Shown: positions 1 through 51,520 of the stretch, piece by piece | How the letters are laid out: the number at the start of each line of letters is the position of its first letter | Position numbering within the stretch: position 1 is the stretch's first letter | Source of the DNA: Candidatus Nitrosopumilus sp. | GTDB lineage: Archaea > Thermoproteota > Nitrososphaeria > Nitrososphaerales > Nitrososphaeraceae | Direction: 5' to 3' | Length of the DNA: 51,520 nt | Assembly: GCA_013694585.1 (NCBI GenBank) | Contig: JACDCB010000013.1 | Span: 1-51,520 of the forward strand | Program-made: the position numbers and the translations under genes | Notes under the pieces: generated by a model | Told to the model about the DNA's origin: nothing | The model's input: the letters and a program-made list of their open reading frames with translations, nothing else | Databases searched by the model: none

Positions 1-280
1 ATCCAGCGGTAACAATAGGACCAATCCCAAGCTCCAACAAAGTTCTCTGTTGAGCAGCAAAAATTACTCTGGCAAAAGCCAATGGATCAGTAGCAGGATC
101 AACATTGGTTCCAAATAATGAAATCTGCCCCATTACTAGATATATTAACATAGCAATACCGGTCCATATCAGTTTATTAGTTAGAGTAATCTTCTTTTTA
201 GGTTTCTCAACTTGCGGGATAAATGGAGAGAGTGTCTTTACGATTGTTCTAAAAAGGCTATCATTCTGTACTGAGCTCAT
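1..280 (-). CDS. secY: Preprotein translocase subunit SecY (partial, N-terminal part)
   Basis: SecY is the channel subunit of the Sec translocon in the cytoplasmic membrane. Only the first 93 codons lie in the window; the rest runs off the left edge. The protein starts at an ATG (bases 278-280) with MSSVQNDSLFRTIV. It continues through a basic cytoplasmic stretch (VEKPKKKITLTNKLIW) and a first hydrophobic helix (TGIAMLIYLVMGQISLFG), followed by a segment typical of archaeal SecY. The start overlaps the end of rpl15 by 20 bases, so the two are translationally coupled. The position after uL15 at the end of the spc operon is standard for archaea. Identity is fairly sure from context and N-terminal pattern. 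Confidence 0.88.
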   Translation of the reverse strand, partial: MSSVQNDSLFRTIVKTLSPFIPQVEKPKKKITLTNKLIWTGIAMLIYLVMGQISLFGTNVDPATDPLAFARVIFAAQQRTLLELGIGPIVTAG

Positions 281-698
281 CTAAAATTAGCACCTCTCCT
301 CCAGCTGCTGTGATTTTGTTTTTGGCAGAGTCTGAGATTCTTCTCACCCGAACTGTAAGGGCAGAGTTTATGGCTCCACTTCCCAAGACCTTGTCATATC
401 CTAACTTTTCTAAATCAAGTATGACCTTACCATCTTCACTAGTTTCTGAATATTTAACCAATTCATTCAAATCTTTAAGATTTATCCATTTCAAAGAGTC
501 ACTTTGTCTCAAAGCATGAAATTGTTCATGTCCAAAATGATTTGGCTCCTCCTTAATGGTTCTGATGAAGAAGTGCTTGTGCTTTCCAGCATTCCCAACA
601 CCCCCTCTACTTCCGGAAGCTCTATGTTGACCAATTTGGCCCCATCCACAGAAGCGACTTCCACGTTGTTTTCTACTTTTTCTCAATCGAGTAGCCAT
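261..698 (-). CDS. rpl15: 50S ribosomal protein L15 (uL15)
   Basis: Large-subunit ribosomal protein, 145 residues, archaeal/eukaryotic type. It begins with the basic rRNA-binding stretch MATRLRKSRKQRGSRFCGWG, followed by a Gly/His-rich section (GSRGGVGNAGKHKHFF) typical of archaeal L15/L27a. The C-terminal globular part holds the L15 pattern around VLGSGAINSALTVRVRRISDSAKNKI. It lies between rpl30 and secY, overlapping secY by 20 bases. A TATA-like element at 741-750 sits about 45 bases before the ATG, so this end of the operon may also be read from its own promoter. Confidence 0.96.
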   Translation of the reverse strand: MATRLRKSRKQRGSRFCGWGQIGQHRASGSRGGVGNAGKHKHFFIRTIKEEPNHFGHEQFHALRQSDSLKWINLKDLNELVKYSETSEDGKVILDLEKLGYDKVLGSGAINSALTVRVRRISDSAKNKITAAGGEVLILDELSTE

Positions 699-740
699 CC
701 ATTATCACCAATTTTTCCTTAGGGGATAAGCAACTTTGGG

Positions 741-750
741 TATAAATATT
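741..750 (-). promoter_or_regulatory. TATA-like element upstream of rpl15
   Basis: On the minus strand this reads AATATTTATA within the roughly 100-base gap between rpl30 and rpl15. A TATA box here would start transcription near 720, about 20 bases before the rpl15 ATG at 698. It suggests an internal promoter for rpl15-secY inside the spc operon. This is inferred from spacing only. Confidence 0.45.
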
Positions 751-797
751 AAAGTTTGCAATGCTTTACTAAACGGCAAACAATCTTTGCTCATAAA

Positions 798-1268
798 CTA
801 CATCATCCTCTTTACGATTTCTAACAAATCTTTATTCTCTCCTAATATTCCATTTTGAGAATGCAAAAGCTTTGATTTTTTCTTAAATCCACCTCTAGGA
901 GGATTCAATGCGAACCATGGTTTAATTCCATCTAATTTAGACAAGTATGTCTCATTTTTGGAGACATCAGAGATAACCTTGTTAATATCTGTATTGGATG
1001 TTTTTCCAGATTCCGTTTGCTTTTGATTGGATAACAGTTTTGATGCAGATGCACGACCTTTTTGTTCGATGAATTCTCTGATAAAGTTTTCCTCAACAGA
1101 TGTCCAAGCAACTACTTCTTTTATTTTCCTTAGCATCCCTAATGTTTGGTCATTTTCTGGAATTAGTGTTGCTCGAAATTTCTTATTAAGATGTAAATTC
1201 TCAAGTGTTACATTTGCCCAATTGGGAATGTTAACAGTCCCTTTCATTCTAACTACTAAATACACCAT
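798..1268 (-). CDS. rpl30: 50S ribosomal protein L30 (uL30)
   Basis: Large-subunit ribosomal protein, 156 residues, the longer archaeal form of uL30 (bacterial L30 is about 60). The N-terminal LVVRMKGTVNIPNW and the L-x-K-K-F-x-A-T-L pattern (HLNKKFRATLIPEN) mark the ferredoxin-like core. The central EFIEQKGRASASKLL and the C-terminal KPWFALNPPRGGFKKKSK are archaeal/eukaryotic L7-type features. The stop of rps5 is 8 bases upstream of this start, in the normal uL18-uS5-uL30-uL15 order. Confidence 0.95.
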   Translation of the reverse strand: MVYLVVRMKGTVNIPNWANVTLENLHLNKKFRATLIPENDQTLGMLRKIKEVVAWTSVEENFIREFIEQKGRASASKLLSNQKQTESGKTSNTDINKVISDVSKNETYLSKLDGIKPWFALNPPRGGFKKKSKLLHSQNGILGENKDLLEIVKRMM

Positions 1269-1276
1269 TTCAAATC

Positions 1277-1900
1277 CTATCCTGTGATAAACGTACTTCT
1301 TAACGCACTAAAAATTGCTTTCGCAGTAGACGACATAGTATTAGTAGATCCAAATGACCTACTCCAGCAATCTTTTAACCCTGCTAATTTCAACAAGTTT
1401 CTAATATTCTCGCCAGCTACTATACCTAATCCACGCGGACCTGGGATCAATTCAATCGTTACACTACCACCTCTACCTTGCACCTTAAAGGGTACTGAAT
1501 GAGATTGTTGGCATCGACATTCCCAACTTCCGCACCCCAATTTTACTGGGATGACGTTTAGATACGAAGCATTAGTGGCCTTGTCTATAGCGTTTCTCAT
1601 TTGTGAGGCTTTACCTTTTCCTATTCCAAACCAACCAGCCTCATTGCCTATTGCCACAAGTGCGTTAAATCTAGTGAGTTCGCCAGCATCGGTTTGTTTT
1701 TGTACTATTTCAACACTTACTACCTGGGTTTTTATATCAGGCAACAGGTGTTTCACAATCTCAGATTCTTGAATCCTCATTCCATTTTCGAATATTTGCT
1801 CCATGGAGTTGATCTTACCACTCGCTACCATAATACCTAGTGTAGTTCTCGGTTTCCATTCGACTTCAGGCTCACTAGGTCTACCCCCCATTCTACTCAT
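1277..1900 (-). CDS. rps5: 30S ribosomal protein S5 (uS5)
   Basis: Small-subunit ribosomal protein, 207 residues, archaeal S5/S2e type. It has an N-terminal double-stranded RNA-binding S5 domain (VSVEIVQKQTDAGELTRFNALVAIG, then GWFGIGKGKA) with a cysteine-containing loop (GCGSWECRC) found in archaeal members. The C-terminal S5 domain carries VQGRGGSVTIELIPGPRGLG. It helps form the mRNA entry site and contributes to decoding accuracy. It sits between rpl18 and rpl30 on the minus strand and is transcribed with them. Confidence 0.96.
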   Translation of the reverse strand: MSRMGGRPSEPEVEWKPRTTLGIMVASGKINSMEQIFENGMRIQESEIVKHLLPDIKTQVVSVEIVQKQTDAGELTRFNALVAIGNEAGWFGIGKGKASQMRNAIDKATNASYLNVIPVKLGCGSWECRCQQSHSVPFKVQGRGGSVTIELIPGPRGLGIVAGENIRNLLKLAGLKDCWSRSFGSTNTMSSTAKAIFSALRSTFITG

Positions 1901-2041
1901 TACTTACACCCGAACCATAAGGCATTATCAATCCATTAATCATTATAACTTTCATTCTCAACACATCAGTACCTTATCAAAATCAGTTATTTTTTTGTTT
2001 ATTATTCTTTCGGTGAATATTAGTGCGATCAAGTTTCCACC

Positions 2042-2614
2042 CTAATTAAAATTCCCGGCAGAAATTCGCGTCTTCACTTCTTCAAAGTGTTTTGGATATT
2101 CTTCGGGATTAATATTTTTACTAAAAAGCTTGGAAAATTGTTTTTCATATTTATTTTTGTCATCCTTAAGAATTGTGGCATATTGAGATATATGTGAACC
2201 ATTTATTCGATTTTCATCAGGTAAAGATTCTTCTGATAATGGAATGTTGACTCCAGCAGCTGCAATGCCTTTAAGACAGGCTGCTACCTTGCTTGTGAAA
2301 GAGTTTTGACCTGTGTATAAAATTGCAGAATCAATTTTTTTGGCAAGCATTTTTTTTCCAAGCATCAAACCTACCAAGTAGCAAGCAGATAAGTTGTTCG
2401 TAGAACCTTTCCACTCAAATTTATCTAGTTCTTTACTATTGGAAAACGAGAGGACGATATCACCTTTAATCGCTGGTTTGATTAGTTGACAGTGAATATT
2501 TTGATTACTTATTTTTACTGTTATGAAATTCCTTTTGCTAATTAACACAGCCTTTCTTTTTCTATAATTTGTTTTATTATTTCTTATTCTTTTAAGCGTT
2601 TTAATGTAAGACAT
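2042..2614 (-). CDS. rpl18: 50S ribosomal protein L18 (uL18)
   Basis: 5S-rRNA-binding ribosomal protein, 190 residues, archaeal L18/L5e type. The N-terminal basic block MSYIKTLKRIRNNKTNYRKRK and the Rossmann-like core (LVGLMLGKKMLAKKIDSAILYTG, then KVAACLKGIAAAGVNIP) fit the family. The start ATG is preceded by GGAGAAGGAGTA, a good Shine-Dalgarno sequence, and by a TATA box at 2666-2675. This gene is therefore the first of the uL18-uS5-uL30-uL15-SecY unit here. The upstream partners L32e and L19e, usual in other archaea, are not next to it. Confidence 0.94.
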   Translation of the reverse strand: MSYIKTLKRIRNNKTNYRKRKAVLISKRNFITVKISNQNIHCQLIKPAIKGDIVLSFSNSKELDKFEWKGSTNNLSACYLVGLMLGKKMLAKKIDSAILYTGQNSFTSKVAACLKGIAAAGVNIPLSEESLPDENRINGSHISQYATILKDDKNKYEKQFSKLFSKNINPEEYPKHFEEVKTRISAGNFN

Positions 2615-3160
2615 TCATTACTCCTTCTCCTTTATTCTAACAATCAAAAAAACTCTCTTAAATCTCTTATAAATGTTTTAAAAAAATGGATTAGTAAAAA
2701 TATTGAGAAGGGATGTGATCAAGCCTATTACCAAACTTGCAATAAAATTCATTCAAAACTGTTGAATCAATTAAAATTTCTAAAACAATTTGAAGTTGAG
2801 ACCTGTGAGACATATTAGATCTGCCCCTTTTATCGTGGGCTGGACTATCAGAATTGAAAAAGATGGTCCGCTAAAAGTATTGTATATACCTTTTCTCCTA
2901 CAGGTATTGGAAGGCCCCCAAAAGTAATGAAAGTCTGCTGATCCAGATACAAGTCAGATCCAATGAACCTTTGCGAATTTATGTATCTGGTCAATTAGTT
3001 TAACAATAGTTAAACAATCATCGTTTCCTGTAGCTAAAAGATGGATATGCTTTTTCATAAAGAATTCATGTAATAATGTGATTCAAAATTTCATGAAACA
3101 TCAAATAATAATACGGTTTTAGTAGAAATTTTTTACAACGCATAAGCGTATTTGATCTCT
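2615..3160. other. Gene-free stretch, possibly with a decayed gene
   Basis: About 545 bases between rpl18 and larB with no convincing intact gene. On the minus strand an ATG-initiated reading frame of 34 codons (2954-3058) starts MKKHIHLLATGNDDCLTIVK and ends at a TGA. The same frame stays open after the stop for over 60 codons, to about 2780. On the plus strand a GTG-started frame of similar length overlaps it (about 2806-2930). Neither translation is recognised. The open frame past one stop would fit a decayed gene; chance is also possible. The rpl18 promoter lies at the left end. Confidence 0.35.
2666..2675 (-). promoter_or_regulatory. TATA box of the rpl18 operon
   Basis: Read on the minus strand as CATTTATAAG, about 50 bases before the rpl18 ATG. 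Initiation about 26 bases downstream would leave a leader of about 30 bases containing the GGAGAAGGAG ribosome-binding site. Element and spacing are visible; function is inferred. Confidence 0.55.
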
Positions 3161-3937
3161 TTATCGACCTTTGTTCGCGATAAGACTTGCAAAAATACCT
3201 CCACCTATTCCGTTGTCTATATTTACGACAGAAAGACCAAATGAACAGGTTTGGAGCATGGACGCCAAAGCACCTTTGCCATTATCTCCATAGCCATATC
3301 CTACAGAACAAGGCACGCCTATTACGGGGACAGTTACCAAAGAGGTTACTACAGCTGGAAGTGCCCCCTCCATTCCGGCAACTACTACTATCACGTCGAT
3401 ACCGCCCGACACCATTTGCTTCAATGAACTGAGCAATCTGTGAATTCCAGCTATACCAACATCATAAGCAAGATAAGACGTACAACCCATTGCTAATGTT
3501 GCCAAGCGTGCCTCTTCAGCAATCCCCACATCAGAAGTCCCTGCACAAATTATTCCCACTTTACCTCCTCTATTTACAGGAAGAGAAGATATTGTGTCGT
3601 AAACTAGAATAGAAGTTCCGTTGCGACTTCTGTCTACAATAAAACCCTTTTTGCTATAATATTTGATTAATTTGCCTACTATCAAAGGTTTAATTTTGCT
3701 TACAAGGACATAGCCTTTTTTCTCAAGGATTCGATTAACGATTTTTACTATGTCGCTAGTCTTTTTGTGTGTTGCAAGAATAATCTCTGGAATAGATTTT
3801 CTAAAATCTCTGTTAATGTCGATTTGAGCTATATCGTTCTCAATGTATTCTACAGAAAAGAGAGAGAGTGATTTGATCACTTCATCAAGGCTTTTCTTGT
3901 TATTGTAATAATCCAATAAAATATTTCTTAAATCCAT
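3161..3937 (-). CDS. larB: LarB, pyridinium-3,5-biscarboxylic acid mononucleotide synthase
   Basis: First enzyme of nickel-pincer nucleotide (NPN) synthesis. It carboxylates and hydrolyses nicotinic acid adenine dinucleotide to give pyridinium-3,5-biscarboxylic acid mononucleotide and AMP. The C-terminal half is a PurE-like (AIR carboxylase) domain with VGIICAGTSDVGIAEEARL, VVVAGMEGALPAVVTSL and GYGYGDNGKGAL, the LarB pattern. The length of about 258 residues is usual. The stop of mdh is directly upstream, so mdh and larB are one transcript. A TTG at 3952 extends the frame by five codons (MFVCC); the ATG at 3937 is preferred as the more regular start. larC and larE are on the other strand beyond mdh. 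Confidence 0.92.
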   Translation of the reverse strand: MDLRNILLDYYNNKKSLDEVIKSLSLFSVEYIENDIAQIDINRDFRKSIPEIILATHKKTSDIVKIVNRILEKKGYVLVSKIKPLIVGKLIKYYSKKGFIVDRSRNGTSILVYDTISSLPVNRGGKVGIICAGTSDVGIAEEARLATLAMGCTSYLAYDVGIAGIHRLLSSLKQMVSGGIDVIVVVAGMEGALPAVVTSLVTVPVIGVPCSVGYGYGDNGKGALASMLQTCSFGLSVVNIDNGIGGGIFASLIANKGR

Positions 3938-3953
3938 ACAACATACAAACAAG

Positions 3954-4871
3954 TTAAAGTGGTAGAAGAGAGATAGCTTCCTTCACATTTTTAACTCCTT
4001 TTGCGAACTCTTGTTGTTCAAATTCGTTTAGGGGTAACTCTATAATTTTTTCTACTCCGTTCTTCCCAAGTACTGCAGGAACCCCGATACACACATCTTT
4101 TACTCCATATTCACCATCAACGTATGTAGATAGTGGAATCACAGTTTTTTTGTCTTTTACTATTGATTCAACCATTGTTGCCACCGCATTGCCTGGTGCA
4201 TATACTGTAGCGCCTTTGTATTTGATGACTTCAGCAGCTACCTGTTTGGTTTTTTCATAGATTTCTTTTGATTGCCTTTCGTCTAGGAAATGACTTAAAG
4301 GTATTCCGGAAATCGAAGAAAATCTAAGTAGTGGTAACATTTTTTCACCATGTTCACTAATCACCATTGCTGAAATTGATGCTCTGGACAAGCGGGTATA
4401 CTCATGAATAAAGCTAGAGAATCTTGACAAGTCCAGCATTCCCCCCATTCCCATTATATTATTTTTAGGAAATTTGGTAGTCTTTAAAGCAAGATATGTC
4501 ATAGGATCCAAAGGATTAGTTACTATAATTAGATTACACGTTTGACGATGTTGAGCGATTTTTGATGAAACATCCTTAACAATAGAAGCATTTGTTTTTA
4601 GGAGATCCATTCTCGTCATCCCAGGTTTGCGTCCAATCCCGGCGACCAAAATGACTATCTCCGAATCCCTCAAAATACTAAAGTCATTGGTGCCCTGGAC
4701 AAAACTGTCCAGACCTTGTTCAGACAATTGATGATTGATATCCATTGCCTCCCCTTGTGGCAATCCCTCGATAATATCAATTAGATTTATTTGAGGATCT
4801 AATTCTCTTATACCGCAATTTAAGGCAACCGAAGCCCCTACTCTTCCAGAACCAATAACAGATATTGTCAT
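3954..4871 (-). CDS. mdh: Malate dehydrogenase (LDH/MDH family)
   Basis: NAD-dependent oxidoreductase interconverting malate and oxaloacetate, 305 residues. The Rossmann motif is GSGRVG (7-12), and Asp32 at the end of beta-2 favours NAD. The substrate loop RKPGMTRMD (81-89) has Arg at the position that selects malate (Gln in lactate dehydrogenases). VTNPLD (117-122), LDLSR (146-150) and catalytic His174 in SEHGEK complete the site. A TATA box at 4894-4902 puts the transcript start at the ATG, so it is leaderless. It shares a promoter region with divergent larC and runs straight into larB. That placement is unusual and may point to a malate-related role for the cofactor. Confidence 0.93.
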
Positions 4872-4893
4872 ACAAATGTGACATTATTTTTTT

Positions 4894-4902
4894 TATTTAT
4901 AG
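4894..4902 (-). promoter_or_regulatory. TATA box of mdh-larB
   Basis: Minus-strand CTATAAATA. Counting about 26 bases from its centre gives a transcript start at about 4872, directly at the mdh ATG (4871), which predicts a leaderless mRNA. It belongs to a 152-base divergent intergenic region shared with larC. Confidence 0.55.
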
Positions 4903-4993
4903 TTTTAAATTTTGTCTATAATTTTAAAATCTAATTATCAATATCTAAATTAAGCATTCGATCCGTGATTTGAGATCTGGGCTATAAAACCCA

Positions 4994-4998
4994 TTATA
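4994..4998 (+). promoter_or_regulatory. Possible TATA element of larC-larE-desulfurase
   Basis: TTATA at this position predicts a transcript start at about 5022, two bases before the TTG start of larC at 5024, so the mRNA would be leaderless. A second AT-rich element, CATATAATA at 5006-5014, competes but would place the start inside the gene. The choice rests on spacing alone. Confidence 0.4.
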
Positions 4999-5023
4999 GA
5001 GGGGTCATATAATAAAAATATAG

Positions 5024-6283
5024 TTGAGAAAAATAGTTGTAATTGATCCGCAGGTTGCAGGAATTTCAGGGGATATGTTCTTATCTGCTCTGGTGGATTG
5101 TGGTGCCAATAAGAATAAAATCATTAACAACATAAAGACGATAGAAAAACTATTTTCCGATACCATAATAAAAAAGATAGAATTCATAAATTCTGAATCA
5201 AATGGAATAAGGGCAACAAAATTTCTTTTTGATATTGAAGAGAAATTACTAGAGCGAAATGCCTCTGAAATGTTAAGAATACTGGCCAATTGCTGCGATG
5301 TTACAAACCTTTCTGAATTGGCAAAAAAATTTGTAATGGAAACGATGAAAACCATAATCAGAGTAGAGTCAAGAATTCATGATAAAGAAGTTAAAGACCT
5401 ACACCTCCACGAGTCATCTAGCATTGACACGGCGGCAGACATAATTGGAAGTGCCACTGCTCTTGATGACTTGGATCTATTGTATGATACGACTTTTTAC
5501 TCTACTAAGGTTGCTGTCGGTGGAGGAACAACTCAATTCTCACATGGAACGATTCCAAATCCTACTAACGCAGTGTTGGAAATTTTTAGAATTTTAGAGC
5601 TGCCAATAGCAGGAGGTCCAGCGCACTCTGAAATGACTACACCTACAGGAGCAGCGATATTAGCTGGATTGAATCCTAAAATTATTAGTACATATCCCGA
5701 ATTTATACCTCATAGAATAGGATATGGTGCAGGGTTTAAGAAATTTGAGGGTATTCCTAACATATTAAGGATATCTATTGGAAAGTCAAATATTTATGCC
5801 TCGATACAATCAGACACAGTATCGGTTCTTGAGACAAATATTGATGATATGGCCGGTGAAATGATCGGCGATCTGGTAGAAAAGTTATCAAAATTAGATG
5901 CAGGAGTAAAGGATGTTACACTGGTTAGCGGGATAACTAAGAAGAATAGACCAGTACATATTCTCAAGGTTATTTGTTCTGAAGACATTGAAAAAAGGAT
6001 TATAGAATTGATTTTTAATGAGACAGGAACACTAGGTATTAGAAAAACTATAAATGAAAGATACAAACTGGAGCGATTTAGTGTTCTGCTCCCGATTACA
6101 ATTCAAAATCAAGAATATGTCATAAGCGTAAAGATATCAAAAGATCAGCACGGCAAAATAATTAACATAAAACCAGAGTTTGATAATATTCGAGAAATTG
6201 CAAACAAGCTTGGAATTCCTTTGAAGAAGACCATGGATACAGTCAATAATTTAATATTTCAAAGGAATCTATATGACGTATAG
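5024..6283 (+). CDS. larC: LarC, nickel-pincer cofactor biosynthesis nickel insertase
   Basis: Last enzyme of NPN cofactor synthesis: a CTP-dependent cyclometallase that inserts nickel into the dithio-mononucleotide made by LarE. It is 419 residues long. The N-terminal VAGISGDMFLSAL and the HLHESSSIDTAADIIGSA segment (about residues 127-144) are LarC signatures. The C-terminal LETNIDDMAGEMIGDLVEKL and TKKNRPVHILKVIC correspond to the LarC2 part. In Lactobacillus plantarum larC is split and joined by ribosomal frameshifting; here it is one continuous frame. The start is TTG: the family start is immediately before the AGISGDMF motif and no ATG is available. larE follows after 10 bases. Confidence 0.94.
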   Translation: MRKIVVIDPQVAGISGDMFLSALVDCGANKNKIINNIKTIEKLFSDTIIKKIEFINSESNGIRATKFLFDIEEKLLERNASEMLRILANCCDVTNLSELAKKFVMETMKTIIRVESRIHDKEVKDLHLHESSSIDTAADIIGSATALDDLDLLYDTTFYSTKVAVGGGTTQFSHGTIPNPTNAVLEIFRILELPIAGGPAHSEMTTPTGAAILAGLNPKIISTYPEFIPHRIGYGAGFKKFEGIPNILRISIGKSNIYASIQSDTVSVLETNIDDMAGEMIGDLVEKLSKLDAGVKDVTLVSGITKKNRPVHILKVICSEDIEKRIIELIFNETGTLGIRKTINERYKLERFSVLLPITIQNQEYVISVKISKDQHGKIINIKPEFDNIREIANKLGIPLKKTMDTVNNLIFQRNLYDV

Positions 6284-6293
6284 CTGATATTAG

Positions 6294-7175
6294 ATGTCGA
6301 TTAATACAATCAAGAGTGGGGACGATTCAAACCAAAGTAGATATCATCTACTACTTAATTGGTTTAGATCCAGAAATTGTAAAGTTCTAGTCGCCCTTTC
6401 CGGCGGAGTAGATAGCGCATTAGTGGCCCTCGCAGCAAGGCATGCGCTGGGAAAAGATATGGTCCTGGCAATAACAGCAAATTATCAGACTTTGGCAAAC
6501 GAAGAATTAGAAACTGCTAAAAAAGTGGCCAAAGAAATTGATGTAATTCATCTTTTAATAGAATACAACGAATTAGAAAATCCAAATTTCACAAAGAACG
6601 ACAAGCTTCGTTGCTTTCACTGTAGAAGTGAGTTGGCCACAAATTTGTTAAAGGTAGCTAAAGAGAAAAATATCACTCTGCTTGTAGATGGGACTAACCT
6701 TGATGACTTAGATGATGACAGGCCAGGAATGGTCGCACTACATTCTAATGGAATAAAGAGTCCCCTATTGGAAATTGGATTGAATAAGAATGAAGTCCGC
6801 CACTTAGCTAGAATCAATAATTTGTCTGTTCATGATAAACCTTCGAATTCATGCTTGGCCTCAAGAGTTCCTCACGGAACGGAAATCGATTTAGTCAAAT
6901 TAAGACGCATTGAAAGATGCGAGATAATAGTAAAAAAAATATCTGACGTTAGACAGGTAAGAGTAAGGGATCATGGCACAATAGCAAGAATTGAGGTGGA
7001 GAAGAGCGAAATCACGAAATTATGGACCCTTGACAAAATTGATAAAATAGTATTTGCAATCAAAGATTTAGGCTTTAAACACGTCACTTTAGATTTAGAA
7101 GGTTACGGAAAAAAGGATATTGGAAAACTATACGAGAATGAGATAATAACAATAGATAAATATGTCAGAAAATAA
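6294..7175 (+). CDS. larE: LarE, ATP-dependent sulfur transferase of nickel-pincer cofactor synthesis
   Basis: A PP-loop enzyme (293 residues) that adenylates the pyridinium biscarboxylate mononucleotide and replaces two carboxyl oxygens by sulfur. The PP-loop SGGVDS is at 36-41. Cys187 in KPSNSCLASR matches the region of the sacrificial cysteine of Lactobacillus LarE. A CxxC pair (Cys107, Cys110, in LRCFHC) gives three candidate cluster ligands, resembling [4Fe-4S]-type sulfur transferases that need not sacrifice their own cysteine. The end overlaps the cysteine desulfurase gene by 14 bases, which fits a dedicated sulfur supply. The function is sure; the cluster is an inference. Confidence 0.93.
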   Translation: MSINTIKSGDDSNQSRYHLLLNWFRSRNCKVLVALSGGVDSALVALAARHALGKDMVLAITANYQTLANEELETAKKVAKEIDVIHLLIEYNELENPNFTKNDKLRCFHCRSELATNLLKVAKEKNITLLVDGTNLDDLDDDRPGMVALHSNGIKSPLLEIGLNKNEVRHLARINNLSVHDKPSNSCLASRVPHGTEIDLVKLRRIERCEIIVKKISDVRQVRVRDHGTIARIEVEKSEITKLWTLDKIDKIVFAIKDLGFKHVTLDLEGYGKKDIGKLYENEIITIDKYVRK

Positions 7176-8370
7176 CCGTACCAAAACCAAGGAACCCATT
7201 TATTTAGACAACGCATCTTCATCTCCGATTGACATTAGTGTAATTAATGAAATGTTACCATTTTTAACCAACAATTACGGAAACCCCTCATCACTTCATG
7301 ATTTAGGTAGAAAGTCAACTATCGCCGTATCTAAGGCACGATTACGAATATCTAAGTTGATTGGTTCTAAATCTAACGAAATTTATTTTACCTCTGGTGG
7401 GACTGAATCCAATAACTTAGCCCTGATTGGATGTGCTAGGATGCTCAACAAGATAAATCCAGCATGCAAAAGAATATTGATATCTAAAATAGAACATGAT
7501 TCCATAATAGAGACTGTCAACTTCATAGAAAAGGATCTGAAATTTGAGATAGATTATTTGCCCATAAAAAAAGACGGATTAATTGATTTAGATATTTTTA
7601 GTGATATGGTATCGCCAAAAACCAGTTTGATTAGCGTAATGCTAGCAAATAACGAAATAGGAACTATTCAACCCATCAAAGCTCTGGTTGAAATTGCAAA
7701 AGCAAAAAATGAAAATACTATTTTTCATTCAGATGCAGTCCAAGCCCTTGGCAAGATTCCAATAAATGTTAATGACTTGAAAATAGATATGATGACGATT
7801 TCGTCCCATAAGATAAATGGGCCAAAAGGAATTGGAGCGTTATTCATAAAACAAGGATTACGTATTAAGCCGATAATATTTGGCGGCGGACAGGAAATGA
7901 ATCTAAGATCAGGAACAGAGAATGTCTGTGCCATTGTTGGCTTTGGTAAAGCCTGTGAAATTTGGAAAGAGAAACTCGAATCTGTCCAAACCAAAATTAA
8001 GGGACTACAAAGATACATGATAGACAGAATAATCAATGAAATACCAGGATCTGCATTAAATGGATCAGTAGAGAATCGAATTTACAATAATGTTAACTTT
8101 TCTTTCGCGGGCATAAATGGAGAGGACTTGTTAATAAAATTAGATGAATATGGTATTGAGGCCTCTACAGGTTCTGCTTGTTCTTCTAACAAGAAACAAA
8201 AAGCATCTCATGTTCTGAAAGCTCTAGGTTTGACTTATGATCAAGTAAGTGGGTCGATAAGGTTTTCTATAGGACACCAAAACACACAAGAGGAATTGAA
8301 AATTGCTATAGATACTCTAAAAAATCTAATTAAAGAATTTAGAAAAATAAACGGGGTTGGTTTTGCGTGA
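7162..8370 (+). CDS. Cysteine desulfurase (NifS/IscS type, class V aminotransferase)
   Basis: PLP enzyme (402 residues) that takes sulfur from cysteine and passes it on as a persulfide. It has the N-terminal YLDNASSSP and the cofactor-binding SGGTESNN (78-85). Schiff-base Lys217 lies in SSHKINGPKG, and the mobile catalytic Cys340 in STGSACSS. The tail KASHVLKALGL and SIRFSIGH fits IscS/NifS. It overlaps the end of larE by 14 bases and is the third gene of larC-larE-desulfurase. It may supply sulfur to LarE, to Fe-S assembly generally, or both. No IscU-like scaffold gene lies next to it. Confidence 0.93.
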   Translation: MSENNRTKTKEPIYLDNASSSPIDISVINEMLPFLTNNYGNPSSLHDLGRKSTIAVSKARLRISKLIGSKSNEIYFTSGGTESNNLALIGCARMLNKINPACKRILISKIEHDSIIETVNFIEKDLKFEIDYLPIKKDGLIDLDIFSDMVSPKTSLISVMLANNEIGTIQPIKALVEIAKAKNENTIFHSDAVQALGKIPINVNDLKIDMMTISSHKINGPKGIGALFIKQGLRIKPIIFGGGQEMNLRSGTENVCAIVGFGKACEIWKEKLESVQTKIKGLQRYMIDRIINEIPGSALNGSVENRIYNNVNFSFAGINGEDLLIKLDEYGIEASTGSACSSNKKQKASHVLKALGLTYDQVSGSIRFSIGHQNTQEELKIAIDTLKNLIKEFRKINGVGFA

Positions 8371-8443
8371 AGGAGCTATGATCTATTACACCATCATTAT
8401 ACTAATCTAAATCATAGTCATACCTTGAAAATATTGCTGAAAG

Positions 8444-8450
8444 TTATATA
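8444..8450 (+). promoter_or_regulatory. TATA box of the peroxiredoxin gene
   Basis: TTATATA, predicting transcription from about 8473. This lies after the first in-frame ATG (8466) but before the second (8490), so it supports the shorter gene start with a leader of about 17 bases. Confidence 0.55.
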
Positions 8451-8489
8451 GAAAGGTTCTTTTTAATGCTAATCGCATATTATTATAAT

Positions 8490-9002
8490 ATGTCTTCAAA
8501 TCAGAACAATAATTTGAATAGCAAGACGACTAGTAAGAATATCAATATTGGCGATGAGGCGCCAGATTTTGAGCTTTTAGACACGAATCAGGAAGTTCAT
8601 AAATTATCAACCAATAAAGAAGGATTGACAATTTTGGCGTTCTTCCCAGCTGCGGGCTCTCCAGTTTGTACTGTTGAAATGTGTAGTTTCAGAGATACCC
8701 TTAATAGCTTAAAAAAAGAAAACATAAATATCTTGGGAATATCGGTTGATAGTCCTTTTGCAAATAAAGTTTTTGCTGAACATCATAACCTAAACTTTCC
8801 CGTTTTAAGCGACTATAACAGAGAAGTTATCGAGCAATACAATGTTGTAATGCCTAGTTTAGGTAAATTAAAGGATTTCAAAGTAGCTAAAAGGTCCATA
8901 TTCGTTGTGGATAATAATAACCATAAGATAGTATATAAATGGGTAACAGACAATCCACTTATCGAACCCAACTACGAAGAAATCAAAACCATAATCTCAT
9001 AA
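8490..9002 (+). CDS. Peroxiredoxin (AhpC/TSA family)
   Basis: Thioredoxin-fold peroxidase that reduces hydrogen peroxide and organic peroxides; 170 residues from the chosen start. It has the family N-terminus NIGDEAPDFELLDTN and an active-site loop FFPAAGSPVCTVEMCSFRD, where the first cysteine (after SPV) is the peroxidatic one and the second is a nearby extra cysteine. GISVDSPFANKVFAEHHNLNFPVLSD follows as in AhpE/Bcp-like archaeal enzymes. An in-frame ATG at 8466 adds eight residues, but the TATA box at 8444-8450 starts the mRNA after it. The gene is monocistronic, with a hairpin and T-rich tract after the stop. It probably protects against oxidative stress from ammonia oxidation. Confidence 0.92.
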   Translation: MSSNQNNNLNSKTTSKNINIGDEAPDFELLDTNQEVHKLSTNKEGLTILAFFPAAGSPVCTVEMCSFRDTLNSLKKENINILGISVDSPFANKVFAEHHNLNFPVLSDYNREVIEQYNVVMPSLGKLKDFKVAKRSIFVVDNNNHKIVYKWVTDNPLIEPNYEEIKTIIS

Positions 9003-9007
9003 AAATC

Positions 9008-9050
9008 AAATCCTCTTAAAGGATTTCATTTCTCACATTTTCTTTTATTT
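9008..9050 (+). terminator. Hairpin and T-rich terminator after the peroxiredoxin gene
   Basis: AAATCCT (9008-9014) pairs with AGGATTT (9020-9026) around a 5-base loop. A T-rich tract containing TTTTCTTTTATTT follows. It starts six bases after the stop codon. The T-tract alone would be enough for archaeal intrinsic termination. Confidence 0.5.
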
Positions 9051-9099
9051 GTTTGAATAAATGATTAATCGTAGTAACCATGGACAATTAATTGTTACT

Positions 9100-9612
9100 T
9101 TAATCAAGAATTGCTACAACATCATTCCTTGAAATACTCTGACCTTCTTTAACTTTGAGATCTCTTACCGTTCCATCTCTAGGTGATTTGATGGCAACTT
9201 GCATTTTCATAGATTCCAAAACCACGATGTTATCCCCCTGTTTGACAGCATCGCCTTTATTTACAGCTATTGATATTACCCTACCAGGTATCTGACTTGA
9301 TATTGTATTCTGGGAAGTGGCACCTCCTGAAATGGCACCTGATTTTTCAATTATTTCAGTCAATTTAGCATGTTTTTTGAGAAACATTGATTGACCATCC
9401 AATATTATTTTTAATTCAGTGCTTGTAACTTCACTAATCTTGATTTCATGAAAGGCATTATCAAACAAGAATTCAAATTTGTCTGATTTTATATCTATTA
9501 CATTTATGAGGTGATCAGATCCATTTATTTGGACAACTAAATTGCCTTCTTTATCAAAACCTATAATTTTACCGTCAAATTCTTCCTGTATATCATTAAC
9601 CTTTATTTCCAT
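9100..9612 (-). CDS. accB: Biotin carboxyl carrier protein of acetyl-/propionyl-CoA carboxylase
   Basis: Carrier subunit (170 residues) that shuttles carboxybiotin between the biotin carboxylase and carboxyltransferase. The C-terminal biotinyl domain (about 105-170) has the classic ESMKM motif, with Lys136 as the biotinylation site, between IPGRVISIAVNKGDAVKQGD and SPRDGTVRDLKVKEGQ. The N-terminal 90 residues form the beta-rich linker domain. It is the last gene of pccB-accC-accB, six bases after accC. In Thaumarchaeota this complex carboxylates acetyl-CoA and propionyl-CoA in the 3-hydroxypropionate/4-hydroxybutyrate CO2-fixation cycle. Confidence 0.95.
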   Translation of the reverse strand: MEIKVNDIQEEFDGKIIGFDKEGNLVVQINGSDHLINVIDIKSDKFEFLFDNAFHEIKISEVTSTELKIILDGQSMFLKKHAKLTEIIEKSGAISGGATSQNTISSQIPGRVISIAVNKGDAVKQGDNIVVLESMKMQVAIKSPRDGTVRDLKVKEGQSISRNDVVAILD

Positions 9613-9618
9613 TCTATT

Positions 9619-11127
9619 TCAAGCAACTCCACCAAATTTCCAGATATTCTGAACAGAATGATCCCTCTTTGAGGGTCGTTTGGCATATTCGGTTTGGATG
9701 ATCGCCGATGCGACCGCCGGTAAAAGTCTTTTTTGTCTGTCAGAATTCTTAGCCTTTAATTCTTTTGTCATTTTCTTTATGATTGAATACCTATCAAGGT
9801 AATCTGTTGATAAATCACCATTAATAAAGCGTTCATCATTCATTATGGTTTTGTACAATGGTATAGTAGTATTTATTCCCTCAATCACGAACTCATCCAA
9901 AGCATTTCGCATTCTTCGACGCGATTCATCAAATGATGATCCCCAAGATATTAGCTTAGCGGTTAAAGAATCATAAAAGCCTGAGACAGTGCATCCAGGA
10001 TATAAATAAGTATCCACACGTATGCCTGGGCCGTATGGTAAATTGCAATAGGGGACTTTACCTACCGAAGGTGCAAAATCATAGAATGGATCTTCTGCAT
10101 TAATACGACATTCTATTGCGGCTCCGTTTAACGTCAGATCGTGTTGCTTGAAGGGGATTGGTTCGCCATTTGCAATCGATATTTGCAATTTTACCAAATC
10201 CAGGCCTGTAACAAGCTCGGTTACAGGATGTTCGACTTGCAATCGAGAATTAATCTCGATAAAGTAATAATTACCCTGTGGATCGCACAGAAATTCAGCT
10301 GTTCCTGCATTTAGATAGTCAACGGCATCAGCGGCTCTCTTTGCGATCTCTCCAATTTCATTTCTCTTTTCAGACGTCATTATTGGAGAGGGAGACATTT
10401 CAATTAATTTTTGATGCCTTCTTTGAATTGAACATTCTCGCTCAAACAAATGTCTGGTGTTGCCGTGTGAATCCCTAACCAATTGAAATTCAATATGTCG
10501 AATTTTTTCCAAAAACTTTTCGACAAAGAGAGCAGCCTTTCCGAATGCAGCTTTTGACTCTGCAGCGGCCATTTCAAATTCCTGTCTCAACTCTTTTTCG
10601 TCCTTTGCAAGTCTGATACCGCGTCCACCCCCACCGAATGCTGATTTTAGTAAAACCGGGTATCCAGCTTCGTTAGCAATTTCTACTGCTTTATCAACGT
10701 CATCAATAACTCCTTCACTACCCGGAACTGTGGGAACTTCAGCCTGTTTCATTATGCGCTTACACTTCATTTTATCTCCAGTTAGCTCCATCGCTAGGCT
10801 TTTAGGACCGATAAAAATTATATTGTTCTTCTCACATAATTCAGCAAAAGTTTCATTTTCTGAAAGAAAGCCGTATCCAGGATGTATCGCATCCACCCCT
10901 GCTTTTATAGCAACCTCCATAATTCGGTTCATGTTTAAATAGCTCTGAGCAGGAGCCGCGGGTCCAATATGATATGCCTCATCAGCACGTTTAACGTGGA
11001 TAGAACTCTTATCTTCATCTGAATATACAGATACCGACTTTAGTTCTAGTTCCTTGCAGGCTCTAATGATTCTTAGGGCGATCTCTCCCCGGTTTGCAAT
11101 CAGTATACTTGATATTTGTTTTGACAT
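9619..11127 (-). CDS. accC: Biotin carboxylase subunit of acetyl-/propionyl-CoA carboxylase
   Basis: ATP-grasp enzyme (502 residues) that carboxylates biotin on the carrier protein with bicarbonate and ATP. The N-terminal domain starts ILIANRGEIALRIIRACKEL, with HPGYGFLSEN at 82-91. The ATP-binding glycine loop GGGGRG is at 165-170. RECSIQRRHQKLIEMSPSP and EINSRLQVEHPVTE carry the metal and bicarbonate ligands. It is about 50 residues longer than bacterial AccC; the extra C-terminal stretch (RQKRLLPAVASAIIQTEY onward) probably contacts partner subunits. It sits 12 bases after pccB in the same operon. Confidence 0.96.
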   Translation of the reverse strand: MSKQISSILIANRGEIALRIIRACKELELKSVSVYSDEDKSSIHVKRADEAYHIGPAAPAQSYLNMNRIMEVAIKAGVDAIHPGYGFLSENETFAELCEKNNIIFIGPKSLAMELTGDKMKCKRIMKQAEVPTVPGSEGVIDDVDKAVEIANEAGYPVLLKSAFGGGGRGIRLAKDEKELRQEFEMAAAESKAAFGKAALFVEKFLEKIRHIEFQLVRDSHGNTRHLFERECSIQRRHQKLIEMSPSPIMTSEKRNEIGEIAKRAADAVDYLNAGTAEFLCDPQGNYYFIEINSRLQVEHPVTELVTGLDLVKLQISIANGEPIPFKQHDLTLNGAAIECRINAEDPFYDFAPSVGKVPYCNLPYGPGIRVDTYLYPGCTVSGFYDSLTAKLISWGSSFDESRRRMRNALDEFVIEGINTTIPLYKTIMNDERFINGDLSTDYLDRYSIIKKMTKELKAKNSDRQKRLLPAVASAIIQTEYAKRPSKRDHSVQNIWKFGGVA

Positions 11128-11139
11128 CCAATCACCTAT

Positions 11140-12684
11140 CTATAAATTGATATTCCCATGCTTTTTCCACGGTCTAATCTCTTTTTTGTTAGAAAGGGCA
11201 TTGAGGGCGCTAATTATTAATGGTCTTGTTTCCATAGGATCAATAACAGAGTCAATCGTTCCCCTTTCCGCAGCTATGTAGGGGTTTGCAAACTTGTTTC
11301 GATACTCTTTTGCCAAACTTTTCTTTTTGCTCACCGCATCAGGAGAATCTTTTAGACTTTTCCTATGCATAATAGTAATGGCTGCTTCAGGCCCTAATAC
11401 TGCAATTTCAGCTGTTGGCCATGCAATGTTCAAATCTGTACCAAGATTTTTGCTTCCCATCGCAATATATGCTCCCCCATATGCTTTGCCTATAATACAT
11501 GTAATTTTTGGAACAGTTGCCTCACAATATGCGAATAGAAGCTTGCTACCATGTCTGATAATCCCGTTGTGCTCTTGATCAGCTCCTGGTAAATATCCCG
11601 GGGTATCTACGAGCGTAATTATAGGAATATTAAACGAGTCACAAAATCTAACAAATCTTGCAGCCTTATTAGAAGAGTGAATGTCTAATGCACCAGCTAA
11701 AAATAAAGGCTGATTTGCAATAATACCTATAGACCTCCCGCCCATCCTTGCAAATCCAACCATTATGTTTTCCGCAAAGAGTTCATGAACTTCAAAGAAA
11801 ATCCCATTATCAACAATAGAAGTAATGATTTCTTTCATATCATAAGATTGATATGGATTGTCAGGTAATACCTTTATCAGGTTAGTATCCAATCGGTTAG
11901 GATCGTCAACTTCATCTACTAAAATTTCGGCTTCTTCTTTATTATTCTGCGGAAGGTAAGAGAGCAATGTTTTAATTTTATCCATGCAATCAACTTCGTC
12001 CTTAGCTACGAAATGTGCAACTCCTGATTTTGTAGCATGAGTTATAGCACCTCCCAAATCCTCGAAGGTAACTTCTTGACTCAGGACTTCTTTTACAACT
12101 TCGGGTCCGGTCACAAACATCTGGCCTACATTTTCAACCATAATAACAAAATCTGTCATCGCTGGAGAATATACAGCACCACCAGCACACGGTCCAATAC
12201 TCGCAGTTATTTGAGGTATAACACCCGATGCAAGAGCATTCCTGAGAAAAATATCACCATAACCGTCTAGGCTTGATACACCTTCCTGAATCCTTGCCCC
12301 TCCTGAATCAAGAATACCAATAATAGGACATCCCACCTTTAGTGCATGTGTCATAACTTTAGATACTTTTTTTCCAGCCATTTCTCCTAGCGATCCACCC
12401 AGAACAGTAAAATCATAAACGTAAATGAATACTTGTCTACCGTTAATGGTTCCAAAACCAGTTATCAACCCATCACCATAATATTTTTTTACTTCAGGGT
12501 CATCACTTCGATGAGTTACAAATTTGTCAATTTCAGTAAATGTATTTGGATCTAATAAAAGATTTATGCGCTCTCTCGCAGTTAGCTTCCCCTTGGAATG
12601 CTGAGATTCAACTTTATCTGGACCTCCACCTTCTTCAGCACTGTGTTTTCGGTCGTAATATTGTTTTAGTTTTTCCTCACGCAT
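11140..12684 (-). CDS. pccB: Carboxyltransferase subunit of acetyl-/propionyl-CoA carboxylase
   Basis: Transfers the carboxyl group from carboxybiotin to acetyl-CoA or propionyl-CoA; 514 residues. It contains both crotonase-like halves. The N-terminal half has GKLTARERINLLLD and the oxyanion-hole region GILDSGGARIQEGVSSLDGYG. The C-terminal half has LVDTPGYLPGADQEHNGIIRHG and GKAYGGAYIAMGSK. The length and fused alpha/beta halves match PccB/MmdA. It is the first gene of the carboxylase operon, and a TATA box at 12711-12720 starts transcription four or five bases before the ATG. Its role in CO2 fixation is inferred from its use in other Thaumarchaeota. Confidence 0.95.
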   Translation of the reverse strand: MREEKLKQYYDRKHSAEEGGGPDKVESQHSKGKLTARERINLLLDPNTFTEIDKFVTHRSDDPEVKKYYGDGLITGFGTINGRQVFIYVYDFTVLGGSLGEMAGKKVSKVMTHALKVGCPIIGILDSGGARIQEGVSSLDGYGDIFLRNALASGVIPQITASIGPCAGGAVYSPAMTDFVIMVENVGQMFVTGPEVVKEVLSQEVTFEDLGGAITHATKSGVAHFVAKDEVDCMDKIKTLLSYLPQNNKEEAEILVDEVDDPNRLDTNLIKVLPDNPYQSYDMKEIITSIVDNGIFFEVHELFAENIMVGFARMGGRSIGIIANQPLFLAGALDIHSSNKAARFVRFCDSFNIPIITLVDTPGYLPGADQEHNGIIRHGSKLLFAYCEATVPKITCIIGKAYGGAYIAMGSKNLGTDLNIAWPTAEIAVLGPEAAITIMHRKSLKDSPDAVSKKKSLAKEYRNKFANPYIAAERGTIDSVIDPMETRPLIISALNALSNKKEIRPWKKHGNINL

Positions 12685-12710
12685 ATATTATGTTTTTAAT
12701 CCTTAACAGT

Positions 12711-12720
12711 ATTAAATATA
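12711..12720 (-). promoter_or_regulatory. TATA box of the carboxylase operon
   Basis: Minus-strand TATATTTAAT. Counting 26 bases gives a start at about 12689, a leader of only four or five bases before the pccB ATG at 12684. The operon mRNA is probably almost leaderless. Confidence 0.55.
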
Positions 12721-12771
12721 GATTTTGCTATAAATGATTGCTGATTCATTTTAGAAACCATGTGTCATTAT

Positions 12772-13002
12772 TTAGTCCTTTTCTCGAAGTTCACGTAACC
12801 CATTCCTCCCTCCCTTAGCCCGTCTAAAATAATTTAAACCCAGGTTGTAATTTTCATATAAGGATTCAAGGGTTTCGATTTCCATCCTTAAGAAATCTTT
12901 TTCATAATTAGAAGATTTATCTGAATTTTGCAAGTCTTGTAATCTTTTTACTTTTTCTGCCAAGAGCTTACTAACATTATACTCATACTCACTTGACAAC
13001 AT
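12772..13002 (-). CDS. Small helical protein of unknown function
   Basis: Not recognised. A 76-residue, charged, largely helical protein with leucine/isoleucine spacing suggesting a short coiled coil (about residues 8-55, VSKLLAEKVKRLQDLQ and FLRMEIETLESLYENYN). It ends in a basic, glycine-containing tail, RRAKGGRNGLRELREKD. There are no cysteines and no signal or membrane segment, so it is probably cytosolic. The ATG start is clear. It lies alone between the carboxylase operon and the zinc-finger protein at 13069, on the same strand, with about 65 bases of AT-rich DNA before it. Confidence 0.6.
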   Translation of the reverse strand: MLSSEYEYNVSKLLAEKVKRLQDLQNSDKSSNYEKDFLRMEIETLESLYENYNLGLNYFRRAKGGRNGLRELREKD

Positions 13003-13068
13003 ATATCACTAGACCATATAGTATAGGATTATACATTTTAATCTTTTTAAATCATTAAATAGATTATT

Positions 13069-13521
13069 CTATCCGGATTTTAGCTTGTTTGAGAAGGCAT
13101 GCTTGTATTCTTCAAATATATGAAGATCTGAGCGAGATAAGCAAGTTGAACAATAAATTGTATCTAGAGTACTAATATTTCTTTCAAGTTTTAATAGTGT
13201 CATTATCAGATTATCATGAAAGTTTATCTGCTTGCTGCATATGAAACACTTTTCCTTATTTTCTCGTTCCGTGATAAATTCGGCAAGCAAGCTGTCCCCA
13301 TTTTTTTGACTATGAACCGCTTTGTTTTTGAACGAATTTTGATTCTTTTTAAAATGGAGACCAGAAAGATTATAACAATCTTGATGGAGGATTGATTTAG
13401 CTGACCTAGACCAATATCCCACTTCTGCTGAGTTTACCCTTTGTTTGCAAATCAAACAAAAACCTGGAAATTTCATATTCATTTTTATCCAATCATGGGC
13501 TAGTAAAGGATCCTTGTCCAT
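13069..13521 (-). CDS. Predicted zinc-binding protein with two finger modules, function unknown
   Basis: Not recognised by name. The 150-residue protein shows two metal-site patterns: Cys22-x2-Cys25 with His46-x2-Cys49, and Cys92-x2-Cys95 with Cys124-x2-Cys127. It therefore probably binds two zinc ions in treble-clef or ribbon-like folds, linked by a basic stretch (KKNQNSFKNKAVHSQKNG). No membrane segment is present. It follows rfcL by 38 bases on the same strand and is probably co-transcribed, which hints at a nucleic-acid-related role. Function is not inferred beyond that. Confidence 0.7.
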   Translation of the reverse strand: MDKDPLLAHDWIKMNMKFPGFCLICKQRVNSAEVGYWSRSAKSILHQDCYNLSGLHFKKNQNSFKNKAVHSQKNGDSLLAEFITERENKEKCFICSKQINFHDNLIMTLLKLERNISTLDTIYCSTCLSRSDLHIFEEYKHAFSNKLKSG

Positions 13522-13559
13522 CGTAGAACCTATTTACATACGAGAACCAGAACCATTGT

Positions 13560-14801
13560 TTAAAGTTTTGTTTTGCTTAATTGTTTTTCAATTTCCTTGT
13601 TTATGACTTCATTAAACTTTAAGCTATCAGGATTATCAAAATCAAGATCTTGAATCGCGAGATTTTTCAAGATCATAATGAAGTTGGAATAATAGAAAAG
13701 ACCAATTTTGGATATGCTTGTATGAAAAATCTTTGATAGTTCTGTTCTAAGAGGTCTTAATGACTGCCCCCTCATAAATATTGGACCGATGGATGAGAAG
13801 GGAACGGAATATTGGTTATATTCTATGGCCTTATCTCTACTAATCCTAAATAATTTCTGGAGTAGTAAGTCGTTGGCATATCTTAGTAAGCTCCAATTCC
13901 GTTTTTCATAAATCCTGTTTACAAATAAGTCAATCTCAGAAAGCTTATGGAGTATATTTGCCAAATCATTTGATGGTATATTTCTCTCACTGCTAACAAT
14001 GCTGGTATACAAAGCATTCAAGAAATCTTTGTTACGTTCTTCCGATGTAAAGCCGTATTTTGGAGTTGAATAACGAATGGATGATGTTATCAATATTTGT
14101 TTTGCTTCTGAAATGTCGGTTAGAGTAAAAAATTTGGTAATACATTCTTCAATTGATAATTCAGTACCGGTGTTGCCATCTGAATCAACCTCACCTTCCA
14201 GCTTTGTTTGCAAAGTATTCAGAAGGGTGCGGGCATCGCCACGACTTTGACTAATAATCTTAAACTGCTCTGAGCTTTCTAAATGCTGTCTCTCCATCCT
14301 CATGACATTTTGGAGCAACATATAACTTGCAAATGATGACAAGGGTCTAAATTCAACAAGCTTACTGTTTTTTATGATGTCTTTCATTTTATAGCTCTTT
14401 GAATTTGAGGCCATTATTATAGGAACATCAGAATTCTTTAATATATTGGACAAAAATGGCAATCCACCATAATCATCTCTACCGGAGATACCATCTACCT
14501 CATCTAAAAACAACAGCATTTGCTTTCCAAAAATACTATTGTTTAGTAGTATCGGATTTATGATAGTCTCCAAATTAATTTTATTCCGAAGATCACTTGC
14601 ATTTAGTTCAATCAAATCAAAATCCAGCAATTTAGCCAATGACTTAACAAACGATGTCTTTCCAGTTCCTGGAGGACCTATAATTAGAAGTGGTTTTGTG
14701 CCCTTAACCCACTTTTTTAGCCAGTTTAACACTAAAAGCCTTGGTTTTTCATTACCAAAAAAGCTGTCAAATTCGCTTACTCGATATTTTTCAATCCACA
14801 T
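13560..14801 (-). CDS. rfcL: Replication factor C large subunit (clamp loader)
   Basis: AAA+ ATPase of the clamp loader that opens the PCNA ring and places it on primed DNA. It is 413 residues long. It opens with WIEKYRVSEFDSFFGNEK (RfcL: WVEKYRP). Walker A is GPPGTGKT (42-49) and Walker B LLFLDEVDGISGRDDYGG, with the DEVD and following glycines typical of the large subunit. Sensor 2 is SRGDARTLLNTLQ. Compared with crenarchaeal and euryarchaeal RfcL (about 480-500), the C-terminal tail is short, and no PCNA-interacting QxxLxxFF box is visible. The small subunit is not in this window. Confidence 0.92.
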   Translation of the reverse strand: MWIEKYRVSEFDSFFGNEKPRLLVLNWLKKWVKGTKPLLIIGPPGTGKTSFVKSLAKLLDFDLIELNASDLRNKINLETIINPILLNNSIFGKQMLLFLDEVDGISGRDDYGGLPFLSNILKNSDVPIIMASNSKSYKMKDIIKNSKLVEFRPLSSFASYMLLQNVMRMERQHLESSEQFKIISQSRGDARTLLNTLQTKLEGEVDSDGNTGTELSIEECITKFFTLTDISEAKQILITSSIRYSTPKYGFTSEERNKDFLNALYTSIVSSERNIPSNDLANILHKLSEIDLFVNRIYEKRNWSLLRYANDLLLQKLFRISRDKAIEYNQYSVPFSSIGPIFMRGQSLRPLRTELSKIFHTSISKIGLFYYSNFIMILKNLAIQDLDFDNPDSLKFNEVINKEIEKQLSKTKL

Positions 14802-14834
14802 AATTTCTTAAAACCCGCCTCATTAAACCAAAAA

Positions 14835-15962
14835 TTATTCTTTATCTAATTCGTTCTGAAATCCATGTAGAAGGTCCGCTCTTTTGGTTACAAGCTCTCT
14901 ATACCAGAATTCATTATAATGACTAACTGTTAAGAACAAAAATTCGAGAAATGGTTTTATCTTAATGTCATTATCTAGCATTTCTAATGCCAGGTATGCC
15001 TCAGATAAATATGACTTACTCTTTTCTAAGGTTAACCTGAATCCTGTTTTTACATCATGAGTAAGGTTTGAATAAAAAAGAGGCCACGACGGAGACTTGA
15101 TTCCCTTAGTAACAATTGCATCTTGGATCTCATTGCCACACCCAACACATTCTGCAGCTTTTGCCATACCTATATAATAAATTTCTGACAAAGGTCGTTG
15201 ATTCAGACTCATATTTCTACCTGCTGTTCCAAGCACTGACCGGTATTTCTTGTAACTTCGTTCTAAATTATCGTAAGTAAGTTCAAGTTTTTTGGTTTTC
15301 AATTCATAATCGATTTGTTGACCTAATAGGGCGTCATCAAAACCAGACTGAAATTCTTCAAGTACTCCAGGTGCTGTTTCACTTATCTTTTGCTTTGCCA
15401 ATAAAAGTATGTATGGATTAATGAATTTATAGTCTTCAAGATAATCAAGGTCTTCATCTTTATCCAAAATCCTATCCATAGGCTCGCTCAAATCGATGGC
15501 AATCAAATGTCCATCTATCACATTATTTCTCATTTTGTCATCTTGTAAATCCTTACTCTCAGCGTAACCATCAAAAAGAGCATAAAATACGGGAAAAGTC
15601 ATTTTTATGAAATTTGAATTAAGTATCCTATTGATCCTGTCAAACAAATCAGCCGGATTTTCCAACTTTAACTTGAGCACTTCAATTTCTTCTGTAGTAA
15701 GCTCTAATTCATGAGTACCACCAATTTCCTTTATGAAATCTCTGTGAGTCTGGATAGGAGAAGAATCGGACTTTATTAATTCATAAATCCCATCTTTATA
15801 TCTTTGGACAAAACCATCATACTCTTTTTTTGATTTATTCAGATAGAATTTGAATGATTTGTATTTTTTGTCCCTGATTAAACCACTCTTAAAAATTTTT
15901 CTCCCGGATTGGGTCATCAATAAATTCTGTTTATTAAAAATATAATCGTCTTTACCACTCAT
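14835..15962 (-). CDS. Conserved-looking hypothetical protein, 375 residues
   Basis: Not recognised. A charged, mostly helical, soluble protein without signal peptide or membrane helices. It has one CxxC pair (Cys272, Cys275, in AAECVGCGNEIQ) that alone does not make a full zinc site. The N-terminal 80 residues are strongly basic; residues 90-115 (LTTEEIEVLKLKLENPADLFDRI) and 160-180 are acidic. It lies between rps7 and rfcL, 33 bases before the latter, within a translation/replication gene string. Its long open frame and normal base use argue for a real gene. Confidence 0.75.
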   Translation of the reverse strand: MSGKDDYIFNKQNLLMTQSGRKIFKSGLIRDKKYKSFKFYLNKSKKEYDGFVQRYKDGIYELIKSDSSPIQTHRDFIKEIGGTHELELTTEEIEVLKLKLENPADLFDRINRILNSNFIKMTFPVFYALFDGYAESKDLQDDKMRNNVIDGHLIAIDLSEPMDRILDKDEDLDYLEDYKFINPYILLLAKQKISETAPGVLEEFQSGFDDALLGQQIDYELKTKKLELTYDNLERSYKKYRSVLGTAGRNMSLNQRPLSEIYYIGMAKAAECVGCGNEIQDAIVTKGIKSPSWPLFYSNLTHDVKTGFRLTLEKSKSYLSEAYLALEMLDNDIKIKPFLEFLFLTVSHYNEFWYRELVTKRADLLHGFQNELDKE

Positions 15963-16003
15963 TGAATGTCACTAAATAAATGATAGAAATTGGGAGTTTG
16001 CAA

Positions 16004-16612
16004 TCATCTAGATGACATTGCAATCCTTTCCTGCTCATTTTTCTTTTTTATTGCATAACTGTTCATGTCGTTCTCAGAGGCCAACATAATTTCTCTGGCA
16101 AGTACCTCTTCCATGGCCTGAGGTGAAGAATAAGTCGACTCTCGTACTCCCTCGGCAATGAATCGCAAAGCTAGGTCCACCCTTCTTAAAGGTGAAACAT
16201 CAACTGATACATGATAAACCACACCACCATATACTATTCTGGTAGTATCCTCATTTGGAGCTGCATTTTCTATTGCCCTTATAAGTAATTCTATAGGATT
16301 TTTACCGGTTTCTATTGAAATAATTTCGAGTGCCGTTTTCACAACGTTCATAACCTTTATCTTTTTACCACCCATTCGCCCCGTATTTTTTGCATATCTT
16401 TTTCCAAAATGCATAAGTTTGTTGGCTAGACGTTCAATAATACTGACCTCTGCTTTTTTTAATCGCTGATGCTCATGACGTCCAAATGTTACCGGTATGG
16501 TCATCGAGGGATGTAAATGGATGACATTTTTCAGCCCTTCATCAACAATTTCGATATTTCTTGTATCCCATTTGTTAAATAGGAGCATATTTACTTGTTC
16601 TTTTCCACTCAT
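16004..16612 (-). CDS. rps7: 30S ribosomal protein S7 (uS7)
   Basis: Small-subunit head protein that organises 16S rRNA and touches the E site; 202 residues, archaeal/eukaryotic S5e type. Typical parts are LANKLMHFGKRYAKNTGRMGGKK, NPIELLIRAIENAAPNEDTTRIVYGGVVYHVSVDVSPLRRVDLALRFI and the C-terminal end of the fold ending near RIAMSSR. It starts two bases after rps12 ends, within the nusA-rps12-rps7 unit common in archaea. Confidence 0.96.
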   Translation of the reverse strand: MSGKEQVNMLLFNKWDTRNIEIVDEGLKNVIHLHPSMTIPVTFGRHEHQRLKKAEVSIIERLANKLMHFGKRYAKNTGRMGGKKIKVMNVVKTALEIISIETGKNPIELLIRAIENAAPNEDTTRIVYGGVVYHVSVDVSPLRRVDLALRFIAEGVRESTYSSPQAMEEVLAREIMLASENDMNSYAIKKKNEQERIAMSSR

Positions 16613-16614
16613 TG

Positions 16615-17052
16615 TTATCGCCTAGGTTTCTCTTTCTTTCCTCTTACCAATTGATTAAGTGATACCCCATTAACTTTGAATACTTGCCATCTAACCCCCG
16701 GGATATCACCCATTGCACCACCCATTGAGCCTCCTATCCCTTCCAAAACCACTTCATCGTGTTCATCTACAAAGTTTAGTGCACCGTCTCGTGGCAAAAA
16801 TGCAGTAATTGATTTTCCATTTTTTATTAATTGTACACGCACACATTTTCGGACTGCAGAATTAGGCTGTTTTGATTCGATGCCAACCTTTTCTAAAACA
16901 ATACCTCTGGCCTGTGGAGCACCCTCCAACGGATTAGCCTTCTTATCTAACATCAACATTCTACGTTTATAATATTTGTTTGACCATCGGGATCGCTTTC
17001 TTTTTGTTTTCAAAACTCTACCCGAGAATAATCCTAACGGTGATTTACTCAA
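16615..17052 (-). CDS. rps12: 30S ribosomal protein S12 (uS12)
   Basis: Decoding-site ribosomal protein, 145 residues, archaeal/eukaryotic S23e type. It carries the family core [31 protein letters not shown], in which the KQPNSA loop contacts the A site, and the [34 protein letters not shown] region. The N-terminal part ([20 protein letters not shown]) is basic. It lies between nusA (six bases) and rps7 (two bases), so it is co-transcribed and probably translationally coupled. Confidence 0.97.
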
Positions 17053-17058
17053 TAAAGA

Positions 17059-17529
17059 TCACATCTTTTCACTTTTAATTAATTGTTCCGGACTTATAAC
17101 CAGGACGTTCGTAATATTGAAATATCTCTTCGCAAGTAGTCGCGCTTTGTCCACATTCCTTCCATCTTTACCCACGACTAGTCCCTTTTTCTTGGCATCT
17201 GCAACAACTAAGGCTATTTTAGTTCCATCCAATCGATCGTTTATTCGAATTTCTTGAATAATATTTGAATTGAAAATATTTTTGACAAAATCAGTTGCAT
17301 TCCCAGAATGTTCCACCAATTCTATTTTCTTATTAATCACGTTTTGTAACTGCTTAATATTGGACCCCCCTTTGCCAATTGCCATTCCCATTTGACCTCT
17401 ATTTACTACAAAAATTACACGTTCCATCTTTTCATCAATTATACAGTCGCGGGCATCAGCGGTCGTGACTGTCTGAAATAACGATAATAATCGAAACTCA
17501 TCTGGAGATAATTTAATTTTTTCACTCAT
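17059..17529 (-). CDS. nusA: NusA-like KH-domain transcription factor
   Basis: Archaeal NusA lacks the N-terminal polymerase-binding and S1 domains of bacterial NusA and consists of two KH domains. It binds RNA and is thought to affect elongation or termination. The first KH carries NRGQMGMAIGKGGSNIKQLQNVI with the GKGG loop; the second carries GLVVGKDGRNVDKARLLAK with GKDG. A longer frame begins at 17565, but the TATA box at 17571-17578 would start transcription near 17550. The ATG at 17529 (MSEKIKLSPDEF) is therefore taken, giving 156 residues. rps12 and rps7 follow. Confidence 0.9.
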   Translation of the reverse strand: MSEKIKLSPDEFRLLSLFQTVTTADARDCIIDEKMERVIFVVNRGQMGMAIGKGGSNIKQLQNVINKKIELVEHSGNATDFVKNIFNSNIIQEIRINDRLDGTKIALVVADAKKKGLVVGKDGRNVDKARLLAKRYFNITNVLVISPEQLIKSEKM

Positions 17530-17570
17530 ATCATGCGCGCACCCAACAACAAAAGAATAATTCATCCAAG

Positions 17571-17578
17571 TATAAATA
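17571..17578 (-). promoter_or_regulatory. TATA box of nusA-rps12-rps7
   Basis: Minus-strand ATTTATA lies about 26 bases before position 17550. It places the transcript start between the two possible nusA start codons and shows that nusA-rps12-rps7 can be transcribed separately from rpoH-rpoB-rpoA-rpl30e. Confidence 0.55.
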
Positions 17579-17678
17579 ATTCTCTCAAAGTTATCCCAAT
17601 TTAAGTCTATTTTAAGAAAGAAACTTTAGAAATATAGATAATAATAAAAAGGGCACTAGCCATATTGATTTAATCAGA

Positions 17679-17699
17679 TTTCCACTTAGAAAGTGGAAA
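17679..17699 (-). terminator. Perfect hairpin between rpl30e and nusA
   Basis: TTTCCACTT (17679-17687) pairs perfectly with AAGTGGAAA (17691-17699) around a 3-base loop, just past the rpl30e stop. About 30 bases further downstream on the minus strand comes a T-tract (CCCTTTTTATTATTATC). It could end or stabilise the rpoH-to-rpl30e transcript and separate it from the nusA promoter. Structure is seen; function is inferred. Confidence 0.5.
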
Positions 17700-17702
17700 G
17701 AA

Positions 17703-18005
17703 TTAACTACTAATTAACTCTTTTACTTCTTCATCTGAGACATTCTTTAATGATACTACACTGGTTCCATAGGATAAGCTGCAAAGTCTTCCGAGGAGTA
17801 CAGAATTTCCAGGGTAATGGATTACAGAAATAGCACTTTCTTCAGCAGACTTCTTTATTTTTTCTTCCTTTTCAGGGGTCAAGGACTTTGAAAGTACAAT
17901 TATCTTTGTGCCTTTGATATACTGCAATACTTCTTTATATCCGGTTTTTATTTTGTTATTTGTTACTCCTTCCTTTAGGAATTTTGCCAATTTCTTTTCA
18001 TTCAT
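17703..18005 (-). CDS. rpl30e: 50S ribosomal protein L30e (eL30)
   Basis: Ribosomal protein of 100 residues in the L7Ae/L30e RNA-binding fold. The pattern KTGYKEVLQYIKGTKIIVLSKSL, then HYPGNSVLLGRLCSLSYGTSVVSLK, is the archaeal L30e signature. It lies nine bases after rpoA, the regular archaeal position, with nusA next. A perfect hairpin directly follows its stop. Confidence 0.95.
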   Translation of the reverse strand: MNEKKLAKFLKEGVTNNKIKTGYKEVLQYIKGTKIIVLSKSLTPEKEEKIKKSAEESAISVIHYPGNSVLLGRLCSLSYGTSVVSLKNVSDEEVKELISS

Positions 18006-18013
18006 ATACTTCT

Positions 18014-21000
18014 CTATTCTTTGACACTCATATATAGATCAATCATTCCAGTACCAACTGGTACTGTGGCCCCGACTATTACATTTTCAGTAACTCCCTT
18101 TAATGGTTCCACTTGTCCCTCAAGTGCAGCCCTAGCTATTGTAGGGACAGTAATTTCAAAAGCTGCCCTTGCCAATACTGAAGTCTTTGTTCCAGCTATA
18201 CCGTGACGGCCAATTTGCTGCAAGTATCCCTTTGAGGTCATCAAATCTGATACTAACATAATATGTCGGATATCAACTTCCAAACCCTGCTCCTCTAAAG
18301 TATTAGTGACTTCTTTGACTAGTGCGGTTCTCGCAGCTTCAATCCCAAGAGTTTGCCATATTTCAAATACATTGTTTGTGGTTATTCTGGATACATCTAT
18401 TCCCTCTACTAGTACCACTTTTGCCAAATTTGAACCAGCTGTCTGAATCACCCATTCATCATTTTGTTTTACAATTGTTACTCTTTCAATATCAGGGACA
18501 CCCTTAACGCGCGCGTTCAATAACTTATTTCGTAGTGTTAGTAAAGTTTGAGCATCTGGTTCTTGAGACAAGGAAATCTTTATAACAAGACTATCTTCGT
18601 TTATGGTAACTTCGTATCTCTTCTTAGAGCTTTTTAAAACTTCGTGGATTTCCTGTATAGACGTTCCTCTGTCAGCTATCTTCTTTTCAGAGAAGAAAAA
18701 TGACAAATTCCCACTGTAATCAGTATCTACTTTGTTTACTAGATCGGATATCCGTGTAAAAATAATCCTCTTTGCAACTTCTAAGGCTTTCTCTCTCGAT
18801 AATTTGTGCTCATCATCAAGATAAATATCCATCGTAGGGGTAACCGGTTTCTTTCTTGCGTCCACTAGCTCAATAAGTCTGGGCAAACCCAAAGTTACAT
18901 TTCTTTCTTTTACTCCGGCGAAATGAAAAGTTCTCAAGGTCATCTGGGTACCTGGTTCTCCAATAGATTGAGCCGTAACAACTCCCGCTGCTTCTCCTGG
19001 TTCTATCATGGCTTTTTCGAACAAATCCATTATTTTGTGCACTACTTTCTTAATCCCAGTCTTGCTAAGCGGGTAGGCTATTAATGCCGCTTCAATTTCC
19101 CGGGTTAACTTAGCATTCATCTTCTCCTTGAATTTCAGCAACAAATCCTTCATTTCAGCTTCACTAGTTTTGACTCCTTCATCAACAACGGATTCACTCT
19201 CTACCAACCTAGTGATATTTACGGCATCACCATGATCGCTTTTGGCTGGATCAATACCATCATCCCCATAAACATACTGAATAATATTTCCATGTGGATC
19301 ACGAACAGTTAAATCGTATTCAATTTTAAGATGTTCCAACGCATTTATGAGTCTGCGCTGCATATATCCTGATTGTTGAGTACGTACTGCAGTATCAACT
19401 AGACCCTCTCTACCCCCCATTGCATGAAAGAAAAATTCGATTGGATTTAGTCCGTCCCTATAGTTTGATTTAACAAAGCCCTTGGAATCAGGGTTTTGAT
19501 CACCAGGCCTAAAATGTGGTAACGCCCTGTTCCTGTACCCCTTGATAATCCTTTTTCCACGGATTGATTGTTGACCCAAAGCTGCAGTCATCTGTCCAAT
19601 ATTCAAAGTGGAACCTCTTGCCCCGGTTGAAGCCATGATTACCCCAGAGTTGTCATCAGGAAACGATCGGTCGGCAATTTTTCCCGCCCTGTCTCTTGCT
19701 CTCGAGAGTTCATTAACAACATATAGCTCCAAAGCTTCCTCTGGAGATAAACCTCTGGTTAAAGGCAATGTACCGTCATGATACTGTTTTATCAATTCAT
19801 CGATTTTACTATAAGTTTTTTGAATTACATCTTGAATTTCTTTCCGAGTTTCGTCACTCAACCATAAATCAGAATACCCATAGCTAAATCCCCTGTGAGT
19901 AATGTAGGTCTTTAACATAATAAGTATAGCATCCAGGAATTTTGTTGCTTCATCGTTACCGTAGTCCTTTGTAATTCTGTGAAGTACACTATCAGGTTCT
20001 TCTGCACCTATTGAAGCTTTATCGATTACACCTGACATCAACTGTCCGTTTTTTATGACAACATCCTTGCCCTGCAACTTTGAAGCTTTATTCCACTTTG
20101 AAGTAATTACAAAGTTGAAATCCTTTGGTAAGAAAAGTGAAAACAACTGTTTGCCTGTAAAAAATGCTTTTCCATCCTTCTCTAAATGAGGTTTCGGTAA
20201 AGGTCCATTGTAACCACCCAAATATCCAAAATTAGAGATTTCATCAGCAGTTAGTATCGTTTCATCCTTTGTTAGTAAGAATGCCCCAGTTATGAAATCA
20301 CGTATAGCGCCAATAATAGGACCTCCATATCTTGGCGATATAAGCTGATCTTGAACCCTCATTAACAAGGCCGCTTCTGCCCTTGCCTCCTGGCTTTGTG
20401 GTACATGCAAATTCATCTCGTCACCATCAAAGTCAGCGTTGTATGGTGGACATACAGCCGGATGAAGCCTAAAAGTACGATATGGGAGTACTCTTACATT
20501 GTGAGCCATAATAGACATCCTATGCAATGATGGCTGTCGGTTAAATATGACAACATCCCCATTCATTAGATGACGCTCTACAGTATAGCCATTCATCAAT
20601 GAATCAGCAATAGTGGCTCGATCCGTGACATAGTCCAGTCTTATTTTTACACCGTCGGGTCGAATAATGTAATTAGCCCCAGGATAATTGTTGGGCCCAT
20701 TTAGAACAAGATTTTTGAGTTTATCGATATTCCAGGTAGAAACAGTTTCTGGTATTGTAAGCTTTTTTGCGACATCACTTGGTACACCCACGTCTGATAT
20801 GGTAAGGTTTGGATCAGGTGAAATTACGGTTCTGCTTGAAAAATCAACTCGTTTGCCCGATAGGGATCCCCTAAATCGACCCTCTTTACCCTTGAGTCTC
20901 TGGGTTATGGTCTTTAATGGCCTTCCAGACCTGTGATGAGCCTGAGGGATGCCCGACACCTCATTGTCAAAGTAAGTTGTAACATGATACTGCAATAAAT

Positions 21001-21808
21001 CTACCAAATCCTGAACAATCAAAGGCGGTGTTCCAGCTTCTTTGCTCTCTTTGAGTCTCTGATTTACTCGGATAATATCCACTAGCTTATGAGTCAAGTC
21101 ATCCTCTGATCGAATGCCTGTTTCTAGAATAATAGATGGTCTCACAGTTACTGGGGGAACAGGCAAGACTTGAAGAATGAACCATTCTGGTCGAGCAGTC
21201 TTAGGATCATATCCTAACAATATTAGGTCATCGTTTGAAACATTTACTAGCCTCTCCCTAATGGTTATGGGTAGCAATCTATTTTCTCCTACATCAGTTT
21301 TTTCAACAAAAATTGTAGGTTTTGTAAAAATGAGATCATATTGTTCCTTCTGACAGTGCGGACACACCTTAACTTTCTTTGCTTTCTCAATAATCTCGTC
21401 TTTAACGTTTTCAAGAGTAATTACAGCATACGCTGCCTTGCTGTCGCGTAGGTTTTTATATTTTTCTAAATCTTCATTACTAAGTTTAATACGATTACAC
21501 GATCTGCACGTAATTAAAAGCAATTTATGAATGTCATCGATAAAGGCAATATGTAAAACGGGTTCTGCAAGTTCTATATGACCAAAATGCCCAGGACATC
21601 TGGCAGATGTATTTCCACAGGTTGCACATTTTTGACCAGGCTCCAGCGTTCCTAGTCTGTTGTCCATTAACCCCCCTTGAACAGGCATTCCATCTTCATC
21701 ATATGTTTCTGGTGCCGTAACCTCAGTAACACTAAACTTTCTTACCTCCACAGGCGACCAAATGCTAAATCTAATACCATCTAATATCTTGACAGATTCA
21801 TCATTCAT
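18014..21808 (-). CDS. rpoA: DNA-directed RNA polymerase subunit A (unsplit A'/A'')
   Basis: Largest RNA polymerase subunit, 1264 residues, containing both the A' and A'' parts in one frame. In most other archaea these are two genes; a single gene is a known thaumarchaeal trait. The N-terminal zinc site has Cys61, Cys64, Cys71 and His74 (CATCGNTSARCPGHFGH), and a second cysteine cluster follows (CRSC, CPHC). The catalytic NADFDGDEM magnesium loop is near residue 456. The A'' part holds VTAQSIGEPGTQMTLRTFHFAG of the trigger loop. The start ATG has a strong ribosome-binding site, GGAGGTC, seven bases upstream (21816-21822). Confidence 0.98.
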   Translation of the reverse strand: MNDESVKILDGIRFSIWSPVEVRKFSVTEVTAPETYDEDGMPVQGGLMDNRLGTLEPGQKCATCGNTSARCPGHFGHIELAEPVLHIAFIDDIHKLLLITCRSCNRIKLSNEDLEKYKNLRDSKAAYAVITLENVKDEIIEKAKKVKVCPHCQKEQYDLIFTKPTIFVEKTDVGENRLLPITIRERLVNVSNDDLILLGYDPKTARPEWFILQVLPVPPVTVRPSIILETGIRSEDDLTHKLVDIIRVNQRLKESKEAGTPPLIVQDLVDLLQYHVTTYFDNEVSGIPQAHHRSGRPLKTITQRLKGKEGRFRGSLSGKRVDFSSRTVISPDPNLTISDVGVPSDVAKKLTIPETVSTWNIDKLKNLVLNGPNNYPGANYIIRPDGVKIRLDYVTDRATIADSLMNGYTVERHLMNGDVVIFNRQPSLHRMSIMAHNVRVLPYRTFRLHPAVCPPYNADFDGDEMNLHVPQSQEARAEAALLMRVQDQLISPRYGGPIIGAIRDFITGAFLLTKDETILTADEISNFGYLGGYNGPLPKPHLEKDGKAFFTGKQLFSLFLPKDFNFVITSKWNKASKLQGKDVVIKNGQLMSGVIDKASIGAEEPDSVLHRITKDYGNDEATKFLDAILIMLKTYITHRGFSYGYSDLWLSDETRKEIQDVIQKTYSKIDELIKQYHDGTLPLTRGLSPEEALELYVVNELSRARDRAGKIADRSFPDDNSGVIMASTGARGSTLNIGQMTAALGQQSIRGKRIIKGYRNRALPHFRPGDQNPDSKGFVKSNYRDGLNPIEFFFHAMGGREGLVDTAVRTQQSGYMQRRLINALEHLKIEYDLTVRDPHGNIIQYVYGDDGIDPAKSDHGDAVNITRLVESESVVDEGVKTSEAEMKDLLLKFKEKMNAKLTREIEAALIAYPLSKTGIKKVVHKIMDLFEKAMIEPGEAAGVVTAQSIGEPGTQMTLRTFHFAGVKERNVTLGLPRLIELVDARKKPVTPTMDIYLDDEHKLSREKALEVAKRIIFTRISDLVNKVDTDYSGNLSFFFSEKKIADRGTSIQEIHEVLKSSKKRYEVTINEDSLVIKISLSQEPDAQTLLTLRNKLLNARVKGVPDIERVTIVKQNDEWVIQTAGSNLAKVVLVEGIDVSRITTNNVFEIWQTLGIEAARTALVKEVTNTLEEQGLEVDIRHIMLVSDLMTSKGYLQQIGRHGIAGTKTSVLARAAFEITVPTIARAALEGQVEPLKGVTENVIVGATVPVGTGMIDLYMSVKE

Positions 21809-21842
21809 TTAAAAAGACCTCCATTATATAAAAACAAAAAGA

Positions 21843-24800
21843 TTAAACCTTCTCCTTTACCAATAAGCGTGGAGCGACATTTAAACTCATCATTTCTTGC
21901 AATAACAATTTGAATGCATATGCAATAATAACACTGGAAATTTTTCCCTTGTCACCACAGACCCTGCATACAAATTTTCTCTGTTTTGTATCAAAATATG
22001 ATAATAAACCGCATCTCTCGCATACATTTATCTCTGCTTTATCAGATTCTTCTAAAAGTCTGTCCTTTAGCATCATAGACGCACCATAAGCAATTAGGCA
22101 ATCCCTTTCCATTTCTCCAAACCTCAACCCACCACCTCGAGCTCTACCTTCGGTAGGTTGCTTTGTTAGCATTTGAACTTGACCTCTTGCTCTACTATGG
22201 ATCTTGTCGGCCACCATATGATGAAGTTTTTGATAGTACACTACGCCAACATATACGTCAACAGGGAATCTCTTCCCGGTCCTCCCGTCATACATTACCT
22301 CTTTTCCACTATGCTTGAATCCATAAGACTCCATTATACCCTTAATATCATTCAATTTTTCCCCCAAAAATGCAGAGCCATCAACGATTGTGCCTCTCAA
22401 AGAAGCTGCTTTACCACCCAATGATTCCATGAACATCCCAACAGTCATTCTAGAAGGAAATGCGTGAGGGTTGATCATTACATCTGGGACTACGCCATCT
22501 TCTGTATAGGGCAAGTCCTCTTGGTTTACAAGCATGCCAACAACTCCTTTTTGACCATGACGGGAGGCAAATTTATCACCTATCTCAGGGATTCGCATAT
22601 CTCTGACTCGAATCTTGTACATTTTGCCCCCTTCTACAGATTGAGTCATGATAACAGTATCGACCACCCCATTTTCGGATGGTCTAACTCCGATTGATGT
22701 GTCGCGTCGATATGGGCCCTTAACTTCAAACTCTTTGTATTCCTCCATGAATCTGGGCGGAGAGGTTCGGCCAATCAAAATATCACCCCCATTAACAACT
22801 GATTCATGCATTATAGCACCATCTTGTTCCAACAAACGGTAAGATTTTTCTCCACGATAACCACGAATGTTTGCTTCAGAAGACGGGATCTCAAAAGTAT
22901 CCTTCATTCCCCCAGGATATTGTTTAGCTTCAGCCTCATATACACGATAAAAGAATGTACGTGCTAATCCTCTATCTACCGATGATTTACTAAAAACCAC
23001 AGCGTCTTCAATATTATACCCTTCAAATGGCAAAACCGCTACTACACAATTTTGGCCAGTTGGTCGTTCATCTAGTCCCAATAAATTTATTGCTTTAGTG
23101 CTTACAACAGGCATCTGTGGATAAAGCATAAAATGTTGTCTTACATATGTACTCGCATTCATTAGTGGAGTAGAGAAGCCCAAACTTTGTTTTGCCATTG
23201 CACTTTCGTATGTATTCCTTGGTGATTGATTATGTTCAGGGTACGGAATAATAGAGGCACCCACACCCAATATCGAAGATAAGAAGATCTCAACATGAGT
23301 ATGGTCGTTAGTTATATTCCTCATTTCACTTGCAATATAACAATTTTCTTCCTCATTGGCGTCTACCAGTTCTATAATTCCCATGTATAAGAGGTCAGTC
23401 CATGACAAAAATTTCTTTGAAATTTTTTCGATCACTTCCTTTGTCAACAGTATATTTCCATCTTTTACGATTGCTAGGGGCCGCAATACCCTGCCTGAGT
23501 TACAACTAATATACAACCTTTTTGTTGCATTGTCATTCAAAGAAGAATAAAAATAGATTCCCATGTGAGGATGCATTCTACCAGATCGCCTCATGGTACG
23601 CAATCTGTTTGATAAATTACGACCATCTTCTATGTATCCAATTAATCGGCCATCGACAAATATTCTAGCACCTTTTTGTTTTAAATCATCATTCGTCTCG
23701 TTCACATTTTGAACACCCAATTCGTACAACTTTTCAATTACATCAGATGATAAAACGCTGACTGAAATTACTGCAGATAGTGCCAAGTTTTTAACTAACC
23801 CACAATTAGAACCTTCTGGTGTTTCGGATGGACAGATACGCCCAAAATGAGTTGCATGCAAATCCCTAGCTTCAAAATTGGGTTGACTTCGACTTAGTGG
23901 AGACTGGATTCTCCTTAAGTGACTAACTGTAGACATGTAATTTGTTCTATCTAGTAGTTGGGTAACACCGACCCTACCCCTACCCCAATTTCCGGTAGCT
24001 ATAGCGTTGTTTAACTTGTCAGAAATAATTCCTGGTCTGACAGCGGCTGCAACTGCATTGATTCCTCGCTTCTGACCAGATCTTTCTAATTGATACTTCA
24101 TATCTCTAATAAGGTTCCTAAATGCAGTCCTGAATAAGTCTGCTAACATCTGACCTGCAAATTTTATGACTTTATTCCCATAATGATCCTTATCATCTGG
24201 TTCAATCCAATTAAGATTTAATTCAACTAATTTACATGCGGATTCGCCTAAGAATAAGGCCTTTTCATATCGGTTATCAGGATTCTTACCAAGATGAGGC
24301 AATAGCCCCCAGTCTAACAATGTTTCCGCTCGTTTTATTTGAAACTCTTCTAACATGCCTGGTGCAATTCTTTTGCTTATGTAGATTATGGCATCTCTAC
24401 TAGTAACAACTTCGCCAGATTTTTCAAAAGAAGGTTCCAGTTCGTCCTGGATAGTATCATTCAAAGAAACTGCATTTGCAATATCCTTATCAGACTCCAC
24501 GCCTAGAGCTCGCACCAATATGATAAGGGGGATGTCAACGGGAGAGCCTGGAATCTTTGAAACAATGGAACCATCAGGCCTCATAATCAATTCTAATTTT
24601 GCACGATATCCAACAATTGAAGAGTATACTTTTGCCTTATATAACATGGTACCCGCTGTTTCCTCGATATCAACGATGATCTTATTATAAGAAAGATCCT
24701 CCAATCCAACTATTACCCTTTCTGAACCGTTTATGATGAAATATCCACCAGGATCCTTCGGGTCTTCCCCAACATCGATTAATTTTGTTTCAGAATAATT

Positions 24801-25205
24801 ATGAAGCATACAGGCGTTTGACTTTACCATTACAGGCATATCACCAATATGGATAAATCTGGATTCTAAAGTTTTGCCCTCTTCAACTATGCTGCATTCC
24901 AACATAATTGGAGAAGCGTACGTTAAATTGCGAAGTCGAGCTTCGACTGGTGCTACGTGAGTAATTGAACCATCTAACTCCATGATCCTAGGCTGCTGCA
25001 TTTTTATTTTTCCCAATTTAATTTTATATGGATATTCGGCCGTTTCAATTTCTATCTCATTGACCTCGTCAATTATGCTTTGAAGTCCCCGCTCAATGAA
25101 CTCGTTGTAAGAATTAAGATGCTGTCTTGCTACTCCCTCTCGTCGCAAAATATCGTTGATGATAGGCCACATATCTATAGAATTATTACTGATACTGACT
25201 GTCAT
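21843..25205 (-). CDS. rpoB: DNA-directed RNA polymerase subunit B (unsplit)
   Basis: Second-largest RNA polymerase subunit, 1120 residues in one frame, not split into B' and B'' as in many methanogens. Recognisable parts are PGGYFIINGSERVIVGLEDL, the fork region, EGYNIEDAVVFSKSSVDRGL, GDKFASRHGQKGVVG and HPHAFPSRMTVGMF-like VMINPHAFPSRMTVGM. At the C-terminus are GLRFGEMERDCLIAYGA and a zinc clamp CERCG-x16-CRVCG. It lies between rpoH (8 bases) and rpoA (34 bases) in the archaeal order H-B-A. Confidence 0.98.
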   Translation of the reverse strand: MTVSISNNSIDMWPIINDILRREGVARQHLNSYNEFIERGLQSIIDEVNEIEIETAEYPYKIKLGKIKMQQPRIMELDGSITHVAPVEARLRNLTYASPIMLECSIVEEGKTLESRFIHIGDMPVMVKSNACMLHNYSETKLIDVGEDPKDPGGYFIINGSERVIVGLEDLSYNKIIVDIEETAGTMLYKAKVYSSIVGYRAKLELIMRPDGSIVSKIPGSPVDIPLIILVRALGVESDKDIANAVSLNDTIQDELEPSFEKSGEVVTSRDAIIYISKRIAPGMLEEFQIKRAETLLDWGLLPHLGKNPDNRYEKALFLGESACKLVELNLNWIEPDDKDHYGNKVIKFAGQMLADLFRTAFRNLIRDMKYQLERSGQKRGINAVAAAVRPGIISDKLNNAIATGNWGRGRVGVTQLLDRTNYMSTVSHLRRIQSPLSRSQPNFEARDLHATHFGRICPSETPEGSNCGLVKNLALSAVISVSVLSSDVIEKLYELGVQNVNETNDDLKQKGARIFVDGRLIGYIEDGRNLSNRLRTMRRSGRMHPHMGIYFYSSLNDNATKRLYISCNSGRVLRPLAIVKDGNILLTKEVIEKISKKFLSWTDLLYMGIIELVDANEEENCYIASEMRNITNDHTHVEIFLSSILGVGASIIPYPEHNQSPRNTYESAMAKQSLGFSTPLMNASTYVRQHFMLYPQMPVVSTKAINLLGLDERPTGQNCVVAVLPFEGYNIEDAVVFSKSSVDRGLARTFFYRVYEAEAKQYPGGMKDTFEIPSSEANIRGYRGEKSYRLLEQDGAIMHESVVNGGDILIGRTSPPRFMEEYKEFEVKGPYRRDTSIGVRPSENGVVDTVIMTQSVEGGKMYKIRVRDMRIPEIGDKFASRHGQKGVVGMLVNQEDLPYTEDGVVPDVMINPHAFPSRMTVGMFMESLGGKAASLRGTIVDGSAFLGEKLNDIKGIMESYGFKHSGKEVMYDGRTGKRFPVDVYVGVVYYQKLHHMVADKIHSRARGQVQMLTKQPTEGRARGGGLRFGEMERDCLIAYGASMMLKDRLLEESDKAEINVCERCGLLSYFDTKQRKFVCRVCGDKGKISSVIIAYAFKLLLQEMMSLNVAPRLLVKEKV

Positions 25206-25213
25206 TACCTAGA

Positions 25214-25465
25214 TCAACCTTCTACTACATATCGGTAATATACACTTTCACCTGCAGTAGAACTCTTTCGGGTTATTTTAATAACATCCCCAGGTTGAGC
25301 TTCTAATCCTTGAATGCCTTTATCAGAAGACATCATATATGGAAATTGGCTGGGTTTAGAATTGAATTTCTTAAAAACAAGCTCAGCCTCTTCTTTTGTT
25401 AGAATTTCATGTTTAGGTTGGTAAATATGATCGACTATTCTTATCTCTTTCTTCTCAGCTGACAA
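25214..25465 (-). CDS. rpoH: DNA-directed RNA polymerase subunit H
   Basis: Small archaeal RNA polymerase subunit (Rpb5 C-terminal homologue) at the downstream end of the enzyme, about 83 residues. It has IVDHIYQPKHEILTKEEAEL and the SQFPYMMSSDKGIQGLEAQPGDVIKITRKS core. The frame is open to a TTG at 25486. However, GGAGGA at 25474-25479 lies exactly eight bases before the TTG at 25465, so that TTG is taken as the start, giving (M)SAEKKEIRIVDH. It heads the polymerase operon on the minus strand. Confidence 0.93.
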   Translation of the reverse strand: MSAEKKEIRIVDHIYQPKHEILTKEEAELVFKKFNSKPSQFPYMMSSDKGIQGLEAQPGDVIKITRKSSTAGESVYYRYVVEG

Positions 25466-25486
25466 TATACAAATCCTCCATACCAA

Positions 25487-25800
25487 TTATTGAATCACAT
25501 AATAACAAAATAAATGTCAAGTATCGAATAAAGCAGTAATCGAATATATATAATATTCCATCAGGATGCATAAACCCAAAATGAAATAATCCGAAATTCA
25601 CTTGTTTATCGATACAAGGCTGGAGGTTTCGTGGTTGTTAAATAAATATCAATTTCATAAAAGTCTATTTGAAAAACCTTCTCCTATAGATCTTATACTG
25701 TTCAGAAAAATAAAATGACATTGAAGGACCCACTATGAATGTGAAAGCCTTTCCTTCACGCAGAATTCTTATATCATATGATTGAACCTATACTAAACTA
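25487..25800. other. Divergent intergenic region between rpoH and a secreted-protein gene
   Basis: About 310 bases of AT-rich DNA with promoters for both directions. A plus-strand TATA-like TTATAT at 25769-25774 serves the gene at 25801. The sequence GTGAAAGCCTTTCCTTCAC near 25741 can form a small imperfect hairpin. No RNA gene or further open frame is recognised. Confidence 0.4.
25769..25774 (+). promoter_or_regulatory. TATA box of the gene at 25801
   Basis: TTATAT predicts a transcript start at about 25797, four bases before the TTG start codon. It supports an almost leaderless mRNA and the TTG choice. Confidence 0.45.
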
Positions 25801-26592
25801 TTGTGGAAGTATGGAAGTTCGGTGTTGATTGGAATATGCCTACTCACGATGTCAGTGTTTGTAGGAATATTAAGTCCCAGTAACTTTGGATTTAGAGATG
25901 CATTATCTAGTTTAACTAATGCAAATACCACTACTATAGATACTCCTACAATTCAGGACGAAACTTTTGGAAACACTTCCACAAATGGAAATCAGCTGGG
26001 TTACCCATATTTTAAAAATGATATTTATTATCAAGTCAAAATAGATAACATTTTGAATCCGATATCAATATCGAATGTAGGAGTTAGAATTAATAACATA
26101 CTTTATGATAATGATCAAAGGAGCATAATTCTTGTGTTAAACCCAGGCCAAAGTAAGTTAGATAGTCTAGTAATTGATCTGCCTCGGAACATAATAGATT
26201 CGAGAATAGATGAAAGAGATAAGAACTTCACAGTACTAGTAAATAACCAACCAGCAAAATATCAGGAAATAATAGACAAAAATAAATCAAATATATCATC
26301 TCCCAGTGTAGGGAGCAACATATCATCTTGGGAATATACTTTAGATAATAATAGCAGAAAACTGATAATAGAATTTGGAAAAGATGCAAGAGTAATCAAA
26401 ATCATCGGTACGGAACTTAATAATATAACTAGTCAAAATCATTCAAGTTTAGACATTTCTGAATCTAAAGATATCCAGGATGGTGATCAAAGCCCCTATC
26501 TCCTGATACCCGTGATTTCATTCATCCTCGGGATAATTTTGGCTGTTGTTTATTTCATGTATCGTAAGAAAAGGTTTAGCTTTAGAAAATAA
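25801..26592 (+). CDS. Secreted, membrane-anchored protein of unknown function
   Basis: Not recognised. The 263-residue protein has an N-terminal hydrophobic signal or anchor (VLIGICLLTMSVFVGIL) and a C-terminal membrane helix (YLLIPVISFILGIILAVVYFMY) followed by a basic stop-transfer tail (RKKRFSFRK). The body therefore lies outside the cell, tethered at its end. The ectodomain carries nine N-x-S/T sequons (for example NTT, NTS, NFT, NKS, NIS), fitting archaeal N-glycosylation. The start is TTG, supported by TATA spacing. It may be a surface-layer-associated protein; no enzyme motif is seen. Confidence 0.75.
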   Translation: MWKYGSSVLIGICLLTMSVFVGILSPSNFGFRDALSSLTNANTTTIDTPTIQDETFGNTSTNGNQLGYPYFKNDIYYQVKIDNILNPISISNVGVRINNILYDNDQRSIILVLNPGQSKLDSLVIDLPRNIIDSRIDERDKNFTVLVNNQPAKYQEIIDKNKSNISSPSVGSNISSWEYTLDNNSRKLIIEFGKDARVIKIIGTELNNITSQNHSSLDISESKDIQDGDQSPYLLIPVISFILGIILAVVYFMYRKKRFSFRK

Positions 26593-27133
26593 GGGACATC
26601 AGACAATTTGCATGCTTTGGTAGTAGATAGAGTTTGATTTTAAAACTATTGTCTCTCCTGATTAATCATGTTAGGATTTGTGGCAGTTGAAAAATCAAAG
26701 ATAAATCTCGATCCTAGAAGTATGTTTATCCCCGTTCGCTCGAGAAGGTGCGAGCTTTTACTGTATCAAAACAATAAACATTGCGCATCCACCTATGATG
26801 CATTATTTAATGAATACGCATACTCAAAAAAAAATGATTACAAGAACCTAAAGGTCTACTCTATGCTCAGATGCTAAAATATTTAACCATCAAAAAGCGC
26901 TAGCATAAAAGTATCCTCTTGTGAATTATAAAAACAGTTAACCTTATTATTGTAAATTTAGAATTATTCACAGATGCGATGCGATTTTTAATCAATTTTC
27001 ATACTACTATATGAGTAAATGGTTAACATATTCACTTGAAAGGTGAACATAAGATAAAAATTGTATATATCACTTAACATTCTACGAAAGTTTTTTTAAT
27101 TTAAAATATGTAATGTAAACTAGATCATCATAA
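26593..27133. other. Intergenic region with a doubtful 69-codon frame
   Basis: About 540 AT-rich bases. An ATG-started frame of 69 codons (26668-26877) gives an unfamiliar, low-complexity-free protein with basic and Tyr-rich stretches (SRRCELLLYQNN). It has no clear promoter spacing or ribosome-binding site and may not be expressed. Inside it GCTCG (26738-26742) can pair with CGAGC (26751-26755). The right end carries the TATA box of the OB-fold gene at 27101-27108. Confidence 0.35.
27101..27108 (+). promoter_or_regulatory. TATA-like element of the OB-fold protein gene
   Basis: TTAAAATA, predicting a transcript start near 27130. This is just before a TTG at 27134 and about 25 bases before the first ATG (27155), so it does not decide between the two starts. 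Confidence 0.4.
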
Positions 27134-28576
27134 TTGGCACTAGACTATAATAAAATGATTGAAATAATATTGGAAGAAAAACAGGACCTAAATTTTGAGA
27201 AATTAAAGGAAATGATTGAAGAAAAAAAGACCAATGTGGGTGCAGGGTATTTGACTGACCAGGGAGCATTATTCCTAGTGGCCGCAGATCTCGGTATTTC
27301 TTTGGAAAAAACTCCAAAATCAGAATATAGTCTTAAAGATGTATTCGTTGGCGCCAGGGATGTGACTACTGTCGGTAGAATTATGAGCATTAATCCAATC
27401 AAGATATTTTTAAAAAGGGATTCAAATCAGGAATCAAGGAATAGAATTATCAATATTTATGATAAGGATTCAAATGTCAAAGTAAAACTCTGGGATGATT
27501 TTGTAGATCTACCTGAACATCTTGATCTAAAACTTGGAGATTTGATTAAAGTTTCAAAGGGGCAGGTCAAAGCTGGGATGGATAATAAACCCATTATCAA
27601 CTTGAGCAGTAACGGGTCAATTGAAATTGTTTTAGAAGGTGGAAAATATCAAATTCCTTTACTCTCTGAGATTACACAAACGATTGATGAACTTGATGTC
27701 CCAAAGGAAAATATGGTTATTTCTGGAAGAATTACTTCGGATCCGAGGATATCCGCATTCACCAATAGTAGAGGAGAACGTGCAAAATCCCTCCACATTG
27801 AGTTATCAAATGATAACGACACGAGGAAAATTCGATCGATCATTTGGAATATTAATGAAGAAAAGGTACCAAAGTCTTTGACGATAGGTTCAAAAATCAA
27901 ATTGATCAGCGTGAAGACCAAAATAGGCAACCCTAATTTTAGTAACGGTGATTTAGAAATACACGGTGATGAGGGTACGGGATTTGAATTTATAGAACAA
28001 ATAGAACCTTTGGAGAACTACACATTGAGGATTATCTCTGCAAGGATCGATCCATCAGAGAGGAAAATGCATTGTATGGCAATAGACAAAGATAGAAAGT
28101 CATATTTATTATTAATAGATATTAAACTATTTGATATTCAAATTGAAACGGATGACGTAATTGAATGTTATCCTAATAGAGTTCTTGGAAATACAATTGA
28201 AATAACGGATCAAGATTCTTATGTCCAGATTTTGAAGGAGGACAAAGATATACCAGGGACTGGACAGTTTGAAAGCAAAATAATGGATATAGATAGCATG
28301 AACACGCCATATGTAGTCGAGGTTATTGTTCTTCAGAATCCAAATAAGATGGATGTTAACACTAAGAGTGGCGAAATAGTGTCAGTTGCAGACACGATAG
28401 TGGGCGACGACACTGGAGAAATCAGGTTGGTTGGTTGGAGAGAGAGTAGTAGTTTAGTAAGTGAACTCAAGATAGGTGAAAGGGTAAGAATTTTAGCAGT
28501 AAACGCAGCAAGTGGCAAAGAAGGAAATATGGAGTTATCCCTTAAACCTTATTCAAATATTATGAAAATAAGTTAA
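27134..28576 (+). CDS. RPA-like single-stranded DNA-binding protein with several OB folds
   Basis: Probable replication protein A homologue, 480 residues, that coats single-stranded DNA in replication and repair. Three OB-fold stretches can be followed. The first is near 75-145 (VGRIMSINPIKIF, then VKLWDD). The second is near 190-270 (ISGRITSDPRISAFTNSRGERAKSLHIELS, then RSIIWN). The third is near 390-470 (YVVEVIVLQNPNKMD, then GDDTGEIRLVGWRE). No zinc finger is present, unlike euryarchaeal RPA41. The start is a TTG (MALDYNKM) with nearly leaderless spacing, or the ATG at 27155. An OB-fold RNA-binding role cannot be excluded. Confidence 0.85.
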   Translation: MALDYNKMIEIILEEKQDLNFEKLKEMIEEKKTNVGAGYLTDQGALFLVAADLGISLEKTPKSEYSLKDVFVGARDVTTVGRIMSINPIKIFLKRDSNQESRNRIINIYDKDSNVKVKLWDDFVDLPEHLDLKLGDLIKVSKGQVKAGMDNKPIINLSSNGSIEIVLEGGKYQIPLLSEITQTIDELDVPKENMVISGRITSDPRISAFTNSRGERAKSLHIELSNDNDTRKIRSIIWNINEEKVPKSLTIGSKIKLISVKTKIGNPNFSNGDLEIHGDEGTGFEFIEQIEPLENYTLRIISARIDPSERKMHCMAIDKDRKSYLLLIDIKLFDIQIETDDVIECYPNRVLGNTIEITDQDSYVQILKEDKDIPGTGQFESKIMDIDSMNTPYVVEVIVLQNPNKMDVNTKSGEIVSVADTIVGDDTGEIRLVGWRESSSLVSELKIGERVRILAVNAASGKEGNMELSLKPYSNIMKIS

Positions 28577-28631
28577 GATAGGCAAGAGGGATCATAATTA
28601 CATAATGATTATAAAAAAAAGACAAATTTCA

Positions 28632-31424
28632 TCAATTATCCCAAAATCCTCTAGTCATTACATATTGTTTTTCAGCTTCATAGATTGTTTTCAACAAGTT
28701 CTCATCATCAGTATAGTTACGCAAGATCCTAGCACAAGTATCAGCTCCAATTCCATGACCCGATAACACAAAAACGGCCATTTTCCCAAAATTATTTATT
28801 AAAGAAGCTATTTTCCAGGCCCTATCAAATTTATGTTCTTCATCTTTTGAGAGCAAAGCTCCAGTAATTTTCCGACCAATAATATTACCCAGATCGCCAT
28901 CCTTCCAAAAAGTAGCCGCGACTAATTTGGATTTACAGAATGGACAACCCAATTTGCTAGGTATATCCTTAGTTTCAAATATCCTTTCCCATTTGCCACA
29001 TCGCATGCAAATTAACTTATGCTTTGTTTTGGTCAAGCGTTCCTTTACCAATTCTAATATCCCATTTTCTATGCCAAGTGGGGCCGAAATTGATTTCTTA
29101 GAGCGTGATAAGATAGGTTGAGCCAGTCCGGAAAATTCACGAGTGTCTACCCAGTGTAAATTGATGGCTCCAGATTTTATATCCTTAATTATTTGGGATG
29201 TCTTTTTTACATCATACTTATCGTGGATTAATTCCCTAATGGATTCCTTACTAAGAGAGGTCTTATAATATCTATCGTAAAGCATGCGAGCCACCCTTTT
29301 ATCGTAAATAGACTCTTTTTTTATAATTCCAAATCGCTTTGCTACACCCCACACTTTCCAATTGATATTATACGTTCCACTAAAAGAGGCTATTAGTACT
29401 GATTCCACATCAAATTCATCATCAAACAATGAAAAAATATGATTCTGTCTTAATCTGATATTCACAGAACTTAATAATATCCTATATGGATCTGATCTAG
29501 TTTCAATTATATAACCAGTCTTTGATGAAAGGAATGTAGACAGTAATGAACCTAAGGTGTTATTGATTTTTGAACCAAGGGTACTGTGGATTACTATAAT
29601 ACTTTCGGTAGGTATAGTCTCAAAGACCAGATTCGAGGAATCTGGAATGATATCCAGCGATTTCATATTCTTTGACATATTATCTATTATCTTCGGATCT
29701 GTATCAGAGAAACTAACATCAATTTTTTTGGAATTCTCTGACCTAATTTTTTTTCTTAATTTGCCTACCATCATCGCAGTTTCATAATCGACTGGTATCA
29801 TCTCCCCTACCCAATATGGAACATTAATTGGAGCACCGCTTAGAGGTTCAACGTGAACTTGAAATTTCCCCTCATCTATTACTAATATTCTCCATTGTGA
29901 GCCTTTTAAGACAAAGACATTCCCTTTTTCTCCGTAATCTCCCACAAATTGTTGATCCAAAGTACCTATTCTCTTTTTTGATATCGAATCAATTACTTCG
30001 AACTTTACAATGTGTGGTATAGTTGAAACATTTTCATAATAGTATCTATAAGACTTTCCAGTCCTTGTAATATGTTTTTTTTCCACGTCTAATCGGATTA
30101 GAAAACTATTTACGAGTATATTTATACAATCGATGAAATCAAAATATGATAGCGATCTGAATAAGTGAGCAGAAGAAAAGGCATCATATAATTTTTCTAA
30201 ATTCAACTTTTCTCTAGTTTGCAACGTCATTCCGACTATATTATGTGCCAACACATCGAGTGGACATTCATGTGGAATTTGATCTTCAATGGATCCTCTT
30301 CTAACTCTTTGGATTATACTCAGTGACTCTAAAAAATCATCATAGTTATTTGTAATTATCAACCCCTTAGCTGATGATCTCCGAGTATGCCTACTACGGC
30401 CAATCCTTTGTATCAATTTTGATACCTGTCTTGGGGATCCATAATGTATTACAAGATCAATTGATCCGATATCTAATCCCAATTCAAGGGAAGAGGTACA
30501 TACCACAATTCCAACGAAACCACTCCTCAAAAAATTTTCAGTTTCTTCTCGAGCATCTCTGGATAGAGAACCATGATGGACCTGAACTTGTAAATTACTC
30601 TGATTTTTCAACACGGTACTCATAAATTCAGATTCATCCCTGGTATTGGTAAATAACAAAACAGAAGAGTCTGAATGAGTTTTAGATACATAGTCTAAAA
30701 TATAGGTAGAAACTTCTTTAATTGATCCATCTACATGTTTAAGATCAAGATCGTATTTCCTAAGTGTTTTATCTACCAAGATTGCACATTTTCTTTTTTT
30801 TCCTACCAAAAAACGAGCTGTTTCAGCAAGATTTCCAACAGTAGCTGAAATACCTATTCTACAAAAGCCAGTAGAAAAAAAAGTCAGACGTTCGAGGCAC
30901 AATGACAGATAAGATCCTCGTTTGGACGATATGATCTCGTGGATTTCATCAATGATAACCCATCTTACCGTTTTTAGTAAATGACCCATCTTTTCATTAA
31001 CTAGCATAATTGCCAAGGATTCCGGAGTTGTTATCAGTATGTCCGGTGGATTTTGATAAATTTTTTTACGCTTGGTGTATGAAGTGTCGCCATGTCTTAT
31101 TTCGACTTTTAGATTTTCGGAAGTTGCATACTTCATGATTCTTCTAAAAACGTCGTTGTTGAGTGAGCGTTGTGGAGTAACATACAGACATCTTATACCT
31201 TCGCCACCCGCTGATTCCCCACCTTCAGCATCAGCCAACATAGTAATTACAGGAATTATAGCAGATTCAGTTTTTCCCGAACCTGTAGGAGCTACCAATA
31301 AAGAATCCCGCCTTCGTACCAAGACCTTATATGACTGGTTCTGGATGGAAGTTAATTTTGCAAAAGATTCTTTTGAAAATTTATTTAATATATGTTGTTC
31401 TAACTGAGCGTAACTACTTTTCAA
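28632..31424 (-). CDS. Lhr-type superfamily 2 helicase
   Basis: Large DEAD/DEAH-box helicase of 930 residues. Walker A is APTGSGKT (45-52), motif II DEIH (159-162), then SATVGN (motif III). The helicase C domain has GFVGIVVCTSSLELGLDIGSIDLVIHYGSPRQVSKLIQRIGRSRHTR. A winged-helix and long beta-rich domain typical of Lhr-core follow. Near residues 800-840 there is a Cys4 zinc-ribbon-like unit (CMRCG and CPFCK). Lhr proteins unwind DNA or RNA:DNA duplexes in repair or RNA metabolism. The gene overlaps a small membrane-protein gene at its start by 11 bases. Confidence 0.92.
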   Translation of the reverse strand: MKSSYAQLEQHILNKFSKESFAKLTSIQNQSYKVLVRRRDSLLVAPTGSGKTESAIIPVITMLADAEGGESAGGEGIRCLYVTPQRSLNNDVFRRIMKYATSENLKVEIRHGDTSYTKRKKIYQNPPDILITTPESLAIMLVNEKMGHLLKTVRWVIIDEIHEIISSKRGSYLSLCLERLTFFSTGFCRIGISATVGNLAETARFLVGKKRKCAILVDKTLRKYDLDLKHVDGSIKEVSTYILDYVSKTHSDSSVLLFTNTRDESEFMSTVLKNQSNLQVQVHHGSLSRDAREETENFLRSGFVGIVVCTSSLELGLDIGSIDLVIHYGSPRQVSKLIQRIGRSRHTRRSSAKGLIITNNYDDFLESLSIIQRVRRGSIEDQIPHECPLDVLAHNIVGMTLQTREKLNLEKLYDAFSSAHLFRSLSYFDFIDCINILVNSFLIRLDVEKKHITRTGKSYRYYYENVSTIPHIVKFEVIDSISKKRIGTLDQQFVGDYGEKGNVFVLKGSQWRILVIDEGKFQVHVEPLSGAPINVPYWVGEMIPVDYETAMMVGKLRKKIRSENSKKIDVSFSDTDPKIIDNMSKNMKSLDIIPDSSNLVFETIPTESIIVIHSTLGSKINNTLGSLLSTFLSSKTGYIIETRSDPYRILLSSVNIRLRQNHIFSLFDDEFDVESVLIASFSGTYNINWKVWGVAKRFGIIKKESIYDKRVARMLYDRYYKTSLSKESIRELIHDKYDVKKTSQIIKDIKSGAINLHWVDTREFSGLAQPILSRSKKSISAPLGIENGILELVKERLTKTKHKLICMRCGKWERIFETKDIPSKLGCPFCKSKLVAATFWKDGDLGNIIGRKITGALLSKDEEHKFDRAWKIASLINNFGKMAVFVLSGHGIGADTCARILRNYTDDENLLKTIYEAEKQYVMTRGFWDN

Positions 31425-31611
31425 CTCTATCAGGCTGTTGATTTTGCTTAAATTTAGAACCCTTTTTATTAATTTTTTCTATTACTCTAGATTTTTCAAC
31501 AATATTGCCTTGACCCCTAAAGAAAAACTCATAAGCAAATATACAAATCAAAGCGGCAACAAATATTATGATTGATGACGAAAAAACCACATTGTCAAAA
31601 TAATCTGCCAT
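31414..31611 (-). CDS. Small single-pass membrane protein
   Basis: A 65-residue protein, not recognised. One membrane helix (about residues 9-29, VFSSSIIIFVAALICIFAYEFF) is followed by a strongly basic cytoplasmic tail (EKINKKGSKFKQNQQPDR). Its last codons overlap the start of the Lhr helicase by 11 bases, so the two are translationally coupled. The size and layout recall small adaptor or translocase-type proteins, but no family is assigned. Confidence 0.6.
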   Translation of the reverse strand: MADYFDNVVFSSSIIIFVAALICIFAYEFFFRGQGNIVEKSRVIEKINKKGSKFKQNQQPDRVEK

Positions 31612-31741
31612 AGTTTGGACTAATAGATATTGGTAATCATCTTATAAATATGTTAAACATCAATAGAAAAATAAAGAAATAGGTTTTTATATTCAAAAGT
31701 TCCTTGTTAATTGTTTTACTATTTGATTTTAATCAAAAACT

Positions 31742-33646
31742 GTGATTCAATTGTACTCGAGGTCCTTTGAATCGAGCCAGAACTTGCAAGAAAGTCAATC
31801 TGTAATGGCAACAATTTTACAGAATCTTCCTAAAGAATGTTCTCTGACCAAAATTGAATATGAGGGTCCTAGAATCGCCCTCCACACAAACAAACCTCAA
31901 TTTTTACTCGAGAATAACAAAATACTGTCTAATATAGTAGGCCAAATAAAAAAACGAATAGTATTAAGGATCGATGAAACCATCAGAATTGACGAGAGCG
32001 AAGTTCAAAAAGTAGCTGAAAAGCATGTTCCTCAGGAATCAGGCATAACTGAAATATTGTTTGATCCTGCGTTGGGAGAAGCCACTATATTTGTAAAAAA
32101 AATATCTGAAATAATAAAAGATGAAAAGATCATAAATAATATCATCTTAGAATCAGGTTGGAAAATATCATTTAAAAAGACCCCAAAAAACATGGTCACA
32201 ATCAAGAATATTAACAAGATTATTAGAAATGCTTCAGACTATCGCATTCAGTTTTATAAGAGAATAGGTGAGAAAATATTTCGTGAAAAATTAGATCCAA
32301 ATATTGAGGCCAATTTGAACTCATTGGGAGGATTTGCAGAAATAGGTAGATCGTCAATGATATTGAGCACCAATGAAAGTAACGTTTTACTGGATTGTGG
32401 TATGAACATATATACCAAAGATCCTCTGTCTAGGTTTCCACGATTTGATTCAACTGGAATCAAGCTTTCTGAAATCGATGCTGTTTTGTTAACACATGCG
32501 CATTTTGACCATATAGGATTTTTGCCTATGTTATTCAAGTACGGTTACGATGGTCCTGTATATTGTACAGAGCCCACTTCGTACCTAATGTATATTCTTT
32601 ATAGGGAGTACATCAAACATTCCGGATCTGAAGCACATTATACGGACAAGGAATTCGAAAAGATTTTTTCGCATCTAATTCATCTAAATTATAATATCGT
32701 TACGGATGTTTCTCCTGATATTAAAGTTACATTTTACAATGCGGGACATGTTATTGGTTCTTCGTCATTTCATCTCCATATAGGAAATGGAGATCACAAT
32801 TTTGTTTATACTGGGGATATAAAATTTGGAAAAAGTTCATATTTGGAAAATGCAGTATGGAACTTCCCCAGAGTAGAGACACTACTAATTGAAGGAACAA
32901 ATGGTGGGAGAGAAGACTCATATTTGTCTCGAGAAGATGCACAAGAAAGATTAATAGAAGTTATCAATAAGGTGATCAGGAATCAAAAATTAGTTTTGAT
33001 GCCCGCTCAGTTAATTGGAACCTCTCAAGAATTACTCATTACACTGGATATGCTTATTAAACAAAAAAAAATAATGAAATGCAAATTATATATTGAAAAG
33101 TTGATAACCGAAATCAATTCCACACACGAATTCAACTTGGAATTCTTAAATCGAGAGTTACAACAATCCATCATTTCGAATGATTATAATCCCTTCCGCT
33201 CTAAAAATATAGCATCAATTTTAGACATAACTACACAAAAGTTGGACCCGGGCATCATCATTTATCCTTCTTCAATGTTAAATTGCAGCTACTCCAAGGA
33301 TTACTTAAAAAGGATATCAGGTGATCCTGGAAATTTGATAATTTTCACGTCGAAACCAACGGGTATGACATTAGGGAAAGAAATTATGGATGGGCAAAGA
33401 AAGTTATCTTTAAACGACGAAGACTTTGAGATAAGGTGCGCTATTGAAACAATGTATTCATTTAATTCGCATTCTGATTTTAATCAACTAAATGCATACA
33501 TTTCTAGACTTAGACCGAAGCTTAGAAAAATATTGGTAAATCACGGCGAGAGATCCAAAGTGCAAAACTTTTCTGGTTATTCTAGCAAGGTTCATAACAT
33601 TTCAACACAGTACTTGCAAAATCAAGAATCCATAAAATTATTGTAA
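31742..33646 (+). CDS. Divergent aCPSF1/FttA-type beta-CASP metallo-beta-lactamase nuclease paralogue
   Basis: KH-domain beta-CASP protein of 634 residues, the size of archaeal aCPSF1 (FttA), the factor that cleaves RNA for transcription termination. The metal motif THAHFDH (251-257), NAGHVIGS, YTGD, the motif A acid in IEGT, HSDFNQL and VNHGE are kept, so it is probably a working nuclease. It differs from canonical aCPSF1 in several places. The KH2 GxxG loop is lost (KKISEIIKDEK where GKxG is expected), EGTNGG replaces ESTYGG, and GTSQE replaces GRAQE. It is therefore likely a second, specialised copy. The start is GTG; an ATG at 31805 is an alternative. Confidence 0.85.
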   Translation: MIQLYSRSFESSQNLQESQSVMATILQNLPKECSLTKIEYEGPRIALHTNKPQFLLENNKILSNIVGQIKKRIVLRIDETIRIDESEVQKVAEKHVPQESGITEILFDPALGEATIFVKKISEIIKDEKIINNIILESGWKISFKKTPKNMVTIKNINKIIRNASDYRIQFYKRIGEKIFREKLDPNIEANLNSLGGFAEIGRSSMILSTNESNVLLDCGMNIYTKDPLSRFPRFDSTGIKLSEIDAVLLTHAHFDHIGFLPMLFKYGYDGPVYCTEPTSYLMYILYREYIKHSGSEAHYTDKEFEKIFSHLIHLNYNIVTDVSPDIKVTFYNAGHVIGSSSFHLHIGNGDHNFVYTGDIKFGKSSYLENAVWNFPRVETLLIEGTNGGREDSYLSREDAQERLIEVINKVIRNQKLVLMPAQLIGTSQELLITLDMLIKQKKIMKCKLYIEKLITEINSTHEFNLEFLNRELQQSIISNDYNPFRSKNIASILDITTQKLDPGIIIYPSSMLNCSYSKDYLKRISGDPGNLIIFTSKPTGMTLGKEIMDGQRKLSLNDEDFEIRCAIETMYSFNSHSDFNQLNAYISRLRPKLRKILVNHGERSKVQNFSGYSSKVHNISTQYLQNQESIKLL

Positions 33647-33671
33647 TGTAGCAAACTGTTAAAGATGGTCA

Positions 33672-33959
33672 TCAAGGTGTATCTTGATTGCTTTGCCATA
33701 TTTTTACTTCAGGAGGTGTAATTATAATACGTTCTTCACCCAATCTTGCAATATCGCCCCCTAATATGGTAACGGATTTATAAAGATCTTCCACGACTAA
33801 TTTAAGCTCTCCAACGTCTCTCTGTGCCAATGGTGTTATTCTGATAATAATTATCATATTTTTTTCGATATCTCTTTTAATTTCAACAATATCTTTTGAA
33901 TTACGAAGTGTAAATGTCTTTAAATAAATAGGCCTTTCCCCAATTTTCTTTGCTTGCAT
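33672..33959 (-). CDS. sepF: SepF-like cell-division protein
   Basis: Small protein (95 residues) of the SepF/DUF552 family, which in other archaea anchors FtsZ to the membrane. The core reads YLKTFTLRNSKDIVEIKRDIE, then MIIIIRITPLAQRDVGELKLVVEDL and SVTILGGDIARLGEERIIITPPEVKIW, the archaeal SepF pattern. The usual N-terminal amphipathic membrane-targeting helix is hardly present, so membrane binding is doubtful. It lies downstream of the PP-loop gene on the same strand, separated by 83 bases. Thaumarchaeota divide mainly with Cdv proteins, so the role here is open. Confidence 0.82.
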   Translation of the reverse strand: MQAKKIGERPIYLKTFTLRNSKDIVEIKRDIEKNMIIIIRITPLAQRDVGELKLVVEDLYKSVTILGGDIARLGEERIIITPPEVKIWQSNQDTP

Positions 33960-34042
33960 TTTATCAGATATATAATTAGTGTGTAAACTACTTGATTAAT
34001 ATGAAGATTGAAAGATATTAGCCGCAATATATAGTAGTATAT

Positions 34043-35152
34043 TCAAATTCTGTAATCTTCTACTTCATTTTTTGTGCATGGTTGAGATGATATTGTCCTA
34101 AGTAATTTTTGTCTTCTATTAACCACTGAAACTTCGTACTTATCTTCCGCTTCCGTATCAGAGTAACGCAAGGTAATCCTTATGGATAATTCCAATAGGT
34201 TCTTATGTTTTCGTAAATCTGGATGGACATTTAGTCTCAATATAGATGTTGGACCTGGAACTGTCACCGGCTGTACTAAATAATCAGTATCATTGCACAA
34301 GGATTTTATCATTTCATTCTCAGCATGATTCCGCCCTACAATTAGTTTTGACAAGGAGTTTAGTCTAAAGTGCCTACCTATTTTCAAGAGTTCTACATCA
34401 TTGATACTTGGCTCCGGAACAGAAAATTTGAATAGATCCCTAACTCTTTTTGAAAATTGAGGATCTGTTAAAAGACATCCACCAGCAGAATTAGGCGGGT
34501 CTGCGATTCCATATTTATCGGCTAAATCTAGTTGGCCTTTCCTAGAACGTCCTCGTATGGATCCAAGCATTGAACGATTTATTAATCCATTGTTTTCCGG
34601 ATTTGTTAAGGGCAACAACCGTGCCGATAATGGTCTAAGCACCTTCCCTTCCATTTGAGTGCCTTTTTCAATGATAGATAGAGCGTTTGAATTTTGACTC
34701 ATCGGTCTCTGATGTAGGACTTCACCGGTAATGATAAAATCGGCTCCAATTTCTTCCATGTGTTTCTTAGCTTCATCGTACATCATCATTCTACAGTCAA
34801 TACAAGGATTCATCCCAGAACCATATCCATGTTTAGGATTCTTTAACATGGTGAGGTATTCCTTTCCTAAGTAAACGGTTTTCAACTTGATGTCAAGTTC
34901 AGAGGCAACTTCTAGAACCTTATGTCCACACCCCTTCCCACAATCAAAATCGCAGAAAGGCGTCTTAATCGCAACTGCCTCCACCTCAATACCTTGTTCC
35001 TTCATCATCCTAACTGCCAAGTGGCTGTCTAGACCTCCCGATAATAATGCTACTGCCTTAGTTTTTTCCTTATCAGTTGTATCTTTGGTACAATGGTTAA
35101 GCAGTTCTTTTTTTTCTTCCGATATGGATTTCGTTGAAGTTGATTTGAACAT
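34043..35152 (-). CDS. PP-loop ATPase, probable RNA or sulfur-transfer enzyme
   Basis: ATP-pyrophosphatase-fold protein of 369 residues related to MnmA/ThiI-type tRNA thiolation enzymes. The PP-loop SGGLDS is at 38-43. There are many cysteines: Cys67, Cys71 and Cys75 in TPFCDFDCGKGC, Cys117-x2-Cys120 in NPCIDC, and Cys226 in SAGGCLLTDP. The CxxC plus distant Cys arrangement resembles cluster-bearing sulfur transferases. The conserved ITGEVLHQRPMSQ motif is found in this TrmU-like group. It follows pop5 by 43 bases, within an RNA-processing gene string, which supports a tRNA target. The exact substrate is unknown. Confidence 0.8.
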   Translation of the reverse strand: MFKSTSTKSISEEKKELLNHCTKDTTDKEKTKAVALLSGGLDSHLAVRMMKEQGIEVEAVAIKTPFCDFDCGKGCGHKVLEVASELDIKLKTVYLGKEYLTMLKNPKHGYGSGMNPCIDCRMMMYDEAKKHMEEIGADFIITGEVLHQRPMSQNSNALSIIEKGTQMEGKVLRPLSARLLPLTNPENNGLINRSMLGSIRGRSRKGQLDLADKYGIADPPNSAGGCLLTDPQFSKRVRDLFKFSVPEPSINDVELLKIGRHFRLNSLSKLIVGRNHAENEMIKSLCNDTDYLVQPVTVPGPTSILRLNVHPDLRKHKNLLELSIRITLRYSDTEAEDKYEVSVVNRRQKLLRTISSQPCTKNEVEDYRI

Positions 35153-35195
35153 TATATCTCGAATTGAATATATTTGCTTAATGTCATCTTTATAC

Positions 35196-35561
35196 TTAGC
35201 TATCTTTGAAGCTAAACGTGAGGTCTTTTTGATTTTCAGAAACGTAGTTCAAGAACACTAGGATTTTTTTTTTGAGTTGCTTTAGTGTACCTGATATAGA
35301 GATAATCATCAATTCCAATTCAATAAGGCTCAGAGATATCAATATATTAGTCAAAGATTCCAATCGGCATTTTAATATGACAATATCATTTGGATTATTG
35401 TTAATCTTGATAATTCGGATGTTGGCATTACTATAATCAATTGATCCAAATAATCCCAAATATCTATTAGAAAGTTCTTCTAGAATACCAGGTTTATTTG
35501 AAGATAGGCGATCGGATAAATAAATTCCAATATAACGATATTTTTTTTTAGAGAGGGTCAT
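35196..35561 (-). CDS. rnp2: RNase P protein component 2 (Pop5)
   Basis: Protein subunit of archaeal RNase P, which trims 5' leaders from pre-tRNA; 121 residues. The N-terminal KKKYRYIGIYLSD and the C-terminal ISGTLKQLKKK match the Pop5 pattern (KRYRYIAF and SGTIKKAK); between them lies a ferredoxin-like fold. Pop5 works as a dimer with Rpp30, whose gene overlaps its start by 14 bases. The neighbouring COG1325 and eS1 genes give the known archaeal RNA-processing superoperon. The sequence is divergent, and context adds to the confidence. Confidence 0.82.
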   Translation of the reverse strand: MTLSKKKYRYIGIYLSDRLSSNKPGILEELSNRYLGLFGSIDYSNANIRIIKINNNPNDIVILKCRLESLTNILISLSLIELELMIISISGTLKQLKKKILVFLNYVSENQKDLTFSFKDS

Positions 35562-36144
35562 AAATCATACCTCTTTTTTTACGAGACAACCACTGGTTTA
35601 AGTCAGACCAATATTCGGTAGAAGAAACTTCCAATTTATCAAGGATAGAATTGATTATTCGCAAAGAAATTAGCTCATAGATATTTTTTGCACCACTGGA
35701 TAGTATTAATTGATGCCTATATCTTTTACAGAGACCATAAAAATATTTCATATATGAAAACCATCTACCTATCTGTGAGATATCTAAGTATCTTAATTTT
35801 GAGACCAAAAATTCAAATCCAATATTCTTGCCTGATAATTTCTTCAAAAGATTCTTAGAATTAAAAAAATCATTTATTGTCAAGATATCTGTATTGCCAT
35901 ACGTATTATCAAGATTTCCAAGAAAATCTTGGTAGTACAGAAAAAATAAATCATTTTGCGTAGTAATGATACCTTGTTTAGTATTTTGTATCCTCAACAC
36001 TAGGGTGTCCTTTTCTTTAGCTAACAATCTATTGTCATAAATTCCCATTACATCTATGGAAAAGAATTTTTTTATGAACGATATAGTCTCGTGCGGAAAA
36101 GAAAAACCAACTGAGAGATCTATAATGTTTCTATTTTGGGTCAA
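35548..36144 (-). CDS. rnp3: RNase P protein component 3 (Rpp30)
   Basis: TIM-barrel protein subunit of RNase P, 198 residues, partner of Pop5. It is strongly diverged. What can be seen is an N-terminal IIDLSVGFSFPH, a central GFEFLVSKLRYLD and the C-terminal HQLILSSGAKNIYELISLR, which matches the Rpp30 signature (ILSSGA followed by LR). It is placed between COG1325 (11 bases) and pop5 (14-base overlap). Archaeal Rpp30 is usually 200-230 residues, so the length fits. The call leans on context as well as motifs. Confidence 0.75.
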   Translation of the reverse strand: MTQNRNIIDLSVGFSFPHETISFIKKFFSIDVMGIYDNRLLAKEKDTLVLRIQNTKQGIITTQNDLFFLYYQDFLGNLDNTYGNTDILTINDFFNSKNLLKKLSGKNIGFEFLVSKLRYLDISQIGRWFSYMKYFYGLCKRYRHQLILSSGAKNIYELISLRIINSILDKLEVSSTEYWSDLNQWLSRKKRGMIYDPL

Positions 36145-36155
36145 CAGAAATCAGT

Positions 36156-36545
36156 TTATTTTTCAAATTTTCCTTTCTTTTTGAATATCATTCTAACGGC
36201 ATCTGTATCAGAAAGGAGAAGAGTTCTTAAACAAAGTTTTTGTTTATCTAGACGAATATATACCGAGCCTTTTTCATCAAGGTTGTTTTTCAAATATTTA
36301 TCAAAGTCCTCAGATCCATAGTTAATTTTTAACTGGTTGCAAAGATCTACATATATGCGATCTATATCGGATGACGTTGTTATGTTTAGTCGTATTATTG
36401 GATTCTTCCAATGCCCCTCAGTTTTCACACACTCAATTGTCACTACATTGGCCGAGAGTTTAAAACATTCCAAAATGTGATTCAATATTTTGTTTTCATC
36501 CTCCGTTGCATGAACTAATATTGAGATATCCACGGATGAAAACAA
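36156..36545 (-). CDS. RNA-binding protein of the COG1325/PF01877 family (exosome-associated)
   Basis: Small RNA-binding-domain protein of 129 residues, originally predicted as an exosome component because its gene travels with exosome and RNase P genes. The pattern VHATEDENKILNHIL, GHWKNPIIRLNI and DEKGSVYIRLDKQKLCLRTLLL is that of the family (ATEDE, GHxGNPI, RLDKQ). It stands between eS1 (18 bases) and rnp3 (11 bases). Its biochemical role has not been settled in the literature I know. Confidence 0.85.
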   Translation of the reverse strand: MFSSVDISILVHATEDENKILNHILECFKLSANVVTIECVKTEGHWKNPIIRLNITTSSDIDRIYVDLCNQLKINYGSEDFDKYLKNNLDEKGSVYIRLDKQKLCLRTLLLSDTDAVRMIFKKKGKFEK

Positions 36546-36563
36546 TTCAAAAATGAAGATATA

Positions 36564-37307
36564 CTAAGTATCTTCTTCTTTTTCTAATTCTTCTTTGGGT
36601 ACGGTTACAACATCCTCCTCTGTAGAAACTTCAGAGTTAGCTTCTGTAACAGGAACTTCAGAGTTAGCTTCTGTAACAGGAACTTCTGAATCTATTTTTT
36701 CCTCATTGACATGGAGAGGAGATGAAATAAGCTTAGTTTTTCTTACACCCACATGACGGATACTGGCTACCTTCTTTGCAACATCCAGCATATCAGAACT
36801 CATTTTTCCCATAGTCACCTCTTTCACAAACTCATTAAGAGACAGTACAGGAATTTTTTCAGTCAATAATTTGGCCATAGATAGTCTGATTTCATGTTTT
36901 TTTGATGAATTTATTCTCCTCTGACTAAAAGCTGTGGCAGACACCCTAAAAACATAACCATCCGATGTTGTGAATTCGTCAACAAAATTTATCATAGAGC
37001 TGCCTCGTCGGATGAGACTCCGCAGAAACTCTTTTGCATATTCATGTCCCTTAAATATTGTAGAAGCCATTCCAGAATTAATCCTATCAATCTGAACAAA
37101 AATCTTAGTTTGATGTTGGGTTGGATCTTGCTTGAGCACATCATATAATGTATTTTCAATTACCCTTCCTTTTGCCTTATTAACATCGGAAATTGGGATA
37201 TAATTTAGAGGGACTTTGTCAAATGCGGGCGGAGCATTTACTATAATCCATTGTTTATCTCTCCATTTATCACGAACCCTGCCCCCTCGTCTGGAACCTT
37301 TTGCCAT
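36564..37307 (-). CDS. rps3ae: 30S ribosomal protein S3Ae (eS1)
   Basis: Archaeal/eukaryotic small-subunit protein at the mRNA exit side, 247 residues. Its family marks are RDKWRDKQWIIVNAPPAFDK, KIFVQIDRINSGMASTIFKGHEYAKEFLRSLIRRGSSMINFVDEF and FSQRRINSSKKHEIRLSM. The last 35 residues are an acidic tail with a nine-residue repeat (SEVPVTEAN) caused by a 27-base tandem duplication. A TATA box at 37331-37338 puts the transcript start at the ATG, so it is leaderless and first of the RNA-processing operon. Confidence 0.95.
   Translation of the reverse strand: MAKGSRRGGRVRDKWRDKQWIIVNAPPAFDKVPLNYIPISDVNKAKGRVIENTLYDVLKQDPTQHQTKIFVQIDRINSGMASTIFKGHEYAKEFLRSLIRRGSSMINFVDEFTTSDGYVFRVSATAFSQRRINSSKKHEIRLSMAKLLTEKIPVLSLNEFVKEVTMGKMSSDMLDVAKKVASIRHVGVRKTKLISSPLHVNEEKIDSEVPVTEANSEVPVTEANSEVSTEEDVVTVPKEELEKEEDT
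36627..36687. repeat. 27-base tandem repeat in the eS1 tail
   Basis: Two identical 27-base copies (36627-36653 and 36654-36680) and a partial third. In the coding strand they encode the nine-residue unit SEVPVTEAN. The perfect identity points to a recent duplication that keeps the reading frame. Confidence 0.9.
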
Positions 37308-37330
37308 ATGCAGGCAATCCTTGAATCCAA

Positions 37331-37338
37331 AATATAAG
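37331..37338 (-). promoter_or_regulatory. TATA box of rps3ae operon
   Basis: Minus-strand CTTATATT. Spacing gives a transcript start at about 37309, two bases before the ATG (37307), so the mRNA is predicted to be leaderless. Confidence 0.55.
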
Positions 37339-37578
37339 TTATACTAACTCTAAATAGTTGGGCAGTCATCTAATTCAGTTTAAGGCATATTTCAAATTAG
37401 TAGAAAAACGTATTTCAAAACTCAAAAATTGTATTCCGGATTCCGATTATCTGGTTGAAATGATCCCTTCGGGTACCTAAATGGCTCAGCAACTACAGCT
37501 GATTTTGTACTGCGAAATTACCCATGCGTTCACAAACAAATTAATAAACATGATAGAAAATATATATGACGAATTTCC

Positions 37579-39363
37579 ATGTCTCAAATCCCAAGTATAG
37601 GGTACGAAATTATGCATAAAACAATAGTTATTGCAATCCTTTCAATTACTATAATGTCGATTTTTGGTATTTCAATGATTTACACATATTCGTACGAAAC
37701 GGAGTCTACAAAGGAACACGAAATGACCAATCAAATTTTGGAATTTGAAAAGTGGAATTGCGGCATTGAGAGTCCACCAAACTCCAATTATTTCGTAACA
37801 GAATTTAAGGTACCAGAAGAATGTAGTATTCCCATAGCTATTACATATGATAAAACAGACAACAAAGTATGGTTTATTTCCACCCGGAATGGGACTTTAT
37901 TTGGATTTGATCCGTCTAAGCAGGTATTTGAATCATACAAAATACCTTTCTGGTATTCAAGAGATCTTCCTGCGGGCAACTCTTGGAGCTGGGACATAAA
38001 ACTAGATAATACAAATAGTAGCCTCTGGTTCACGGATGAAAAATTAAATTCATTGTGGAAGTTTGATAAAATAGAAAAGAAATTCTATAATTACCCCATT
38101 CCTTTTCATTCAGAGTTTTTTTCTACTTCTTATCCAATATCAATGGGATTTGAAAATAACAATAGCATGTATTTTGTCGGAATAAGGTCCCTCTCATTGT
38201 GGCATGGTCAAATAGACAAAATGATAAATGGAACCTCGGAAGGACTGAGAGAAATACCAATTCCGCTAAAGGATGTATTTCAAACTATTCCAACCTATGA
38301 AGTAGGTTTGGGGTCGTTGGCAGTCGATAATGAAAACAAAAGCATTTGGATTACAGCTCTAGCGTTTGGAAAAAAAGGTGTCCTAATCAAGTATAGCATA
38401 ACAGATAATAAATTTGATATCTTTGAATTACCTAAAAACATAAAATCTCCAACTGGTATAGCAGTGGATCCCCAGGGTAACGTCTGGATAACAGACCATG
38501 CCACTAGCTCTTTTTACAAAATCTCTCCACCAGAGAACTCCAATAACATAACTAGTCTAAACATAGAACAGGTTGTAACATCACCGCTTTCATCAAGAAT
38601 CATAGGAATTGATTATGACGATATTTCAAACAAATCGGTAAATCTACATAATAATACCTTACCCTATTGGATCAAGACCACCAAAGATAATTCGATTTGG
38701 ACTAATGAACACGTTGGAAACAAAATTGCCAGATTTGTCCCAGACAATGATACCTTAATTGAATATTGGATACCAACTCAAAATATACATTATTCTGCAT
38801 GCAATCCAATCAATAATAGCAATCAATGCGGTTATTCTAACATATTGCAGTTTGATGTATCAACAGAGTCCTCCAATGACTCGGCGGACATTGGATCGAA
38901 GGTTTGGTTTACAGAACAATCAGAAAATAAGATAGGTTTTATTGATTTAGATAAAATTATCCCTATATCTCTGTCCGTTAATCCCAAAGTAATCAGCCTA
39001 CGTAACGGTAATTACAGTACTGAAAGGATAGAACTGTCTGTTAGTAATATTGATCCAAGTTTAGACCTCCAAAAACAGATCCAAGGTTTCACCGATAATA
39101 GCACTATATCCTTCAAGCCAATAATATCAGGGACATTTGCACCAAATGGAGAATTACGGGGTCTACAGGTAACTTTTGATCCTGAAATTTTTGAAATTAA
39201 ATCTCACCACATAATAGAAAATAAAACAACCAACTTAGGGAGAATAGGTGTCACTCTAGTTGAAACCCAATACATACCCCCAGGAAACTACTCCTTGATG
39301 ATAGGACTTGAAGGCCAGGATTTTTCGATCTTAAAGAAAGTAAAACTAATTATATCAGATTGA
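37579..39363 (+). CDS. Secreted beta-propeller protein (virginiamycin B lyase-like)
   Basis: A 594-residue extracellular protein with an N-terminal hydrophobic signal or anchor (TIVIAILSITIMSIFGISMIY). Repeated propeller blades (about 85-460) show the Vgb/NHL pattern, for example GIAVDPQGNVWITDHATSSFYKI, NSSLWFTDEKLNSLWKFD and KVWFTEQSENKIGFIDLD. The C-terminal 130 residues form a beta-sandwich-like part. It is rich in N-x-S/T sequons. Real Vgb lyases open streptogramin rings, but in archaea such propellers are more often binding or surface proteins; no activity is claimed. The ATG at 37612 is an alternative start that gives a more regular signal peptide. Confidence 0.8.
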   Translation: MSQIPSIGYEIMHKTIVIAILSITIMSIFGISMIYTYSYETESTKEHEMTNQILEFEKWNCGIESPPNSNYFVTEFKVPEECSIPIAITYDKTDNKVWFISTRNGTLFGFDPSKQVFESYKIPFWYSRDLPAGNSWSWDIKLDNTNSSLWFTDEKLNSLWKFDKIEKKFYNYPIPFHSEFFSTSYPISMGFENNNSMYFVGIRSLSLWHGQIDKMINGTSEGLREIPIPLKDVFQTIPTYEVGLGSLAVDNENKSIWITALAFGKKGVLIKYSITDNKFDIFELPKNIKSPTGIAVDPQGNVWITDHATSSFYKISPPENSNNITSLNIEQVVTSPLSSRIIGIDYDDISNKSVNLHNNTLPYWIKTTKDNSIWTNEHVGNKIARFVPDNDTLIEYWIPTQNIHYSACNPINNSNQCGYSNILQFDVSTESSNDSADIGSKVWFTEQSENKIGFIDLDKIIPISLSVNPKVISLRNGNYSTERIELSVSNIDPSLDLQKQIQGFTDNSTISFKPIISGTFAPNGELRGLQVTFDPEIFEIKSHHIIENKTTNLGRIGVTLVETQYIPPGNYSLMIGLEGQDFSILKKVKLIISD

Positions 39364-39393
39364 CAACCTTACCCCCATTTCCCTATGGAAAAT

Positions 39394-40737
39394 TTAAGTG
39401 TCAGCTGCACATCTAAAACCTGAAAAAAGTATCCTTTCATGAGGCTTGAAGTAGTTTCTGTAGCTATTACGTATTTGTTCGTTTGGAGTGGCAAAGCTTC
39501 CGCCACGAAGTACCTTTTGATTAACCGCCCATTTATCGGTATACTCCTCAAACCTGGATTGAAAACCAGGATACAACACGTATTCAGAAGAAGTCCATTC
39601 CCACACATCACCCATCATTTGATAGCACCCATAGTGACTCTTGCCCTTTGGGTAGCAACCTGCTTCAGTAGGATGCCATATATAAGAATCAAGAAGATTG
39701 GCGTGTTCATTTGTCATGGGAGTATTACCCCAAGGATAAATTGTTTTAGAATTAGAATTGCTATCCCACGAAGCAGCTTTTTCCCATTCGGCCTCAGTAG
39801 GCAACCTCTTTTTGGCCCATTTACAAAAAGCATCTGCCTCATAATAACTCAAATTCACGACTGGTTCATCCATTCTAATTTCCCGAGTACCTCGAAAATC
39901 CTTTTTGTTCCATTTATTATTGTCTTTGTCCAATACCCAGTAAAGCGGTGAATTCCAATTTTCAGACAATACCATTTCCCAACCATCCGCCAACCAATAT
40001 CGGTAATTTTGATATCCACCTGCTTCAATAAACTCAATAAATTCCCGGTTTGTAACTAATCTATTATCAATCTTGTAATTATTCAAATATACCTTGTTTT
40101 CTGGTAACTCATTATCGTAACAAAATTCTTCACCATTATAGCCTAGCAAGAATAAACCCCCATCAATACGTATCATTTCTTTTGGAACGTGATACATGAC
40201 AAAAGGGCTAATAGATTTCCTTGGAACATAGTTATCTGAGTCGTCAAGAAATCGATTATAATAGTACTGAAAATCATAAATCATCAGCTCCTGATGTTGT
40301 CTTTCATGATTAAATGCGGTATAAATGTCTAAAGTCAATTCATCTGAATAGTCTTTTGTGTCATTAGTCGTCAATTTTATAAAGTCTACAAATAGTTTCT
40401 CTATTTCCTTCCTATACTTGATGGTTTGCATAACGGTAGGTCGAGGATACCTCCCTCTATCACTTTTCTTGAGAATAGAACCATATTTTTGATAATAAGA
40501 ATTCAAATAAGAGAGGTTATAATCGTCATCATAGCTGTTATAGCTTTTAGAATATTTCTCTAATATTTTGTGAAAAAACCAGGTCACGTGTGCTATGTGC
40601 CAATTAGGCGGGCTTCCAAAATCGCTCGACTGCATCACTGCATCCTCAATATCCAAAGGAGAAAATAATTCCAATGTCTTATTTCTCACATCCATGAACT
40701 CCTTGATCAACCCTTCAATTTGCAATGAGGTTTGCAT
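39394..40737 (-). CDS. egtB: EgtB-like iron-dependent sulfoxide synthase (ergothioneine-type)
   Basis: Probable non-heme iron enzyme coupling a thiol to hercynine (trimethylhistidine) with oxygen; 447 residues. The N-terminal DinB-like part has WHIAH (46-50) and the iron motif HERQHQE (His144-x3-His148-x-Glu150). From about 195 a formylglycine-generating-enzyme/sulfatase-modifying domain follows (IDGGLFLLGYNGEEF, RLPTEAEWEKAA, GDVWEWTSSEY, LRGGSF, GFRCAAD). The methyltransferase domain of OvoA is absent. The partner EgtD is not in this window. The family is mostly bacterial, so transfer is likely. Whether it makes ergothioneine or a related thiol is open. Confidence 0.85.
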   Translation of the reverse strand: MQTSLQIEGLIKEFMDVRNKTLELFSPLDIEDAVMQSSDFGSPPNWHIAHVTWFFHKILEKYSKSYNSYDDDYNLSYLNSYYQKYGSILKKSDRGRYPRPTVMQTIKYRKEIEKLFVDFIKLTTNDTKDYSDELTLDIYTAFNHERQHQELMIYDFQYYYNRFLDDSDNYVPRKSISPFVMYHVPKEMIRIDGGLFLLGYNGEEFCYDNELPENKVYLNNYKIDNRLVTNREFIEFIEAGGYQNYRYWLADGWEMVLSENWNSPLYWVLDKDNNKWNKKDFRGTREIRMDEPVVNLSYYEADAFCKWAKKRLPTEAEWEKAASWDSNSNSKTIYPWGNTPMTNEHANLLDSYIWHPTEAGCYPKGKSHYGCYQMMGDVWEWTSSEYVLYPGFQSRFEEYTDKWAVNQKVLRGGSFATPNEQIRNSYRNYFKPHERILFSGFRCAADT

Positions 40738-40820
40738 ACAGTATTTTATTAAATAAAAAAGTATTTTAACATAATTTATCTATTTCTGCGATTTCAGAAT
40801 ATCAAAGTTGAAATATGCAA

Positions 40821-40830
40821 TAATATTATA
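40821..40830 (+). promoter_or_regulatory. TATA box of the TRAM protein gene
   Basis: TAATATTATA; spacing predicts a transcript start at about 40850, at the TTG start codon (40849). This supports leaderless translation from TTG. Confidence 0.5.
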
Positions 40831-40848
40831 GTAGTGTACTGATATAGA

Positions 40849-41193
40849 TTGGAAAACAGTGAATCACAACCATCAGGAATAGAACAAATTTCACAAGGTG
40901 ACAACGGTCAAAGAAGATTTCCCAATAGGAGAAATGAAAATGGAGGCGGTAATGACAGTGGAGGCGGTAGCTACAACAGATTTTTTAAGCCATCCCCAGT
41001 AAATGCAGGAGAAGAACATGAAGTAGATATAGAATCCATGAGTAAAAGAGGAGATGCAGGTGTAGGAAGGATTCAAGGATTAGTTATTTTCGTTCCGAAT
41101 ACGAAAGTAGGAGACAAAGTTAAAGTTAAGATTACTCGAGTAGGAAGAGGTTATGCTACAGCAGATTTGGTAGAAGCTAAACCTGAAGAATAA
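40849..41193 (+). CDS. TRAM-domain RNA-binding protein
   Basis: A 114-residue protein with a disordered, Gly/Asn/Arg-rich N-terminus (FPNRRNENGGGNDSGGGS). The C-terminal TRAM domain (about 50-110) has EVDIESMSKRGDAGVGRIQG and VIFVPNTKVGDKVKVKITRVGRGYATADLV. Free-standing TRAM proteins in archaea bind RNA and have been proposed to act as RNA chaperones, similar to cold-shock proteins. The start is TTG: no upstream ATG exists and the TATA box spacing puts the mRNA start there. A T-rich tract follows the stop. Confidence 0.92.
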   Translation: MENSESQPSGIEQISQGDNGQRRFPNRRNENGGGNDSGGGSYNRFFKPSPVNAGEEHEVDIESMSKRGDAGVGRIQGLVIFVPNTKVGDKVKVKITRVGRGYATADLVEAKPEE

Positions 41194-41235
41194 CCTTAAA
41201 AAACTTTTCTAGTTTTTTTCACAATTTTCTCAATT

Positions 41236-41245
41236 ATTTATAAAT
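41236..41245 (+). promoter_or_regulatory. TATA box of the glycerol-1-phosphate dehydrogenase gene
   Basis: TTTATAAATA. The predicted transcript start, about 41266, lies after the first in-frame ATG (41248) and six bases before the second (41272), which favours the shorter protein. Confidence 0.55.
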
Positions 41246-41271
41246 AAATGAGTTACCGTTTGACTCATGTA

Positions 41272-42321
41272 ATGCAGTTACCTAGAAAGGTAATAATAGG
41301 AAATAATATTTTAAAGGATTCAGGAGAGTTCATCAAAGATAGTGATCAGAATGTTAATAAAATCGCAATCATAACTGGTAAAAATGTCAAAAATAAAATA
41401 GCAGGAATTATAGAAAACAGCTTAACTGAAAGCAATCTCCAATTTGAATGGATAATTGCAAAAGAAGCATCATTTCAACAAGTCGACTCGATTACAAATC
41501 TGCTAAAGGATAGGAACATTTCCATCATCATGGGTTTGGGAGGAGGTAGATGTATAGACCTAGGAAAAATGATAGCCAACAGGTTGAAAATATCGTTCGT
41601 CAGTATTCCCACATCAGCCTCACATGATGGAATCTCTAGTCCTTTTGTTTCGCTTAAAGGAAATGATAGACCTTATTCTATAAAGGCGGATACCCCTATA
41701 GAGATCATTGGAGATTTAGACATCATTTCAAATGCCCCTTATAGGCTAATTGCCAGTGGATGTGGAGATTTAATTGCAAAGACAACCGCCGTAAAAGACT
41801 GGGAGTTAGCAAGGGATTATAATAACGAGTACTATGGCGAATATGCAGCAAAGTTGGCCTACTTAGGGTCAAGAATGATTATAGATATATCAAAGAAAAT
41901 TATAAAAAATCAAATTACTATTCAAGTAACAAGGACTATTGTTGAAGGATTAATAAGTTCAGGTGTAGCAGCCGGTATAGCTGGAAGTAGCAGACCGTGC
42001 TCAGGGTCAGAGCATCTCTTTAGCCATGCACTAGAATACATAACTGAAAATAAATGTGGATTACATGGTGAAAGGGTAGGGATTGGAACCATAATTATGT
42101 CTAAATTGCATAATTTAGATTGGTTGGAAATTAGAGAAGCCCTGAAAAGAATTGGTGCCCCCACAACTTCTAAGGAAATAAATGTAGATAAAGATCAACT
42201 AGTAGAAGCTTTATTGCTCGCAAAGAAAATCCGACCTGAAAGGTACACCATCTTAAATAGGCTTGATCTTAGTCCGTCAAAATATCAAGACATTCTGGAT
42301 GAGTTAGGGATCCTAGATTGA
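41272..42321 (+). CDS. egsA: Glycerol-1-phosphate dehydrogenase [NAD(P)+]
   Basis: Makes sn-glycerol-1-phosphate from dihydroxyacetone phosphate, the step that sets archaeal lipid stereochemistry; 349 residues. It starts MQLPRKVIIGNNIL as in other G1PDHs. It has GLGGGRCIDLGKMIA for the dinucleotide, IPTSASHDGISSP for the substrate, and zinc ligands Asp166 (GCGD), His248 (SGSEHLFSH) and His265 (GLHGERV). The frame is open to an ATG at 41248, but the TATA box at 41236-41245 is too close to it, so the ATG at 41272 is chosen. Convergent with the FKBP gene. Confidence 0.95.
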   Translation: MQLPRKVIIGNNILKDSGEFIKDSDQNVNKIAIITGKNVKNKIAGIIENSLTESNLQFEWIIAKEASFQQVDSITNLLKDRNISIIMGLGGGRCIDLGKMIANRLKISFVSIPTSASHDGISSPFVSLKGNDRPYSIKADTPIEIIGDLDIISNAPYRLIASGCGDLIAKTTAVKDWELARDYNNEYYGEYAAKLAYLGSRMIIDISKKIIKNQITIQVTRTIVEGLISSGVAAGIAGSSRPCSGSEHLFSHALEYITENKCGLHGERVGIGTIIMSKLHNLDWLEIREALKRIGAPTTSKEINVDKDQLVEALLLAKKIRPERYTILNRLDLSPSKYQDILDELGILD

Positions 42322-42361
42322 AAAAACAGATCTGTATTGCGGAACAACCACAAAAATAAAG

Positions 42362-43201
42362 TTAGGATTTTTCCTTTTTAGATTTAGGACGGACCTCTGT
42401 TGATTTGCCCTCGATCTTTGAATCCTCTTTTTTATCCTTTTCATCCTTATCATTACTAGTATCTTTGTCTGGACCAGAATCTGTATTTTTTGCTTCTGAG
42501 GGTTTTTCAGCGTCTGAAACAGAATTGGTGTACTTCTCCAAAAACACTAGAGATTTCAAGGACGGAATAAATTTGAAAATATCTGTAGATATTCCTCTTT
42601 TGATAATTTGAATTCCCTCTATCAAGAATGTATTTTCAGGAAGAGATATTTCTAAATCAGATTCTTTAGTTTCATATTTAACTTCCGTCAAATCTATTGG
42701 CAAACGTCGACTAATCAAGTTTGAAATTTTTTCATTGTCATCATCCAGTTTTTTTACAATATTTGCAGAATAGACGAGAGTCCTTCCGGCATACTTGTGG
42801 TTAAAATCAACTTGAACTCGTCCAGATCCGATAAAACGTATAATTCCAATTCGATCATCTAATTCTATTACATCTCCGATACTTACTTCGTTTGCTTTTT
42901 CACCTAGTTTGCGTAATGGGATCATTCGGACTTTAGAAGGATCTCGTTCACCAAATGCCTTTTCAGGTGGAATTTCAATATTTAACGGTGTATCGATACT
43001 GGACTCTAGTAATGCCTCATCCAAGCCTTTTAGTACCCAGCCTTCTCCCACACCCAATAAACGCGGTTCATATTTTTTATTTGGATCATAGTCGGGGTTA
43101 TTTTTAACATCATCCGCTCTAGTTGTCTCAAAAATCTCATTAGTATCTTTAATCTTAGCAGTATAATCAAGTAGAATAAGAGAACCTTTTTCCAATGTCA
43201 T
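42362..43201 (-). CDS. FKBP-type peptidyl-prolyl isomerase (SlyD-like, long C-terminal tail)
   Basis: Folding catalyst or chaperone of 279 residues. The N-terminal FKBP part has GSLILLDYTAKIKDTNEIFETT, GEGWVLKGLDEALLES and NIEIPPEKAFGERDPS. An insert-in-flap region and the closing VQVDFNHKYAGRTLVYSANIVK follow, as in archaeal long-type FKBPs. After an extra domain (about 165-235) comes a 45-residue, highly charged Lys/Asp/Glu tail that is probably disordered. It is cytosolic, monocistronic and convergent with egsA. Confidence 0.92.
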   Translation of the reverse strand: MTLEKGSLILLDYTAKIKDTNEIFETTRADDVKNNPDYDPNKKYEPRLLGVGEGWVLKGLDEALLESSIDTPLNIEIPPEKAFGERDPSKVRMIPLRKLGEKANEVSIGDVIELDDRIGIIRFIGSGRVQVDFNHKYAGRTLVYSANIVKKLDDDNEKISNLISRRLPIDLTEVKYETKESDLEISLPENTFLIEGIQIIKRGISTDIFKFIPSLKSLVFLEKYTNSVSDAEKPSEAKNTDSGPDKDTSNDKDEKDKKEDSKIEGKSTEVRPKSKKEKS

Positions 43202-43259
43202 AAAATTCGCTATTAATTTTCCCTATATTAAGTTTGACAATAAAACAAAAAGGATAGTT

Positions 43260-44393
43260 TTATAATTTTGCAATAGCTTTGTTGATGGCACCTGACGGAA
43301 CATCGAAGTCCATCATTCTCAATGCAGACTCTATGGCAGATAATGTCCTGACTACATGATATTTATTAACTTCCCCCATTGATCCGATTCTAAAAACTTT
43401 TCCTTTGAGATTTCCAAACCCACCTGCGATTAGAATCTTAAACTCATTAGACAATAGATCTCTGAATTTCTTGTCGTCTATCCCAGGTAGATAGTTAACA
43501 GCGAGAACGACGTTACTGCGTGCATCAAGTTTTGCGTAGGGAGTCAATCCCATCGCTCCCAAACCTTCATAGAAGGCATCTGCACACCTTTTATGTCGCT
43601 CAATCCTATTTGCTAACCCCTCCTCAAAGATCAGATTAAGGGCTTCGTCATAAGCATAACACAACGGTAATGCAGGAGTAAAAGGTGTTTCATAATGTTC
43701 CTGATAATATTTGAAATATCTTTTGAGGTTAAAATAGAGAATCGGTGCAGAATTCTCCTGTATGTACTTCTTAGCCTTTGAACTTACTGAAATCGGCGAA
43801 ACTCCAGGAGGTGCAGCTATAGCCTTTTGAGACGCTGTAACGCATAAATCGATATTCCACTTATCCACTGGCAATTCATCCCCACCTAATATAGATACCG
43901 AATCTGCAATGAAGAAACAATCTTTTCTGGAGCACAAGTCACCTAACTTGTCCATATACCTAATTGTCGTTCCTGTCGAAGTTTCATTGTAAACTGCATA
44001 TAATGCTTTGATATCCTTATGTTCGTCAAAAACTTGTTCGAATTTTTCGAATGGAGGGTTCTCACCAAATGGCGATTCAATTCTTATGGATTTCCCTCCC
44101 CAACTATCAATTAAATCTGCTAATCTTGTACTAAATTCACCGTTTACAGGAATCACCACCTTGTCATCTTTTTTTATAAGGTTTACTACTGATGCCTCTA
44201 CTGCACCAGTACCAGATGAAGATAATAAAACTATATCACTTTGTGTCTGAAATAGCTTTTGAGTTTTTTCTATTATTGATCTATACAATATTCTAAAATC
44301 TTCACTTCTATGATTAATTATAGGAGCTAACATAGCATTCATGACTCTGTTGGGAACATTGGTCGGTCCTGGCAACATTACTAGATATTCCAT
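43260..44393 (-). CDS. Class V aminotransferase (alanine-glyoxylate/serine-pyruvate type)
   Basis: PLP-dependent aminotransferase, about 377 residues. The N-terminus reads LVMLPGPTNVPNRVMNAML, then INHRSEDFR. LLSSSGTGAVEASVVNL binds the cofactor phosphate, ADSVSILGGDELPVDKW holds the aspartate for the pyridine nitrogen, and the Schiff-base lysine lies in TASQKAIAAPPG (Lys194 counted from the longer start). This fits archaeal serine-pyruvate or alanine-glyoxylate transaminases; the amino donor is not certain. The frame can also start at TTG 44405, which would be leaderless. It is divergent from the M24 peptidase gene, sharing a 68-80-base promoter region. Confidence 0.9.
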   Translation of the reverse strand: MEYLVMLPGPTNVPNRVMNAMLAPIINHRSEDFRILYRSIIEKTQKLFQTQSDIVLLSSSGTGAVEASVVNLIKKDDKVVIPVNGEFSTRLADLIDSWGGKSIRIESPFGENPPFEKFEQVFDEHKDIKALYAVYNETSTGTTIRYMDKLGDLCSRKDCFFIADSVSILGGDELPVDKWNIDLCVTASQKAIAAPPGVSPISVSSKAKKYIQENSAPILYFNLKRYFKYYQEHYETPFTPALPLCYAYDEALNLIFEEGLANRIERHKRCADAFYEGLGAMGLTPYAKLDARSNVVLAVNYLPGIDDKKFRDLLSNEFKILIAGGFGNLKGKVFRIGSMGEVNKYHVVRTLSAIESALRMMDFDVPSGAINKAIAKL

Positions 44394-44426
44394 GGCAACT
44401 TTCAAAATTACAGGAAGCCTACCCGT

Positions 44427-44439
44427 TATTTATAAGTAA
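44427..44439. promoter_or_regulatory. Bidirectional TATA element between the aminotransferase and M24 peptidase genes
   Basis: TATTTATAAGTAA contains the palindrome TTATAA at 44430-44435 and reads as a TATA box on both strands. Spacing gives minus-strand transcription from about 44407 and plus-strand from about 44458. One element could thus serve both divergent genes. Confidence 0.5.
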
Positions 44440-44473
44440 TTCATTTGCTCTGGTCTTACATGAGGAGAGGTAT

Positions 44474-45607
44474 TTGAATAATCACACTACTAGGCGACAA
44501 AAATTAATCAAACTCATAAATACTCAAAAAGAAAAACAAGAGAATACCAATAATACGGCCATGATTCTAGACAAGCCCGAAGACATCTTCTATTTCACGG
44601 GTTTCTGGGGCGAAGGTATTTTGGTTATATTAGAAACTTTAAGTTCAAAATTAATAGTACCAAAACTAGAGTACACGAGAGCTTTAAGAAGGTCCAAGGA
44701 TTGCGATGTGATTTCATCAGACAGAGGCAAGACCTTAACTGATTCCTTGTCGAATCATTTAAATGAAAATAATGTTGTCTTCTATAACAATAACAATTAC
44801 CATATCATCAAAGAACTTGGTAAAAAAATAAGCAAAAGGAACCTTGTAGTTGACTATAACCCAGTAGAAAAACTTAGGGTAATAAAAGACGCTCAAGAAA
44901 TTGACAAGATAAATAAAGCTTCTAAAATAATTGATAAACTTTTTGAAGTTGCTATCAATGAAATTAAAGTAAATAGATCCGAGGAAGAAATTCAAGCTGT
45001 TCTTGTATATGAAGCCATGAAAATGGGTGCCAAATTTCCTTTTTATCAATTTACCTCAAACCCACTAATAATTGCAAGTGGATCGCAAGCTTCGTTTCCA
45101 CATGCAGAGACATCCAAAAGAACGATTAAAAACGATGAATTCATAGTGTTAGACATTACTTTAAGTTATGACTATTACGTTTCTGATGCGACTAGAACGT
45201 TTGGAATAGGAAGAATATCCAATAAGATGAAGAGCGTTTATGATATTGTTAAAGCTGCGCAGGAAAATGGAATTAGACGATTATCAGAAACGGATAATTT
45301 CGCAGTGGTTGATGCGGCCTGCAGAGATACAATTCAAAAGGAAGGATTTGGAGAATATTTCATTCACTCTACTGGTCACGGCATTGGCTTAGAGGTCCAC
45401 GAATTGCCTTGGATAAGACCCAAAATAATAAGTCGTATCCAAGAAAATATGACGATAACCATAGAACCTGGCATATACTTAGAAAATAAATTCGGTGTAA
45501 GAATAGAGGATAGTTTATGCATAGTTAAAAGGAAGAATGCAAAAATTGGGCAATATTTTGATGCGCTTAATTTTCATTCTTTTGACAAAGAGTTGATCAT
45601 CCTATGA
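44474..45607 (+). CDS. M24-family metallopeptidase (Xaa-Pro aminopeptidase type)
   Basis: Pita-bread-fold aminopeptidase of 377 residues, probably cleaving X-Pro dipeptides or peptides. All five metal ligands are seen: Asp227 (VLDITL), Asp238 (SDATRTF), His302 (STGHGIG), Glu331 (TIEPGIY) and Glu345 (VRIEDS), with catalytic-type His210. The N-terminal creatinase-like domain spans about 1-140. The start is TTG with a GAGGAGAGG-like ribosome-binding site just upstream; no in-frame ATG precedes the conserved part. It shares a short divergent promoter region with the class V aminotransferase. Confidence 0.92.
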   Translation: MNNHTTRRQKLIKLINTQKEKQENTNNTAMILDKPEDIFYFTGFWGEGILVILETLSSKLIVPKLEYTRALRRSKDCDVISSDRGKTLTDSLSNHLNENNVVFYNNNNYHIIKELGKKISKRNLVVDYNPVEKLRVIKDAQEIDKINKASKIIDKLFEVAINEIKVNRSEEEIQAVLVYEAMKMGAKFPFYQFTSNPLIIASGSQASFPHAETSKRTIKNDEFIVLDITLSYDYYVSDATRTFGIGRISNKMKSVYDIVKAAQENGIRRLSETDNFAVVDAACRDTIQKEGFGEYFIHSTGHGIGLEVHELPWIRPKIISRIQENMTITIEPGIYLENKFGVRIEDSLCIVKRKNAKIGQYFDALNFHSFDKELIIL

Positions 45608-46093
45608 CTTGCTTTGAGGAGATTAATAAAAACAAATAAAGAAGTCTAAATACCATCAGAAAAAAGATGTAATTGGGGATGAAGTAATTAGCTGCTCCAG
45701 TCTGAGTATTACAATGATGACCCTGCGACGAACTGACCCAATCAATCGAAATGAAACTAGATGCAAAAGTTCATTCCCGAGACGTTTTGCAATAAAAATG
45801 ATCCGAAGTTGGGAAAAACTATCTTAATATAATTTGTAAACATTTCTTAACCAGCAAATGAAAGCAGTCCCTTAGATATAGACATCGAGATTTGCCCTTC
45901 CTTTTTCGTCATGGATGAGAATATATCGTTGAATTGGCTCACCAGATCGTTAAGGAGTAGTATTTGTAGTATAGGTTTAACTCAGTATTTTGTAATTCAA
46001 TGTTGTTGACTGGTAAATTGCTTAGGCTCACAGGACTTCAAATAATGGATTTCGATTTTGGATCCAATCTCTTCTGAGGATAATTTATTTCAT
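45608..46093. other. Gene-free stretch with a weak C/D-box-like element
   Basis: About 485 bases with no open frame that looks real. At 45715-45721 there is ATGATGA (C-box-like), followed after exactly 12 bases by CTGA (45734-45737, D'-box-like), the spacing of archaeal C/D guide RNAs. A proper C' and terminal D box are not visible, so the call is weak. The rest is AT-rich with no repeats or structure noticed until the hairpin at 46094. Confidence 0.25.
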
Positions 46094-46120
46094 GAGTGAC
46101 TCGGAGTCACTCTTTTATTT
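46094..46120. terminator. Terminator-like hairpin with T-tract
   Basis: GAGTGACT (46094-46101) pairs perfectly with AGTCACTC (46105-46112) across a 3-base loop, and TTTTATTT follows on the plus strand. It directly abuts the stop codon of the minus-strand radical SAM gene. It could end that transcript or plus-strand transcription coming from the M24 gene. Confidence 0.55.
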
Positions 46121-47000
46121 AAAATCTTCTCAACAGCTTAGGTTTCAGTAATTCTGGGTGCTCTCTTAAGTATCCAATTTTCTGTAAGATGGTTTGCTTG
46201 TCTTCGGGGAGAGTACCACCAATTGAGTATACATTAGAAGCATGATTGGCCCTAAAAATCACGTTATCGCTTATGCTTATACCATTAATTAAACTGTTTA
46301 ATTCATCCAATACATCTAGATCGTCAAGTGGGATAAATGGTTCTTTGAACTTGGTATAAAACTCCTTTTCGATGTCAGGTTCCATATAAAGGGTTAATGC
46401 GCCTATATAATTCGGCTCTATCTCGTTTAGTATTTTGGATGTATCTTCTGCATGCACCTTGGAATAATTCTTTCCTCCCAGCCCTAGTATTATCATGCAG
46501 GATAAAATGAATCCAGTGTCCTTTGCTTTTTTACAACTATCTACTATCATCTTAGACGTAGCACCTTTTGTCACTTTTTTAAGGACCGTATTATTCCCAC
46601 TCTCTATGCCTAGATAAACCATATCTAAACCTGCTTTTTTTAAAGATTCCAATTCATCATGTGATTTTTCCAATAAATTCTTAGGCATTGAGTAGCTTGA
46701 GATCCTTTCTAAGTTATTGAATTTTTTTCGTATCATCGAGAGAACATGAATCAATTTGGTTGTTTCCAAGTTTAGAGCATCACCATCCGCCAAGAAAATC
46801 CGCTTAGTCTCTGGATAATAATTAGCCATCATATCTATTTCTCTACTAATTTCGTCAATAGATCGTTCGGAATACTCCTTTGTTCTGTACATATTACAAA
46901 ATGAGCATTTGTTGAATGAGCATCCTAATGTAACTTGAAAAATTAAAGACTGTGATTCAGACGGTGGACGATATAAAGGATAATCATAAACTAATTCCAT
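46119..47000 (-). CDS. Radical SAM protein, function unknown
   Basis: Radical SAM enzyme of about 293 residues. The cluster motif is Cys-x4-Cys-x2-Cys (Cys35, Cys40 and Cys43 counted from the longest frame, GCSFNKCSFC), an unusual spacing compared with the standard x3-x2. Elp3/MiaB-like barrel features follow: IFLADGDALNLET, ISSYSMPKNLLEKS, MVYLGIESGNNTVLKKVTKG and MIILGLGGKNY. The longest frame begins at a TTG (47024), but a TATA-like TTATTTATTG at 47021-47032 puts the transcript start at the ATG 47000 (MELVYDYPLYRPP). The substrate cannot be told. Confidence 0.85.
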   Translation of the reverse strand: MELVYDYPLYRPPSESQSLIFQVTLGCSFNKCSFCNMYRTKEYSERSIDEISREIDMMANYYPETKRIFLADGDALNLETTKLIHVLSMIRKKFNNLERISSYSMPKNLLEKSHDELESLKKAGLDMVYLGIESGNNTVLKKVTKGATSKMIVDSCKKAKDTGFILSCMIILGLGGKNYSKVHAEDTSKILNEIEPNYIGALTLYMEPDIEKEFYTKFKEPFIPLDDLDVLDELNSLINGISISDNVIFRANHASNVYSIGGTLPEDKQTILQKIGYLREHPELLKPKLLRRF

Positions 47001-47020
47001 TAGGTAAGATGCGATGAACC

Positions 47021-47032
47021 ACAATAAATAAC
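47021..47032 (-). promoter_or_regulatory. TATA-like element of the radical SAM gene
   Basis: Minus-strand AGTTATTTATTG region; its spacing gives a transcript start at about 47001, next to the ATG at 47000. This favours the shorter gene start and a leaderless mRNA. Confidence 0.45.
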
Positions 47033-47324
47033 TTAAGTTCGATCAAGATATTAAGACCAATTTCTCTTATTTTTTATATTTTAGAAAGTTGATATCACGG
47101 ATTCTCATTATCGAAAACAAATTCTAATTCAATATCTAAAGAATTTATCTGAAAAAGGCCTATTAATAATAGAATATAGCCTTGATGTGTATCATAGATA
47201 AATTGGTCATTTTGGTTGTTATCACAAAGCATCCTCACTTTCAGCTTGAAATAATACTAACTACAATGTTATGAATATTTTACAAATCAAAAAAGAAAGT
47301 ACAAAAAAAGTTAAGGATAGATTG
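47025..47324. other. AT-rich intergenic region
   Basis: About 300 bases between the radical SAM gene and the repeat-protein gene. Apart from the radical SAM promoter at the left edge and T-rich stretches beyond the repeat-protein stop, nothing is recognised. Confidence 0.4.
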
Positions 47325-47702
47325 CTAATTTCCCTTGAACAAATTCATTAGCATATCCAATGGATTCTTGGATTCTGTGGCATTTGTGCTATTTCCGCTA
47401 GTAGTAGCATTGTCTGCAGCTTGTCCAAATTCACTTGCTGTATCATTTGCTGCTTGGCTTGCACCTTCTGTTGCATTACCAGATGCTTCACCAGTTTCAT
47501 TTGCTGCTCCGCTTAAACTTTCTGTTGCATTACCAGCTGCTTCACCAGTTTCATCTAATACTCCGCCTATACTATTACCAATTTGTTCACCTAAAGATTG
47601 AGCATTTATGGATTGTGCAAAATAATTTACACCACTTCCGGCTAATAAAGAGATAATTCCTGCAAAAACGAACATCCCTGCTGCATATTTAATAAAATTC
47701 AT
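47325..47702 (-). CDS. Secreted repeat protein rich in N-glycosylation sequons
   Basis: Not recognised; 125 residues. A signal peptide (hydrophobic about 7-25, probable cut near SINA-QS) is followed by three 18-residue repeats (51-68, 69-86, 87-104) of the type ETGEAAGNATESLSGAAN. The tail ends DMLMNLFKGN. Seven N-x-S/T sequons (Asn58, 68, 76, 86, 98, 104, 107) are packed into 50 residues, and Pro, Cys and aromatic residues are nearly absent. The mature part is therefore probably a glycosylated, flexible or helical stalk on the cell surface. It is monocistronic. Confidence 0.78.
   Translation of the reverse strand: MNFIKYAAGMFVFAGIISLLAGSGVNYFAQSINAQSLGEQIGNSIGGVLDETGEAAGNATESLSGAANETGEASGNATEGASQAANDTASEFGQAADNATTSGNSTNATESKNPLDMLMNLFKGN
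47391..47552. repeat. 54-base tandem repeats in the sequon-rich protein gene
   Basis: Three units of 54 bases (47499-47552, 47445-47498, 47391-47444). The first two are nearly identical, for example both contain GCTTCACCAGTTTCAT, and the third is diverged. They encode the 18-residue repeats and keep the frame. Confidence 0.85.
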
Positions 47703-47869
47703 TAGAAAGTAATAGCTTGTGCTTGTTTTTAAGATTTACATATAATATTTTTATAGAAAAAATTACAATTCGTATATTATATCTCAATTATACCGCATTT
47801 TTTACTAGACTTTTGATATTAACCTGCAATTATTGAAAATAATATATAGATTAATTCATTTTGAAGAAA

Positions 47870-48919
47870 TTAATGAGATTTAATCTCTCCAGGGGCAAAG
47901 AATTGAATCGCTATGCTAAGTATATAGAGCCCAACAAGAAATATTCCCACACGAATGCCGATGTATCTTTTAAACATTGGAATCAATGCCACCACTGTGA
48001 TTGAAGTAGCAAGCATCATCTGAAACCATAACATCTCGCTATTAGGAATGGTAGTAAAGAACCCACCATGATACATTGCAGCTATAATTGCCACACCCAA
48101 TAAGAGAGAATTATTTAGTATTTTTGAGCCAAGGACATTGGCAATAGCGATTGCGGCACCAGCAGCCCCCTTCCTGGCTAATATCATCATAGAAATTTTT
48201 TCGGGCATTTCTCCAGCAATAGGACTAATTATAACTGCTAAAACAATAGTGGATACTCCAATATCTTCAGAAAAGGTCTGAAGAGTATGAATAAATGGAC
48301 CAGCACCGATCAAAATACCAATAGTTCCTGCTGCGAAAGCCAAAATGGCTTTTGTCATATCATTCTTATTCGTTAGAACATGAATTGGAGTAGAGACTGA
48401 TTTACCTGCGATGGTCTGTACAACAGCGGGTTCCTTTATCTTTTGTTCTCTCTTCATTTCTATATACGCTATTAATACATACGCTACAAACATCCCAACA
48501 AAAATGAATCCATCTACATAATTATATCCGTCAAGCAATAGCATTGCACTGATTAAAGCAGAAACCAATAGGAACACTTTATCGATCTTAAAGGTGCTGA
48601 CATCGATTCTCTTTAGCGGTGCTTTTGATAACCTCGTAGTGGCAATTAGCAACATTAACGCTAGACCAAGAGTCATCATCAAAATATTACTTCCAAGACC
48701 GGCACCTATCGCCACTTCATAGAGGCCCACAGAAGCTGCATAAATGACAATTGCTATTTCTGGAAGTGTCGTTGCAACACTTAGCAAGGTCCTACCTACA
48801 AATTTGGCTCCAAGTCTCATCGACAAATGCTCTGCACCGTATGATAGCACCCAGCTTGCCAAGATAAGCTCTCCCAGCCAGGCCAACATTAGTAGAAAAT
48901 TCTCAATATTCAAAAACAT
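47870..48919 (-). CDS. CaCA-family cation exchanger (Na+/Ca2+-type)
   Basis: Integral membrane antiporter of 349 residues with about ten helices. The two inverted alpha-repeats are visible: SVATTLPEIAIVIYAASVG then GAGLGSNILMMTLGLAL near 47-90, and ISPIAGEMPEKISMMILA then IANVLGSKILNNSLLLG near 230-275. The acidic residues in LPE and MPE are the expected cation ligands. A hydrophilic loop (about 153-185) splits the halves. It probably exports calcium against sodium or protons; the exact ions are not decided by sequence. The T-in-place-of-S (ATTLPE) is a minor variation. Confidence 0.9.
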   Translation of the reverse strand: MFLNIENFLLMLAWLGELILASWVLSYGAEHLSMRLGAKFVGRTLLSVATTLPEIAIVIYAASVGLYEVAIGAGLGSNILMMTLGLALMLLIATTRLSKAPLKRIDVSTFKIDKVFLLVSALISAMLLLDGYNYVDGFIFVGMFVAYVLIAYIEMKREQKIKEPAVVQTIAGKSVSTPIHVLTNKNDMTKAILAFAAGTIGILIGAGPFIHTLQTFSEDIGVSTIVLAVIISPIAGEMPEKISMMILARKGAAGAAIAIANVLGSKILNNSLLLGVAIIAAMYHGGFFTTIPNSEMLWFQMMLATSITVVALIPMFKRYIGIRVGIFLVGLYILSIAIQFFAPGEIKSH

Positions 48920-49032
48920 TAAAATTTATCTCTAACAGCATATAAATTTAATATTTTATCCAAGATTATTTGATGATTAGAAAACCAAATTAGTGCAGTA
49001 AAATCAAATTAAACAACGCATTTAAAAACGAT

Positions 49033-49590
49033 ATGGATTTTGTAAGTAGCAATATCAATAAATACATTGAAATAAACAACCTAATTTCAGCCAGAAAGAA
49101 TTCAATTAAGATTGAATTTAAAAAGATGGAACTGAAAGAAATTCAATCCGATAGTTTATTGGAAGTGGCAGAAGATAAAGTAATACAGGCATTCAAGATT
49201 ATTCACAACGAAGTATTTGTGGAAGATGACGGCCTTTTCATAGAGACCCTAAATGGTTTTCCCGGTGTTTATTCTTCATATATAAATAAAACAATTGGAA
49301 ATGCAGGTATTCTCGACCTGCTTGGGAACAAAGTAAACAGAATTGCAAGTTTCAAGTCAATAATTGCATTCTATGACGGTCATAAAATCGAATCATTTAC
49401 TGGTGAAATAAAAGGTAAAATTTCTTTCGACCTTACAACCGGAGGATGGGGATTTGATCCGATCTTCGTCCCGGAAAATTCGGAATTATCATTCGGTCAA
49501 ATGGATTTGAAAATGAAGAATAAGATATCACATAGAAAGGTTGCTTTAGATAAATTTCTGGAATGGTATTTAAACCCAAGACTAAAATAA
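49033..49590 (+). CDS. XTP/dITP diphosphatase (Ham1/RdgB family)
   Basis: House-cleaning nucleotide pyrophosphatase (185 residues) that hydrolyses non-canonical purine triphosphates such as XTP and ITP. The N-terminal FVSSNINKYIEI corresponds to the substrate-binding SxNxxK region. VFVEDDGLFIETLNGFPGVYSSY holds the catalytic aspartate, and GGWGFDPIFVPENSELSFGQM and NKISHRKVALDKF finish the site. The stop faces the convergent Taw1 gene 15 bases away. Confidence 0.94.
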   Translation: MDFVSSNINKYIEINNLISARKNSIKIEFKKMELKEIQSDSLLEVAEDKVIQAFKIIHNEVFVEDDGLFIETLNGFPGVYSSYINKTIGNAGILDLLGNKVNRIASFKSIIAFYDGHKIESFTGEIKGKISFDLTTGGWGFDPIFVPENSELSFGQMDLKMKNKISHRKVALDKFLEWYLNPRLK

Positions 49591-49604
49591 TCTTAAATCC
49601 TTTA

Positions 49605-50633
49605 CTAAGGGTAAGTTTCTATCCATCTTGAAATAAATCGAGCTTTGTTCTGTAAAACAACAATTCGAGATACTACACTTTCATCCATTAGAGAGTAGTC
49701 TTCCAGATGGGTTTTCAATCCGGCGGAAAATGACCTTACTTCGTCCATCTCCAACATATTTGATTCTTCCAATCTGTTTGTAGACATTCCTATATGCATG
49801 TATGATTTCAATTCAATAAAATGTGGATTTCCTATCTCAACTAATTTAGCAAAATCTTTAAAAAATGTAGGATTATCGTTGAAATTTCGAATTAAGGTAA
49901 AGCGTAAGACTGTGCGGGTGTTAACTTGGGACATAAAATCAAGACTTTGAAGCCATCTCTCCCATGCATTTCTATGCTTTGGTCCATTTATTTTATAAAA
50001 CATATTTTTGTTTGATGCGTTAGTGGACAGGTAAATTTGAGTAGGCAATGCATTTTCGCTAGCTAGTCTATACAACATTTCAGGTTCTTGACCGTTAGTT
50101 ACCAAAAATATTGACTTTGTGGCCTTCAGCTTGGACAAGTATTTTATTAGCTCAGGTAATTTAGGATACATGGTCGGTTCCCCTGAAAGAGAAACTGCAT
50201 AATGTTCTGGAAAAAGGGATTCATCCAATTTGGAGACATTAACATCCGTCTTCCCATAATATCCGACGATTAATTTTCGTCGTTCTTCTAAAAGGTTTTG
50301 GACAATTATTTCAGGATCATCAACTAAATGTGCGGGCATCTCTAATGTGTCATAAAATTCGGTCGGTCTCCAACAATAAATACATCTATTCTCACAATTT
50401 AGAGCCGTAGGAGTCATTTCCATACATCTATGAGTAGATATTCCATAAAATTTGTGCTTATAACACGATCCCCCATCGGAAAAAGATTTTTTTGTCCAAT
50501 GGCATAATTCTACGGCTGAATGATTAAATACCCCATATTTTGCTTTTTTTAATTTTTGCTTAGCAGCGGGTGTAATTTGAATTAAATCATTACCGGTATT
50601 GCTGTGAGAATATATTTCGCCAGAGCAGCTCAT
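49605..50633 (-). CDS. taw1: tRNA 4-demethylwyosine synthase Taw1 (TYW1)
   Basis: Radical SAM enzyme that condenses N1-methylguanosine-37 of tRNA-Phe with pyruvate to give 4-demethylwyosine; 342 residues. The radical SAM motif is Cys80-x3-Cys84-x2-Cys87 (CENRCIYC). Three upstream cysteines, Cys44, Cys57 and Cys70, are spaced 13 and 13 apart, as for the second [4Fe-4S] cluster in Pyrococcus Taw1. AVSLSGEPTMYPKLPEL and LKSYMHIG belong to the family. It is convergent with the XTP pyrophosphatase gene and monocistronic. Confidence 0.95.
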   Translation of the reverse strand: MSCSGEIYSHSNTGNDLIQITPAAKQKLKKAKYGVFNHSAVELCHWTKKSFSDGGSCYKHKFYGISTHRCMEMTPTALNCENRCIYCWRPTEFYDTLEMPAHLVDDPEIIVQNLLEERRKLIVGYYGKTDVNVSKLDESLFPEHYAVSLSGEPTMYPKLPELIKYLSKLKATKSIFLVTNGQEPEMLYRLASENALPTQIYLSTNASNKNMFYKINGPKHRNAWERWLQSLDFMSQVNTRTVLRFTLIRNFNDNPTFFKDFAKLVEIGNPHFIELKSYMHIGMSTNRLEESNMLEMDEVRSFSAGLKTHLEDYSLMDESVVSRIVVLQNKARFISRWIETYP

Positions 50634-50764
50634 GCTTATAATGGATGAATATAGAAATATAAGTTTTGTACAGTCTCAGAACTTGATAAAAAATTTTAAA
50701 CAGGTATTAGGAAGTTAAAACAATTATATATAAATAATTAATATAAAATTTTGATTCAATTAGT

Positions 50765-50869
50765 GGCCTTCGTAGTATAGCCTGGTTAGTATAGGCGGCT
50801 GTGGACTTCACTTAGTTCCTTAAAGAATGCGGAAACCGCTTGAGGAGGGTTCAAATCCCTCCGAAGGCC
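50765..50869 (+). tRNA. tRNA-His (anticodon GTG) with a 30-base intron
   Basis: The acceptor stem GCCTTCG (50766-50772) pairs with CGAAGGC (50862-50868). An extra 5' G (50765) faces discriminator C (50869): the G-1:C73 pair that identifies tRNA-His. T8 A9 follow, then D-stem GTAT/GTAT with G-T pairs, anticodon stem GGCGG/CCGCT, anticodon GTG at 50801-50803, and T-stem GAGGG/CCCTC with loop TTCAAAT. An intron follows base 37. CCA is not encoded. A T-rich stretch after the gene can end transcription. Confidence 0.95.
50805..50834 (+). other. tRNA-His intron with bulge-helix-bulge splice motif
   Basis: A 30-base intron at the canonical 37/38 position. CTGT (50799-50802) pairs with GCGG (50829-50832) as the 4-bp central helix. 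The 3-base bulges are GGA (50803-50805) and AAA (50833-50835), each cut after the second base. An inner helix TTC/GAA follows. This is the standard archaeal BHB recognised by tRNA endonuclease. Confidence 0.9.
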
Positions 50870-51277
50870 CCTCAGTTTTAATTTCAATTTCTGTTAAAAA
50901 AATATCAATTTTACGATTATACCATTCCCTTTGGCAATTCACTACTAGATAATGAATCTAAATCCATCCATTATTGTCGGCCTCTCAATGGCTTGACCCA
51001 TTTTCAGTCCATGGTAACAGGCCTTTATGAAAGCACCAAATTAAAGGATCTTTTTACAGCAATTTGAAAACAATATTACCTTGTAAAACAGAAATATTGT
51101 TTGTTGTCTCTACAGCATAGTATTTACTCGGTCTATTTGATTTTTAGCTGAAATAATGTCGCAAACATTCTATCGCAAGAATTGCATATGAAAATTAAAA
51201 AAAGACTATTCTTGAGTAGAGTATGTATTTCTTATTCTCCTGTAAAAATTAATATCTCAAAGTCTCTTCATATACAT
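50870..51277. other. Intergenic region with a 10-bp hairpin
   Basis: About 405 bases after the tRNA. AAACAATATT (51068-51077) pairs perfectly with AATATTGTTT (51093-51102) around a 15-base loop; it might be an operator or an RNA hairpin, or chance in AT-rich DNA. T-rich sequence just after the tRNA probably ends its transcript. No open frame is recognised. Confidence 0.4.
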
Positions 51278-51520
51278 ATGAACTCAAACAGTTCAAATAC
51301 GGTTGATAATAAAAAACTTGAAGAATTTGTAATTAAAGCAATCGGCGATTTAGGTAGCAGTTTAGGGTCTATGATGGTAATACTAGGTGACAGACTTGGA
51401 CTTTATAAGGCACTGAGTCAATTTGGACCCATGACATCAGAGGAGTTAGCTCATAATACGAATACAGCAGAACGCTATATCAGAGAATGGCTTGCAAGTC
51501 AGGCAGCAGCAGGATATCTA
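51278..51520 (+). CDS. SAM-dependent methyltransferase, N-terminal winged-helix part (partial)
   Basis: The frame starts at the ATG 51278 and runs off the window after 81 codons. The visible part, MMVILGDRLGLYKALSQFGP then MTSEELAHNTNTAERYIREWL, is the dimerisation and winged-helix domain that precedes the methyltransferase domain in Rv2258c-like class I methyltransferases. The catalytic domain is outside the window, so the substrate is unknown. Confidence 0.75.
   Translation, partial: MNSNSSNTVDNKKLEEFVIKAIGDLGSSLGSMMVILGDRLGLYKALSQFGPMTSEELAHNTNTAERYIREWLASQAAAGYL

Follow-up and report, generated by a model that had tools for sequence, protein, structure and literature searches.

Two aCPSF1/FttA proteins in the archaeal family Nitrososphaeraceae: line of descent and a tentative division of labour

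The window gene and its locus

The window, the whole 51,520-nucleotide stretch of DNA analysed here, encodes on its forward strand a 634 amino acid protein with a GTG start (31742..33646) that is a member of the aCPSF1/FttA family by open reading frame, TIGR03675 profile, and structure matches. In a profile search it scores 597.7 bits against the TIGR03675 aCPSF1 model, above the cut-off of 580.2; it carries the Pfam domains KH_TffA, Lactamase_B_6, Beta-Casp, and RMMBL; it matches T. kodakarensis FttA (9bct_J) over nearly its full length with an E value of 2.1e-120; and almost the whole of it aligns with solved aCPSF1/FttA structures (2ycb, 3af5, 9bct, and 2xr1). An AlphaFold2 model built from 11 sequences has a mean pLDDT of 67, supporting the overall fold only, and its top Foldseek matches are eight aCPSF1/FttA chains with TM scores (by query length) of 0.80-0.85. 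The architecture is KH1-KH2-MBL-beta-CASP, with KH1 assigned by Pfam and KH2 by alignment and model.

The features that concern us all lie on the forward strand. The tandem KH half occupies residues about 19-146 (31796..32179), where KH1 is the Pfam KH_TffA match at residues 19-82 and KH2 retains its secondary structure in the model but lacks a GxxG motif; alignment to solved aCPSF1 places SEIIKDEK (residues 122-129; 32105..32128) where other aCPSF1 have their KH2 GxxG loop. Metal motif 2, HAHFDH (residues 252-257; 32495..32512), is intact here and changed in the corresponding proteins of genomes G189, G319, G172, and G127. Alignment further identifies motif A as IEGTNGG (residues 383-389; 32888..32908); GTSQE in place of GRAQE, with loss of the arginine at position 427 (residues 426-430; 33017..33031); PSSMLNCSYS in place of TSGMLEGGPx (residues 509-518; 33266..33295); a shortened loop (residues 556-566; 33407..33439) at the position of Tko FttA R572, numbered through the 9bct_J alignment and described as an RNAP-stalk contact in PMC11616081; and the C-terminal 15 residues (33599..33643) at the position of the aCPSF1 dimerisation motif, whose role in dimerisation is described in PMC8716108. 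The initial annotation had reported SEIIKDEK, EGTNGG, and GTSQE together with intact metal-binding motifs, and all of this is borne out: each of the ten metal or active-site residues checked (motifs 1-4, A, B, and C) is present.

Downstream on the reverse strand lie a SepF-like gene (33672..33959; Pfam SepF), which marks the ancestral aCPSF1 locus, and a conserved neighbour, a ThiI-like gene with an NFACT-R_2 RNA-binding domain (34043..35152; Pfam). Upstream and divergently oriented is an Lhr-type DEAD/DEAH helicase gene (28632..31424, reverse strand; open reading frame and Pfam), a neighbour to which the initial annotation had drawn attention. The gene is indeed there, but its adjacency is lineage-specific: Lhr adjoins the window-type gene in the three genus-g1 regions compared, lies five genes off in G135, and is elsewhere in G070. 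We therefore rejected Lhr as a partner of the window protein.

Two aCPSF1 genes in one family

A check of the rest of the genome, proposed in the initial annotation, did locate a canonical aCPSF1: contig C163 encodes a 708 amino acid protein that keeps ESTYG, GRAQE, and the other canonical motifs and is 39% identical to the window protein over the catalytic part, so that the genome holds two types. A 420-residue beta-CASP protein on contig C91 of the same genome we take for aCPSF2. Below, W denotes the window type, C the type found on contig C163, S the single-copy proteins of the remaining families in the order, and O the proteins of other orders of the phylum.

The W and C pair marks one family, Nitrososphaeraceae (f1); other families mostly have one copy. 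Among 201 genomes sampled evenly across the order, C is present in all 52 Nitrososphaeraceae genomes, 49 of which have at least two matches, and the 149 genomes of other families have one match in 138 cases, none in 9, and two in 2 (G079 and G126). In a sample of the phylum comprising 120 genomes besides that of the window, 115 have exactly one match, 3 have none, and 2 have more than one (two in G206, three in G279 with 7% contamination). W is present in 65 of 70 f1 genomes, 63 at E<=1e-135 and two (G163 and G199) as pieces at contig edges. Four of the five f1 genomes without W are 65-66% complete; in the fifth, G004, two neighbours of W, the ThiI-like gene and Lhr, were likewise not found, so that the absence is probably an assembly gap. 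A scan with C returned 48 loci from Ca. Nitrosocosmicus, Nitrososphaera, Nitrososphaeraceae, Nitrososphaerales, Nitrososphaeria, Nitrosopolaris, and Thaumarchaeota; it also returned one locus labelled Nitrosopumilus and one labelled Nitrosopumilales, which were matched to the f1 contigs G011:C300 and G122:C1.

Several observations on copy number may be recorded here. The draft genome G079 has two visibly alike S-type genes (L232 and L233), from either a strain mixture or a recent duplication. Neither an aCPSF1 at E<=1e-60 nor an Spt5 was found in G020 (family f3, 97% complete), although the f3 member G036 has aCPSF1; contigs may be missing from G020, or the loss may be real. Two otherwise well conserved C genes, L190 (G100) and L050 (G001), contain an in-frame stop that is either a sequencing error or real. 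Spt5 gave one match in 17 of the 18 f1 genomes searched and two equal-scoring matches in the window's own genome, G000 (C181:7798-8214 and C67:4685-5101), perhaps an assembly repeat. With one Spt5 per genome, G000 aside, W and C would share it, and we rejected a duplicated Spt5 as a partner of W.

Which copy is the older resident can be read from trees and from gene order. W groups with the S proteins of f2 and f9, two families that we take for the other ammonia oxidisers, with support of 100/100 in one whole-protein tree, full or starred support in the other whole-protein trees, 100 in the catalytic-half tree, and 98 in the KH-half tree. C lies outside all S in the whole-protein trees (96/97, SH-aLRT 98, and 95) and more weakly so in the part-protein trees (85 catalytic-only, 83 KH-only). 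An AU test disfavours W and C as sisters (p 0.019) and does not reject C within the W-f2-f9 clade or C with other S (p 0.18 each), the tested clades having been named after the tree was seen. S_G045, which carries GRSQE, was left out of the tree with 22 further S. A row filter on motif 2 (H[SA]HxDH) removed the W rows of G189, G172, and G127, and W_G130 lay outside that set; W_G013, S_G029, C_G001, and C_G100 were left out as short. The part-protein trees, two of the whole-protein trees, the AU tests, and the divergence, column, and KH2-loop counts thus refer to the remaining rows.

Gene order agrees with the trees. The SepF-like gene lies near aCPSF1 in 9/10 W regions and 8/9 S regions, and the ThiI-like gene in 9/10 W regions and 5/9 S regions (the W region of G048 went unscored because of the motif filter); both are downstream of W in nine of the ten regions, and both are missing in G192, whose W region has five upstream gene families in common with S. 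Nor could the SepF-like, ThiI-like, or other W/S neighbour families be found in any of 8 C regions. The psmB gene, directly upstream of S aCPSF1 in 9/9 regions (L165-L173), no longer accompanies W and has another location in the f1 genomes searched. Tree and gene order together identify W as the vertically inherited thaumarchaeal aCPSF1 and C as the added copy, which reverses the initial annotation's view of the window gene as the paralogue.

Four other leads concerning these loci were dropped. A Site-2-protease gene beside C seemed a possible trace of the ancestral locus, but the G019 neighbour is only 26-29% identical to the genes beside C and gave no match at E<=1e-20; psmB does not adjoin C, being located elsewhere in the f1 genomes searched; one scan found no viral contig encoding a relative of C that would point to a viral origin; and no psmB-aCPSF1 fusion was seen behind the long open frames of G139, G144, G171, and G102, the upstream part of the 960-residue G102 frame not being aCPSF1.

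Where the two proteins have changed

The KH2 GxxG loop, whose break the initial annotation read as the mark of a paralogue, is absent from 43/43 W, 37/37 C, and 26/26 S rows and from 22 further S sequences; it is present in 13/13 O rows in the form G-K/R-x-G, with C in place of the first G in one of them. Being absent from every W, C, and S examined, the loop cannot serve to define aCPSF1/FttA within this order. A single loss before the order diversified would be the simplest account, and the order-wide absence is worth knowing in its own right. The aCPSF1 of Ca. Cenarchaeum symbiosum, described as able to substitute for the M. maripaludis protein and to respond to U-tracts (PMC7515710; PMC8716108), would also lack the KH2 loop, judging from its relatives. 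In two single-copy aCPSF1 of family f2 (L036 in G019 and L242 in G046), a long acidic insert occupies the position of the lost loop. That W is a derived paralogue whose KH domains recognise RNA differently for want of GxxG is hardly tenable: two copies do exist, but the loop is missing in all members of the order examined, and W is the ortholog by both tree and position.

The main change in W lies instead in the catalytic half. Over 31 genomes carrying both copies, the divergence of W is 3.6 times that of C for the catalytic half and 1.8 times for the KH half. The ratio of catalytic to KH distance is 0.91 for W, 0.45 for C, 0.56 for S, and 0.85 for O, with W exceeding C in 460/462 pairs; ratios and rates together indicate that constraint on W, compared with its sisters, has relaxed chiefly in the catalytic half, while the KH half of W also evolves faster than that of C. 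Of the 143 catalytic columns whose invariance in S and O reaches 95% or more, W keeps a mean of 69% and C 94%, and 42 are lost in most W versus 8 in C; among 25 near-invariant KH columns, W keeps a mean of 89% and C 83%, and 3 are lost in most W. Most of the loss has occurred outside the KH half, to whose RNA recognition the initial annotation had pointed. Mean identity to S is 46% (catalytic) and 44% (KH) for W, and 57% and 38% for C; W and C of the same genome are about 41% identical in the catalytic half and 34% in the KH half. Pfam scores run the same way, KH_TffA giving 68 and 83 bits for two W, 51 for C, and 78 for one S, and Beta-Casp giving 56 and 79 bits for two W, 93 for C, and 109 for one S. 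C has a median of 49 residues before the first KH helix versus 18 in W, a linker of 30-61 residues between KH and MBL versus 5-6 in W and S, and a different C-terminal sequence; that of W is like S.

Individual motifs sharpen this picture. The GRAQE arginine is found in 0/62 W rows, and GRAQE is kept in 37/37 C, 26/26 S, and 13/13 outgroup rows (76/76), confirming the initial annotation's suspicion that this change is peculiar to the W type; one S beyond the 26-row set has GRSQE. The G and the E of SGMLEGG are each kept in 0/43 W. The RNAP-stalk loop has fewer than 16 residues in 60/61 W rows and exactly 16 in 76/76 C, S, and outgroup rows, the W of G086 having an insert in the loop instead of a shortening. 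Motif A is less telling than the initial annotation supposed: E-G for E-S is there in the window protein, but single-copy aCPSF1 of another family (L228-L231, from G139, G144, G171, and G102) also have EGTYG, and no second copy was seen in those genomes.

All ten metal or active-site residues are kept in 55 of 62 W rows; the W of G013 is truncated, and six rows are changed. G189 and G319 have D256S and D359E in common, plus H252Q or H601N; G130 and G305 have H601Q in common; G172 has D256G and E384D; and G127 has D256G. Mapped on the tree, four changes are needed, of which at least three are forced by supported branches, and two of the cases are each common to two genomes, which speaks against sequencing error; the assemblies behind these changes are drafts, G172 and G127 each stand alone, and the reading frame of G130 is broken. 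The metal-changed W have a KH identity to S of 44%, the same as other W, and keep the C-terminal sequence; KH1 is kept in five of the six, that of G130 being in another frame. C has all ten residues in 37/37 rows, including the C of G189, G172, G127, and G130, and of the 48 C loci 42 have all eight motif patterns and the other six are cut or stopped.

Among close relatives, dN/dS is 0.055-0.127 in seven W pairs and 0.034-0.093 in six C pairs; the metal-changed pair G130/G305 gives 0.13, and for G189/G319 pN is 0.16 and pS 0.75, with dS saturated. Judged by these ratios, selection on W is still purifying. We accordingly consider it very unlikely that W is a relic on its way out after C took over: its faster evolution, its metal-site changes, the frame break in G130, and the truncation in G013 all point that way, but dN/dS is low, retention is steady across 65 of 70 genomes, and the five exceptions are four genomes of 65-66% completeness and a fifth that also lacks the neighbours of W.

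A possible division of labour

The FttA dimer of the solved termination complex is described as asymmetric: cutting and RNAP contact fall to the proximal protomer, the KH1-KH2 domains of the distal protomer hold U-rich RNA, and R572 of the proximal Tko FttA touches RNAP, its change to alanine impairing RNA cleavage (PMC11616081). In M. maripaludis, termination is described as not being restored by aCPSF1 variants that lack either the KH domains or the last 13 residues (PMC8716108). Our best reading, to which we give somewhat less than even odds (roughly 0.45), is that W is the distal, RNA-holding protomer and C the proximal cutter, in the manner of CPSF100-CPSF73 or INTS9-INTS11. FttA/aCPSF1 would then be divided in Nitrososphaeraceae between two proteins: C, with its canonical cutting residues and RNAP-facing surface, would be the proximal, cutting protomer; and W would serve termination as the distal, RNA-holding protomer, its active-site groove having lost conserved substrate-side residues, its stalk loop having been shortened, and its metal residues having changed in four lineages, while its two KH domains are retained together with a C-terminal sequence resembling the one in single-copy proteins. 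The most economical form of such a division would be a C-W heterodimer. We infer both the C-W partnership and the proximal and distal roles, and W in the window's own genus, with every metal residue present, may still cut. By a further and somewhat less probable step, the family would have turned a homodimeric termination factor into a two-subunit machine, in which the ancestral gene became the RNA-holding non-cutter and the second gene the cutter.

Several results count against the best reading. The 55 of 62 W that keep all ten residues, the window's included, do so as an active enzyme would; the W catalytic/KH ratio of 0.91 is close to the outgroup value of 0.85; the KH half of W evolves 1.8 times as fast as that of C, so that in absolute terms KH is not the half under better protection; W exceeds C only slightly in the KH columns it keeps (89% versus 83%, over 25 columns); and C keeps KH1 (Pfam, 51 bits) and could homodimerise.

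The main rival, which we think somewhat unlikely, holds that W is a separate and still active RNase acting on another substrate, for example in mRNA decay, and uncoupled from RNAP, with a C homodimer alone terminating transcription. The retention of the ten residues in most W suits it, as do the shortened stalk loop in 60/61 rows, the altered substrate-side residues, and purifying selection; but metal-site changes in four lineages that nonetheless keep KH domains and C-terminus fit conserved catalysis poorly. That W and C both terminate as separate homodimers, on different transcripts or under different conditions, seems to us improbable: it is favoured by both copies being near-universal in the family and under purifying selection, but W lacks the features of a proximal protomer, namely the GRAQE arginine, the stalk loop, and in four lineages the metal ligands.

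Whatever their roles, soil ammonia oxidisers of this family have two aCPSF1, and it is the vertically inherited one whose conserved active-site residues are being lost. aCPSF1 has been characterised as a ubiquitous protein, inherited vertically and usually present in one copy, and as a suitable taxonomic marker; of 1,964 genomes, 1,873 are reported to have a single copy, while 56 haloarchaeal genomes and 35 'unclassified' archaeal ones have two or three (PMC8653824). Nitrososphaeraceae may be among those 35. We found no description of the W/C pair in the open-licence literature searched, a review on Asgard archaea included. TIGR03675 scores for five other W are above the cut-off in two cases (667 and 664), exactly at it in one (580.2), and below it in two (564.9 and 545.0), so that automatic annotation and trees built on this marker can be led to the wrong gene. 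The pair further amounts to a natural experiment, both on the asymmetry of the FttA dimer in the cryo-EM structure and on the origin of CPSF73/CPSF100-type pairs.

Compared with known systems, W is like aCPSF1/FttA (TIGR03675; 9BCT; M. thermautotrophicus MTH1203, 2YCB) in architecture, fold, metal residues, ancestry, and locus, and unlike it in lacking the KH2 GxxG (a trait of the order), the GRAQE arginine, and SGMLEGG, in its shortened stalk loop, and in coexisting with a second aCPSF1. Haloarchaeal aCPSF1 duplicates, described as 60-100% alike and present in 56 of 366 haloarchaeal genomes (PMC8653824), likewise give two copies per genome, but W and C are far less alike, at the 41% and 34% given above, and near-universal in their family. 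Methanococcus maripaludis aCPSF1b (MMP1381) is described as a putative, non-essential beta-CASP RNase (PMC9430280). It resembles W and C, by description only, as a further beta-CASP RNase named after aCPSF1. Bacterial RNase J1/J2 are paralogous beta-CASP RNases thought to cooperate, one of them weakly active; they differ from W and C in belonging to another subfamily and in having no KH domains. CPSF100 and INTS9 are diverged beta-CASP homologues, each partnered by an active one, CPSF73 and INTS11 respectively. W may resemble them in that metal-site residues have changed in some W (6/62 rows, in four lineages), though not in the window protein, and differs in that most W keep the metal residues, KH domains are present, and the putative pair arose within one archaeal family. 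If the proposed division of labour is correct, the CPSF73/CPSF100 arrangement would have arisen within archaea independently of eukaryotes and been caught partway, with metal ligands already lost in some lineages and kept in others.
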